Positions 1 to 64,000 of a stretch of 64,000 nucleotides of DNA are shown in pieces. The translations under genes were made by a program, and so were the position numbers. Within the stretch, counting starts at the first letter, position 1. Each line of letters starts with the position of its first letter. Origin of the DNA: Siphonodentalium dalli. Its lineage: Eukaryota > Mollusca > Scaphopoda > Gadilida > Siphonodentaliidae. Below the pieces are notes generated by a model. It ran no database searches. It was not told where the DNA came from and saw nothing but the letters and a program-made list of their open reading frames with translations. Location: contig CP136067.1 of assembly GCA_032622095.1 (NCBI GenBank), forward strand, positions 38,917,549 to 38,981,548, in the 5' to 3' direction.

Positions 1-2270
1 TTATGTCGTATATTGTGGGGGATGGCATAGTCTGGCAAGACTGTCTTCCTGCCATCCCCAGTATGGTGAATATAGAAACTAATAACAATAGTAGAAACTA
101 ATAACAATAGATAGCCTAGATCTATGTGTGAATGGAATAAGAGCGAGCAGCTGTCTCAAACATTAACGTGACTATCAATGGCTAGAAAATAACAGTCATC
201 AGTGCATCAAAATAATCAATGAATGATTTGCATGTTTATCAACTCAGATGATATGCTGATCTCACACCTAAATAATCTACTTTAGTCTGGCATGGTGACT
301 GCTTGTCCTTTAGTATAAAAGAATTTGCTCCAGTAGACTAACAAAAGTGGTATGGAATAATGCTAGATAATGGGCTGGTTGACAGACTAATCAGGAAATA
401 GTTAGATATTATGGAATTGTGTGTTACCGAACAATGACCAATAATAAGCAATTTATATATTTAATATAATATTTCCAATTGCAACCTGGTAAATATCCTC
501 TCTAGATATTTATTTATTTTCAAAATATGTCAACTCTAGTTGATGTGAAGCCTAACAACTGATGTGTCATGGATATGTCTACAAAATGTCAACAGTGACT
601 GGAAAGTCAAGATTGAGTTCACTGTCTTGATATGTTTTCAGCTTGAATGAATCAAAGACAAATAGTCAAAACACGTTCGGTTCAAGTAATAGCTTGCAGG
701 GGAGTGATATATCGCTAGGTATGTAGGGCATATGATGGGATATGTGCACCTATTTGGCGTCTGATGTGTTACTGTATTTGTCCATGACTATCGATGCATT
801 AGAATATCCAGTTAGCAGTATGAATTTGACAACCCAGGAAGACATGTAGCATACTCTCATCACAATTATGACCCGGACACTCCATTACATGTACATGTAT
901 GTGATAGACAAAATTCAGCCAGTATTTGAAAAAAAATCTACATATTTACCTGCATTAACCATTTGTTCTATTAAAGCAGCTTCTGAATCAGGCTAACTGT
1001 CACTTGAAGTAAATGAGATAATTTATCAGACATATGAGTGATAGCAGTAGGATGTTATGTGGTTTTAGACCAAAATTATTTCTTTTGCATGTTTTGGGGT
1101 GGTTGATACCCGAAAATGCCAGATGCAAAAAAAACGGCATACCTTCCTGCAATTTTTTTTACTTCCCCTCTGTATTCTTAATCATATATTGTTTTACAAA
1201 ACTGTACGTTGTTTCGCATGAACCAACTTCATAAAATGGTACTAATCCAGGCATAATTCAAATAAAATGTTTGGTATTAACACAGCTAATCAAACTGATC
1301 ATAATAAAATATATGCGCGTATAAGCAAACTGTCATAGCAACCGGATCCATTTCGTGTGATATTTGGGCCAATGTGTTCGGGGGAAGTAACACAACTGAC
1401 AAGGGTGTGCATGGTAGATGGATGTCTCATCCCACAATTTGGTTAAAATGTTATCAGTTGGAAATTTCACACCATGCTGGATCATGTCCAAAGTCTAGAC
1501 TATAAGCATGACTTGTGTCATCATACTGGAAAAGAGGAAATCTTCCCAAAACTTGCAATGAATCATTTGATTATACAACTGCTAATACCCAACTGCCAGA
1601 CAGTCTAAAAGCATCAACTCCTAGAACTGCTTTTAGTTCTGTGTGACCTAAACACACATTCCCTGACATATGTAACTCATTGGACAAAAATAACAAGAAC
1701 ATAACCTTTCGAAATAGATTAAAACAAATATTGACAAAATGTTATATATCGCGATACTCGTCACAAATTAAATGCAACAATTCATTTTGTCGAGATTGTA
1801 CAGGTATGTCAAATGCACGACATGAGCACCACCTTTACTATATACTTGCTATTAAAAAGCCTGGTATGTTCACCTTACATTTTGACTGGAAGATACGCAA
1901 AATTAGTCTATACAATCAGATGAGTACGAACAGAATGAAAAGCATTCTTAAAAGGCTCTTGCTCTGGTCCTTTCTAAAGACATCATACTTTAGCCAGACT
2001 CTGCATCTATAATAAAGTAATATTGAGCCCAGTGTATGGTACAACCGGCATGTATGCAAATAATGCCATTAGAGTGGATACACCACTCCGTTATTTCAAA
2101 ATATTATTCCAATTCACGCTGTTTTATGACTTGAATTACAGTTATATATAGAGCGGCAGGAAGACGACCCATTTGGCCTTGCCGCTCCTATACAATATGC
2201 CTATGGTCACTTTTGAATATTATATTGTTACCATATGTCTATATATATTATACAAATAAATACTACTACT
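1..2270. other. No recognisable gene; probable upstream intron or intergenic DNA
   Basis: AT-rich sequence with no convincing coding stretch. The open frames here are short and low in complexity. Because the first confident exon of gene A opens in phase 1 and begins inside an EGF-like module, the upstream exons of that gene must lie left of this point, so this stretch is likely an intron of gene A. I see no clear tandem repeat or hairpin in it. Confidence 0.5.
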
Positions 2271-2272
2271 AC

Positions 2273-2337
2273 TCACCCGGAAACCACACGGGGGACTGGG
2301 CAGAACTGGATCCGAGAAGAGCCAAACATGGCATTAG
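2273..2337 (+). CDS. Possible short upstream exon of gene A
   Basis: The frame reads GNHTGDWAELDPRRAKHGI and ends at 2337 in front of a strong donor (A|GTAAGA), phase 1. This is the phase needed to join the next exon at 2403, giving ...KHGI-S-QCECNSGF, where an HG dipeptide before the C-x-C is what an EGF module would show. Against it: no polypyrimidine/AG acceptor is visible just upstream, the intron would be only 65 bp, and the preceding sequence is a TAC/TAT-rich simple stretch. The left boundary given is arbitrary. Confidence 0.3.
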
Positions 2338-2402
2338 TAAGACCGTTTTGTTCATTATTCTCACTATATATATCAGTTATATGATTTGTATCGTTTCATC
2401 AG

Positions 2403-2590
2403 GTCAATGTGAGTGTAACTCAGGCTTCATCGGACCCGACTGCTCAGGGGACATAACTCATCCGCCAAATATACTCGGAGCGCCGCTAGACGGGAAATGC
2501 GATACCACGGAAAGATCTTGTCAGAAGTTTCAACTCTACGTGGACTGGGCACACGCTTCGTCTATTAAATGTCGATTTTCATTCTATAAG
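2403..2590 (+). CDS. Gene A exon: EGF-like module and start of cysteine-rich ectodomain (VWDE-like)
   Basis: This exon encodes part of the extracellular region of a single-pass membrane protein. It follows an AG acceptor (TTTCATCAG) in phase 1 and ends at AAG|GTCTGT in phase 0, giving 188 bp. The first residues, QCECNSGFIGPDCSG, are a textbook EGF-like C-x-C...GF-x-G-x-x-C ending. The exon continues with GKCDTTERSCQKF and IKCRF, a cysteine pattern like the segment flanking EGF repeats in VWDE-type proteins (a CD...RxC...C core). Family assignment is from remembered pattern, not alignment. The protein begins outside the window, so its complete domain order is unknown. The next exon is 4.3 kb downstream and joins in frame. 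Confidence 0.8.
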
Positions 2591-3764
2591 GTCTGTAGAC
2601 ATCCGTATTAGTGCATACATGTGGATTTGATCATGCTGTGATGTTGGTATAATTGTCTCAAACATGCCGATGTCCAGTATATATGATATTGGAATATTGG
2701 GACCACGGTCATGTATGTAGATGGTCACGGAAACGCCTTAAAATGATGACTGGAGCGACATGTAATTATTGATCGACCCAATTTTCTTCCATGTTTGATC
2801 AATACGTTTCAGACACTATAAGCTCAATGCATTAATTGTGGTGGGGAGTAGCCGCTGTGCCGTGGAAGGGATATTACAGATCTGAAGTCTGAGTAGACAC
2901 CATATAATTCAGAATCACCTAAGCCAAATTTCCGCTTATCTGACACGACAGCCTGCTCTCCCAAAAACGCACATTATCTGCTTATAATATAATTTGTTTT
3001 CAGTAGATAATATGCTGATAATCGCCTTATTGTGAGTCGATAATGTGCTGAAAATAGTGAGGCGATTCTAAGCTGATTTTATGTGTGGACAATGACAATA
3101 AGCCAACTCACGAATTTTCATGTGTACCGTCTTTAACATGTGTTTTCACTGTGACCCGAAATAACGGATATTACTCCATTACCTGCTTATATCAGAATAA
3201 AATGATAACATCATGTACCTATTTCACTGTATAGGTAGATTATGTGCGTATTTGCGCGACAATATGTTGAATACGAGTAAGTTTATTGTCCATTATGGAT
3301 AGAACACTAAATAGCAAAGTTAACATAATTAATATGAATAGAATATGATTGTTGTATGGTTGTAATGAAATGATAAAAATAGCTCAGTCTTCAACCTACC
3401 CATATATAACATTTGACAATTAGAATATATATTATTCTGAATTCGTCTATCGAGAATGTACTCAGTATGTCAATGATATTATATATATGGCAAGGAATGT
3501 GAGCAGAATAAAACAGGGTAACCATTTTCTTTTCACGAAAAGGCCCTTGAAACAAGTGGAAACATTGGGAAAAGTAGCATCTTAGCTAGGAAGTTGTAAT
3601 AACTCGACTTTATTTCATCACGTTTTGACATCATGCTGACGACCTGGGTAGTGATGTAATACATGTATGAGTTCATTCTACGTGTAACTGGTATCATATC
3701 ATGCTGGCTATTTATTATCATTGATATCAACATCTCGAAATAAACGGGACAGTGGTTATGCTGT

Positions 3765-4082
3765 ATATTTTCATTATTTTAAAATATTTTTTTCTGGGAT
3801 GATGGAAACGCTGGCAACAGACGAAACAAACCATTCCCTAATAATACTAAGATACAGAAGCAATTGTATTTAAAGTTGATTCAGTGGAAATATCACGAAA
3901 CAAATTGGGACAGTGGTACAGTTGTCTCAAACATGCCGATATATATTATTTTAATTTTATTTTAACATGTCTTCTGTTACGATGGAAACACTGGCAACAG
4001 AGGAGACAGACAAACCATTCCCTAATAATATTAAGATTCAGAAGCAATTGTATTTAAAGTGATTCAGTGGAAACATCACGAT
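3765..4082 (+). repeat. Tandem duplication of a ~150-bp segment
   Basis: Two adjacent copies share 'gatggaaac.ctggcaaca', 'accattccctaataat' and 'agaagcaattgtatttaaa', followed by 'gattcagtggaaa.atcacga'. They begin near 3800 and 3980 and differ by point changes and small indels, so the duplication is not recent. No coding content was seen. Confidence 0.75.
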
Positions 4083-5892
4083 ATTATATAAGCATAAAGG
4101 ATACTATATAATTATCAGATGGAGAGATGAGTTAGTAATAACTACAGTACTGTGGAGCAGCTACCCATGCAAGTTGGTTTACCGTTTAGATAATGTGATG
4201 TATGCATAGGCAGGGGAGGTTGAGGTGTCTCCTGGACTGCAAACTAAATACAAAATGGAAAACATGAGTTGGTCTTCCGATTTAGAGTATTTTATCAAAT
4301 TGTACAGAGATTTAGTAAATAGTGCAAATTGGCATATCTTCTCCCAAGGGTACCTTCATACACTGGCAAGTTCGCACGGTACGGTTTGCAGGCATTTTGT
4401 CGTAGAAAACGATATGGTGCCATAATATGAATGGAAACAAGCACATAAAGTACATCTGCGCCACAGCTAACTACGTGCGAAGTAAATTCTCTGTAGTTCT
4501 ACTAGTAACGATGCTACCGAATTTGCCTGTAAATATCATGCAAATATTACCTCGCAAGAATAAATCATACAGGTATTTGAAAGCAAATTCCAATAGCACT
4601 GTTACAAGTGGAATTAGCTAAATGTTACTTCTCATGTCTTTCGCTTTGGTAAAGATGCATGTTATGTGCACGGTTCCGTTCATATATTCTGGCACCATGT
4701 GGTTTTATATGACCAATTGCCCGCAAAAACATACCGTGCAAACTTGCCAGCGTATGAACGCAGCATAAAACTGCACTGCTGGTCGTGTTCGTCCTAACTT
4801 GCAATATATATTTACTCATTTGTATATGCAACTTTTCGATTACCTGTCCTTTACATAAGTTGTAGAGAAATTTATATGTCCCCTGTATTAGTCTTGTTTA
4901 TGATAATGTTTACCGAATTTCTTATCCAAAAAGAAAATGGGTTTCACGTTATGATACAGTATAAGTACCAATTGTTTAGTTCTATTGGCGCTGACCTTGA
5001 AAACATCTTGAAAAGGGTTTTAATCATTTGTTGTATAACGAGTATTTTGCCTGTGGAAACTACCCTGATGTGTTAACCTCGACCCCCAGTAACAGTATGG
5101 TTGTTCATTTTCCAGTTAATGACCATTGTAAATTGGGGCTTCCTGGATCGTCTGTTTTCACGAATATTAAAACTATAAATGTAACTTTGTCCGGACAGTT
5201 TTTTTTAAATATTTGTAATCACAATAATTCCTATTACACTTGGCATAGCAACAATGCCCACGATAATTCATAAGTAATACGTTGAACGTTATCACAACAG
5301 TTCATAATTGATAACGCTCTTTATTATCTACTGCTTGTGTGCGAAGAAAACAAGAACGCTCTTCATACGAATCATATAAATGGGATCATGGGTGTGATAT
5401 AATCATGTTCTGGTATGGCAAACGTTCATGCACATATTGGCATGTATTATTGTAGTATAATGATATCAAATCGGACAGAGGGTCTTTAAGGCTGGCGAGA
5501 TGAAAAGATATAAACGGAAACGCGTGATATTATGACTGCCCCTACGTTGTAAATCGATAAATTAAGATACCTTACAATATTATTATACCCGTGATATTAT
5601 TGGGTTAAAATGGAATGACACCGGACATTTACATGTCCGATTGTTCTAATGGGTTTCTCGTATATAGCTTCAGCCACTAGTCCTCTAGCAATCAGCCTCC
5701 CCGGAAAGCAAATGGCACACTTGCATATGAATATTGTTACCTTACATTCTATACACGATCGTGGATCACAAACCACGCAGTGCTTATCTTCGTTATGATT
5801 AGCTTTTACATCGTTGCGGCTATTTGTTGATTGTTCTATTGTATATATTGCCTACTGAACCACCGAAGGTTCCCCATATGCATATAGAATAC

Positions 5893-6021
5893 ACCCATGG
5901 TAGCCGAGAATAAAACAACTTCACCACGAGTGGTATTGTGGTTTTAACCACGAGCTTTTGACGAGTGGTTAAAACCACAATTCCACGAGTAGTGAAATTG
6001 TTTTATTCTCGGCTATGGGTG
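5893..6021. repeat. Hairpin (foldback) MITE-like element
   Basis: The left arm 'agccgagaataaaacaa' pairs with 'ttgttttattctcggct' on the right, and the inner parts ('cgtggtta'/'taaccacg'-like) continue the pairing around a centre near 5957. The whole is about 130 bp with near-complete foldback symmetry and no coding content. This form is typical of small non-autonomous foldback elements. The target duplication is not obvious. Confidence 0.7.
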
Positions 6022-6938
6022 CATTTTGTTTGTACCATAATTATTATTCTTTGGTCGCTTCGTAAATGTATTGCTACTCTGTTGGTGACTGTTAAAATGT
6101 ATGCGCACCGAGTGACCCAAATATTTCAAGCTGTCCGGAATGTGGGTCACGCGTAGCAATATATACTTCTAGGAAATTCGGTGATCCGCAACCTTCTAGG
6201 GCATCAGTCAGCTGATATGAATACACATTCAGATTTCCCTCATTGCGATAACATTAACAATCTACGTTGTTGTAAAAGTGTAAGCCGTCGTTCGTTTTAA
6301 ACACGGAAGGCGGACGAACATGTGCGTCTGTTTTTGTTTACATTTTCAACAGCTGTCGCCGACCTAGATAAAACGTGTACTTTGTCGGCGCACCTAGCAT
6401 AAAACATCATTAAACTAACTTTAATCTGTCATTTTTCGACAAGTAAACACAGTGTATGAAATTGGATAGTATATATATATGTGTTCAGACCACTTATCGC
6501 ATTTCAGAGTGGTCGGAAAAATTGTGTATTTACTTCGCGAAGCGGGCGTGACGAAAAATTGGGTTAAATTTCGACAGCGAGGCCACCAGAGGTCAACTGC
6601 CGCGTCGTTCTAAAAATTGTTGGTATAAACGTTTAACCCATAAGGTGCCGTTGAACTCGTTTACACAACAGTAGAACTTTATACCAATAGTAGGAATCTG
6701 TATACCCATAGTAGGGTGTAAAGATGAAATTTACAAAATAGGTGTTATATACACAATAACATAGCCAATTGTGGTATAAATATATGTTTATACATATGCC
6801 CATTTTTGTTGCAACAATTGCAAATGTTCATCACATTCACATTGGTGTATTGAAATGTACATATATACATGTATATGTACGCTCTGATAACGATGTCGGA
6901 GGTGAACAAACGTTTCCACGTGAATATGTACATTTCAG

Positions 6939-7188
6939 ATGACGGTCGATGGGCCAGTCGACAGCGGAGAATCCTCAGTCACGTCTGGCGTCAGGAGATT
7001 CGGCGAGGAGGTTGTGTGCCAGTTTCCCGAGAGCCGACGAAGGCGGGCTATTCAGAATGATGTGTTGGCTGATGGCTTCCGGGTCAGCCTGACATACGAC
7101 GGACAACACTTTAGTACGGAATATAACATTGTCATTTATAACGGCGCATGCGTCGTGTGTGTGGGGCCAAACGAGTGCACCGACAGTG
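6939..7188 (+). CDS. Gene A exon: cysteine-rich beta domain of the ectodomain
   Basis: The exon is 250 bp, starting after TACATTTCAG in phase 0 and ending before GTAAGT in phase 1. It joins the EGF exon without a frame break. Visible features are EEVVCQFP, a basic stretch ESRRRR that may be a furin-like or surface loop, LTYDGQHFSTEYN, YNGACVVCV and ECTDSG. The spacing of 'VxCxxP ... YDGxxFS ... C..C ... C' is what VWDE-like and IPT/TIG-like extracellular modules show. I infer that it completes the fold begun in the 2403 exon. The protein probably faces outside the cell, since the membrane span comes two exons later. Confidence 0.82.
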
Positions 7189-7439
7189 GTAAGTACATTT
7201 CCTTAGTGCCCGCAGTCTGCATGTATAACATAAAGGTACATGAAAACCATAGTCAGAAATGGTAACGCCACCAACATCATATTATTAGCCATAAATATAA
7301 ATTATAATATAATTATAATATAAACTAGCTTTCAAATTGCATGTGGGAAATTTGCATACTTTCATATATCAAGTTTTCCCGTTTATCGTGTTATACATTA
7401 CATTTTTCAAACTGTCTTCTTTATTACACTAACTGATGG

Positions 7440-9080
7440 GCAAGCTCCGTGCAGAGTTCAGTCCCCTGTGCAGGACTTTCCGCTGCCAGTGTCACGGACA
7501 TGGAATTTATCTTAGTTGGACTCCTTCATACATTAGAAATTGTGGCTAGATAATTTGAATAGCAATTTGGTATCCGATTGTCACTGGCTGTGGTTGGTAT
7601 GTCCTGTGTGCGATCCAACCTTGCACGATCTATAATTTTGATGGGATGACGTTTGCAAAGGCATCTAAGTGGCTGGCTGTCCACGACTGCCCTGGTGGTT
7701 GGACGACAATTGGGTCCCAAGAAAGTTGGCGTACCAGAGGAGCTGAAGTTGGGCGCCCTCACAGTGACACCACATGGTTTAAGACTGAGAGCTTCCCACT
7801 TCATTTAAACCGGCGAGATTAATCATAGAAGACCTTTTGGACATCCCTGATTCCGGGTTGGCATCTCATGTGGAGCTCTTGTTTTGGGGATCGACCATCA
7901 GTGGCAGACCAGGCAGATATTTTTGGACGACCAGTGATGATGGTAACCAGAAAGGTATACCTCTTGATTTTTGGGACACCCTGCCTGATGGTCGACCACC
8001 CTGGGTTGAGTGACCGGACCGAATATTACAGCCAAAGACTCCGTGGGCAACTCATGATATGCTAACCCTCGGAATCCTATTCTTACCTGACATGTGCAGA
8101 GATATTAACAAAGACAAGGCCGAATTATACCACTTGGTTGACGGGCCATGTCGGAGTCACACCAACCTGGACGACACCCTAATGTCTTAGTATAGTGGGC
8201 GCCTATTAAAGCTGGACAGACGAGATACGCAGAAGACCGAGAGCTGTGTCCAGGCTGGATGTGCCGGTATGTGTCGCCAACATGGTGGGTTGATCAAATA
8301 TAGAATAGAGAAACTGCGGCATGGTAACGTCTCCAGATGGGTGCCCTTTTATTTGACAAAGATGTGAAAGTGAATAATCATGCTGTAATGCCTCGGCATT
8401 GTGGTTTTGACGGTGGGATCTGGAGCTAATAATTCTAGGGCCAGGTGGGAAATGCGTTTCCCCCCCCCTTAGAATGTGACAGAGCTGAGACTAGGGCCAA
8501 GACGGGAAATGTTGTTTCTCTCCCTAGTGGTCCCACTGCCAAAACCTATGAGAATACAAATCTTTCGTCAAACAAAGGTTGGCGTCGCGGATTCCTTCCA
8601 TTGTGGTGCACATCTGGGCCTGATGGAAATTTACAAAGGCGAGGGTCCTAACCTATAGATCATGATTTATCAATAATGGTATTCATACCAAACAACGCCC
8701 TGGACCACTTCAGGCTGGCGAATGCAGCAATTGTTTTTTTGCACAGGTGGATATGCGATTTCGGTCATGAATGTCAAGGGGAAAATTCAAGACAGTTAAA
8801 TGGGTTAACAGATCGATATCTGGCTGCTGATGTGCAGTTGGCGTGACAGTCTAGATGTACGGCTCGAGTGTCCGTGAATTACAACCTGACTGGGTTCTGC
8901 CCCTTAAACCCTTAAACTGTCAGTAGACGGAACAGCCGCCCAGCTAGATTGTTACGTTTTATTGCACATCATTTTTCAGTCATGGGACGGAACATTTCTT
9001 TTCCCGGAAGTTAACATCAAAAGGGACGCCATTTCAAGTTTTAATGGTACAAATTGAATTCTCGAGTGACATGAAAATTG
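7440..9080. other. Unassigned stretch with coding-like texture
   Basis: This part of the intron is more GC-rich than its surroundings, and short open pieces occur in several frames on both strands (for example PGRYFWTTSDDGNQKG near 7900-7950, plus). The pieces are broken by stops and frame changes and match no family I can name. It may be an old transposon or pseudogene. I could not determine boundaries or orientation. Confidence 0.3.
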
Positions 9081-9639
9081 GCAGGGTTCTTCAGCAAAGA
9101 ATCTGAGGGGGCTCACTCCAAAAGGATTAGATTTTATTTGGCGTGCATGGGGAACCGAAGAGACTTGTTTGAATGCACACTACCATTTGTTGAATAATCA
9201 GTTTTCGGCTCGTGATGTTGGACATGTAATGCAGTTCCGATGAATTTGGGGAATTGGTGGTTACGTGGTCCCGTATTTGAACCACCGTGTGCGTTACACC
9301 AGCACCTACACGTAAATTGTCGTAATGTGAAGAAACGTCGCATTTATTTATTTGAGATTTGTTTTAGGTTACATTTCATTCTGCATTATTCTGAGAAACT
9401 GAACTGTCCATATTTATTTGAAAAGGGTCTAGATCAAGCCAGAATGAATTATAAATGGCAAAACACTTCAATAACAAATATTAGATTTAACAAGAAAATA
9501 CACGTGCCGGCAGCGTTCAGACATCGCGTGGCGAGGGGACCGAACTCTGTTTGCAGCTTGGCTGATGGGCCCGACTTCGTTCGGGCTGTTTCCCATCTGA
9601 TTCCCGGCGAAAGGCGCGATTTGACCTTGAATTGACTAT

Positions 9640-10260
9640 TTTGAAACTCAAGGTCAGGTTATGGTCATGTTTTGACCCGCCCAAAACCCCCCCCCCGGAG
9701 AAAAGTACCCCTAGGTATCAAATTTCGTCGAAATCCGTCCGTTTTACCCGACTTGACCTTTAATTAACAATTTTGAAGGTCAAGGTCAGGTCGGAGTCAT
9801 GATTTGACCCGTCCAAAACACTCCCTCGACAAAAGTACCCATAGGTATCAAATTTCGCAGAAATCCATCCGTTTTACCAGATTTGACATTTGATTGACTA
9901 TATTGAAGGTCGAGGTCACGCCGGGGTCATGATTTGACCCGTTAAAAACACTCCCCGGACAAAAGTATCCATAGGTATCAAATTTCGTCGAAATCCGTCC
10001 GTTTTACCCAAACTGACCTTCCATTGACTGTTTTAAAGGTCAATGTCAGGTCGGAGTCACGATTTGACCCGTCCAAAATCACTCCCCGGACAAAGGTACC
10101 CATAGGTATCAAATTTCGTCGAAATCCGTCCGTTTTACCTGATTTGACCTTGAATTGACCATTTTGAAGGTCAGGTCAGGGTCACCATTTGATCCGTCCA
10201 AAACACTTCCCGGACACAAGTCCCCCTACGTATTAAATTACGTCGAAATTTATGGAAAGC
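9640..10260 (+). repeat. Tandem repeat, ~130-bp period, about 5 units
   Basis: The phrase 'aaatttcgtcgaaatccgtc' recurs near 9720, 9850, 9980 and 10111, with a decayed fifth copy near 10236. Each unit also carries 'ttgaaggtcaaggtcaggtc' and 'gatttgacccgtccaaaa'. Spacing is 130-131 bp. Such 'ggtcaaggtca' repeats are frequent in mollusc intergenic DNA. Units differ by scattered substitutions, so the array is old. Confidence 0.85.
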
Positions 10261-10669
10261 CGAAGGGGACATGCTAGTTGCTAATTTCTAGTTATACGAC
10301 GCACGACTTGGCGCGGTTTTTTAAAGGCGTTTCAGGGTGTTTCAAACTAGGTGATAGAAGTATTCTGCGTTTCCAATGGTGATGAATTATAGTATTTTAT
10401 TCAAATTGTATAGCATAAATTGTTATTAAAACCGTATATACTATAAAAAAAATCGATGACTCGAAAATTAAGTGGGCCTTCAAAGTCAATACAAAGTCAC
10501 AATTGCAGTTAGGTTCATCTCATACTCGTCTATTCAGCGATATTCTGCTACGCAATTTGTTATAGCCTCCAGTATTCATTAAGCGTTATAGCCCCACTGT
10601 TATAATCCGCCTTTAGCTGGCATATTCTTGCCTCTGAGATTATTGAGATATTACGTCACACGTAATGAC

Positions 10670-11135
10670 AGTAAATAGCATGGAAACATAGCAATTGTGT
10701 GGGCTGCGTGACGTGAATATGTAATGAGAAATAAGGTCATACGTAATGACATTAAACTCAAGAAAACCCGCGAAAACAAAACAAAAAATCACATTTAATG
10801 TTTTAAGTTATTTCCTTCGTAAAAAGAATCTTCGTGATAATGAACCCTCTCAATACTTTAGAATATAGAATTAACCTTAAAATAACAAAAACCTTCGGAA
10901 TAGAGATACTTCGGCATAGCGAACCTTCGGGATAGCGAACCTTCGGAATAGAGACATGTCCCCCAATTACACCGGTGGCGTCAACACATGTGCTAATCTG
11001 TGTTGGACTATCGTGACTCTATCGGTACTCAAGTACGAGAATACCTAATCACCCATAATGCATTCGCCCATTGGTCCACTCGTAAATAAAATTACCAAAA
11101 CATCCTACACATGTGGCGTAAATAAAGAACGAAGC
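10670..11135 (+). repeat. Dispersed element copy 1 with 'accttcggaatag' minisatellite
   Basis: Homologous to pieces at 39.4-39.74, 39.95-40.12 and 41.55-42.16 kb. The shared order is 'cgtaatgacattaaa', 'aaaacccgcg..aacaaaacaaa', 'ttcgtgataatgaaccctct', the 16-bp 'aaccttcggaatagNg' units, 'ttacaccggtggcgt' and 'cacccataatgcattcgccc'. This copy is uninterrupted and so shows the pre-insertion state of two elements nested in the 39-42 kb copy. No coding capacity was seen. Confidence 0.8.
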
Positions 11136-12389
11136 ATAGATCCAGTTATAGTATGTGTGTACTCTGTCGATGAGATGTACGAAGCTTGGATATTATAAAC
11201 ATGTGTGTCCAGGTCGGTGAGATGTACGCAGCGTGTGTATTATATACATGTGTATCCAGGGGATATACACACATCACAATACTCGTTAGCTCTTTTGTAA
11301 AAACAAGACATTGCCAGTGTATCATCACGTTCTTGGCGCTGTTGGTAGTTCCTATCAGTTGATCACACAGCCATCGTCTTATATGTATGACGTCGTGACC
11401 GCGTGTTTAAATTGCTAAATCAAAAGAGCGTCTATTTCCGCCATTGACAAATGTTCGTGAAACAGCAACATCGTCTCGGTAATACAAACCGTTAGTGAGT
11501 CTCACTGTCAATAAAACACCCGATATTAGAACTATATCAAATGTTGATCAAATCGCCATTTAGCAGACAATGGCCAACCGTGGCGACACATACGATGACA
11601 CAATGCACACGCAATACGTCTAGTGTGGGTTTCTCGTGTATATTCCGTGGACACACGAGTGAGTATAACCCACAAGCGTCGTACATCTTATGGTATATTT
11701 ATATTATGTACGTACGCGTGCTTTGCGGTCATTTTGTTCACTCGTCTGATCCTGTTTGAATTTGATGTAGAACCGACCCTTCTCTGTGCCACGCAGTAGC
11801 ATAATTAATCGTATTGGAAAGGAGCAAACCTTCGATGACATACACTTTAATAAGTACCAGAGAGATACACACATGAACGTATACACATGTCACATACAAA
11901 ACAAAACATGCTACACTCATATATGACATATAAATCACTACAACGTATTCACATTCCACATGTTTGTACTGTATATACCAAACCCCAAACTGAGCGATGA
12001 GCAGTGAACGACGAACGAATTATACTATTATTTATAGAAACGTTTATAATATGCAGAATGTTTAGAGTTAACAAGACAAAAACCAGATAAAATCAATTTA
12101 TTATTACATGTATATTAATATTACTGATCAATTGGGACGGCAGGTAGACAACCTTCTTGGTTATGCTTCTTCTTCGTGTGACAGCTCGCTGTCATTTACT
12201 GACAATTATGAGCCGCCTGGAGTAGAGTTAAGATTCCAAGACAGTGTTCGTAGGACTCAATGGTGTTAGTTTGAGTCGCGAGATGTGGCGGTGGTAACAT
12301 TGATTTTTGAGTGCCTAAATTTTGGTGATTGATATATTATAATTTTTTAGTTTTTATGATTGGTTTGGTCATTTCATGATATTAAAAGA

Positions 12390-14585
12390 ATAAAGTTATT
12401 TACAACTGTCAGTGTCTATTTCTCAGTATTGTTGCGACGTTTTCTTTTGGCCACTATGGACTGCATCAATGATGATGAGAGCTGTGACTTTAATGTTTTG
12501 CTGTCTTCAATTATTCTTGTGGACGGTGGTAACAGGTTAAATTATGCTATGGTACGAGGATAGCATGAATAGAAATAGGAATCTTTATTAGCTCTGAGGG
12601 TATGGAATGTTAGTTTTTTTCTTGTTGTATCTGGTACGGACAGTTTTGTATTTTAATATGTCATCTGGGTGTATATATAGTTGGTGGTGTACAATTTTAT
12701 GGAAGACTCTTAGCCGGGTTTGTAGACGGCGTTCTTGTAGAGATTGCCAATTTAGGGTCTGTTGCATATCAGTTACTGAGCTGGTGTTATGGAAGCTGTT
12801 CATGACATACCTTGCAGCTCTCCTTTGTACTGCCTCAATTTATTGAATTGCTTTATCTGAATGTGGGTCCCAGATTGATGTACAGTAATCTAGGGTGGGT
12901 CCTACTAGAGATTGATATGCCCTCTCTTTGATTGTTCGGTTGGTGACCGTCAAGCTTCGCTTGAGGAAGCCAAGAATTCGGTTTGCTTTGCCCGTGATGT
13001 TATCGATATGTTCGTCCCACTTGAGATCATGCTGGATTGTTATACCCAAATATTTGACAGAATTAACTTTTTCAAGTGGGTGGCTATTTAGATTGTAGGT
13101 TTTTAGTATTGGTTCCTCTTTTCTGCTAATGGTAAGTAGGTTACATTTACTTGGGTGGAATGCCATTAGCCAATATCTCTCCCAACTTGATGAATTATTG
13201 AGATCGTGTTGCAATTTAACTGTGTCAGACTGGTCATGAATTCTACGGTAAATAATGCTGTCGTCAGCAAACAGTCTTAGAGAACTATGTTTCAGATAAG
13301 TGTGAAAGTAATTGATATATCAGGAAGAGTATGGGACCAAGGAGAGAACCCCGTGGAGGTTACTGGAATATGAGAGGAAGAGTGTCCTTCGAGGATTACA
13401 GATTGGTCCTACCATGTAGGAAACTGGAGATCCAATCACAATGCCGTAATAATTTAACTTGTAGATGAGGCGTCGGTGAGGAACTTTGTCAAATGCTTTT
13501 GTCAGTTTGCATGGATTTATTATCATTCTCAGAGATTTCTTGTATAGAGTCAATAAGTTGGGTTTCGTAGGAACGTTTTCGTCGGAAGCCATGTTGTTTA
13601 TTGTAGAGAATATTATTTGTTTCAAGAAAAGTCATTGTTTTGCTACTGATGATGTGTTCAAGGATTTTGCATGAGATGCAGGTGAGGGACATTGGGCGGT
13701 AGTCAATGGGGTCATGTTTGTTGCTCTTTTTAAAGATGGGCTGACATTCGCGGTCTTCCAGTCTAGGGGGGACTGTTCCAGTTGTCAGAGAAAGATTATA
13801 TATATGAGTCAGAATTGGGGCTATTGTGTTACTGATATATTTTAAAATGTGACCGTGTACACCATCGGGTCCCATATCTTTGTGTGGGTCTATGTTAGCA
13901 ATGTTTATCAACCCCGTTTTCAGTGATGGATATGTCGTTCATGGTCAGATATGGACTTGTGCCTTCTCTGTAGAGAAGGCCTTTTGGAACTGCTTGTTGC
14001 GTAATTCTGCTTTTTGGATTGGGTCGTACACCATTGTCCCATTTTTTTTCGAGTGGTACGATGTTTTGTGAGTCTGCCCTCTGGGATTTGATGTAAGAAA
14101 AAAGTTTCTTGGGGTTTGACTTGTTTGTGAGTTCAAATGGTGTTTCTGGGCTTGGAACTGGGAGGTCGAGGATTAAATTGTTTATATAGTCCCAATATAA
14201 TTGCCTGGTTTCTCTCTGTACTTCTGATTTTAGTGTGTTGTACCGAGGTGTGTGTTTCTGATGTTTGTACATTTTCTTAAGTTTTATCATCTTGCTTCTC
14301 AACGTTTGGTTGGCAATTTATGTTGTTTCTTGATTGTTTTGCATGGGGCATGTTTCTCGCGTGAATTTAATAGATGCACTTTAAAGGAGGACCAAATTTC
14401 GTTGACATCTTTGTTTTTTTGTCAACAAGACTCCAATAAACCCTCATATCCATGGAGATGGAAGTTAGGTAAGCTTTTTTATACAGGTTCACTTTCCTAG
14501 GTTGGGTAAAATTTGACGAATATTTAAGATCAAATTTGGAGACTACAAAGTTGTAATCTGCAGCACCAAAGGAATAATAGCGCAT
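12390..14585 (-). pseudogene. Jockey/CR1-like non-LTR retrotransposon ORF2 relic
   Basis: On the minus strand, overlapping open pieces read in order as the reverse transcriptase of a LINE. A linker (14585-13900) is followed by DMGPDGVHGHILKYI and PIFKKSNKHDPIDYRPMSL (RT motifs, about 13880-13700), KQHGFRRKRSYETQL (about 13600), FDKVPHRRL (about 13480), the catalytic FADD at about 13260, the thumb with VKYLGITIQHDLKWDEHI, then EAVQRRAARYVMNSF and CYPRTIA near 12550. Several frameshifts and stops interrupt it, and the endonuclease domain is absent, so it is 5'-truncated and dead. It lies antisense to gene A. No poly(A) tail or target duplication was resolved. Confidence 0.9.
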
Positions 14586-14730
14586 TCCAATATATTCTTT
14601 TATAACTATATGCTATAATCCATTTAGTAAAGAAAGGATTGAATTCATTCCCGAATTGATGATATATATATAAGTGGTTTGTTTTATCTTATTTTCGCAG
14701 GCATGTGTAAAGCCGACAGCTCATTGAATG
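14568..14730 (+). pseudogene. Decayed duplicate of gene A linker exon and its acceptor
   Basis: The block from 'aaaggaataatag' through 'tcgcaggcatgtgtaaagcc' is repeated, almost identical, at 15037-15226. In this copy the exon-like stretch 14701-14730 keeps the acceptor and GMCKADS, then diverges. The donor expected at 14731 reads TT instead of GT, so splicing here in phase 1 looks impossible. The first copy directly abuts the truncated LINE. It is probably a remnant of a local tandem duplication of about 470 bp. Confidence 0.75.
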
Positions 14731-15036
14731 TTATAATATTACATTATATAGATAATATTATACTATATGAATGAGTTATGAATAAATACTCATAGTAAAA
14801 TCATAGTCATAGTCACATACAAAACAATGGATGTCTAACTAACAAAGAATGCTGAATTTCATTGATTGATAACATCGACATTCTCAAATGTTCAGATAAT
14901 AAGTTTACTAAACGGGCATATAAGCCGTTTTTGGACTTAATATCTGAACATATCCAACTGATGCGTATAAATCATTCTCCACTTGTATTACATTTTTTTG
15001 TCTGTCGTCTGCTAATTTTTTCTTTTCACCCATTCA

Positions 15037-15127
15037 AAGGAATAATAGCCCATTCCAATATATTCTTTTATAACTATATGCTATAATCCATTTAGTAAAG
15101 AAAGGGTTGAATTCATTCCCGAATTGA

Positions 15128-15180
<53 letters not shown>

Positions 15181-15206
15181 TGGTTTGTTTTATCTTATTT
15201 TCGCAG
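15037..15206 (+). repeat. Second copy of the intronic duplication, with (TA)n tract
   Basis: Same sequence as 14568-14700 but with the TA run expanded: the tract at 15129-15178 is about 50 bp of TATATA, against about 10 bp in the first copy. The tract lies roughly 30 bp upstream of the functional acceptor of the 30-bp exon, where its length could affect splice-site recognition. Confidence 0.85.
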
Positions 15207-15236
15207 GCATGTGTAAAGCCGACAGTTCAATATCAG
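15207..15236 (+). CDS. Gene A exon: 30-bp linker exon
   Basis: A very small exon, acceptor TTTTCGCAG, donor CAG|GTTTGT, phase 1 in and phase 1 out. Translated with the split codons it gives G-MCKADSSIS, continuing the ...CTDSG of the previous exon and leading into D-DVPIGAIVG of the membrane exon. A 'GxCxADxxxP'-like peptide after the last cysteine pair is usual just before the membrane or next module in VWDE-like proteins. The matching phases on both sides and the duplicated remnant upstream support it. Confidence 0.72.
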
Positions 15237-16166
15237 GTTTGTATTTCCAACATCAAAGATACCGGATAGATCATGCCATGAATGTCTACTCTGGCTACGA
15301 CCGTGGCGACCATACTCAACCAGTTCAAAACATGGGAACAATTTTGATGTTATGACGGGAACTTTATAACATTGCATACAACAAACGCTGGTATTAAATT
15401 TCTTAGTTAATACCTGTTCCTTAATAAAGTATTTTACTGTAAGTATGTGTGACGTTCATTACTTTTTGGTCCGATTTTGCTAGGCGTTGCAAACAATCTT
15501 GGACTAATCAATTCAATGTTTATAGCGAAATAGGCTCACATAGCTCTCCCGATTCATGTAAACTCGAACTGGTCCATCCTCTACTGTGAACGAAATTAGT
15601 TATAAGGAACAAATAATAACTATGAACTATATTTCATGCATTGATTGTTCAATGTTATAAAGTTCCCCGTCAGAAAATCGAAAATTTCACATGCAGGTTT
15701 TGAACTGTGGGATATTATATATATACATGCAGGCGTTGTCAGAGTAGAGATTCGTGGCATCGTTATTTGAAACATATTTTATTTCTATAATAATACAACA
15801 CATATGTTGTCAACTTATGAAATAACTCGCCCCATACAATGTAACATGCATTAACCACACACAAATGTGTTAGACACATATTATGGACTTGTTCGGGTGC
15901 GTGCACTTGATAAGTTAGTACTCATGTGCTATATGTCAAACTGGGGAATGTACCATTTTACTAACATCGCCGACAATTTCTAAGAAATAAACCTGTCTAT
16001 AGAAGACATAATTTGAACTATGCTCAATTGTAAATATTTACTTCTCGATTCGGGGTGGTTCGCGGGTGTGGAATAACATGTTAGACATACCTCCTATACA
16101 TGTACCTATTTGCACGGACCTTTAATCTCCGGGTTTGTTACATAATTATGTTCCTTGTCGTTCCAG

Positions 16167-16258
16167 ATGATGTACCCATTGGGGCCATTGTTGGTGCTTT
16201 GCTGGGGGCCGCTTTCTTGATCCTTGTCGCCGCTCTTATCGTGAAGAAAGTCTGGTTC
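16167..16258 (+). CDS. Gene A exon: transmembrane segment
   Basis: The 92-bp exon has acceptor CGTTCCAG, phase 1 in, and ends at TTC|GTAATA, phase 0. It encodes 31 residues starting DDVPIGAIVGALLG, then a hydrophobic run and basic KK before VWF. The small-residue GxxxG-like pattern (GAIVGALLG) followed by leucine/valine and a lysine pair is the layout of a type I single-pass helix with a cytoplasmic stop-transfer signal. It matches the exon at 63626-63717 in length, phase and motif, which supports the boundaries. Confidence 0.88.
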
Positions 16259-17194
16259 GTAATACTTGTAAAATCAGAAACAACAATAAAACCATGTCTG
16301 TCATACACAGACTTCAGTGCTCTTGATTTACTCCACCATCAAATGTTTTGCTAATCGCATGTAATGTGTCTGTATTATTCTGTGCAAACATATTGTATAT
16401 ATACTTAAATTCACTTAATTTCCTATAGCATCTTACCATTGGTTCTAACATGATAATGCACTTAATAGTCCAGTGTATTTATGAGAATAAAGTGCCAAAC
16501 CTCAAAGTAATTGCAACATAATGTTTCTTAGCAGGAATAAGTCTATTAACCAGTTATAAACAACATACTAAAATAAAAAAGGATCAAGAAAGGCGAAATT
16601 GATAAATTTTGTGAAATAAATTTGGTAAAATTTGGTAAAATATTCATTTTATAGCTTTTCAAGGATGTTTATAAAAAACTTATGGCCATACGATCCCTTT
16701 GTATTGACTCTTTTTCCAAAAATGCCATTTTGGACTGTTTTGTGGTGTTTTTTGTCCACTTTAAAGTTTTTGTTGTTGGCACAAATAGTAAACAAAAATG
16801 AATACAATTAGTGTTTAATGTGTAAAATCATTTGAACATTCCTCCTAAAACACTTAGTGTTTGAAAAAATAGGATAGGTTATGGCAATCAACAGTCACTG
16901 GATTTGACATATTTTTCAAGAACTGACTTCAAATGTGAATCACAAAATGCTATGATCTTGACACCATATTCTAGTCATTGGAGACAAAGGGTTGTTTTAT
17001 TCAAGTTTGTGTAGGTTATTCTTGCATGATAAAAAGTTTTATACTTTAATAATTAGTGGAGGTTTATTTAGAACTTTATGAGCATGTTGTATTAAACAAG
17101 CCCGAAATAATGATTTGCCATTTCACCATCGAGTTGCAACATAAAGGATTGTAGCTCTAAATATTCTAAGGATTCATTGGGTCGTAAATAGAGG

Positions 17195-17280
17195 ATATGA
17201 AATGAGTGTTTTTCGCATATGATATTTATGAAACGAGTCAAGACGAGTTTCATAAATATCATATGAGAAAAACACGAATT
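17195..17280. repeat. Hairpin with 'catatgatatttatgaaac' arms
   Basis: The left arm 'gtgtttttcgcatatgatat' pairs with 'atatcatatgagaaaaacac' across a short centre 'gagtcaagacgag'. It is nested in the larger inverted-repeat element. No coding content. Confidence 0.75.
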
Positions 17281-17743
17281 ACATATTCCATTTATCATAT
17301 GACACCTATAAATTGATTATGATGTCCAAAACGCACACAAATCACTAAATAGCTATATGGCATCGGTAGCAAAAGGTTAATGTGACGTCACTTCATTGCA
17401 CCGGAAGCCCAATTACACCTGGTGAAAAAGCAGAAATAATATGCAAGCGAAGATATAGTGCGCTATTCTGTTCTCAGTTTGTGACATTATATCGTATGTT
17501 TATTAGATAAATACGAATTACATATTCTATTTATCGTATAACAATGTCCAAAACTATATATTTCAAGATTATAATTGCGAGAATTTCGGCGTCGCGTTGA
17601 TTGACGCGCACGAATTTGACCTGAATTTAGTCAGAGATACGGCTCGGCCCCGGCTGCCATTCAGCCAATCAGAACACATGTTTTGTCAACAAACCAATCA
17701 AATTATCGGAAGGTGATATGAACTAGTAGTTTATATAAGAAAT

Positions 17744-17885
17744 GAACGGCGGTTTCAATGTGGTCATGGGATTTTGACCGCGAGAAAAATTCAGCAAACT
17801 GCATGAACCCCGAATGGGGTTCATGCGGAGTTTGCTGATTTTTTATCGCGGTCAAAACCCATGACCACGTTGAATCCGCCGTTTA
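17744..17885. repeat. 142-bp near-perfect palindrome
   Basis: 'aacggcggtttcaa' at the left pairs with 'ttgaatccgccgtt' at the right. Inner blocks 'tggtcatggg'/'cccatgacca', 'cagcaaact'/'agtttgctg' and 'gcatgaaccccg'/'ggggttcatgc' also pair, with the centre near 17815. Mismatches and small indels are few, which points to a fairly recent foldback element. Confidence 0.82.
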
Positions 17886-17984
17886 TTATTTATATTTATA
17901 TACTTACGCTCTTTAAAACACTTCTTCAAATATGTCCGTTATTTCGTCAAAAACACTTTTTCAAATATCTCCGTTATTTCGTTT

Positions 17985-18130
17985 ATAAAAATAATTTCCT
18001 ATTTCTATATTTCGCTCTATATTTCGCTATTTCGTTGTATTTTCCAATTTCGATTTTTCGTACTATTTCGCTGTATTTTCATATTTCGCTTTTTCGTTGT
18101 ATTTCATATTTCGATAATTCGCTATATTTG
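17985..18130 (+). repeat. Low-complexity 'tatttcg' tract
   Basis: Loose tandem repetition of 'atatttcgctatttcgt'-like words. Translation gives a spurious F/Y/S-rich peptide. It is simple sequence, not a gene. Confidence 0.7.
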
Positions 18131-19535
18131 ACATATTATGGGATATGGGATTATATGATAACCAACATTATGATAGTCAATCGAACATCTCGTGCCACCC
18201 GTGCTCGCGATTAGATGCCACTAGCCATCCAATCGTGATCTTTCGAACCTCGATTACATATTGTTTGCTATCAAATCCTTGGCGTATTGGCTGACTAGAT
18301 AATCAAGCAGTCGGTAATGTCCGACAATCCCCGGTGATTTCCGGGACCAATGTATTCATAAACCTATGAACGACATTGGAAGTGACGTCACGTAACGTTC
18401 ATATGTTTATGAACGCATTGAATAAGGGGGCGTGTCTACCGTAACGCTATGGGGAAATCGGAAGAGATATAAGGGGTATGTAAATATATGAAATTGATTT
18501 ATGACATTCTTTCCAACGTAAATAACGATTGAGTCATATAATAATTTGATTTTCTACACCATGATTTGGGATATTCCTTTACAATGTGTTTAACCATGTA
18601 CACTTAAGTGATTATTAGAAAGACAGGGAATATGGATATATATTTATTGAGTTGCACGACGTTTCCAAAGTTTCCAAAGTTTGGAAATGTTTTCTGTTCT
18701 GTAATCAGGGTGATGCATTCAAAATGGATATACAGATGGAAGGCCTTGTGAAATTATTTTTTTTATAAACATCCTTGAAAAGCCATAAATTGAGTATTTT
18801 ACCAAATTTTGACAAATTTATTTTACAAAATTATCAATTTCGCCTTTCTTGATTCTTTTTGATTTTTAGTATATTGTTTGTGATGGGTTAAAGTACTTAC
18901 TCCCACTGAGAAACTTTGTGTTGCAATTAGTTTATGGTGAAACCATCAATGTACGGGACTATAAATAGGATATAATTGTCATATTGGGCGGAATAGAACG
19001 TTGAGTGTTGGAATTTCACGGGAACAATTCTAACACGTGACGTAGCATCAACTTTACTATAAACTTCCCAATATTTAACGATGTTTTCAACTCAAATAAG
19101 CATCTTCAGTTTGATATGTTTCACTGGGATGCAATTATAAGTAATAGTCTCCGCATGCTAATATAAGTTCAGTTTAAAGATGCATAATCCGATTATGTGT
19201 ACCTCAATAACTTTTTATTTGGATTCGGGAGTAAAAAATGTTTGATTCTAGACGAGGAACCCACCTATCAATGCTCAGAGTTATTAGATATCGATTTTGG
19301 AAATATATTATTGTTCACCATCGAGAATTGTAAGTGGCCCAGTAAACAGTCGACGAGCCGACGGTCTCGGACCAAATTGCGGATGAAGATGGATCGCTCT
19401 AAAATCAAGAGGCTTTCTTTTGATAATAAGGCCAAATTTCAATGATAAATGAATAACATGTTGACAAATAAAATGATTTCGGTACACCCATGTAACTTAT
19501 ATTTCCTGTATGTATATATTTGTATCATGTTGCAG

Positions 19536-19656
19536 CCTAAAATCGGCAGCAGTTGACACGACAGGGCGAAAAGACGGGAACATTGGTCTACATGAAACGG
19601 GATCGCCCCCGCCGCCATACAGGAACAATTTCATGCCGCACAAGGACGACCCATGA
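19536..19656 (+). CDS. Gene A last exon: cytoplasmic tail with PPPPY motif
   Basis: Acceptor ATGTTGCAG, phase 2 in, stop TGA at 19654-19656. About 40 residues follow: LKSAAVDTTGRKDG, then ETGSPPPPYRNNF and the end KDDP. PPxY is the core ligand of WW domains (as in Nedd4-family ubiquitin ligases or YAP-type adaptors), so an endocytic or signalling role for the tail is plausible but inferred. The same SPPPPY...NN element occurs in the gene B tail, and both exons start in phase 2. The tail is short and lacks any enzymatic domain. Confidence 0.8.
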
Positions 19657-20740
19657 TGAAAGCACAAACAGAATATACTATAAATTGAATTAAACATTAT
19701 TCCTAACGCGCTGTGATTATTCGACAAAGGGAAAAACTGAAAGTTGAACCAGAAACAGAACGGTTAAAGATGCCCAGTCCTATTTGACATCAATGTCCAA
19801 ATATCTGCAAAACCAAAACTCGTCCAAATTTTTTTTTAAAACGTCGAAACGACTTTTATTCTCATAATTGATAATATACAGTTATTGCATTGTTTTTGGA
19901 AGTTAATATTCACCTCGGCCTGCGGCCTCGATGGGTGTTCCTCGGGTTGATAAATCCTCATGTCAACCTCGAAACAATGCAATAAGTGTTTTATTATATA
20001 ATCTGCCAATGTTATCAAGCCCTATTAGGCCTGAAACGCCTTACTGAACCGTGTATATAGATGGATGTAAATGGATCCATCAAATGTACAAAAATGGAGA
20101 TACTTTATCATTGGAAAAACCCAGGGCGTCGCGTGACTAAAATTGTTATTAGCTCTTCTTTATTCTCATAATTTATAACGCTCTTTATTATATGCTTGCG
20201 TATAAAATAGCGGGAAAATACAGACAATTTGATCTTCGTTTGTATCTCATAAAGAAGCAACAGTGAAATACGATTTCGTTATTCCACTGTGTTGGTTTCG
20301 TTATCTACCACTATAATTTATTTAAAAACTGCCGGTGGGTTACAAGAGCGAAATTTTGAAGACAAATTCCATAGCCGCGCGTTATAGTAAATATGTCTGC
20401 ATTATTTTCGGTAATAACAGATACCTTATTCGAAACAAGAGCTATTTCTTTTAATTTAATCCTCCATTTCACAGGAGAACCACCATAAGTAGAAAACAGA
20501 AGTAAAACAAGCGAAACACTTTCGGAAGAAAATAATACGCGCGGTTAGTTTCGATTTGCATGTTTCAGTTCATTGCACAATCGCAGTTGCTTTAATTAAG
20601 TAGTTGTGCACTTAATATCATTAGGATGTATTCTGTTCGAGTATTGTTCAATTTGCTGTACTGTTAAAAATAAAAATGCGCATAACTCAGCAACTTTCCA
20701 GCTAGTTTCAGCATTAATACGGTGCATATAACAAAAAGAA
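19657..20740. other. Region 3' of gene A; no gene seen
   Basis: Non-coding AT-rich sequence. 'attctcataatt.ataa' motifs near 19860 and 20160 and 'ataacgctctttattatatgc' near 20175 recur around 5305-5330, which suggests small dispersed elements. A polyadenylation site for gene A should lie here, but I could not choose one with confidence. Confidence 0.45.
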
Positions 20741-20877
20741 TACCTACATTTTTTTGTTTGAATACCTGAAACATCTTAACTCGCGGCTTGTAGTCGCTCG
20801 TGAAAATTAGATATTTCTTTCCAGACACGAATGAGATATTTCGGTATTCAAACAAAAAATGTGGGTATTCTCTATGT
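20741..20877. repeat. Hairpin element
   Basis: 'gaatacctacattttttt' and 'tttgaatacc' on the left pair with 'ggtattcaaac' and 'aaaaaatgtgggtattc' on the right; the centre lies around 'cggcttgtagtcgctcg'. About 135 bp, non-coding. Confidence 0.72.
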
Positions 20878-21579
20878 ATTATCCTACATATACTCTAAAC
20901 GTATCAAGAACGCTCTTTATTGATAATTATTATAATATACTATTTAAGTTCCCCTTTAGTGTCAATGTCACCACTCAAATGGTACGCCCCGGGTCAGTCC
21001 ACCACTACATATCAATTTCCAGCGTGCAGGGTCAACCATTTTGGGTATATGATTAATTATTTAATAATAGTAGTAGCCCTATATAAGTAGTGTGAGGTCA
21101 ACGGTATCTATCACGTGACACTAATCTGGTCAATTTACCCATGTGAATCAATTTTCAACGATCAGCAGCAATCATTTTGGGTATATATTATTTATTTAAC
21201 AAACTAGTAGTGCCCTTTTAAGACACCTGACGTCAACCGTCCCATGGTACTCCCCGTTATGTATATCTTCGAAGGACTAATGTAGTTCCATCAATCCACA
21301 TTCTTTCAACTTGCTGATAAGAAAGCGTCAGACATTGTTACTTTGATTTAACAACACGGCGTGGTTCGGCCGCGATGAACCATTGGGCCGAATGGTGTCA
21401 CATGGCTTTTACTATGAATGCATGCAGTAAAATAGCACGAGAAAGGGTTTTACTGCAAAGATTATTTAAGATTAAAGATAAGGGCGGTGTCGGCGGTGGG
21501 TATGCTGTTAAAATATTCAGCTCCGTCAAAACCGCCATAAACAGAAAGAATAGTAAGATATACACTCTTAAAACGAATG

Positions 21580-21900
21580 TGTGGTAGAACCACACAATTA
21601 CCACACAGTTTGTGTAGCCATTTGATCGAGCACAACATTGTGTGGTGAATTGTGTGGCAAATGATCACACATCTGTTGTGTGGCGGTGGCGAACAAACCC
21701 GTGTGGATCGACCAAACAACTTGTTCTGTGTAGGCACACATTAAATGTGTGCTACGTTGCGCACAAGATTGTGTGGATGCAGATGAACAGTTTATGTGTG
21801 GTAACTGACCTACATAGTTGTGTAGTTGACACACAAAAAGATGTTTGGGTCTAGCACATTTATTTGTTCGTTGAATGGACACAAATATGTTTGCACTAAG
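21580..21900. repeat. TGTGTGG/CCACACA-rich degenerate repeat
   Basis: Dense, irregularly spaced TGTGTGG and CACACA words (for example 'ccacacaattaccacacag' and 'cacacatctgttgtgtggcg') on both strands. The open frames here overlap on several strands and are translation artefacts of this repetition. It leads into the more regular tandem array that follows. Confidence 0.7.
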
Positions 21901-22260
21901 GAAACAATATGTTCACCGCTACCACACAAGATTGTATTGTTATTGTACACAATGTTGTTGGGCGAGACTACACATATGTGTTAATCACATGCGTATACAC
22001 ATTTGTGTGGTTGATCCAAACAATAGTGTTCACCGCCATTACACTATTTGTATTGTTATTGTACACAATGTTGTTGTGCGAGACTACACATATGTGTAAA
22101 TCACATGCGTACACATTTGTGTGGTTGATCCAAACAATAGTGTTCACCGCCATTACACTATTTGTATTGTTCTTGTACACAATGTTGTTGGGCAAGACAA
22201 CACATATGTGTTAATAAAATGTGTACAAATTTGTGTGGTCGATTCAAACAATAGGCTGCT
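21900..22260 (+). repeat. Tandem repeat of ~115 bp, three units
   Basis: 'gttcaccgccattacacta' recurs near 22029 and 22142, with a diverged copy at 21910. Each unit also contains 'ttgttattgtacacaatgtt', 'gagactacacatatgtgt' and 'gtgtggttgatccaaaca'. Spacing is about 119 and 113 bp. Short palindromes such as 'acacatatgtgt' lie in each unit. Confidence 0.85.
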
Positions 22261-25150
22261 AATCCTGCAGAAAAAAAAATCATATTCAACGAAGAGTGTT
22301 TACACCGATATTTATTGGCCATACATATAGTTCGGCTATCGTTGGACGTTTTTTTTTTCCTGCCATACATATGAAATGTTATAGTCTACTGATGCTTGAC
22401 ATGCGGCGCTGAACGTTTTCGAATATTAACTTATCAAACAGCAAACATGCATATCCCGGGGGTCCGCGGCCTTCTTTTGTGTACACAGCAGAAATCGTGA
22501 TTGTCGAATGATATATAGTATAGCTATAGTCTTTAATTTCAATAATACAACGACACAAAACAAAACAGCCGTTTAACACATTCACATAATATTTTGGTCA
22601 TCCGACGAGATTTCAAAGAAATTTTAAACTATAAACGTGCATGTTTCAGTTCCATCAATGGGTTTCACATCACTAACTAGAATTTTCGAAACAATTCGAA
22701 AGTCAGTCTCTGCTATATATACATATATATGTATATTGCTATACTGGTTGGCTGTCTTACACCAGACTCACCCTCACGTGTGAAGAAGAACAAGCTCTAA
22801 AACTAACTGAAGCTTTCTGAGATCCCTTGAACTATACAAGAAAATTAAGGGCTCCAAAGAGGATAGTCTTTTTGAATGTATGTATATCGGTGCAATTTCT
22901 AAGGAGAAATCTCGAGTTCACGAAGAATAGAAGTCATCTCCTCTTGCACAGAAACCAAATTACAGCACATGACATCATCATATGTATACCAAAATCATTG
23001 ATTGTGGAATTTGTGTCTAACTCGTACATTCCACCGTGGTTCTTGGTTGGTTGACTAGAGTTTATCTGCGTCGTTGCCAAGGCAGCCATGTCCATATCTT
23101 GTTATTTACATCGACGTCGCACCGCTTGACCGCCATGATTTCACCATTGAACCTGTAAGCAGAGAAGTTATTTTGTTTATAACATGCCATTGTGGGAATA
23201 TTATTTACAGTGTATGTACATCTATAACAGTATTATAATTCATACATTAAAGAGCGCATTTTCAGAAAGGAATATAGTTTTTGAAACATGCTAAATATAT
23301 ACATGTACTACTCATTATAGCTTCACATAATGAATGTTCGGACATTTTATTTTTACTTTATCTATATGGCCAGATCGATGCCCCATTAAGCACAATCTTG
23401 ACACGGGAAATTTGCAATTTTACATGAGGAATTTTAGCTATATAACACGATACATTCATATATAAGGATTATAATATGAGAAACATGGCGAGTTTGAAAA
23501 TAAGCCCCCCCCCCCTTCCCCATCCCCTCCCCCTTTTTTATAGTATAAACGATAACTCTTCACCATGTACGTCACTTAATCCAAATGCTAATAATAGTTT
23601 AATGATACATCTCACTATTCTGCAGTATTTATAATTTTAGATTATTTATAAGTTCATTATTTGCTATTATGACATTTATTGAATGACAAAATATTCTTCA
23701 CAATTTAAAGTTTTGGACACAAACGGTGGCTACATATATATTAGATATACGACATCACCCCCACCCGGCCCCTCTCTCGGTAACCGAATTTACGCAAGTT
23801 ATACATAGCAGAGGAGCCAAAATATGCATGCTAATTTTTCACATCGTCTTGGTATAAACCACCAATATAATTGACAAATAAATACCCCACCACCCAACAA
23901 TTTGTTTAACTTGGTGCATTGATCGTCCATTGTGGTATTTCAAGGTTTATTGCAACAGTGATGCTCATGATCATCATATTCAAATGAAATTAATTGGAAA
24001 CACCAATTTCACACATTTTGTGTGATTCCGGGTGCCACATATATAGAACTTCGTAGTATACGACTATATAGGGCATTCCAATGGCATCAACAAGTCGCAT
24101 TCAGGGACGCGGCTCGATGGTCGCCGTTGGCGGGGGGTGTCCACCTTCAAATGTCGAAGTGCACCCCACCCTCCCCTTGAACCATATTTGTAGAATTATA
24201 TTTGCACACCCCCTCTCGTTCTGAATTTTCTAATTGGTACCTCAAGCTTTCCAACTATTAGAATTTCCAACCAAATGGAAGTCTTCCACCCGATGGCCAT
24301 TTGAGGCCATTTTTTTTTACCAAAAGTAGAAAAATATGCTACTATTTGTCTAAAAAAAAAAAAAAATTCCCACTAATTACTGGTTGAAAAATCAAACAAA
24401 GAGAACAATTTCAACCTATTATAATGCATGTGGTGTAAAACTTGCAACTTTGCGTCAGGCATGAAATTTCCAACTGTTGGAATTTTTAGTAAATTTTACC
24501 GAAGTTTGGGATAGGGTTATAGACACACCCTTCCCAATATCCGCCCTGTCGCCACGTCACTGGTCTCAGTAGATATTTCCTCTCATCTGCATTCCATATA
24601 AACACAAAAAACGTCGTTACTTTATCAACATGAGAACCTTATCGTGCAAAATAATAAAATTGTGGTTCTGGTTTAAAGCACGCTGTATAATATATAGTGT
24701 GTATGTGATGAACACACATTTTTTCAGTAAATGTCTTCACCACACAGTTGAATTTGTCAATTTACATAAAGACAATTTTCGAGCAGAAATAGGTTTTATG
24801 CTTCGGAAAGATGAATATCATATAGACTACAGAAACAACAGATAAACCCAGATAAATGCACAACTCTAACGTGTAAATATATGACTATGCGATAGGGAAT
24901 TGTTGAATCTGTAAATCCAAATCAAGTTTATTATTTCGTTCAATCATGTTATACAAAATAGATACGGACATTTTCACATAGGTGAATATCTTGCGAATTT
25001 AAATATAATCTTACCTTAACTATAGAAATAATCGAAGAGACCGCCCAATATATCGAATTTCGAGATCAACCACAATCAACAAGACTCCATGTGTACACTT
25101 TACGGCATCCTGTGAGCCTGTACGAAACAACGACGCGCGCGTGACCACCA
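22260..25150. other. Non-coding stretch with poly-C and AT-rich tracts
   Basis: No supported gene. Poly-C tracts occur near 23500, and a 'ggggtgtccacctt' phrase near 24136 resembles one at 46450, suggesting a shared element fragment. Open frames are short and unrelated to known families. Confidence 0.5.
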
Positions 25151-25169
25151 CGTGAAATTTAAAAATCCG

Positions 25170-25320
25170 ACGTCACACACAAATATGTGTGGTGGTGTAC
25201 ACACACATGTATATGTGTGGATATTGGGTGATACACACATATGTGTGTATTATGTACACATTTATGTTCAGATAATGCCTCCACACAGTCATTGTGTGGA
25301 AGCTGCCACACAGTCCTTTT
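25170..25320. repeat. CACACA/TGTGTG-rich stretch
   Basis: Alternating 'acacatatgtgtg' and 'tgtacacacacatg' words with local dyad symmetry, resembling the 21.6-22.3 kb family. Non-coding. Confidence 0.65.
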
Positions 25321-25334
25321 TACCGTGTAGACAT

Positions 25335-25510
25335 ACCTTGTTCTTATACCAATCAGAGATATGGCATAAACAGTATGCTATTGTCAAATGTTTTTCCCTT
25401 GTTATGTAAACACAAGCAAAAAAAACGTTATAGGACATGGCTTTTGTTTAGATCCGGATATGGTAACCATAAAGAGCGTTCTTTGTTACTGCTTTGCTGA
25501 TATGGAAATA
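25335..25510. repeat. Diverged copy of the 61.9-kb hairpin family
   Basis: 'ttgttcttataccaatca', 'gctattgtcaaatg' and 'ttatgtaaacacaagc' occur in the same order as in the hairpin at 61904-62082. The right arm is degraded here, so foldback is poor. This shows that the 62-kb hairpin is a dispersed element. Confidence 0.65.
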
Positions 25511-25998
25511 ATCGAGAGCGTTTATATCATTTGTGTGCGCCGTGTTGTGTAAACAGAAGTAAAACTTCTGTAACATGAGCAGGTTCCTGTTCACGTACAC
25601 CATCGTACGTCTTGACGACAATATACTAGTTACGCGCTGATTATGTTTGACGTACACATGTGTACATGTAGGAGCAAAACTATATATATATACACATAAC
25701 GACACGATGTGTAAATGGGTTTGCCGATACGGAACGAGTGCTGTCGCGGAAGGATATAACGAGAGGCACTTGCGTCCTAGAATCCGTGCATTAAAAAAAA
25801 ATATATATACAGACTTAGAAGGTTTATTTACGCACATGTGTGATGATTCTTTTATTTTATAGTTCCGGTTTCATGGCTGAGGAGGACGTCATGTACGTCA
25901 TTTTACGTCAACGAGATGCGTATGGAACATACGTATTTGTAAATATGGAACTGCAATGACACTGTACTTCTGGGAACAAACGTGTAATAAATTTTATT

Positions 25999-26305
25999 GT
26001 TATCCTTCATCACATTTCATCCCATTTTCCTCTCTTCTGATTGGCTGAGAGTGCGTCACATGGCGGGCGATAAATCACCATACCTCGAGGGTAACATTGT
26101 CCCAGTTATTGACCGCTCAGCTGTTGCCAATAAATACATAACTACGAAGAACTCAACGCGCAGAGATTCCCTGACAGCTCCTTAATAATTTCAAAAAACA
26201 CTGTTTTTATAAACCCCACTGTATCATAACAACCGCGAACTGTGGTGTTTGCTAATTTGCATAATTGTGTGTTTTTTTAGTTGCAATTAAAGCACGCTAT
26301 GTATA
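25999..26305 (+). repeat. Left part of interrupted element A (homologue of 31585-31898)
   Basis: Shares with 31.6-31.9 kb the words 'ccattttcctctcttctgat', 'gagagtgcgtcacatggcgg', 'gaccgctcagctgtt', 'aaccgcgaactgtggtgttt' and 'attaaagcacgctatgtata'. The homology breaks at 26305 and resumes at 30130, so a 3.8-kb segment lies inside this copy. Confidence 0.85.
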
Positions 26306-26313
26306 ATATAAGT

Positions 26314-26447
26314 TACACGGCTTGTTGATGGGGGATACGGTGTGGTATGCCCCGGTAGATGCTCGTATCCCCCGAGGCGATAGCCGAGGGGGATACGAGA
26401 GTCGACCGGGGCATACCACACCGTATCCCCCATCAACAAGCCGTGTA
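26314..26447. repeat. 134-bp palindrome at the left end of the insertion
   Basis: 'tacacggcttgttgatgggg' pairs with 'ccccatcaacaagccgtgta', and 'gatacggtgtggtatgcccc' with its complement. A centre of roughly 30 bp around 'ccgaggcgatagccgagg' carries its own small stem. The arms are nearly perfect, and it is the most stable-looking structure in this part of the window. Confidence 0.88.
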
Positions 26448-26794
26448 ATGTATTTATCCCCGGTCAAAATTAACCAGATATTCCCACAGACATAAAGCGC
26501 GGAAACGAGCAACGAACAGTAACTCTATTTGATTAGACTGCTCATACGATGAATATATTTATATAGCTGTTTCCACAATTTGTCCATAAATACTTGCTGG
26601 CCTCGCTTACTTTTGGAATCTATATGTTAGAAGATATAAAAGAGAGCAATACACTTCAAAAATAGTAATGGTAAATGAGTCAGACAACGTAAATAAATGA
26701 AGCAAGAGTAGCAAGATAACATCACACCAGGAATCAACGTGGCTTTGAAAGATGTACATTAGACCTTCAAACTTTTACCAGGTCATAAAAATTC

Positions 26795-29700
26795 TACTAG
26801 GGGCATACGAGATTGTTATGACCTTGTAAAATCTGTCTTCTCTATATAGCGACGACAGTTTTTGCCGGGTAATATCAGTTTTACACGGGTCCTTGTAAAA
26901 TATGTCTTCTCTATATAGCGACGACAATTTTTGAGGGGTAATATAAGTTTTACACAGGGCATACGAGATTGTTATGACCCGTGTAAAATCTGTCTTCTCT
27001 ATAGAGCGACGACAATTTTTGCGGGGTAATATCACTTTTACACGGGGCATACGAGATTGTTATGACCCGTGTAAAATCGGTCTTTTCTATATAGCGACGA
27101 CAATTTTTGCGGGGTAATATCAGTTTTACACGGGGCATACGAGATTGTTATGACCCGTTTAAAATCTGTCTTCTCTATATAGCGACGACAATTTTTGCGG
27201 GGTAATATCAGTTTTACACGGGGCATACGAGATTGTTATGACCAGTGTAAAATCTGTCTTCTCTATATAGCGACGACAATTTTTGCGGGGTAATATAAGT
27301 TTTACACGGGGCATACGAGATTGTTATGACCCGTGTAAAATCGGACTTTTCTATATAGCGACGACAATTTTTGCGGGGTAATATCAGTTTTACACGGGGC
27401 ATACGAGATTGTTATGACCCGTTTAAAATCTGTCTTCTCTATATAGCGACGACAATTTTTGCGGGGTAATATCAGTTTTACACGGGGCATACGAGATTGT
27501 TATGACCAGTGTAAAATCTGTCTTCTCTATATAGCGACGACAATTTTTGCGGGGTAATATAAGTTTTACACGGGGCATACGAGATTGTTATGACCCGTGT
27601 AAAATCTGTCTTCTCTATATAGCGACGACAATTTTTGCGGGGTAATATCAGTTTTACACGGGACATACGAGATTGTTATGACCCGTTTAAAATCTGTCTT
27701 CTCTATATAGCGACGACAATTTTTGCGGGGTAATATCAGTTTTACACGGGGCATACGAGATTGTTATGACCTTGTAAAATATGTCTTCTCTATATAGCGA
27801 CGACAATTTTTGCGGGGTAATATAAGTTTTACACGGGGCATACGAGATTGTTATGACCCGTGTAAAATCTGTCTTCTCTATATAGCGACGACAATTTTTG
27901 CGGGGTAATATCAGTTTTACACGGGGCATACGAGATTGTTATGACCTGTGTAAAATCTGTCTTCTCTATGTAGCGACGACAATTTTTGCGGGGTAATATC
28001 AGTTTTACACGGGGCATACGAAATTGTTATGACCCGTGTAAAATCTGTCTTCTTGATATAGCGACGACAAGTTTTGCGGGGTAATATCAATTTTACATGG
28101 GGCATACGAGATTGTTATGACCTTGTAAAATCTGTCTTCTCTATATAGCGACACGACAATTTTTGATGGGTAATATCAGTTTTACACGGGGAATACGAGA
28201 TTCTTATGACCCGTGTAAAATCTGTCTTCTCTATATAGCGACGACAATTTTTGCGGGGTAATATCAGTTTTACACGGGGCATACGAGATTGTTATGACCT
28301 TGTAAAATCTGTCTTCTCTATATAGCGACGACAATTTTTGCGGGGTAATATAAGTTTTACACGGGGCATACGAGATTGTTATGACCTTGTAAAATCTGTC
28401 TTCTCTATATAGCGACGACAATTTTTGCGGGGTAATATAAGTTTTACACGGGGCATACGAGATTGTTATGACCTTGTAAAATCTGTCTTCTCTATATAGC
28501 GACGACAATTTTTGCGGGGTAATATCAGTTTTACACGGGGCATACGATATTGTTATGACCCGTGTAATATCTGTTTTCTCTATATAGCGACGACAATTTT
28601 TGCGGGGTAATATCACTTTTACACGTGGCATACGAGATTGTTATGACCCGTGTAAAATCTGTCTTCTCTATATAGCGACGACAATTTTTGCGGGGTAATA
28701 TAAGTTTTACACGGGGCATACGAGATTGTTATGACCTTGTTAAATCTGTCTTCTCTATATAGCGACGACAATTTTTGCGGGGTAATATCAGTTTTACACG
28801 GGGCATACGAGATTGTTATGACCTTGTAAAATCTGTCTTCTCTATATAGCGGCGACAATTTTTGCGGGGTAATATAAGTTTTACACGGGGCATACGAGAT
28901 TGTTATGACCTTGTAAAATCTGTCTTCTCTATATAGCGACGACAATTTTTGCGGGGTAATATCACTTTTACACGGGGCATACGAGATTGTTATGACCTGT
29001 GTAAAATCTGTCTTCTCTATGTAGCGACGACAATTTTTGCGGGGTAATATCAGTTTTACACGGGGCATACGAAATTGTTATGACCCGTGTAGAATCTGTC
29101 TTCTTGATATAGCGACGACAAGTTTTGCGGGGTAATATCAATTTTACATGGGGCATACGAGATTGTTATGACCTTGTAAAATCTGTCTTCTCTATATAGC
29201 GACACGACAATTTTTGAGGGGTAATATCAGTTTTACACGGGGAATACGAGATTCTTATGACCCGTGTAAAATCTGTCTTCTCTATATAGCGACGACAATT
29301 TTTGCGGGGTAATATCAGTTTTACACGGGGCATACGAGATTGTTATGACCTTGTAAAATCTGTCTTCTCTATATAGCGACGACAATTTTTGCGGGGTAAT
29401 ATAAGTTTTACACGGGGCATACGAGATTGTTATGACCTTGTAAAATCTGTCTTCTCTATATAGCGACGACAATTTTTGCGGGGTAATATCAGTTTTACAC
29501 GGGGCATACGATATTGTTATGACCCGTGTAATATCTGTTTTCTCTATATAGCGACGACAATTTTTGCGGGGTAATATAACTTTTACACGGGGCATACGAG
29601 ATTGTTATGACCCGTGTAAAATCTGTCTTCTCTATATAGCGACGACAATTTTTGCGGGGTAATATCAGTTTTACACGGGGCATACGAGATTGTTATGACC

Positions 29701-30013
29701 TTGTTAAATCTGTCTTCTCTATATAGCGACGACAATTTTTGCGGGGTAATATCAGTTTTACTCGGGGCATACGAGATTGTTATGACCTTGTAAAATCTGT
29801 CTTCTCTATATAGCGGCGACAATTTTTGCGGAGTAATATAAGTTTTACACGGGGCATACGAGATTGTTATGACCTTGTAAAATCTGTCTTCTCTATATAG
29901 CGACGACAATTTTTGCGGGGTAATATCACTTTTACACGGGGCATACGCGATTGTAATGACCCGTGTAAAATCTGTCTTCTCTATATGGCGACGACAATTT
30001 TTGCGGGGTAATA
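26795..30013. repeat. Satellite array of 87/88-bp units, about 36 copies
   Basis: Each unit contains 'gcatacgagattgttatgac', 'aaaatctgtcttctctatat', 'agcgacgacaatttttgcgg' and 'ggtaatatcagttttacacg'. The 88-bp type has 'gacccgtgtaaaa', the 87-bp type 'gaccttgtaaaa'. In the 88-bp type CCCGTGTAAAA and TTTTACACGGG form an 11-bp inverted repeat, so a unit can fold. Higher-order structure exists: a three-unit (264-bp) period at 27.0-27.75 kb, and a larger block near 28.0-28.9 kb repeated 1051 bp downstream with one unit lost. Minus-strand open frames (MPRVKLILPRKNCRRY...) are by-products: 87 is divisible by three, so runs of 87-bp units stay open. Confidence 0.95.
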
Positions 30014-30129
30014 CGAAATAAGTGTTTCCTGTTTAGTTAACATATATCGAACAAGAACACCGGGATACGGCGTGGTATGGCCCTAGAAGAACAATGGTGC
30101 CTAAGAAGGCTTACAATTCTACAGAGGGG

Positions 30130-30385
30130 ATAAATGGTGTTATAGCGGACACAAATCCGTTAAATGTGTAATGTTACTATTGGACCTTTGTATATCAATA
30201 ATAAAGACCGTGGGACAAATAGATAAACATTATTATGCAGTTGGTGTGTGCTGCAGGCAATCGAAAATACGATGTACATACGTTACAAATACGTTTATGT
30301 ACTAGTTCAAATAGCCACACTTTATTGTTTATCAATTGACTATTTCTTTTCTTCAATACATTCCTATGACTTCAGAGAATACCCG
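30130..30385 (+). repeat. Right part of interrupted element A (homologue of 31899-32160)
   Basis: 'gacacaaatccgtta', 'ccgtgggacaaatagataaa', 'catacgttacaaatacgttt' and 'tttatcaattgactatttct' are shared in order with 31.9-32.15 kb. It continues the element interrupted at 26305. Confidence 0.85.
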
Positions 30386-31139
30386 TATTAGTCCAGGAGA
30401 TATTGGTAGACCTCTGCACCCCCCCCCCCCCCATGACTTAACTTCACCCAACTAATTTTCTTCCCTAAGGTCTCCTCTAATTTTTTTCACTTGTTAACAA
30501 GAAAAAAAAGTGGCCGCAGAGACTCCAGACAAGATGGCGTCCATCACGGCGGCCATTTTTTTTAAATGCACCAGGTCTCTTTGATCGCCATTATAGTAAA
30601 GATTGTAGCACAAGCGGTCTTGTTTTCCGCTCGATTCGTTATGCTAATATACAATCCTTACAAATTAGCCAAAAATCCGACCCCATAAACCAATATGGCG
30701 GCCAAGATGGCCGCCGAAATGTGAAAATATGCTATTTTTCTAACATGTTACCACCTTTCGTTTGTCTCTGTGGGAAAATGTTAGAATGTTTGCGTCATGT
30801 TATACATTTGTCATATAGAGGAGTCATTGGCGAACACATGGGGACCATAATATGCATTCATTGCGGGATATTTTTGTCCGATATCACGTTTTCCCAAATG
30901 CCGGTATCATAGGCCAAAGCCGAATCTCCGTTAATAACGCGATGTTATGTTTCGAATCAATGAATGTTATTGCTATTATAACAACACCCATGCATATATA
31001 TTTGCAGGAGACACTCGAGCTAGGATTCCTCTTATACCTATATGTTGCGTAACAATATGTCAATTTCTTTTTGCACTACTACAACGTGTTAGTTTCACAT
31101 TTTAGCAATCTGGAAATGAACACGTCTGTCGGCGTTTTC
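30386..31139. other. No gene recognised
   Basis: Holds a poly-C run at about 30420-30432 and 'ggcggccaagatggccgcc'-type words near 30700, the same vocabulary as the 38, 42 and 45 kb repeats. Open frames are short and without family resemblance. Confidence 0.5.
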
Positions 31140-31575
31140 ACGGCCATTTGAAACGAAACCGAACATTTCGCTGCTCATGGCTACTCATGGCTACTCAACT
31201 TGCTCAAATTGCTTTACTCCTCTTTCCGTGAACCGATTTCCACCATGCAACCAGCAAACTGACCGGAGAATAGCTGCGCAAATGACGGTCTGTTAATTGA
31301 TCCAGATTATGAATGATTTATTTTCTAAATAGCGATGATCCCAACATAAAATTCACTTTTCGAACTGGATTAAAGAATATATGCGCGCATTTATGCCTGC
31401 TAGTAAGGAGGTTCGTGTGTACTCCTTTGTCAGATAACAAAACAGTTATCACTCTTGTTTTCGTGAGACACGGGGATTTGTCGCCGCTCTCGACCTGGAA
31501 TGTCACCATCGGGCCGCCAGGCCCTCGGGTGACATTCCAGGTCGAGAGCGGGCGACAAATCCCCGTGTCTCACTC
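31140..31575 (+). repeat. Dispersed repeat ending in a hairpin, copy 1
   Basis: 'aaacgaaaccgaacatttcg', 'tgctttactcctctttccgt', 'atatgcgcgcatttatgcct' and the terminal hairpin all recur in the same orientation at 54965-55380. The hairpin arms at 31463-31573 begin 'gtgagacacggggatttgtc' and are almost perfect around a short 'atcgggccgccaggccct' centre. Confidence 0.85.
31463..31573. repeat. 111-bp hairpin
   Basis: 'gtgagacacggggatttgtc' pairs with 'gacaaatccccgtgtctcac' at the far end, and 'ctctcgacctggaatgtcac' with its complement inside. A matching hairpin occurs at 55244-55364 with a small insertion in the right arm. Confidence 0.88.
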
Positions 31576-31584
31576 AATCGCGGG

Positions 31585-32160
31585 CGATAAACCATATTAT
31601 TATCCTTCATCCCATTTTCCTCTCTTCTGATTAGCTGAGAGTGCGTCACATGGCGGGCCGCAAATCACTTATTACCCTCGAGGGTAAATTTGTCTCAGCT
31701 ATTGACCGCTCAGCTGTTACCAGTAAACATAGAACTATGAAGAACTCAATGTGTAGAGATTCTCTCACAGCTCTTAAATTAATTCCGAAAAGACTGTTTT
31801 TATAAACACCACTGTTTCATAACAACCGCGAACTGTGGTGTTTGCTAATTTGCATAATTTTGTGTTTTTGTTAATTGCAATTAAAGCACGCTATGTATAA
31901 ATGGTGTTATCGTGGACACAAATCCGTTATAAGGTGTAATGTTCCTATTGTACCTTTTTATATCAATAACAAATACCGTGGGACAAATAGATAAACCTTA
32001 TCATGCAGTTGGTATGTGCTGCAGACAATTGCACATACGATGAGCATACGTTACAAATACGTTTATGTGTAATCGCCAAAGATCAAATAGCCACTCTTTA
32101 CTGTTTATCAATTGACTATTTCTTTTCGGCAATACATTCCTCAGACTTTAGAAGAATACC
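31585..32160 (+). repeat. Uninterrupted element B: empty site for the satellite insertion
   Basis: Collinear with 25999-26305 joined to 30130-30385. The junction 'cgctatgtataaatggtgtt' at 31888-31907 has nothing in place of the 3.8-kb insert. This allows the insertion boundaries at 26.3 and 30.1 kb to be placed to within a few bases. Confidence 0.85.
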
Positions 32161-32269
32161 CTTATGATGCGTAACAATCTGTCACATATGTCAATTTCAT
32201 TTGCACAACTATGTGTTAGTTTCACATTTTAGCGTTCTGGAAATTAACACGTCTGCCTGCGTCTTTTAG

Positions 32270-33760
32270 ACAGGCCCCCAGATGAGGGTAGTGTCACACG
32301 AAAGGGTAGAAATTTTGACGCTATCTCCAATTATCCTTGTCCCACGGGGGTTCCAAAACACTGAGGTATCCAGGGCGGAACATTTGGAAAATATATTTTG
32401 TTGACCTTTTTGGTGTTTTTGACCTGCAAATTTCAGTATAATCAGGAAAACCAATAAAATAAGACAAATGTTGAATAAAATATACTTGAATATCAGATAT
32501 TTATTCTACCTGGGTTGCTTAACATTTATGAAGTGCACAAAGTTATATTATCCAACACATTTTGTGAAAAATTCACGAAAATGCCAACAAAATGCATAAA
32601 TTGCACTGCTTTTTCAAAAAAGTCTTCCAGAAGATTTCCTATAAAATTTTCATTTTTCGGTATAAAGCTCTCATTGGTGCATCAAATTTTTCAGCATTAT
32701 ATACCTGATTTATTAGTATCAACATCACAAGCAATGATGTCCAAAAAGCCGAGATATTTCCAAAAACTTAACCCACCCCCTAAAACTGATTTTCTATCTG
32801 AAAATACCTGTCAAGTCAGAATAGTCCGCTTTCGTTCTGTTTTGTTAACCAATTCAGAGTCTTATCATATATTATGGAATTAGCATGTATCTGAGGAGGT
32901 TTATGTTATGGTAGAGTCTATTTTTGTTTAATTTTGGATTTTTGTGTGGTAAATTAGCTAAAATTTTGATTATTTTTAAGTGAAAAAATTCTGAAAAATT
33001 CCCATGACTGTCAGTTTTATTGATACAGCTGCACAACATGCACCACAATATGAATTCTTCCCCAATATCAGACATGAAATGCTATAATCACGTACCAGAC
33101 CAGAATTAAGAAATAAAGTAAAACATAACCCTACCACAAGATGGTGTTCTCAATGCTCTCAATTTTATGCTATACTAAACTCGAATGGTTGTTTATACTT
33201 AAGTGGATAGAATTCATATCATAAATTGCAATAGTTCTGCCCACGGATTATGCAATCTCATCTTCATTGTCAATTTCATAAAATGTGATGGTATCAGTCA
33301 ATAGAATTTCTGTGCAACATCTTTCTGGAAGAATTGTTCAAACAACTCAGGCTGCCTATCGGCCGTCCATCCATGAAATGCTACACCGGGAGTGGTTGAT
33401 TTGGCAACGGTTGATAGTCTCCACTCTTTTGTTATCATGTACGTTGGCTCGTTTTGAGTGTAGAATTAAAGATTCCTCACATGGTGGAAGTGCAGAAAGA
33501 TCAAGTAGCTTCTGCTGATTCTCGAACTTCTGTAGGGACATTATCCGCCTAGCTTGATTCACTTTTCTCGAATGTTGAACATATAAGGCACATTCGTGTC
33601 ACTGTCCAAAACCCAATTCGTTCCTAAATATGTCATGACTTCCATATATTTTGATCGTCTTTCCAGCAACTTCCAGACAAGTTTTTTTTCCTTTTTGGAA
33701 GGTATCATTACCCGTGAAGGAATGGGACCCACTAAGTGCATTCTTCTGTACATTTGACTT
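32270..33760 (-). mobile_element. Dispersed repeat carrying a broken protein gene, copy 1
   Basis: The reverse complement of this stretch matches 53.3-54.96 kb, for example 'ggtagtgtcacacgaaaggg' near 32286 against 'ccctttcgtgtgacactacc' near 54920. The element reads on the minus strand: the coding relic is at its 5' side (33753-33290) and a long non-coding 3' part follows. Its ends were not resolved, and the presence of a second copy is the main reason to call it mobile. Confidence 0.7.
33290..33753 (-). pseudogene. 'LPPC...H..RAN' protein relic, copy 1
   Basis: Minus-strand pieces read YMEVMTYLGTNWVLDSDT, then VNQARRIMSLQKFENQQK, LLDLSALPPCEESLILHSKR-AN, then a frame change. I recognise the pattern 'TCxLYG...VN..R...F......LPPC...L..H..RANYxA..W....HGW' as a conserved domain of many uncharacterised invertebrate proteins, often encoded in repeats. 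Its function is unknown to me. This copy has lost the residues around 'ELTCALY' by a small deletion and has at least two frameshifts, so it cannot make a product. Confidence 0.65.
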
Positions 33761-33939
33761 GAATCACCTACCCATTAGCATAAACATTGATTAACTATTA
33801 TCAGGGGGAAATCATTTAACGTTTTCTCCAACATGCATAAACGGCATCAAGATGGAGAACTCTCTGACATGACCTCTCTATCGATTAATATGTCGTTGAG
33901 TTATTGTGGAAAGCAATAGGAACCCAAGGTACACATGTA

Positions 33940-34765
33940 TAACCAACCCAGTAACATACAGTCACTCCATATATACACATAAACACCACACAAATGGCAA
34001 GATAGTCACTCACTCTGTGCACACATACACCTGACCCATGACCATATAGTCACTCCCTGTATACCTATTCACCACTTTCATGACCATAAGTCAATCCTTG
34101 TATACCTATTCATCTCACCATTGGCCATACGGTCAATCCCCGTATACCTATTCGCCATATACACCCCATCCATGACCATAGAGTCACTACATGTATACAT
34201 ATGCAATGCCTCTCACCATTGGCGATATAGCCACTCGCTTGATATATGTACCCCTCACCCATGACCATATATATCCACACTTGTGTATACATGTACACCC
34301 CACACATGCCCATACAGCCATGAGTCATCATGTACTAGGTGTACTCATACACTTGACCCATGACCATATAGTCACCCCTGTGTACCTATACTCAACACAT
34401 TCATCATCATACAGTCAATCATTGTATACACATTCACCTCACCATTGGTCATACGTCACTCACTGTATACATGTTCACCAAACCCATGGCAAAATACCGA
34501 TGCAAGATATACATATACCCCCAACCATGAACATAGAATCACGCCAGGTAAACATATGCATCTCACTAATGGCGATATAGCCACTCACTTTATACACATA
34601 TCTCTCCATAACCATACAGCCACACTTATGTATACCCGTACACCCTACACATGACCATGCAGCCATGTAGGCACACCAGGTATACTCCTACACCTTACCC
34701 ATGATCATATAGTCACTCTCTATATACATATTCACCACATTCATGATCATAGCGAGCCCGAAACG
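33940..34765 (+). repeat. Minisatellite of ~42-bp units, array 1
   Basis: Repeats of 'catgaccatatagtcactcc' + 'ctgtatacctattcacc', irregular, about 20 units, also with a 'cattggccatacggtcaat' variant. The same unit forms a second array at 52.04-52.77 kb on the same strand. Translations in it are histidine/threonine-rich artefacts. Confidence 0.88.
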
Positions 34766-35948
34766 AGACCCCGCAGGGGTCTCGTTCGCGAGCGATAAGC
34801 ATATACGTGTACGCGAAATCAACGCTATACTATTCGATGTTTTGGCGGGAAATCTATAAATATCGATTTGTTACTAAATATACTGACCTATTTAAATTAA
34901 CGTTACTTATCAATTGCCAATCAAAATTAACGTTACTTATTAGTTACGACGTTGACCTAGTGACCTAGAGACTACAGACTCCAGTATGATCCAGTATCCG
35001 GTTCCACCTCAAAGTTCATAATAATTAACATAAGTCATAACTGATTATTTATAAGTGGTCAGGAGCAAAGGTGAGTTAGACTCCATTATAAATATCGAAA
35101 TATTGTAAATTTGTGGATGATATTTTTCCATAAATATGTCAACAACTTACATTTGTTACAACTTACAAGAGACGAAAAGTGCTGAAATTCGAAACGGCAA
35201 TTGTAATTTGTAGTAAGTTGTAATTGTTCTGTAAAGGTTTTGTGTTCATATTTCATTCAATTATTACAAATATTTGACTCGAAACACAATTCTAGTTTGC
35301 CTATTGTACATTTGGAGCTTGTCTTTAATTTTCTATAGACGTTTTCACATAAAAGATTGATGGAATAGTGTCGAAGCTCGAAGCCAACAAACCGGAATTA
35401 TATTTATAACTTAATCAACCAATATTCAGCGGTTCCCCTTTAATTTTAAATCGACGGTTACCAAGGAAATCCAAAGTACTGCTCATCCTAACATCGGCGA
35501 GATAAAAAATAGTTCGCAACATTTTTATCATTTGAGTCATTATATTCACACAGGAAAGAAGGAATATAATTATGTAGTGTATTAAATTGTTGGCCAAATT
35601 TGTGTTTTTGTGCAAAAGCGAATGAAATACAAGCTTGTGCAATTTGTGGTGAATTATTACGCAAAACAATTATGTCAATAGTCCGCAGACATGACATTGA
35701 AATGTCTATTTTGTGTAATCTGATCGACAGAACACGAATATTTGTCAAGACGGAGAAATGCACATCACTGTCACTGTGGTAAGCATTTTGTGCCAATTTA
35801 CGAACACCATTTGAACATGATATTTTATAGAAAAGTTTAGCCAGACAAGCCACAACTTGGCACAAGAATGTTCAAAGGTTGCCGACGATTTTCAATTTCA
35901 GCGATTTCGCACAAAAAATAACAAAGTTACAATGGCAATGCCTTTGAC
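34766..35948. other. Mostly unassigned; one longer minus-strand open frame
   Basis: A 34-bp hairpin ('gaaacgagacccc'/'ggggtctcgttcg') lies at about 34757-34792. The minus-strand open frame 35865-35488 (125 codons, including AQACISFAFAQKHKFGQQFN) is the longest non-repeat frame of the window but matches nothing I know, has no visible upstream exon and may be chance. Confidence 0.4.
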
Positions 35949-36086
35949 CACAGAAATTGGAATCACTGACCTTTATGCAATTTTTTGAGATTTTTTTGGA
36001 GTTATAGGCATTAGGGATCCCTAATGCCTATAACTCCAAAAAAATCTCAAAAAATTGCATAAAGGTCAGTGATTCCAATTTCTGTG
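35949..36086. repeat. Perfect 138-bp palindrome without spacer
   Basis: The left arm begins 'cacagaaattggaatcactg' and runs to the centre GGGATCCC at 36014-36021. The right arm is its exact reverse complement, ending 'cagtgattccaatttctgtg'. Each arm is 69 bp, with no mismatch found and no loop. Outside the arms the symmetry stops at once. Confidence 0.93.
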
Positions 36087-36731
36087 ATCGGGGACCTCCG
36101 TATAGTCCAATGTGTATCTATAGTATAGGCTAAGTTGCCCAATACGGCAATAGCCCACTGCTCTGACATATGTATTGGCCTCCCAGTCCCGGCGCTGGTT
36201 ACTCGTGGAAGGTCTGTGTGTTACTCGTGCAACCTGCAGGTACCGGTAGGTCTGTGATGGTTCACGTGTTCATCACGGTTGTACCATAATCGTGGCGCAG
36301 TCTAGTGTTGAAACGATTAGTGAATTTCAAAGTCGACTTAGTCGAGGCCCAAAAGTCACGTTGCGTCGACTAGTCGGTACCCGATATCAAAACTTTCAAA
36401 CATAACATGGTACGGAAAATTCATTGTACATGGCGTACACTGATGACTGATGCAATGACGGTCTATTCGACTCTATTGCATAGCGCATTTCCCTGCATAG
36501 ACACCAATTTATTTGGGAAATAATACAGTAAACATCTTAATATTTATCCAACACACTGAATGTAATTATATAATTAGACATGTGGTGGATAATGATTAAA
36601 AACACAATCATTTATACAGGTTTTAAATTTATTATCGGCGTTCGAGATTTCGTTTAGGGATCACCAATAAACTGGTGCCGAGCGGTGTCACTATAAAATG
36701 TTAATGTTCCGACTAAATACGCCCTATAGTA
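36087..36731. other. No gene recognised
   Basis: Non-coding sequence with no supported open frame, repeat or hairpin beyond short words. Confidence 0.5.
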
Positions 36732-37078
36732 TACCGCTATACTTAAAGTAATTGACCACCAATAATGTGGTGTCACCCCGTTAATATGGCGGTACTATAC
36801 CGCGGTATCCTCCAATACCGCAGTACTGATACCGCTTGTTAACGCGAACAAGTATGTGTGAGTAAATACCTCCCCTAAAAGAGTTCCATGAAAATCACCG
36901 CGGTATTCAACAAAATTAATGCGGTGCCCGCTAAAAGACCACGGTATCATTATCGCCCAATACCGTAACTCCACGCCATGACCGTCGCGATACCGCTACC
37001 GTTTATTACCGGTATCACAGCGGTCATGACCGGGGTATCACTCCGTTTTTCTGGTCAATTACTTTTAGAATAGCGGTA
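36732..37078 (+). mobile_element. TA-flanked MITE, copy 1
   Basis: Ends 'taccgctatacttaaagtaa' and 'ttacttttagaatagcggta' are inverted repeats, and internal words 'ttgaccaccaata', 'gtgtcaccccg' and 'tctggtcaatt' are shared with two further copies (41737-42118 and 45073-45406). Length about 347 bp, no coding capacity. TA at both edges points to a Tc1/mariner-type mobiliser. Confidence 0.85.
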
Positions 37079-38350
37079 GGCTACGACGTTGTAGAATACC
37101 GGTACGATAACCTAAACCAGTTCTTAAATCCAGTATCATTTATATACGGTAGCACCAATGACGTCACCTTAACTTCATCCTTAAGCGACCTTCACACAGA
37201 TCGCATCATAACCCGACGGTGCGAGATGAATTGAAATATACACAGTGTCTAGATCAAAGCGGTCTCCGACAAACGATAAAGCCGCATCAATCATTGCCAT
37301 CATGTCGCAGTGATGTCTTTGACCTCAAACGACGAGTGAGATATTGTCTTGTCAATTTCATTCTTTCAATTAATAGTCGGGTCACCATCTATATTAGTAC
37401 TAGTAACACTGTCAATTCCGGGTGCCACCAAACGTTATACTTACCGTAACTTACACGCAGTTTACACCGTTTATGCCGGAATCATTAAATTATTCCCCTA
37501 CCTAAGTTGAGCTATGTGTACAGTGTCATTGACACTTTCATTTTTAGGAACCACCGTCAGTCCGTCGTACATTCCTACTTTTATATTGCTTTTTTGTTTG
37601 CATGTTAAATTAATAGCTACAAATATTATAACCATGACATCGCCGAGAACTGTGCTTGTATTGAATACATTGTGCTCATTAGTCATTACCGGTGGTTTAT
37701 GATGCACTTTATTAACACAAAAATTACATCAGCCGATGCCTCAAACAAGCAGCGATAGCAGTTAACCAGCACCCAGCCAATATGGCAATAGGCCATATTA
37801 CGGAATACTTCTACTGATGTTATTATTATTATGTACGATTAATCGATTATAGTTGATTATTGACGACCAATTATCAAAATCAATAATCGTGGCACCTCTA
37901 TATATATATTGTATATTGTGTTACTCAGCTCAATCAAATTTTGTTTTTTAATTTAAAATTTGAAACGATATAAATATATTAAAAAAAATTTCAGGCACAT
38001 ATATAGATTTTGTACTATATATAGATTTTTTACTTTCAACCCTTGTTGGGACCCACCCACCCCACGTCCAATTTTTTTTCCATTTTTTTTGTAGCTCCTG
38101 GGGAGGTCGGGAAAAAATTTCAGGCACTTATATGATGATTTTTTTTACAGCGGCCATCTTGGATTTCAAAATTTGGAACCCGATAACTGGACCACCCAGC
38201 CTGGAAACAAATTTGTTCACCCACCCCCCTTTTAACACTGAAACAGAGATTTGAGGGGGGGGGGGTGAATTCAGCTGTACATAGTGATATATGAATTTCT
38301 GTGCATATTATTTATCATGGATGTTAACATTGACATGTACCATAAATAGG
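37079..38350. other. No gene recognised
   Basis: AT-rich DNA with poly-T/poly-G tracts near 37980-38270. The phrase 'agttgagcta.tgtacagtgtcattg.cactttcat' near 37505 recurs at about 43400, marking the end of a dispersed element. Confidence 0.45.
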
Positions 38351-38352
38351 AA

Positions 38353-38770
38353 CAAGTCATTTTGAGGTCATTCGGCCAAAAAACATGGCTGCCAGTGGCC
38401 ATCTTGGATTTCAAAATTTGCAACAAAATACAACACAATAACTGCATGGAGTCAGTTTAGCAGTTAGAATTACATTATTTCTCTTATTCTAAGGTGTTTT
38501 AAGTCAAACTCTGACATTGCGAAAAAAAACTTGCAGGAAAAATGTTTATCCCCCCCCTGTTTTTGGCAGATTTTTATGACAATTTGTTTACCCCCGCCCC
38601 CCCCCCCCCAAGTCATTTTGAGGTCATTCGGCCAAAAAACATGGCTGCCAGTGGTCATCTTATATTTCAAAATTTGCAACAAAATACAACATGATAACTG
38701 CCTGTAGTCAGTTTAGCAGTTAGAATTACATAATTTCTCTTATTCTAAGGTGTTTTAAGCCAAACTCATT
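38353..38770 (+). repeat. Two units of the 'aaaaaacatggctgcc' repeat
   Basis: 'aagtcattttgaggtcattc' + 'ggccaaaaaacatggctgcc' occur near 38356 and 38610, each followed by 'tttcaaaatttgcaacaaaa' and 'agtcagtttagcagttagaa'. The unit is about 256 bp. Family members lie at 42.5-43.3 and 45.6-46.25 kb. Confidence 0.85.
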
Positions 38771-39429
38771 GCAAAAACAGCTAAAAGACTTGCAGGAAAA
38801 AAAATGGTGAGTTGCGGAAAAAATTGTTTGTTGGTCCCATGGATGACCCACCTCCCCGATATACCGGTACATGCCTGGAATTATTTTTTTTTGCCCACCT
38901 CGGAGTTTACTCCTGCTCGCATTAATGTTTTACTTTATCGATGTACATGTACTAGTACATGTATGGTAAGATGTATTGCATCGAGTTACTGGATATGGAT
39001 TTGGGGTTTTATATCATCAAAACACGTCATTGGTAGAGTGTCCCATATAGAATGACCCATGTTTTTTGTTCAAATTCTCGAGAAGTGTCTGCAGTAAAAG
39101 TTTTACTGAATGAAACTTAAATTTACCCCAAAATTCCAAATGCAATCAACTAAGATTGTGTTTTTCTCAAGAACTGATATCTGAATTTTCTCCGAACTAC
39201 TGCCACAGCATACTTTAAATAGGCATTGCCTATCATATACATCTTCCATTGGTTGGTATAACTTCTAAATTGACTACATGTACATGTACTTTTATCTAAT
39301 TAGACTAGCCCTGGTGTGGAAAATTCTTAAATTTTATAGCCCGATGTGCTGTTTACCGACGCCTGCACCGGGGTTTACTGTCCGCAGTTGGTATTCTAGG
39401 ATGACCAGCATGTTAATTTTGTGAGGTAA

Positions 39430-40124
39430 ACAAACTTAACAAGAAAACCCGTGAAAACAAAACAAAATCATATTTAATGTTTTAAGTTATTTCCTTCATA
39501 AAAAGGATCTTCGTGATAATGAACCCTCTCAATACTTTAGAATATAGAATTAACCTTAAAATAACAAAAACCTTCGGAATAGAGAACCTTCGGAATAGAG
39601 AACCTTCGGAATAGCGAACCTTCGGAATAGTGAACCTTCGGAATAGTGAACCTTCGGAATAGCGAACATTCAGAGAACCTTCGGAATAGTGGACCTTCGG
39701 GATAGCGAACCTTCGGAATAGAGACATGCCCCCAATATTCATATTATATGCCCAGAGTTAAAAGGTATGGGCCCATAAATTTCTAAATTTTGCCCTTAAA
39801 ATATTGAACCCCAAATTGGAGCCCGCACAGAACAGAACTTAAGTCAACTGTACCTGTGTCATGTCCCAATGCAGGAGGGTCCATATATACCGCAACATTC
39901 ATATTATATGCCAAGAATTCAAGGTATGGGCACACGTAATGACATTAAATCTCAAGAAAACCCGCGAGAACAAAACAAAATCACATTTAATGTTTTAAGT
40001 TATTTTCTTCATAAAAAGAATTTTCGTGATAATGAACCCTCTCAATACTTTAGAATATAGAATTAACCTTAAACAAAAACCTTCGGAATAGTGAACCTTC
40101 GAAATAGCAAATATTCAGAATAGA
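39430..40124 (+). repeat. Dispersed element copies 2 and 3 with 16-bp minisatellite
   Basis: Homologous to 10.67-11.1 kb. The 'aaccttcggaatagNg' unit is expanded to about ten copies at 39573-39720. A second start of the element occurs at 39.95 kb ('cgtaatgacattaaatctca'). It is interrupted at 40124 by the hAT-like element and resumes at 41545. Confidence 0.82.
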
Positions 40125-41544
40125 CAGGGTTTCCGCCAGGGGGAAATAAATGAGTCCGTATTGGAGAAACACATAACGCGACGGGACGACCATGGTTCGT
40201 CCTGTCAGGCGAAAATTTTGTTATTTGACACTTAAAAGTAGCCATTTCCTTGCACCTGAGTGTCCCACAAAGCAATCCAAAGCTACATATATTATGCAAG
40301 TCGATCATTTCTGTGGGTGCATTAATTCTGTTGATGGTATACAAATAATTAATCATGTGATTACGTACGTATAAGACTGCCGTCTGATTGAATACTCTAT
40401 AAATAACGAGCTACGAGTTACAGTGTTTACACATTTATAACTTACAATAAGATATAATGAATATAAACACTAAAAGGCATCTACGCATTGACCAATAATA
40501 CCACGCAAGGAGAATTGAATAAATTATTTTTTAGAATTTCAGGTAGCGTCCGTGGAAATTAAACTGACAGGATTATGTACATGTATTCTGTCAATCGTAA
40601 AACTCTTTGTGCGCTGTGACGTCATACTGCAGGGTTTGTCTGGAGTATATTTTTATAGCGGCGAAATACGAATGGTAGCGAAGTCTTTCACTCGGAACGC
40701 GTAGCTTGTTCAATAGACTGTATAGGCCAACAACTGACGATTGACCGCAGCTATAGAACAGTTTTAGCCAACGTTTTGTAAAATATAATTGAGTTTCGGC
40801 TGGAAATGTGAACATGTGCGTCGTTGATTGTGCTTGGGGACCCAGGCGGGACAACGATACTATTATTGACTGTACTTTGACTTTATCTCCATATTGGGGG
40901 GGGGGGGTATGTGTTTGTGTTTATCCTCCATGTGTGTAATATGGCTCAAATGAATGGTGTTGTCACTATGAATTCGCGCTATAAAGACAGGACAGGTTCC
41001 GTATTATTGTGAAATAAATCACTTTGGGATTTTGTTGAGTATGCATGGCAATATACGCATAATAATCAACACACGTAGAGAATCACATGTTTTTTTCAGG
41101 AACTTCACTGACATCGAACTCAAAACAAATGATAATACAGCAATAAGATAAATGATCAACATTGAGTAGTTTCATCCACGAAAATCCCGTGCATAAAAAT
41201 GTCCCGACTCAGCAATTGGGTGTTCTTTGATCCAATTATGTAATTGTACGATAGGACGGGGTCTTCGAGTCTGAGTAGTTTCATCCATGGAATCCCGTGC
41301 ACAAAAACATCCATACTCAACAGTCCGGCATTCTTTGATGTTACAGCGACATGTATTACGCTGTATCTAATGTCGCTATTTGACCCGCTTTTTCACCAGT
41401 ATTCTGTTTAACTCCCGTTGCAGCCAAATTTTTTTTTTACGACATATTGCTACTGACATTTGGTACATGCATGAATCAAACAGATCATCTGCGAGGGGAA
41501 TGGGTCCGTGTGACGGACCCGCAGCCGGCCTGGCGGAAACCCTG
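40125..41544. mobile_element. hAT-like non-autonomous element, copy 1
   Basis: The ends are inverted: 'cagggtttccgccagg' at the left and 'cctggcggaaaccctg' at the right. GAATAGA flanks both sides, though the target itself is repetitive, so the exact target duplication is ambiguous. Starting with CAG and ending with CTG is usual for hAT elements. 1420 bp, with no transposase frame visible. It splits the 'accttcggaatag' element, and a nearly full inverted copy is at 47521-48929. Confidence 0.82.
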
Positions 41545-41736
41545 GAATAGAGAACCTTCGGAATAGTGGACCTTCAGAATAGCGACCTTCAGAATAGAGA
41601 CATGTCCCCCAATTACACCGGTGGCGTAAACACATGTGCTAATCTTTGTCGGACTATCGTGACTCTATCGGTACGGTTTACTCAAGTACGAGAAATACCT
41701 AATCACCCATAATGCATTCGCCCATTGGTCCACGCG
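41545..41736 (+). repeat. Continuation of the interrupted dispersed element
   Basis: Carries 'gaaccttcggaatagtgg', 'caattacaccggtggcgtaa' and 'cacccataatgcattcgccc', as at 10.92-11.08 kb. It is broken again at 41737 by a MITE and finishes at 42119-42155. Confidence 0.82.
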
Positions 41737-42118
41737 TACCGCTATACTTAAAGTAATTGACCACCAATAACGGGGTGTCACCCCGTTAATACCGCGGCAC
41801 TATACCGCAGTATCCTCCAATACCGCGGTACTGATACCGCTTGTTAATGCGAACAAGTATGTGGGAGTAAATATCTCCCCTCAAAGAGTTCCATGAAAAT
41901 CACCGCGGTATTCAAAAAAATTAATGCGGTGCCCGCTAAAAGACCGCGGTATTCAAAAAAATTAATGCGGTGCCCGCTAAAAGACTGCGGTATCATTATC
42001 GCCCAATACCGTAACTCCACCGCCGTGACCATCTCGCTACCGTTTATTACCGGTATCACCGCGGTCATGACCGGGTATCACCCCGTTTTTCTGGTCAATT
42101 ACTTTGAGAATAGCGGTA
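41737..42118 (+). mobile_element. TA-flanked MITE, copy 2, with internal 43-bp duplication
   Basis: Same ends as the copies at 36.7 and 45.1 kb. The 11-kb copy of the host element lacks it: 'ggtccactcgtaaataaaat' there against 'ggtccacgcg-TA...TA-taaaat' here, so the insertion used a TA target. A 43-bp segment with 'ttaatgcggtgcccgctaaa' is tandemly duplicated at about 41905-41990. Confidence 0.9.
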
Positions 42119-42559
42119 TATAAAATTACCAAAACATCTTACACCTGTGGCGTAAATGAAAGCAAATTTCAATTAGGCCAAAACTTTGTCTGGATGGCAG
42201 CCTTCTTAATTCAGATTGTTTGGTCTAACTGGGCTGTCACTCAGGTTCAATTAGTCATTTACTTACCGGGTAGGACAATATAGTATCATCAGGGGTGGCC
42301 GGTGGGGGCTGGAAATATCTACAGTTCACATTAATGGTAGTATGCCCGTATAGAAGCGTCGTATATGGGCAGCACAAAAGGGGACGGGTAGCGGAGCGCG
42401 TTACAGGCCCCTGTGGTTTTTAGCTCAACTTACTTTGTAAGTTTGAGCTATTGCCATTGGTTGGCGTCCGTATGTGCGTGTGTCCGTCAACAATTTCCTT
42501 TGGCGCGGGCTACATGTCGTACCTTTTGTCTGGTCTTTATGAAATTGTCATGAATGTTG

Positions 42560-43330
42560 ACATTGACATGTAGATGGGAACGAATGATTTTGGGGTCGTT
42601 TGGCCAAAAAACATGGCCACCAGCAGCCATCTTGGATTTTACTCTTTACATGTACATGACTAAATCCTTTGGAGTGGGCTACAGGTCATAGCTTTGGTCG
42701 GATCTTCATTAAATTTGTCATGGATGTTAACAATGACATGTAGTTGGGTACAAGTCGTTTTGGTGTTATTTGGCCAAAAAACATTGCCGCCAGCAGCCAT
42801 CTTGGATTTTACTATTTGCATGACTAAATCCTTTGACACAGGCTACAGGTCGTACCTTTGGTCAGATCATTATGAGATTTGTCATGGCTGTTGACATTGA
42901 CATGTACCCGGTAGATGGGAACGAGTCATTTTGGTGTCGGTCGGCCAAAAAACATGGCTGCCAGCGGCCATCTTGGATTTCAAAATTCAATCCATTAGCA
43001 CGGCCTACAGGTCTTATCTTTTGTCGGATCATCATTAAATTTATCATGGATGTTAATATTGACATGTAGATGGGAACGGGTAATTTTGGGGTCGTTCGGT
43101 CGAAAAATATGGCCGCCAGCAGCAATCTTGGATTTTACTCTTTGCATGACTAAATCCTTTGGCAAGGGCTACAAGTCATATCTTTTGTCGGATCATCATG
43201 AAATTTGTGATGGATGTTAACAATGACATGTAAATGGGAACGAGTCTTTTTGGGGTCATTTGGCAAAAAAGCATGGCTGCTGGTGGCCATCTTGGATTTT
43301 AATCTTTGCATAACTACCGGTAGGCCTTTC
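42560..43330 (+). repeat. Five units of the 'aaaaaacatggctgcc' repeat
   Basis: Units with 'catgactaaatcctttgg', 'ggatgttaacaatgacatgt' and 'ggccaaaaaacatggc.gcca' recur about every 150-175 bp, near 42575, 42745, 42920, 43075 and 43235. Copies differ by 10 percent or more by eye. Translations are artefacts. Confidence 0.85.
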
Positions 43331-45072
43331 AACTTTCCACATTCCTAATCACTCCATTGACCTTAACACATGAAATTATTCCCTTTCCAAGTTGAGCTAC
43401 AGTGTCATTGGCACTTTCATCAGTAATGTGTTTACTGTTGTAAGGCCAAAATAAATTGAATGCGTGTTTCCGTTAACGAGCCCAAAAAAATATGGGCTGC
43501 TGGCGATAGGCTTTTCATTTTATTTTATTTTTTCATTTTATTTTGTTATGGTCTCGTGTGGGCCATACCTAACCACCATCAATTTCATCAAACACCATAC
43601 AATGACCCAGAGCAACTGATATATTGAGGGGAAACATATAAAACAGTTAAACAGTAGACAGTTACTAAAATTACTTTAATAAACCTGAAACAGGCACTGC
43701 CTTGCCATGTGGCTTGGCCACAACAGGCATCAGTCCTGCATTGAAACAATTAATACAAATAGGGAAAACTGTCCTGTAATGTTTTTTCAGAGATGTTTTT
43801 ACATCCCATTGGGAGTCCTGCACAATGGGGACAGGTATCAATGGCCCCAAGGGCTGCCCCATAATATCCCAATTCTATTGGAGACCGAGAAACAATATCC
43901 CAACGCAGGTGGGAGCGAAGAGGAGCGATAACTTGTGATCTTCCAGTATAGCGTCCGGTCGTAATTTGACTTTCGTTTGAAGAGTGACGATGTGGCTTTG
44001 CGAAAAATATATAAATATATCAAAGATATCATTTATTTCAAGGTGAATCAGATAAAATGGAACCACGTGTACACAGTTTGGTTAACAGTGCGGTCGGTCG
44101 GTTTATAGATTGATTTTTTTTATTTAAAACCAATCAAATGAACTTGGGTCCGTGGGTTTTGAAGACGGTCGGTTGGGTTACAGGAACCATGCATTCAATT
44201 TGTTTTGGCCTAATTGTGACATTTACATGTATATTCGAAATTTAGCTTTTAATTGCTTTAAATCCTGGATACATCTCGGTTGAAGTGGTAACCTTAAGAC
44301 AGAGTTGGTGGTTAACGCAGTATTTATCAGAGTGACACCACTTTGCAGGTGATCAATTACTTTAAGGATAGCTGTGAGTGCTCTCGTTGTATTTTCCTCA
44401 TGGTAATGACTGACCGTTCAGCACATTTTCAAACTTTTTTCTCGGGTGTACGCACACATGAGCGCAGCAAGCATTGAGTAACTCCACACGCTATCTAATG
44501 GTAGATGTAGATAATAAATCCCCCATGTGCATCACATAGATACGCTATATACATGTAGATACCTGGTGCATCATTACTCATCACCTCGTGGGGGGGGGGG
44601 GGGTGTATATATTCCCAGGTACATCTTTAGTTCTTTACTCATCACTCTTTCAATAAAATTTGTTGAGAGTGACCCTTTAACTCTTCAGCCAATATAGAAT
44701 TTCATGCAATTTTAAAGTAATGCCGTAGAAGATAAGTGTCAATTTTGAACAGGACAATTTTTTGGCTGTGCACTGGATTGCATAATCCCAAAGTTTCCAC
44801 AATGACAGGGAAATAGTGTATTTGGCACTGTCAAATTCAACTATAATTGATGGGCCTAAATATACCTACAATAAATATGTAGAAACGTCACAATGATTTG
44901 CGCATGTTCTCTTCAAACCCACCATCCCAGGTGACAGGTATATGGGTGGACATGGTGATTCAACATGTACGCATACCGTACATGTACATGTATGTAGTCG
45001 GTCAGATACTGGTAGCTTGTTAAAACCAGATGTTTGGGTCCTGCAAATATTTGATAAACAATTAGATTTATA
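43331..45072. other. Mostly unassigned; possible small coding relic near 43.7 kb
   Basis: On the minus strand, 43874-43671 is open after an AG-like site and contains SQWDVKTSLKKHYRT and CINCFNAGLMPVV, a CxxC-bearing peptide that looks more protein-like than its neighbours. I do not recognise it, and it may be a repeat-borne fragment. The rest has poly-G near 44590 and no supported gene. Confidence 0.35.
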
Positions 45073-45406
45073 TACCGCTATACTTAAAGTAATTGACCAC
45101 CAATAACGTGGTGTCACCCCGTTAATACCGCGATACTATACCGCAGTATCCTCCAATACCGCGGTACTGATACCGCTTGTTAATGCGAACAAGTACCGGT
45201 ATGTGGGAGTAAATACCTCCCCTCAAAGAGTTCCATGAAAATCACCGCGGTATTCCAAAAAATTAATGCGGTATCATTATCGCCCAATACCGTAACTCCA
45301 CCGCCGTGACCATCTCGATACCGCTACCGTTTATTACCGGTATCACCGCGGTCATGACCGGGGTATCACCCCGTTTTTCTGGTCAATTACTTTGAGAATA
45401 GCGGTA
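45073..45406 (+). mobile_element. TA-flanked MITE, copy 3
   Basis: 334 bp with ends 'taccgctatacttaaagtaa' and 'actttgagaatagcggta'. It lacks part of the 'tgcggtgcccgctaaaagac' segment present in copies 1 and 2. No coding capacity. Confidence 0.88.
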
Positions 45407-45589
45407 TCACTGATGTAATGTTGTTCATTGAAATTTCAAGCAAAAAAAAAAATGAAAAAAAAATACTAATAACAACTGTACCATGTTGCATCCAACCAAC
45501 ACCCAAACTACCCCCCCCCCCTCCCCCCAGCTCCTAGCTAAAGTTTTAGCCAGACTTTACAAAAGTTAACATTTTTTTTCAAATTTCTG

Positions 45590-46255
45590 GGAAAAACACA
45601 TGGCTGCTAACAGCAATATTTGTTTGCACTCTTTGTATGACTAAATCCTTTGGCACACCCTACAGGCAACATCTCTCATCCAATCATCACCAAACATAAT
45701 ATGGATTCTCGGATTGACATCTACATGTAAATGAGAGATTACCATTCCCCCTCCCCCCCCCCCCCGAAATTCTGGTAAAAAAACATGGCTGCCAACAGCC
45801 ATCTTGTTTTTACTCTTTGTGTTGACTAAATCCTTTAGCACACCCTACATGTAACATCTCTCATCTGATCGTCACAAAACTTCATATGGATCTTCGGGGT
45901 GACATCTTGATGGGAGCTATCCATTTTTTCCGAATTCTGTTAAAAAAAACATGGCTGCCAGCGGCCATGCTGGATTTCAAGCATGAAGTTCACAATTATT
46001 AGTGAAATGTTTTGAAAATTTACGGGTACATGTATGTTGGGGATATCACCTCTAGATGGGAACTATTGAATTTAAACGATTTTCGATGAAAAACATGGCC
46101 ACTGGCAGGCATCTTGTATTTCACTCTTTGCATCACTAAATTCTTTGGCACACTCTAAAGGCCACAACCCTAATTCGATTGTCATCAAACTTAGTATGGA
46201 TTCTCGAGGTGACCTCTATATGGGAGATTATCATTGTTGACATACAAACATCCCC
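45590..46255 (+). repeat. Four units of the 'aaaaaacatggctgcc' repeat
   Basis: Units carry 'ctaaatcctttggcacaccc', 'acatctctcatc', 'atatggattctcg' and 'aaacatggctgcca'. It is the most diverged array of this family. A poly-C run lies at 45750-45766. Confidence 0.8.
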
Positions 46256-46284
46256 GCGGTTGTGGGGTTTCACACCTGTAGAGG

Positions 46285-46412
46285 TACCACTATAATCAAT
46301 TGACTGGAAAAACGGGGTGGTACCCCGATAAAGACCATTGTATTGCTGGTAGTATACGGTATCCACAGCGGTATCAAGATGGTCACTGCGGTGGAGTTAC
46401 GGTACCGTTTTG
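46285..46412 (-). mobile_element. Diverged fragment of the TA-flanked MITE
   Basis: 'tgactggaaaaacggggtgg' and 'ggtcactgcggtggagttac' correspond to the complement of the MITE's 'ccccgtttttctggtca' and its central part. Ends are missing. Identification is by shared words only. Confidence 0.55.
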
Positions 46413-47520
46413 TCAGGGACATGGCCAGAGGATCTCCATTGGGGGGGGGGGTGTCCACTTCAGGAAATTTCAACACTACACCCCTCCCCCTTGAATCCAA
46501 AAACACAAGTTTTGCATAATTCCATTTGCACCTCAATGCTCAGGCCTAATAACCTAGATATATTCATAAACCATGGTTCTATATACCCAGTATCAGAACA
46601 TTCAGATATCTGAACCTGAAAATTCCATAAATACACAGAACGACATGATGTGTAAATGGGTTTGTCAATACGGCACGAGTGCTGTCGCAGAAGGATAAAG
46701 AAGAAAAATTGTCATAAATTAGTTTGGAAATATTCAGGATATCATGCAGTATCAGATATGGGTTGGTTTAAATTTTATATTCAGGCGTCTAATACCTAGT
46801 GTGTGTAAGTTCTACAATCGCGTTAAGTGTTTTTGGCATTTACATGGCAATATGGGCCAGGGGGCTGAGGGGCTGTAGTACCCCCCCCCCCCTCTGAATG
46901 ATTTGCAAGCATAAAATTTGGGCAATTTTTGGGAGAATTGGTGGAACTTTCGGGCAAATCGCATGGTGCTTCGGGTGAATTTCTACATCTATACCTATAC
47001 TTCACATTATTTGTAGTCTATTATGCACCGTATATTCAATAATAATAATGGGCCCAACTTCTCCGGTTAGCAAATTTATTTGTTACAGAGTGGCTATTTT
47101 ATCTCAGGCATGAAATGGCTTGATATTATATTATCTTATACCAGGCCACCATTCGTCACTGCGTGTTGTAATTTTAATAATTTTTCAAAGTCTAAATTAA
47201 ATCACGATATGTAAATTAGATCCTATCTTCAGCAAAATACATGTAGCTTTACCTACCATATCGTAGCTGAAGTGTGCATGTAATATTCAGTTAATGCAAT
47301 GAATCATGAGTAGAACCTGGTTGAAATACTACTGTGTGGCGAGTCACACTCGTCTTCGAGCTATATTGAGGCCATGTACATGTATGCATGGTGCTATGAA
47401 CGGTTTGTATTGTGAATGGGTAAAATTATCTGCTCGTAAACCCTCATAGTAGACAATTTTATACCAGGTTCTATTCAGTTTTCAGAAATAGCTCGCAATG
47501 GAAATTTGCATGGTACATGT
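46413..47520. other. No gene recognised
   Basis: Poly-G/poly-C tracts near 46440 and 46880, and a fragment 'gatgtgtaaatgggtttg' near 46645 also found near 25705. No supported gene. Confidence 0.45.
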
Positions 47521-48929
47521 CAGGGTTTCCGCCAGGCCGGTTGCGGGTCCGTCCCACAGACCCATTCCCCTCGCAGATGATCTGTTTGATTCATACATGT
47601 ACCAAAAGTCAGTAGCAATATGTCATAAAATATTCGGCTGCAACGGGAGTTCGGGGGGTTAAACAGAATACTGGTGAAAAAGCGGGTCAATTGAGCACAG
47701 TGTGTTACCAGTACAGCGTAACCCTTTGTAATCAAAGCGCCAAAAACTACAACGTAATGTTTGGTGTGCATTGAAATAACGACGTTATATACAGCGTAAT
47801 AAAGGTCGCGGTAACATCAAAGAATGTCGCACTGCTGAGTACGGATATTATTTTGCACGGGATTTCTGTGGTTGAAACTACTCACGCTCGGAGATCCCAT
47901 GCTATCGTACGATTACATAATTTGATCAGAGAATGCCGACTTGCTGAGTTAGGCAGAGTAGGGATCGACACACGCCAACAGGCGGCCCCGGTTCTCCTAC
48001 CAAAGGAGGTATCTACCTCAGAGATCCTGTGCTATCGTACTGTTATAAAACGGAACCTGTCCCAAATCAGTCTTTATGGCGGGAATTCATAGTGACAAAA
48101 TCATTCATTTGACCCATATTACATGCATGGAGGATAAACACAAAAAACATGCCCCCCCCCCCACAATATGGAGCCTGGATAAAGTCAAAGTACGGTCAAT
48201 AATAGTTTCGTTGTCCAGCCTGGGTCCCCAAACACAAACAACGGCGCACATGTTCCCATTTCCCACCAAAACTCAATTATATTTTATAACACGTTGGCTA
48301 AAACTCTATAGCAGCGGTCGTCAGTTGTTGGACTAATACAGACTATTGACAAGCTATGCGTTCCGAGTTTGAAAGATTTGGATACCATTCGTATTTCGCC
48401 ACTATAAATATCTCCTGCAGACAAACCCTGCAGTATATATGACGTCACAGTGCACAAATAGTTTTACGATTGACAGAATACATGGAAAAGTCCGTTTCAT
48501 TTTCACGGAAGCTACTTGAAATTCTAGGAAATACTTAATTCAATTATCCCAGCTAGGTAGTATTGGACAATGCATAGATGCTTTTTTGTGTTTAGTTTCA
48601 TTATACGGAATCTTATTGTAAGTTATAAATTTTTAAACACTGTAACTTGTAGCTTGATATAGTATTCAATCAGACGGCAGTCTTACGTGCATAATTATAT
48701 GATTAATTATCTGGATACCATCAACATAATTAATGCACCCACGGAAAATGATCGACTTGCGTAATATACGTAGCTTTGGATTGCTTTGTGGGACACTCAG
48801 GTGCAAGGAAATGGCTACTTTTCAATGTCAAATATCAAAATTTTCGCCCGACAAGACGAACCATGGTCGTCCCGTCGCGTTATGTGTTTCCCCAATACGA
48901 ACTCATTAATTCCCCTTGGCGGAACCCTG
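47521..48929. mobile_element. hAT-like non-autonomous element, copy 2 (inverted)
   Basis: Ends 'cagggtttccgccagg' and 'cctt-ggcggaaccctg'. Read as reverse complement it follows copy 1 (40125-41544) throughout, e.g. 'aaacacataacgcgacggga'. 1409 bp. It sits in ACATGTACATGT simple sequence, which hides the target duplication. No transposase. The two copies flank 6 kb in opposite orientation and could support inversion. Confidence 0.82.
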
Positions 48930-50580
48930 CATGTACATATTTGGTTAAGATTTTTTGGTCAAAGATGGTAGCCGGAAATTTGGTTTAAATAACCATCAGC
49001 GGCAGTTTTGTCTATCAGTCTCTCTGGATCACTTTATGTTTTACTTTTACCAACATTTCAGAGTTAAGAAATGACTAATATACATGTATAGGGTCCTGAT
49101 TCATATTGTTATTCTGATGAATCTTCCACACTGGACTTAAAGAACTAATAGTTGTATTAAATGATATTTCTAAGTCATGTGAATAAACCCCATGTTATGT
49201 AGACAAACAGTATGTGAAGAGTATGCAGTAAGCAAAACACCCATTGCCGCAGATACCCTATGCATTAAGTGAACTTTGGTTAGAAATTCCACCAAATTGT
49301 TTATAACATAACAGTATAGCGCTAACTAATTTTAACCCTCACCTTTCAAGATTTCGGTGTTGAATGGGTCACTGTGAATCACTCTCCTGAAACATTTCCA
49401 TGGTGTTGAGTGTTGTGCTTATCGCTCACTCTTTACATGCTGTATAATGTATATAAACCAACGTTCGACTGACACAATGTGTGTTTTGAGGATATGGCAT
49501 TCATACTTTCATAGTATACCATTACTATATTCTTTACAACATGTTATAATTTCTTAACTTTTATTTCTAAATTATAATCTATAATGAATGCCAACCGTGC
49601 CTTTAACCAGCAAGGTCCAAATGACATGGTTTCAGTAACAGGGCATGGCAGACATTTAATTTTTACCGGTATATGTCCATGAACTATAAACATCTATACA
49701 GTACCAATGATACCAGATTTAAACTGGCACATTAATTAATGCGACTTGAGAATATATATACTTCAAAGTATCAACCTGTGTGGGGTACAATTATTATTCA
49801 CCTACATGTAGGCCTACATTGTATAATCTAATTGTATATTCTAATTTTATATTTACATGTACACATCATGGACTTGGAAGGAGTAAATGTTCGGACACGT
49901 TATTATCATATTAATAAATGACAAACAGTCACTATGCCAGACTTGGATATTTTAGGTGTTGTCAGAGTAACAGATCATGAGTTGATAGAATGCAAATATT
50001 TCACTGATTGGCTTGGTGCACTGATGAAAAGTGTGATGACAGATATTTTCTACCCATTGATAGTCACATTAATGTTTGAGACAGTTGCTTGCTCTTTTTC
50101 CATGCACACAATGATCTTGACTTTAGTCACATCAAGACAAATTTATTTATTTCAGTTATACATTTCTTGAGGCTTCTTTCTGAAGGGTTTCATGAAGGAT
50201 TGTTTTCACCCCACCACCCCATATGCAACATGTCATATAGCTTAAATTAAGCTGCTTAATGTCATCTCCACTATAAAGGCCCATATGAGGTCCCAGTAAC
50301 ATAGAATATAGTGTTTTTGCAGTTATAAAGATGGTGTACTGATTGACTTAAAATTGGGTAAAAACCCATATTTTCATGTCATCAGCATCCCTGCCCCATG
50401 CAAGTATCTCGCCATCCTGTAGCTCTAGTGTAACAGAATAAAGGGGCCTCTCCTGAACAGATACATACAATCAGGGATGGATCCAGGGATTTTTTGGGAA
50501 CACCTGTTTTGGGACCAGGATATCCCGAGGGCCGTATGCCCGAGATGGGGGTAGGTACGGGATGGGGTCGCCCCCTTCCC
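48930..50580. other. No gene recognised
   Basis: AT-rich DNA. The frame 49934-50170 (78 codons) lacks family resemblance, splice context and conservation evidence, so I leave it unannotated. Confidence 0.45.
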
Positions 50581-50584
50581 TTAG

Positions 50585-50775
50585 GTGCAGCATTAAATAT
50601 CCCGCATAAGAAAATGCACTGGCTTACAAGGTCAAGATAAAGGCCAATGTATTATCTTATATATGCGAGGCTCCTTGGATGGGAGACTCTCATTTATATA
50701 AGAGAATGCATTGGGCCATTGGCACAGGATTTTTGCAAAATTTCAAGAAGCCCCAGTCATGAAAGGGTTAAAATA
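50585..50775. repeat. Partial copy of the 56.3-kb hairpin-like element
   Basis: 'atgcactggcttacaag', 'cgaggctccttggatgggag', 'aagagaatgcattgggcc' and 'agtcatgaaagggtta' are shared, in order, with 56.26-56.53 kb. Confidence 0.7.
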
Positions 50776-50989
50776 TTTCTCACTGGACACTTGATTAAGC
50801 AAATAAAGGCTCTATATCAACTGTATATTGATGATTTGCATTGCATGTTGTTGAATTATAATAGAAGATTTCCTTCAAAATATAGAAAATTCAGCTTTAA
50901 TAAAACTATCCACTTGCAATTTGGGGACATTTAGGCCACCAGAGTTTGGGCGCCCAAACCTGTAACAGGTATCAAAAGAGCCCTGGATC

Positions 50990-51840
50990 CTTCCCTGCAT
51001 ACAATGTCCATGGTAATAAAAAGGGAATTAGGGGTTACATGGGGCCTGCTTCCCTCATGTGATGGGCCTACATGTACATGTATATAGACTCGAAAATTTA
51101 AGAAAAAACATATTTCCTAATGCATATCAGCATACTTGCCCCATGAATGTGTGTCTCCACCGGAGCTCTTGTGTATTTGATAAACGGAACATCTCCTGCA
51201 CAGATATGTACAAGTTCCATGGTCATAAAAAGGGAATTAGGGGTCCCTGGGGGCTTGCTTCCCTCATATGGTGTACATTGGGGCATCTCCTGCACAGATA
51301 CACACAATATCCATAGTCATAAAAAGGGAATTAGGAGTTACAGGGGGCCTGCTTCCCTCATGTGCTGGGCCTATATACATGTAGACTCGAAAATTAAAGA
51401 AAAGCCATATTTCCGATTAAATCCTGAAATATTACCCTTAATTCTGCTGTGGTTAAGGAGTCGATTACTTAGGGCATTAATGTACTTATTGACTTAAAAT
51501 TGGGTAAAAACCCATATTTTGATGTCATCAGCATCCCTGCCCCATGCAAGTATGTCTCCATTCTGGAACTCTAGTGTATTTGAATAAAGGGGGTATACCC
51601 CGCAGACCTTGCTTAGATGCATACAACATCCATGGTCATAAAAATGGAATTAGGGGTTACAGGGGCCTGCTTCTCTCATGTGGTGGGCCTATATATAGAC
51701 TCGAAAATGGAAGAAAAAACTTATGTCCTAATGTACATTGTATATCAACATCCCTGCCCCATGAATGTTTGTCTGCACCCGGAGATCTAGTGTAATTGAT
51801 AAAAGGGACATCTCCTGCACAGATATATACAAGTTCCATA
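50990..51840 (+). repeat. Irregular tandem repeat of several hundred bp
   Basis: 'catggtcataaaaagggaat', 'gggcctgcttccctcatgtg', 'tagactcgaaaatttaagaa' and 'acatctcctgcacagata' recur near 51010, 51220, 51320 and 51635. Unit length varies (about 95 to 320 bp) because parts are deleted in some units. Confidence 0.8.
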
Positions 51841-52039
51841 TATATGGTAATCTATGGAAAGTTCCTAGCCAAAGGGTTGATTCGATGAAGATTTCCAACA
51901 GTTGAAAGTATTGAAATAACAGTCAACTGTTGCAACATTCCAACCCAGTGGGTGCAAATTTATGTCCCATTTCTATTTGTGAATTCATGCATTCCTCATT
52001 GTCATAAAAATACATTTGAGGGCTCGCAAATTACGTTTA

Positions 52040-52775
52040 CGTATAGTCATATTACAGTCACTCCTTGTATACCTGTTCACCTCACCATTGACCATACAGT
52101 CACTCCCTGAAAACATATTCACCTCACTATTGGCCATATAGTCACTCACTGTATATATATTTGCCACGTCAATAGTCATATAGCCACTCAGTATATGCAC
52201 ATACATCCACACATGACCATCCACACACTCGTCAATGACATTTCAACATAGATCAGGTACACATATACACATTATGACTACTGCCATCCCATGTACACCT
52301 ATATGCATTACACATAGCTGCACATCTATTTATCCATTCAACCACCAACGATCATACAGACAACACATGTATACAAATACACCTATCTATGACAATACAC
52401 AAGGTACATCTGTACATCTCGCCCATGAACATACAGTCACTCCAAATATACATAAACACACATATGACCATGTAGGTACTCTCGTTATAATACATGTAAA
52501 CCACAGCAATGCCCATTGAGCCACATTGTGTACACCTGTACTGGGTAATCATAACCATACAACCATACAGTTACTCCCTGTATATATATATTCACCTCAC
52601 AAATGACAATACGCTCACTCCTTGCATACATATACATCTCACCATAGACACCCCATTCATGACCATATAACTAATCATGTACACCTATTCACATCATTCA
52701 TGACCATAAAATAACTCCCTTTATACATATTCACCTCACCTATGACCACACGGTAACTCCCTGGTTGCCATATTG
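52040..52775 (+). repeat. Minisatellite of ~42-bp units, array 2
   Basis: Same unit as 33.94-34.77 kb ('ccatatagtcactcactgta', 'tattcacctcac'). More diverged in the middle (52.2-52.5 kb). It lies upstream of the second copy of the LPPC-type repeat, just as array 1 adjoins the first. Confidence 0.85.
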
Positions 52776-53319
52776 ACCTCCAGCCTGTACAATGTTGATC
52801 AATGTTTATCCTAATAGGCCAGAATAGCCACAAATTATGATTCATTTCAGTTCCATTTCAAAGTTCTGCCCATTTATAGCAAAAAATATATAGCCAGTAA
52901 TCAAAAAGAGGTTTTCGGGAACAAAAACAAATAAGGCAACTTTAAAATTAATTTGTTATACCCCATAAGGAAATGGGACAACCAGAACAGAACATTTAGT
53001 TGTCCGTTGATTAGCTAACATGTAAAATAACCAAGTGAGTCACAATTTGCTACATTTTCGGAAACGCAGAGAATAATGTTCGGGATATATGTAAAAAAGG
53101 TTGCCATTATTAGTAATTTAGTTTATAAACACATTAGTGTGACATATTTAAGGTAGATCAAAACAATAAACATCTTTCATACCAAACATAGTTACATTTT
53201 ACATGAAACGTTTTGTGCCGTTATATATGTCAAGTTTGTGAGAGAGAAATCCAATATTTCTGGTAATGTCAGTGGTGGCAATAGTAAAAATTAACTAAGG
53301 TGCATCAGGCATGTTAGTG
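52776..53319. other. No gene recognised
   Basis: AT-rich linker between the minisatellite and the repeat-borne coding relic, with no supported feature. Confidence 0.45.
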
Positions 53320-54960
53320 TTCAATGTATAGAAGGCAGAATAGCCAACTTTATACATCAACCACAACTTGTAAGCGATTGCGGGACACGCTGGGTCAATA
53401 TATGCCATTTCCACATTTTGGCAGCCAAATATACAGAAGAATGCAGTTGTTGGGTTCCATTCCTTCACAGGTAATAATCACCTTTCATCGTTGCTCCAAA
53501 AAGGAAAAAAAACACTACTGGAAGTTGCTGGAAAGACCATCAAGATATATGGAAGTCATGGCTTATTTAGGAATGAATTGGGGTTTGGACAGTGACACGC
53601 TTAATACAATCAAGGAGTTGACATGTGCCTTATACATGTATGGCCCACATTCGAGAAAAGTGAATTAAGCTAGGTGGGTAAAGTTCCAGAAGAAGTTCGA
53701 GAATCAGCAAAAGGTAGTTGATCTTTCTGCACTTCCACCATGTGAGGAACTTTAATTCTACACTCAAAACGAGCCAACATGATAGCACAACAGTGGATAC
53801 TTGCAATCGTTGCCAAATCAACCAATCCCGATGTAGCACTTCATGGATGGACGGCCAATAGACAGCCTGAGTTGTTTGAACCATTCTTCTCGTAAGTTGT
53901 GGCACAGAAATTCTATTGACTGATACAATCACATTTGATTAAATTGACAGTGACAGGGAGATGATATTACATAATCCGTGGGCAGAACTATTGCAATTTA
54001 TGATATGAATTCTATCAACTAGTATGAGCGACCTTTCGAGTTTAGTATAGCATAAAATTGAAAGCATTGAGAACACTATCTTGGGGTAGGGTTAAGTTTT
54101 ACTTTATTTCTCAATTCTGGTCTGGTACGTGATTATTACATATCATGTCAGATATTGGGGAAGAATTTATGCGTATTGTGGTGCATGTTGTACAGCTGTA
54201 TCCATAAAACTGACAAAGTCATGGGAATTTTTCCAAAAAATTCACTTAAATATAATATAAATTTTAGCCAATTTACCCCAAAAAAATCAAATATTTAAAC
54301 AAACTAGACTCTACCATAACATAAACCTCCTCAGATACATGCTAATTCCATGATAAGACTCTGAATTGGTTAACAAAACAGAACGAAAACGGGCTATTCT
54401 GACTTGACAGGTATTTTCAGATAGAAAATCAGTTTTAGGTGGTGGGTTAAGTTTTTTGAAATATCTCGGATTGTTGGATATCATTTCTTGCGATGCTGAT
54501 ACTAATAAATCAGGTATATTATGCTGAAAAAATGTATGCACCAATGAGAGCTTTATACCAAAAAATGAAAATTTTATAGGAAATCACCTGGAAATTTGTT
54601 TTTTTAAAAGCACCGCAATTTATGCATTTATTTTTGGCTTTTTCGTGAATTTTTCACAAAATTTTGTTGGATAATATAATTTTTCGCACATCATAAATGT
54701 TAAGCAACCCAGATAGAATAAATATCTAATATTCAAGTATATTTTATTCAACATTTGTCTTATTTTATCGGTTTTCCTGATTATACTGAAATTTGCAGGA
54801 CAAAAACACCAAAAAAGGTAAAACAAAAATATATTTTCCACATGTTCCGCCCTGGATACCTCAGTGTGTTGGAACCGCCATGGGACAAGGATAATTGGAG
54901 ATAGCGTCAAAATTTCTGCCCTTTCGTGTGACACTACCCTCATCTGGGCCGGTCTAATTA
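53320..54960 (+). mobile_element. Dispersed repeat carrying a broken protein gene, copy 2
   Basis: Inverted relative to 32270-33760. The order is coding relic (53400-53910), then a long non-coding part, then 'ggtagtgtcaca' complement near 54935. It is directly joined at 54965 to the second copy of the 31.1-kb hairpin-ended repeat, whereas in copy 1 those two are 700 bp apart and oppositely arranged. Confidence 0.7.
53400..53911 (+). pseudogene. 'LPPC...H..RAN' protein relic, copy 2
   Basis: Better preserved than the 33-kb copy: YMEVMAYLGMNWGLDSDT, ELTCALYMYG, KVN-stop-ARWVKFQKKFENQQ, KVVDLSALPPCEEL, then after a frame change LHSKRANMIAQQWILAI and VALHGW, ending FEPFFS before GTAAGT. The landmarks CxLY, VNxAR, LPPC, LHxxRAN and HGW match an uncharacterised invertebrate domain I have seen in repeat-associated proteins. 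One in-frame stop and one frameshift make it non-functional. The final GTAAGT looks like an ancestral splice donor. Confidence 0.7.
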
Positions 54961-54964
54961 AGCT

Positions 54965-55380
54965 CATTTGAAACGAAACCGAACATTTCGTTGCATGGCT
55001 ACTCAACATCCAAATTGCTTTACTCCTCTTTCCGTGAACCGATTCCCACCATGCGACCAGGAAACTGACCGGGGAATAGCTGCTTAGAATGTTTAATTAT
55101 AAATAGCGAGGATTCCAACACAAAATTAACTTTCCGAACTGGATTAAAGAGTATATGCGCGCATTTATGCCTGCTAGTAAGGAGGTTTGTGTGTACTACA
55201 TACTCCTGTGTCAGATAACAAAACAGTTGTCACCCTTGTTTTCGTGAGACACGGGGATTTGTCGCCGCTCTCTACCTGGAATGTCACCATCGGGCATGGC
55301 GGCCCTCGGGTGACATTCCAGGTCTGACCAGGTCTCGAGCGGGCGACAAATCCCCGTGTCTCACTCAATCGCGGGCGACA
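54965..55380 (+). repeat. Dispersed repeat ending in a hairpin, copy 2
   Basis: Direct copy of 31140-31575, ending in the hairpin at 55244-55364. The right arm carries an extra 'tgaccaggtct' relative to the first copy. Confidence 0.85.
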
Positions 55381-55769
55381 ACTGTATAATATTCCATCTG
55401 TTGATGGCGATTTGAACAAATATGAATATTTCTGCAACGAACGCCGCCCGTGCCTTTAACTCAATGCATGGTGTAGTATCGCTATGTATTGTGTACATTG
55501 TGTACATTTCCGATGTATACACCAGCTTGTATTTGTAAAATAGATTAAAAGTGAAAAAAAAGGTAACTTGGACCAAAGATGTTGGATTGAAAAACGTCAC
55601 GCATACATAAATATGTTGATATAGTTATATTTGGAGTCTGCACACCGGTGCTGATGGGATTAAATCTCATCGAAAAACGAACCTGTTGATGAATGCTTTA
55701 TTTGCTCAATCATGAATTAACATGAAATTAGAGATGAATGTGAACATATATACACTATTTACAACATAG

Positions 55770-55885
55770 TCATGCAGTCATCATCATCGTCGCATCATCA
55801 TCATCACCAATATCATGCAATCATCATAATCGTCAACTACTCGTCATTTCATCATCGTCATTCATCACCATCGTCCTCATCCTCA
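55770..55885 (+). repeat. TCATCA/TCG trinucleotide microsatellite
   Basis: Interrupted (TCA)n/(TCG)n run of about 115 bp. It yields a Ser/His-rich translation that is not a gene. Confidence 0.9.
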
Positions 55886-56261
55886 TCGTTCCAATATTCA
55901 AGACAAACTTGTATGTTCTTCACCATGCCATTTCTTCCTGTTGAACATTTCTAGGAATTCGTTTGCGTGGAGTATGTTTGCAAGTTGGTATGACATTGTT
56001 AAGTGTGGAAATATGAACGCTTACGCTTTTGGGGTTCCACGCAAACATTAATGTCAGACCAACTTCCCTCCATACTACATGGAACGTACAATGTAACTAA
56101 GCAAAACAACACCCAACTGCCACCAATTTAAACAGAGAAATGTTGCTATACCTGCCATTGCGTGGTGTTTAACCGCTGCAGCATGGAAACAGAAACCATA
56201 AAGCCCCAATAAGTAACAACATGATCAATGTCCCAAATAAAGTGGTGCTCCGAAAAGGACT

Positions 56262-56530
56262 AACCCTTTCATGACGGGAGCTGCGCTGATGCAGCATTAA
56301 ATTCAATATGCCAGTGTATTCTCTTATGTAATGAGAGTCTCCTATAGGGATCCACACATATTTTAAGGAATGCACTGGCTTACAAGAATGGGAGGTAAAT
56401 ATTGTTGGGCCAATGCATTCTCTTATATGTGCGAGATGCCCTATGTGCGACTCGCATATATACAAGAATGTATTGGCACAGGGTTTTGGCCAAAAAATGC
56501 AGGAAGCTCCAGCCAAGAAAGGGTTTAGAT
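56262..56530. repeat. Hairpin-like MITE, ~270 bp
   Basis: Ends 'aaccctttcatgacgggagct' and 'agctccagccaagaaagggt' are imperfect inverted repeats. Internal 'gccagtgtattctcttatgt' and 'gccaatgcattctcttatat' are repeated in direct orientation. A partial relative lies at 50.6 kb. The minus-strand frame through it is not a gene. Confidence 0.7.
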
Positions 56531-57624
56531 CCACTCTTCGATTTGACACCAAATAATACAGAGTTTCCTTTGTCAATTGCTCGCGTACCACCCAATGACC
56601 AATACTCGTAATAAAGTAATAAAAACCATCACAAAATCACATAATTGCACATTTTCTTGATTCAATTCAATTCAATTTATTCTGTTAATCGATATGCAGA
56701 TATTACAGACAAAATATACATGATATCAAAATATTCAATTATGAAATATGTAACAACAATACATTTCAGACGAGTAATACATGAGTGATTAGATATTTTG
56801 TAAGTTTCCGTGATGATTTCAGATACCGTGAGCGGAGATGTTATGGTAAACAGATGTTGGTATTTTAAAAATAGGGTTATTACATGGAGCTTTGAGTGGA
56901 CTTGCCTAAAATATCGCGGACTTTCCTTATAAAAGAAAACTGTTGACATATTCCTAATTGTCTTTTTATGTCCCGTATTAAAGGGATAATGCACTCAAAT
57001 GTTGTTGGTTTCTATAGCCTGAGTCGTAGAATAAGGTAACCAGATTTCAATTATTTTAAAATATGTTGAGTACGAAGTAATGTTACGGATAGCAGATTAG
57101 CGGGAATGCGAACATCCAAATTGTCAGTGTCGAGTAATTTTTGTACAGTTTTCAAGCAAATGTATCAAATAAATGTTATATTATGTGCATACTAGTCCCA
57201 TATACTCATTTAAGTTATTGTATAGTCACAAGTCAGTAATTGACTTGAGGTTACGCCCCGTATCAACATAATTTATTTACACAGTCATATGTGCCACGCG
57301 TTACCCATCCACTATCCATCAATTAATTTGATTACGACTGGTACACGGAAATTCGTAATTTAATTTATGGCTCCAGCCATAAATTAAATTTACATCAAAT
57401 TATTAACTTTGATTTTAAGATAACCGATTAACCTGAACATTTATAGAATACATCTTCGACTCAAATTACTTATATATTTTTTATAGATTATCGATATGAG
57501 ATCGTTGTTATCACCGGCAATTTCTTGAAAATGGCGTACATGTACATGCATTATTTGTATACGCTATGATACTACGATATACGGTATATGTAGTACCGTG
57601 TTGTTTATCAGTGGTGTATAAACA
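56531..57624. other. No gene recognised
   Basis: AT-rich sequence. A small hairpin 'taatttaatttatggct'/'agccataaattaaattta' sits at about 57355-57391. No supported gene. Confidence 0.45.
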
Positions 57625-60001
57625 CAGTGGCTAAACCGTACAAACATATAATCGGAAGTTGCGTTCGCCAAGACGAAAAATTCTATTTTTAGAACTTAAA
57701 TACTACAGAAGAATCAAAACAAGTTTTTAGATCGGATAGACAGTTTCCCATCAGCAATACACGTCAGTATAAATTGTGCATACACATTTTCCGATCGCAA
57801 GTGGGCTCCATTTGAGCGAAAGAGTCTTTTCTATAGATACAAACAGCCTTTGATCACTTCAGAAAATATTTATCTCGCAAAAATTACCTCTTCAAATGTC
57901 ATTTTAACACATATACAGCATATCTCGGAAATCCCACTATATTGTAACGGAAAGGCCGTTGTGTGTGCAACATATATTGACATTACCTTGGCTCGAGTGT
58001 ATTCACAATCTGAATTAGGAGACTATTTATTTGGACACCACTCTCGTCAGTCGCTGTACGCCTAGTTGTTTAAGTTGCTGATCACTAGTTGTCGAAAATA
58101 TGTACGTCAAGTTGTGATGATGGGATTTGTGTGCAATGACGAAACCATGAATTAGGTTTCCATATTAGACATGTTCCACCTCCCGATTGTCATTATTAAC
58201 CTTCAGTCACACGACGAAGGTGCACATGTTCCCTTCCACATCCGTTTTCCGATTTCTCGACAAAAAATTGTCTAAAATGTTCATTTAAAAAATAAATAAA
58301 AAATTATTACGGTTTATCGTCGTTCCAGCCGCTAGACCACACACGACGTTGTCAATTTTACGGGTGGAGGAAAGACCACGCATAGGCTTAATTGTTCAAG
58401 CACCGAATGTAACTATATGTATCAATAGATACCGTGCTGAAATCTTTAAGTGTATTTGAAATATATTTTAAAATGTATTATGACATTGACTTACATGATG
58501 TAGTTCATCGAAAAATATGGTAACGTAATTGAATACTTCTGGTCGAATGTACACATACCATGCATATTACTTCTCGTTTTCCGGTGACTCAAGAGATGAA
58601 ACTCTACCTTTTCAATATAAATTAAGTAAACATAATATAATAATGTAGAATTAAACTTATTGAAAATCATAAAACCTCAGGTCTTGAATGTTCGTGATCA
58701 GCACTTGGAGTGATTTGTTGATTTAAGCGACAGGAAACTGAAATATACAGACATCGACATCGCATGGCATCTCTCTCAACGGGGTACTTTCGTACATAAC
58801 ATACTTTTTCAGATCGATATTATTATCAGAAGACATATTTAGGCACAGTGAGCCGTAAAATACAGTCTATCTATCCAGTTAACGAACATTGACAATTGCG
58901 ATATTGTCGTCTCAATTGTGACACAATATGTCTTATCCACACATATTTTAGCCAAGTCTACTTATTTGGACATCTGTGGATTTATTTATGATGTGCGAGG
59001 ACTATCTACCCCGCCCATTGTTTTGGGTTATCAATATTAATCTAAATCGAACTACCAATGCACGGGCAGGGTGGTGTTGGGGGTAATTTTCTGCGAGTGA
59101 GTCTGTGAGTCTGCCGGAAAATTCAAACCCAAGAGGTGCAACTCGAAGCTGACACTTGCTGGACTTTTCGGGACTGTCCAGTCGATATTCATGTAGTGAT
59201 ACTCAAGGAGACACTCACAGTCACGTCCCCTTCGTCACATCACCGCAAATATAAGGCGACGAAGAACATACGACCTGTATGTTTTAATAGTAAATTCCCA
59301 CATATACACAATTTCATCACAGAATATAACATACAGCCCCACCCCAAATTGAGTTTGTTACTTGCGGAGTCGAATAAAATTCGCTAAATGTTAATAAGAA
59401 TACCTTGTTTGATTCAGACAGAGTCTATAAGTTCAATGGCGTGACATTTCGAAGATATAGTCATGTTTAAATGGGTCGAAAGGAACATATCATTACTGTA
59501 CGGTGCATGTACAAAGTCGCAACTGACGATTGTAGTCATACACAACTAGGCGTACAGAGACTGACGAGTGGGTTGTCCAACTAGATAGTCTCTATACTTT
59601 CAGATTGTGAATACACCCGAGCCAAGGTAATGTCAATATATGTTGCACACATAACGGCCTTTCCGTTGCGATATAGCTGGATTTCCGACCTAGCTGTATA
59701 CGTGTTAAAATGACATTTGAAGAGGGAATTTTCGCGACAAAATTAATTTCTGAAGTGATCAAAGGCCGTTTTTATCTATAAAAAAGAGTCCCTCGATCAA
59801 CTGGAACCCGCTTGCGATCGGCAAATGTATATGTACAATTTATTCTTAAGATTATTGCTGTTGGGAAACCGTCTCTCCGGTCTGAAAACTTGTTTTTATT
59901 GTGTTGTTTAGATTCTTCTGTAGTATTTATGTTCTGAAAATAAATATTTTCGTCTTGGCGAAAGCAACTTCCGATTATATGTTTCTATGGTTTAGCCACT
60001 G
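57625..60001. mobile_element. 2.4-kb element with ~450-bp terminal inverted repeats
   Basis: The left arm 57625-58070 begins 'cagtggctaaaccgta'. The right arm 59541-60001 ends 'tatggtttagccactg' and is its diverged reverse complement ('acaactaggcgtacag' inner end, 'atgtcaatatatgttgcac', 'tttcgtcttggcgaaagc'). The 1.47-kb centre has no transposase I can recognise; one frame at 59136-59387 (83 codons) is unassigned. CAG...CTG ends are hAT-like, but such long arms are not typical. No clean target duplication seen. Confidence 0.78.
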
Positions 60002-61509
60002 TGATAAAGGGGTTAGCAGATGGCTGGCAGAGTCCGGGTCGGCACGAATAACCAGATCAAAGCATGACAGTTTTAATAAACAATTATTTTAATCATATAT
60101 TTATATCTGCATGACATTTTATGATATAAAATATGAATCAAACATAATAATCAAATAAAACACAGTGGGCACTATAGGGCGCATACCACAAACATGTTTA
60201 TATCTGTCCGGATATCTAAACAATTATAATCTGATAAAAAATAACAAATAAACTAAAATATATATATCACAAAATTCCTTCATTAAAGAGAAGTATGCAA
60301 GGCTCTGGACCCTTTCTTCGTCTCCTCTGCCTCTAGAATTTAACATGAGTTTTTAAAGCCGATAACTTATCTCCATAATTAATTTATCAATAGGGTGTGG
60401 GTGTCTGAACAAAACAGATTATGAATGCAAAAAATACAGATGTGGATATCCGAAAACATGTACTAAAAAACTTCTAAAATAAATTTATTAAAAAACTGGG
60501 GTGGTGGGTCCCGAAAGTTGGCAAATGTTTTTAAAAAGCCAACGAATCTGGAATTTATTAAGAACTTCGTCCCTGGTGGGAAGTTTATTGAGTGCTGTAT
60601 AGATGCAAAAACGAGACAAGGGCACCAAATCATGCCGTTGCGAACCAGGAGACTGTTTCGGTGTCGATCTAGAATCGGAATTGAAACGAATCTCTAATAT
60701 TCATAGGACGGACATAACCAACGAGTCCGGCCTTCTGATATGCATTGAATGTCCATATCTATGCTTATACATATTATTATTACTAATAAACTTTCTCTCT
60801 AGTGCATATTCACAATTGTACATAATTTTTTGATAATATGGTTTAGTGGGGCCTCGGTGGGTCAAGGTGTACCGTAGATTACGCAATGGGCCAACATAGT
60901 TCGGCGATGCCAGAAATGGTTCTGATCCCCAATAAGAGCGGACTTGGAATCCAAAACAAAGTGAAATTAACTTGAATCGTGTATCTGGGCAACTTTCTTA
61001 GTTGTTTAGAGACATTTCAGAGGTCTGTGTTTATCCGTAGACCGGATTGATCCCCTGGAGAAGTTAACCCTCCCGGTCTTTCACCCGTTATTATTTCACG
61101 TACTATTAACATCGTCGCCATGTGACTTATATAGCGACTAAGGCAATGAATAAACGCAAATATTTACATAGCCCAAGGCTGTGTTACACTAAATCATGTT
61201 TTGTGATTGGTCAACTGCCAATTGGTTCACCCGGTTTATATCCCAATAATGCAGATATCTCGAGTGTATCGTGAACAAATTGTTGACATAATCTGTACTA
61301 AAAGCGGATAGCAGAATAACTGTGCGTGCTTTTCAAAGTTCACCCGAATTGCATTTGAAGCCAGAGAGTTATATCGATCATGCTATCGTAACTGATAGTT
61401 TGGACATCTTATGTCCGGCTGACATAATGTGCTGCGTGGGCTAGTCCAAAATTCTCGGCAAAATATATATATTCAGTTGTTTTTTATGTGAAAAAAGCTA
61501 TATAAAAAT
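60002..61509. other. Mostly unassigned; one possible coding fragment near 60.6 kb
   Basis: The plus frame 60603-60833 begins MQKRDKGTKSCRCEPGDCFG and is hydrophilic and protein-like for about 50 codons before turning into simple hydrophobic sequence. A donor-like site was not found, and I do not recognise it. Otherwise AT-rich non-coding DNA. Confidence 0.35.
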
Positions 61510-61634
61510 AAGAAATTAATGTAGTGGTCGTGTGTGTGTTTGGGGAATACGCGCTGTGGTCATTTGGGACACTGTACCCAAACGGCCACAGCGCCGTACC
61601 CCCCAATAACACACACCACTACATCCATTTCTTA
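61510..61634. repeat. Hairpin element, ~125 bp
   Basis: 'aagaaattaatgtagtggt' pairs with 'accactacatccatttctt', and 'gcgctgtggtcatttgggac' with 'gtacccaaacggccacagcg'. A few mismatches. Same general form as the hairpin at 26.3 kb but a different sequence. Confidence 0.8.
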
Positions 61635-61903
61635 TTAAATAAAACAAGTCAATGGGACATGGAATCCCCCCCCACAAAAGTGTAGAATGTGTGTGGTTTA
61701 TCAGAAATGTTTATTCACATAAGTATATGCACATTTGTATACTGTTGTAGTTAATGTATATGTTTAAATCGTTAGCATGCCATAATACATGCATATGTAT
61801 AAACATAGTGCATGAAAAGTAAGTGTACATATAGCAATTTTGTTATCTTGTATTACGTTGGTGGGAGGATGATTAAGGGCCAGACCTGCATTTTTCCTAA
61901 ACT

Positions 61904-62082
61904 TGTTCGTATACCGATCATAAATATCGCGTATATATTATGTTATTGTCAAGTTTATATGCTTTGTTATGTAAACACAAGCCAAACATATTACAGAAAC
62001 TGGCTTTTGTTTACATAACACAGCGTACGAAGTTGACAATATAATACTATTTACGCGATATTTATGATTGGTATAAGAACAA
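61904..62082. repeat. Hairpin element, ~180 bp
   Basis: 'ttgttcgtataccgatcata' pairs with 'tatgattggtataagaacaa', 'tattgtcaa' with 'ttgacaata', and 'ttatgtaaacacaagcc' with 'ggcttttgtttacataa'. A diverged relative is at 25.34-25.51 kb. Confidence 0.82.
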
Positions 62083-62089
62083 CATATGT

Positions 62090-62532
62090 CTATTATTATT
62101 TTATTTTTTGTGTGTGCAAAGTTAACATGTGTGGCTATTTTAATAGCATACCCACTGAGAAGGATATCCGTACCTTTAAGTCTCATCTTCGATATTCATA
62201 CATTATAGCATGGATATGTATAAAAATCTGCACGTTTGAAAAGCTATATTGTATAGAAGATTTTAGTAATTAAAACAGGGAAATTTATAATAAATAGATC
62301 ATAACTTAAATGAGATTATAATTTCTAAAGGGTTGGTGATTTTTAAATATTGTGTCACAATAATCGATTGTGAGATATTTCAAATACAAATTCCAGAGAT
62401 ATTTTTAGAAACTCCATTTGAATTATCAGGAAAGTTTGGCAAAACGATCGTCTGGCCCTAAGATATTGGTCGCCACTGGATATTTAAAGAATCGTATCAA
62501 AAGATTCATATATTAGCTACAGGTATAGGCAC
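62090..62532. other. Region 3' of gene B; no gene seen
   Basis: Presumed 3' flank or untranslated region of gene B on the minus strand. AT-rich, no second gene seen. Confidence 0.45.
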
Positions 62533-62779
62533 CTATATCTTCTGATCATGATGCATTGCTGTTCCCTCTTCTCCGAAGCTCCCCGTATACACGAAACATT
62601 CTGTCACACGAGGAGCACTGGGGATGGGGATGTTGTTGAAGCTGTAAGGTGGTGGTGGTGACCGCCCATATAAATAATCGACGTGCCCGCTCTCTTCGTG
62701 TGACTGTCCTGATTTATGTACAGGTGGTTGTGTCGTCCCCCCTTTTCCTCGGCTCATCCCTACCCGGAGTGGCTTTGCA
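62533..62779 (-). CDS. Gene B last exon: cytoplasmic tail with PPPPY motif
   Basis: Read on the minus strand: acceptor ATCTTTGCAG, phase 2 in, then AKPLRVGMSRGKGGTT, ... YGRSPPPPYSFNNIP ..., ending HHDQKI and stop. About 81 residues, twice the length of the gene A tail. The PPPPY core and following NN are shared with gene A (SPPPPYRNN against SPPPPYSFNN), as is the phase-2 entry. A WW-domain ligand role is inferred from PPxY. Tyrosines in VDYLYG and FVYTG could be phosphorylation or sorting sites, but this is speculation. Confidence 0.78.
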
Positions 62780-63625
62780 CTGCAAAGATATAAGAACAGA
62801 TCATGTTCACTAGAGTTTTATCCTCATTTCATCAAGAAAGGCCCTGTCATTTTATTGGTAGATGGAAACCGGTGTAGAGAATGGCTCCATGAACCGCGCG
62901 TAGAAACCACTGTCTTACCTGTGGAAAACTGACAAACTTTCCAAGATAAACGAATCAGATTACATTCCCTTGCATTAGCCATAATTCCGCGCTAGCGTAC
63001 CTGTATTATAACCAACTTCGTAATCGTTGGGCATCATAATCATGATAATATACCACGTATCTTACCAACCACCTTGCATGTTATTCATTGTAATACAGGT
63101 TGAACATGTGTTGCTAAACACGCATTCTGATTGGTCGAGAGCTAATAACTTTTTTTTTCCATTCATAAGTATCGCCTGCTGATGTGTGAACAATTTCGAT
63201 TAGAGCACGTTGCTATTGACAACGCGCGTCGAAATGTCATCACACAGCTAGGAGGCGAAGGCTGATACATTTTAATGGAACTGCCATAATTTTATAGTTA
63301 ACCGAAATTCGTGAATCATGTGCACTGGCAAAATCAGTGTTGGGCCCGGTTTTTTAGATGGGATATGTTACAGCAAACCGCTATCAAATTATTTTGGCCT
63401 AACTTCTTGATATTCATTCTAAAAGGTGCCCTTTGCTCAAGCTTATTATTTGACTCAATATTTTCTAATTATACTGTATTGGCTCGACATAGGCTTAATC
63501 TATACAAATATATGCCTAAAGTGCATGTGTTTCTTCTGACTGTTCTGTACCCAAATAAAATGGCAGATTACCGTTTTAAATAAATTGTCCACACATGCAT
63601 GTGTATTACTGTATACTGAATGTAC
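62780..63625 (-). other. Gene B intron; hidden small exon expected
   Basis: Between the membrane exon (phase 0 out) and the tail exon (phase 2 in) a small exon must exist. Possible sites on the minus strand: a strong acceptor TTTTCCACAG at 62919 followed by a phase-2 donor 11 bp on, and a donor GGTTG|GTAAGA at 63066. Neither gives a complete, convincing exon. A dispersed 'cctcctagctgtgtgatgac' repeat lies near 63250. Confidence 0.5.
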
Positions 63626-63717
63626 TAACCAGCAACAAATAAATATGACGCCACAGACAATAGCCAACAGAATTGCCCCCAACAAGCCACCAACAATTCC
63701 TCCAATGAGTGCAGCAT
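63626..63717 (-). CDS. Gene B exon: transmembrane segment
   Basis: Minus strand, acceptor CCTGTTTCAG, phase 1 in, donor TTA|GTACAT, phase 0 out, 92 bp. It encodes DAALIGGIVGGLLGAI, a hydrophobic run, and ICCWL. Length, phases and the IGxIVGxLLGA core equal those of the gene A membrane exon at 16167-16258, so the genes are paralogues. The cysteine pair at the inner edge, absent from gene A (which has KK), could be palmitoylated; this is inference. Upstream exons lie beyond the right end of the window. Confidence 0.85.
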
Positions 63718-64000
63718 CTGAAACAGGGATTACCGACAAATGGACAAAAATACGACATAACATTATCAAAACAATATTAGCTTAGGGGGGGGGGGTTGTA
63801 AACAAATTGCAGGAAGGTATGGCGGGGTGGGTGGATGTCCCGATATGCCCTTTTCACTCTCATGCAAATGTTCTATACTGAAGACCTATTATGCCCATAC
63901 TTAACATTTGTAACGATTAAAACATTATAACGGAAGAAAAACACCATTTCGTTTTTGAGGCCACACTATAGTTTTCATTTCATCCAGATATGTTGCATAC
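63718..64000 (-). other. Gene B upstream intron (partial)
   Basis: Non-coding, with a poly-G run at 63785-63795. The next gene B exon toward the 5' end is outside the window. Confidence 0.5.

Follow-up and report, generated by a model that had tools for sequence, protein, structure and literature searches.

A satellite-carrying element with a terminal hairpin in Siphonodentalium dalli, and its probable relation to Crypton transposons

The window analyzed here, i.e., the whole stretch of 64,000 nucleotides from Siphonodentalium dalli (contig 7, positions 38917549-38981548; 2.2-Gb assembly, 9 contigs), contained a 3827-bp element whose boundaries were drawn from 14 right ends, 21 left ends, and 17 complete copies; its parts are given in Table 1. 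The insert itself had been correctly recognized in the preliminary description of this DNA, but the limits given there (26306-30129) lay a few bases off 26307-30133.

Table 1. Coordinates of the element, its parts, and the related empty site in the window
Feature	Position	Strand	Remarks
Whole element	26307..30133	+	TATAAGTTACACGG ... GAGGGGATAA; based on ends of copies and the natural empty site in the paralogue
Target, left half	26303..26306	+	ATAA here; ATAN elsewhere
Terminal palindrome	26308..26453	+	Arms 26308-26378 and 26383-26453
Palindrome inner flank	26454..26461	-	Minus strand reads GGGGATAA, as at the right end of the element; the arm TTACACGG comes next, after a short spacer
Spacer	26462..26799	+	Its parts flank recombinase remnants in coding relatives
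Satellite array	26800..30012	+	About 36 units of 88 bp
Right end	30008..30133	+	126 bp; terminates in GAGGGGATAA
Target continuation	30134..30144	+	Seven free bases, then TATA (TAYR)
Paralogous host repeat with empty site	31585..32160	+	ATAA at 31897-31900, then ATGGTGT and TATC

The collinearity of 31585-32160 with both flanks of the insert, as previously proposed, held in alignment: the left flank (25999-26309) showed 87.8% identity to it across 295 bp and the right flank (30126-30385) 86.4% across 264 bp, while the paralogue ran on continuously without an insert. The host sequence was a dispersed repeat (best 40 of 1802 candidates scored, with a top non-self identity of 93%), and therefore the empty site at 31585 was paralogous and represented no preserved allele of the insert locus; the earlier claim of a "preserved empty site" was thus sound as to the empty sequence and wrong as to its preservation.

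The composition proposed earlier (a hairpin, a spacer, about 36 satellite units, and a right end related to the hairpin arm) was borne out. The two hairpin arms of 71 bp each were 90% complementary, and the hairpin folded as single-stranded DNA at -81.4 kcal/mol (z -20.3; 0 of 200 shuffles equally stable); in relatives, a 22-bp stretch was common to the right end and the hairpin arm at 90.9%. Inverted-repeat search of the two terminal stretches gave one palindrome at the left end, that with the 71-bp arms, and no inverted repeats in 30000-30200; Helentron derivatives, by comparison, carry 11-15 bp subterminal inverted repeats and a short 3' palindrome. The GGGGATAA inner flank, the short spacer, and the arm were present in every complete copy inspected for this feature. 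The array comprised 35.6 copies of 88 bp with 94% matches. GGGG-TAATATMAGT occurred in 29 of the 36 units, the first 10 letters after GGGG being GGGGTAATATMAGTTTTACACGG in these 29 and other variants in the remaining 7; the TATAAG and TATCAG unit variants accounted for 10/36 and 19/36, respectively.

The sequence comparison was extended to the whole genome. For the 495-bp left part, each match scored (best 40 of 674 candidates) had 99-100% identity, all 40 scored matches to the 126-bp right end (best 40 of 348 candidates) had 100% identity, and the exact 25-base left end occurred 88 times over all nine contigs (48 forward and 40 reverse; reversed control, 0). A same-strand right end lay within 15 kb of at least 54 of these 88 left ends, and none was listed for the other 34; this pairing used 100 listed of 121 right ends plus 11 from the right-end search, its pattern excluded T as the last base, and a few left ends in tandem duplications shared one right end. 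Hairpin, spacer, array, and right end were found all together in 17 complete copies (window included) at 16 different flanks; selection of these copies required that both ends be listed or fetched, and one flank was common to two of them (in L021). Compared to the window, the 17 copies were 99.0-100% identical over the left 494 bp and 99.2-100% identical over the right 126 bp, while the shortest array measured 1821 bp (20.7 units) and the longest 4798 bp (54.5 units). The genome-wide search for hairpin and spacer with varied array lengths, as advised in the preliminary description, thus recovered complete copies of 21-55 units, and neither a failure of the parts to co-occur elsewhere nor an array unique to this locus, either of which had been held to refute the mobile unit, was encountered. 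Among 20 right and 20 left ends sampled without an exact listed partner end, satellite units adjoined 19 and 18, respectively; the ends at L065, L080, and L083 had no units beside them. The family is young, because its ends are uniform, and the array varies in length; the insert, with family members on all nine contigs, is a mobile element of recent activity that carries its own satellite DNA, in agreement with the earlier proposal of such a unit.

Several unusual arrangements were also inspected. L023 and L024 were tandem duplications of whole stretches, and the evenly spaced left ends there, considered as rolling-circle concatemers, proved to be duplications including host flank; a true end-to-end dimer was found at L030 alone. 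A flank resembling AACTGTCC accompanied 56 of 100 listed left-end matches by eye count (346 matches in all); these left ends were rejected as an autonomous partner, and at the three loci read (L027 to L029) they represented an old copy inside a foldback element of ~3 kb. None of the long elements was retained as an autonomous candidate: array made up most of the middle of L031, L032, L035, and L036, L033 and L034 had no recombinase match, and L037, located near a recombinase match, was an ordinary copy.

Comparison of the insertions, which had likewise been called for, defined the ends and the target. At the left, ATA occupied positions -4 to -2 at 19 of 21 left ends (two sharing one flank), and A, T, and A were found in 33, 31, and 32, respectively, of 34 distinct flanks hand-picked from 100 listed; the element then started with TATAAGTTACACGG, or with the variant TATACGTTACACGG in L002. 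At the right, GAGGGGATAA was followed by foreign DNA at 14/14 ends. The right side of the target was read from 83 distinct flanks out of 100 listed; the search pattern admitted no T as the fourth letter, and the dimer accounted for one flank. Positions 1-7 after ATAA were nearly free, with A favored at the first, and then came T in 76, A in 74, Y in 81, and R in 74; all four were present in 67/83, and TAYR was absent from 16/83. The target was accordingly bipartite (ATAN, N7, TAYR), and the same layout was found in the element's own left end (ATAN-TATAAGT-TACA) and in the paralogous empty site (ATAA-ATGGTGT-TATC). ATA was present at both element ends, with a different fourth base: L021 had ATAC on the left and ATAA on the right, and thus the last right base belonged to the element and there was no target duplication, as was also seen from the empty paralogue.

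The target layout resembles the core site of a tyrosine recombinase, in which about 8 bases separate two half-sites and the strands are exchanged one base inside. The segment between tyrosine recombinase half-sites is typically 6-8 bp (PMC3212892). The insertion junctions had one polarity only, with the exception of the head-to-tail dimer. The right end followed by TATAAG gave a single exact match, at C2:7108357, where a second element followed (the dimer L030), and the other three matches carried one mismatch (TATATG or TATAAT); joined ends were seen in the genome only as this dimer. All 40 first-listed matches to the 495-bp left part began at query base 1 or 2, and the exact left-end searches required TATAAG and hence were uninformative on left polarity.

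The claim that no recognizable transposase was present held for the window copy but not for its relatives, which contained remnants of a Crypton-type tyrosine recombinase. The PF00589 tyrosine recombinase search listed 150 matches (best 150 of 1445 candidates scored), none of them within 13 kb of a listed element end and the nearest at 13.5 kb. The satellite-free end at L065 led to L098, in which a spacer (80%) and a right end (80%) adjoined an N-terminal recombinase part (profile E 6.2e-11), and a DNA search with this part gave five places, query included: (i) L098 itself; (ii) L099, whose exact left end lay 2.5 kb from a right end (94.5%) and whose parts came in the order hairpin (76%), spacer start, recombinase remnants, rest of spacer (83%), satellite units, and right end, the remnants lying in three frames (E 6.6e-16, 7.7e-14, and 3.4e-06); (iii) L100, with a left end (hairpin 92%), spacer, and recombinase remnants spread over three frames, the right end being absent from the stretch fetched; (iv) L101, where spacer was accompanied by a fragment of right end and a partial recombinase match; and (v) L102, with spacer and a partial recombinase match. 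No intact recombinase gene with the exact ends of the window element was found, either among these five places or among the 150 matches scored. The order and position of the parts in the relatives fit the reading of the window element as a coding element minus its gene, and since decayed relatives with the same ends contained the DUF3504/PF00589 recombinase, the window copy was assigned as a non-autonomous Crypton derivative.

The same genome contained three families with open recombinase genes, named by their open frames of 646, 659, and 601 aa (ATG/GTG frames of 598, 653, and 585 aa, respectively). Each had DUF3504, PF00589, and the HxxR..GH..Y motif, two copies at 98.9-99.1% identity, and a 158-187 bp palindrome at the end lying downstream of its gene. 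L099 was closest to the 601-aa family (tblastn E 4.6e-22, versus 1.7e-11 and 1.3e-08 for the other two); a PDB sequence search with the protein of this family gave one weak integrase match (3nkh, E 0.0056). Among 20 hand-chosen recombinase loci (L038 to L057), 16 had a palindrome of at least 84% identity, the threshold for reporting, and it was missing in L046, L049, L053, and L057; for L044 to L057 the downstream side alone was fetched. L042 had a second, more distant palindrome. As a control, these settings applied to the 64-kb window gave three palindromes of at least 140 bp at 84%, two of which were Crypton-type ends. About nine different palindrome arm sequences were counted by eye among the 20 loci. 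The inner flank of the palindrome repeated the right end in the three families (GTATGTAAATAT, GCATATGTAATAA, and CGGCGTGAAATAAA) as GGGGATAA did in the window element, the two being equal, by eye, over 12, 13-14, and 14 nt in these families and over 8 nt in the window element.

The bipartite target was shown also by the 646-aa family and, noisily, by the 601-aa family: (i) of the 22 distinct flanks of the 646-aa family (21 listed plus one from L039), 9 had TAY at offset 7, versus 0-3 at other offsets (binomial p 2.4e-6 with an assumed background of 6%); and (ii) of the 56 distinct listed strings of the 601-aa family, 23 had AT[GA]A, similar to the family's own arm ATGAAC, at offset 6, or 18 of 50 with the variants of one repeated string merged (next offset, 11 or 6), the background of this search being heavy (193 control matches versus 500; 100 listed). 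A clear target half-site was not seen in the flanks of the 659-aa family.

The insert is very probably a non-autonomous derivative of a Crypton with a DUF3504-type tyrosine recombinase, and this extends to its manner of movement as outlined here. This reading is based on the existence of the family, its defined ends and target rule, the lack of duplication, the one-sided polarity, the recombinase remnants, and the shared anatomy. The recombinase gene would have been lost, while both ends, the gene-side spacer, and an expanded satellite array were retained; a recombinase from another Crypton would act in trans and join the element ends; and the joined element would be inserted after the ATAN of an ATAN-N7-TAYR site without target duplication, with one strand exchanged first, perhaps via the palindrome folded from single-stranded DNA, and with replication then completing the insertion.

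Strand folding of right and left ends joined together (natural dimer or terminal pieces) paired the right-end copies with each other and the arms with each other, and the palindrome thereby completed a stem at the joined ends with both half-sites double-stranded and a 6-7 base center imperfectly paired; the 646 and 659 families each showed a bulge of two bases on the left strand, while the window element and the 601 family had small mismatches or loops at the center. The unusually long hairpin at one end may serve, by analogy, as the folded recombination site of the element. Integron attC is a folded single strand recombined by a tyrosine recombinase with exchange of one strand. It is conceivable, and put forward tentatively, that such Cryptons move via a folded single-stranded hairpin site like integron cassettes do, and that the satellite units are miniature joined ends, in which case the recombinase itself could add or remove units. 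The likeness to attC cassettes is proposed in mechanism only; the window element is eukaryotic and is not classed as an integron member.

On balance unlikely is a Crypton derivative moving as an ordinary double-stranded circle, with the palindrome incidental or regulating transcription and the polarity produced by biased mismatch repair. The typical half-sites around 6-8 bp would suit it, and Cryptons have been proposed to move as circles (PMC3212892). However, double-strand exchange of the 6-7 bp center predicts both junction types, with about half of the insertions showing TATAAGT on the right, and a single type was seen apart from the dimer. The palindrome is moreover hard to call incidental, because it was kept despite diverged arm sequences and its inner flank repeated the other end in the families with both ends known.

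A Helitron or Helentron origin was first considered from the literature and was dropped on the target logo and the recombinase links. One form of it, a HINE, i.e., a non-autonomous Helentron mobilized by rolling-circle activity of a Rep-helicase like the satellite carriers of oysters, is very improbable. The lack of target duplication, the subterminal hairpin, the central tandem repeats, and the head-to-tail dimer were all compatible with it, Helitron N-terminal domains were abundant in the genome (151 matches), and published HINEs bear satellite arrays (PMC7492417); against this, insertion was at ATAN-N7-TAYR rather than between T residues, relatives with the same ends carried tyrosine recombinase remnants (L099 in particular pointing that way), and elements whose tyrosine recombinase genes are open had the same anatomy. 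Helitron-type ends, suggested earlier as a check, were not found: read in either direction, the ends TATAAG...GGGGATAA of the element showed no TC...CTRR, and there was no insertion between A and T as for a canonical Helitron. A local expansion of the array beside an unrelated repeat, outside any mobile unit, has practically no likelihood left, since, for all the repeat-rich DNA around the locus and the tandem duplications of whole stretches elsewhere, 17 copies had the same parts at 16 flanks and the second sample agreed.

The non-autonomous Crypton derivative was then compared with known systems. Animal Cryptons have been reported to lack terminal repeats, and their boundaries have been called hard to characterize (PMC3212892); hairpin, palindrom-, and satellite were absent from the main text of that survey. 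With the CryptonA group, as far as it is described there, the window element shared the DUF3504 plus PF00589 recombinase (in relatives), the lack of terminal inverted repeats, the existence of non-autonomous derivatives, and the lack of target duplication, and differed by its bipartite target, by the satellite array inside it, and by a palindrome at one end with an inner flank repeating the other end. Transposons that bear satellites have already been published among Helentron derivatives (PMC7492417, from oysters; also PMC4067079); as to the preliminary suggestion of an undescribed family, the satellite-carrying Crypton with a hairpin end looks undescribed, within the limits of a literature search that was thin on subscription journals, preprints, and supplements and that found no title on hairpin-ended Cryptons (the words Crypton and hairpin were absent from PMC11136912). 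Cg_HINE, Pearl, and DINE-1 (PMC7492417; PMC4067079) were alike in effect, being gene-less satellite spreaders with varied array length and no target duplication, but differed in enzyme class, in having their own 11-15 bp subterminal repeats, and in T-rich insertion sites. CgiSat40, a 673-bp oyster satellite with the table label DNA/Crypton (PMC8268682), put a Crypton-related satellite already in print, without the anatomy found here: its unit is long, and the label records similarity with no ends, hairpin, or recombination site given in the portion of the source at hand. The SE elements of Vibrio, circularizing tyrosine recombinase elements whose ends are joined with strand bias around a 6-bp center, provide a bacterial precedent for strand-biased tyrosine recombinase elements; they differ in being bacterial, in having several genes, in that no inverted repeat was detected at their sites, and in that satellite is unmentioned in the available text (PMC9345347). 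With the element described here, an unrelated transposon class, its anatomy given in full, joins those carrying and seeding satellite DNA.

We know of no test of the Crypton mechanism to date, and the exact ends, bipartite target, shared palindrome, and open recombinase genes in one genome make this mechanism directly testable.

As to the satellite itself, we infer that its units were derived from joined ends and that their number has been changed by recombination. The comparison rested on the natural dimer junction (GGGGATAATATAAGTTACACGG, versus GGGGTAATATAAGTTTTACACGG in the TATAAG unit variant), and the similarity of unit to junction was moderate. Under strict scoring, 8 and 50 of 20000 dinucleotide shuffles reached the match of the TATAAG and TATCAG variants, respectively, compared to 9 and 54 of 20000 under a second scoring and 39 and 166 under the loosest; of 4794 further 70-base pieces taken from the window, none attained the TATAAG score in two scorings. 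These values are suggestive of satellite units having begun as joined ends; compensating base changes, looked for in the hairpin arms within the unit, gave almost no matches and lent no support. Units adjusted by the recombinase would, if true, constitute a site-specific route for making and spreading satellite DNA. At the composite loci L025, L026, L030, and L103, a block of right end, short stretch, spacer, and array was repeated, as unequal exchange between arrays would produce.

Two further palindromes resembling Crypton ends were present in the window; the one at 17733-17895 is predicted from its sequence to belong to another Crypton or Crypton derivative within the window, besides the satellite element (a gene-less Crypton derivative with an 88-bp satellite array). 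The inner flank (the bases just inside the palindrome) of the other, at 17185-17294, resembled the ends of other recombinase families.

Palindromes and repeats in the window
Feature	Position	Characteristics
Palindrome	17185-17294	inner flank GTCATATGATAA
Palindrome	17733-17895	left end ATATAAGAAATGAACGGCGG, matching the 601-aa Crypton family
Tandem repeat	21902-22254	114-bp unit, 3.1 units
Hairpin family, copy 1	31463-31573	common sequence TTTTCGTGAGACAC
Hairpin family, copy 2	55223-55385	common sequence TTTTCGTGAGACAC
Palindrome	35946-36089	144 bp, 98.6% identity

One of the two hairpin copies adjoined a copy of the dispersed repeat that is host to the satellite-element insertion.

Elsewhere in the assembly, four loci (L025, L026, L030, and L103) contained tandem higher-order blocks, in each of which the right end was followed by a short stretch, the spacer, and the array. 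Among the matches listed, a 601-type right end was immediately followed by the left end of the 601-aa family (ATAAGAAATGAACGGCG) at C1:3298570 and C2:112677591, and these two sites are, on their sequence, candidate head-to-tail dimers of a Crypton family other than that of the satellite element. A foldback element of about 3 kb with inverted ends of about 580 bp (positions 3153-6208 of L027; also in L028 and L029) contained an old satellite-element copy; of the 100 left-end matches listed, 56 had flanks like AACTGTCC.

Tyrosine recombinase genes were plentiful across the genome (1445 candidates, 150 of them scored), with many open frames of equal length in several families among those scored; Helitron N-terminal domains were likewise plentiful (151 matches).
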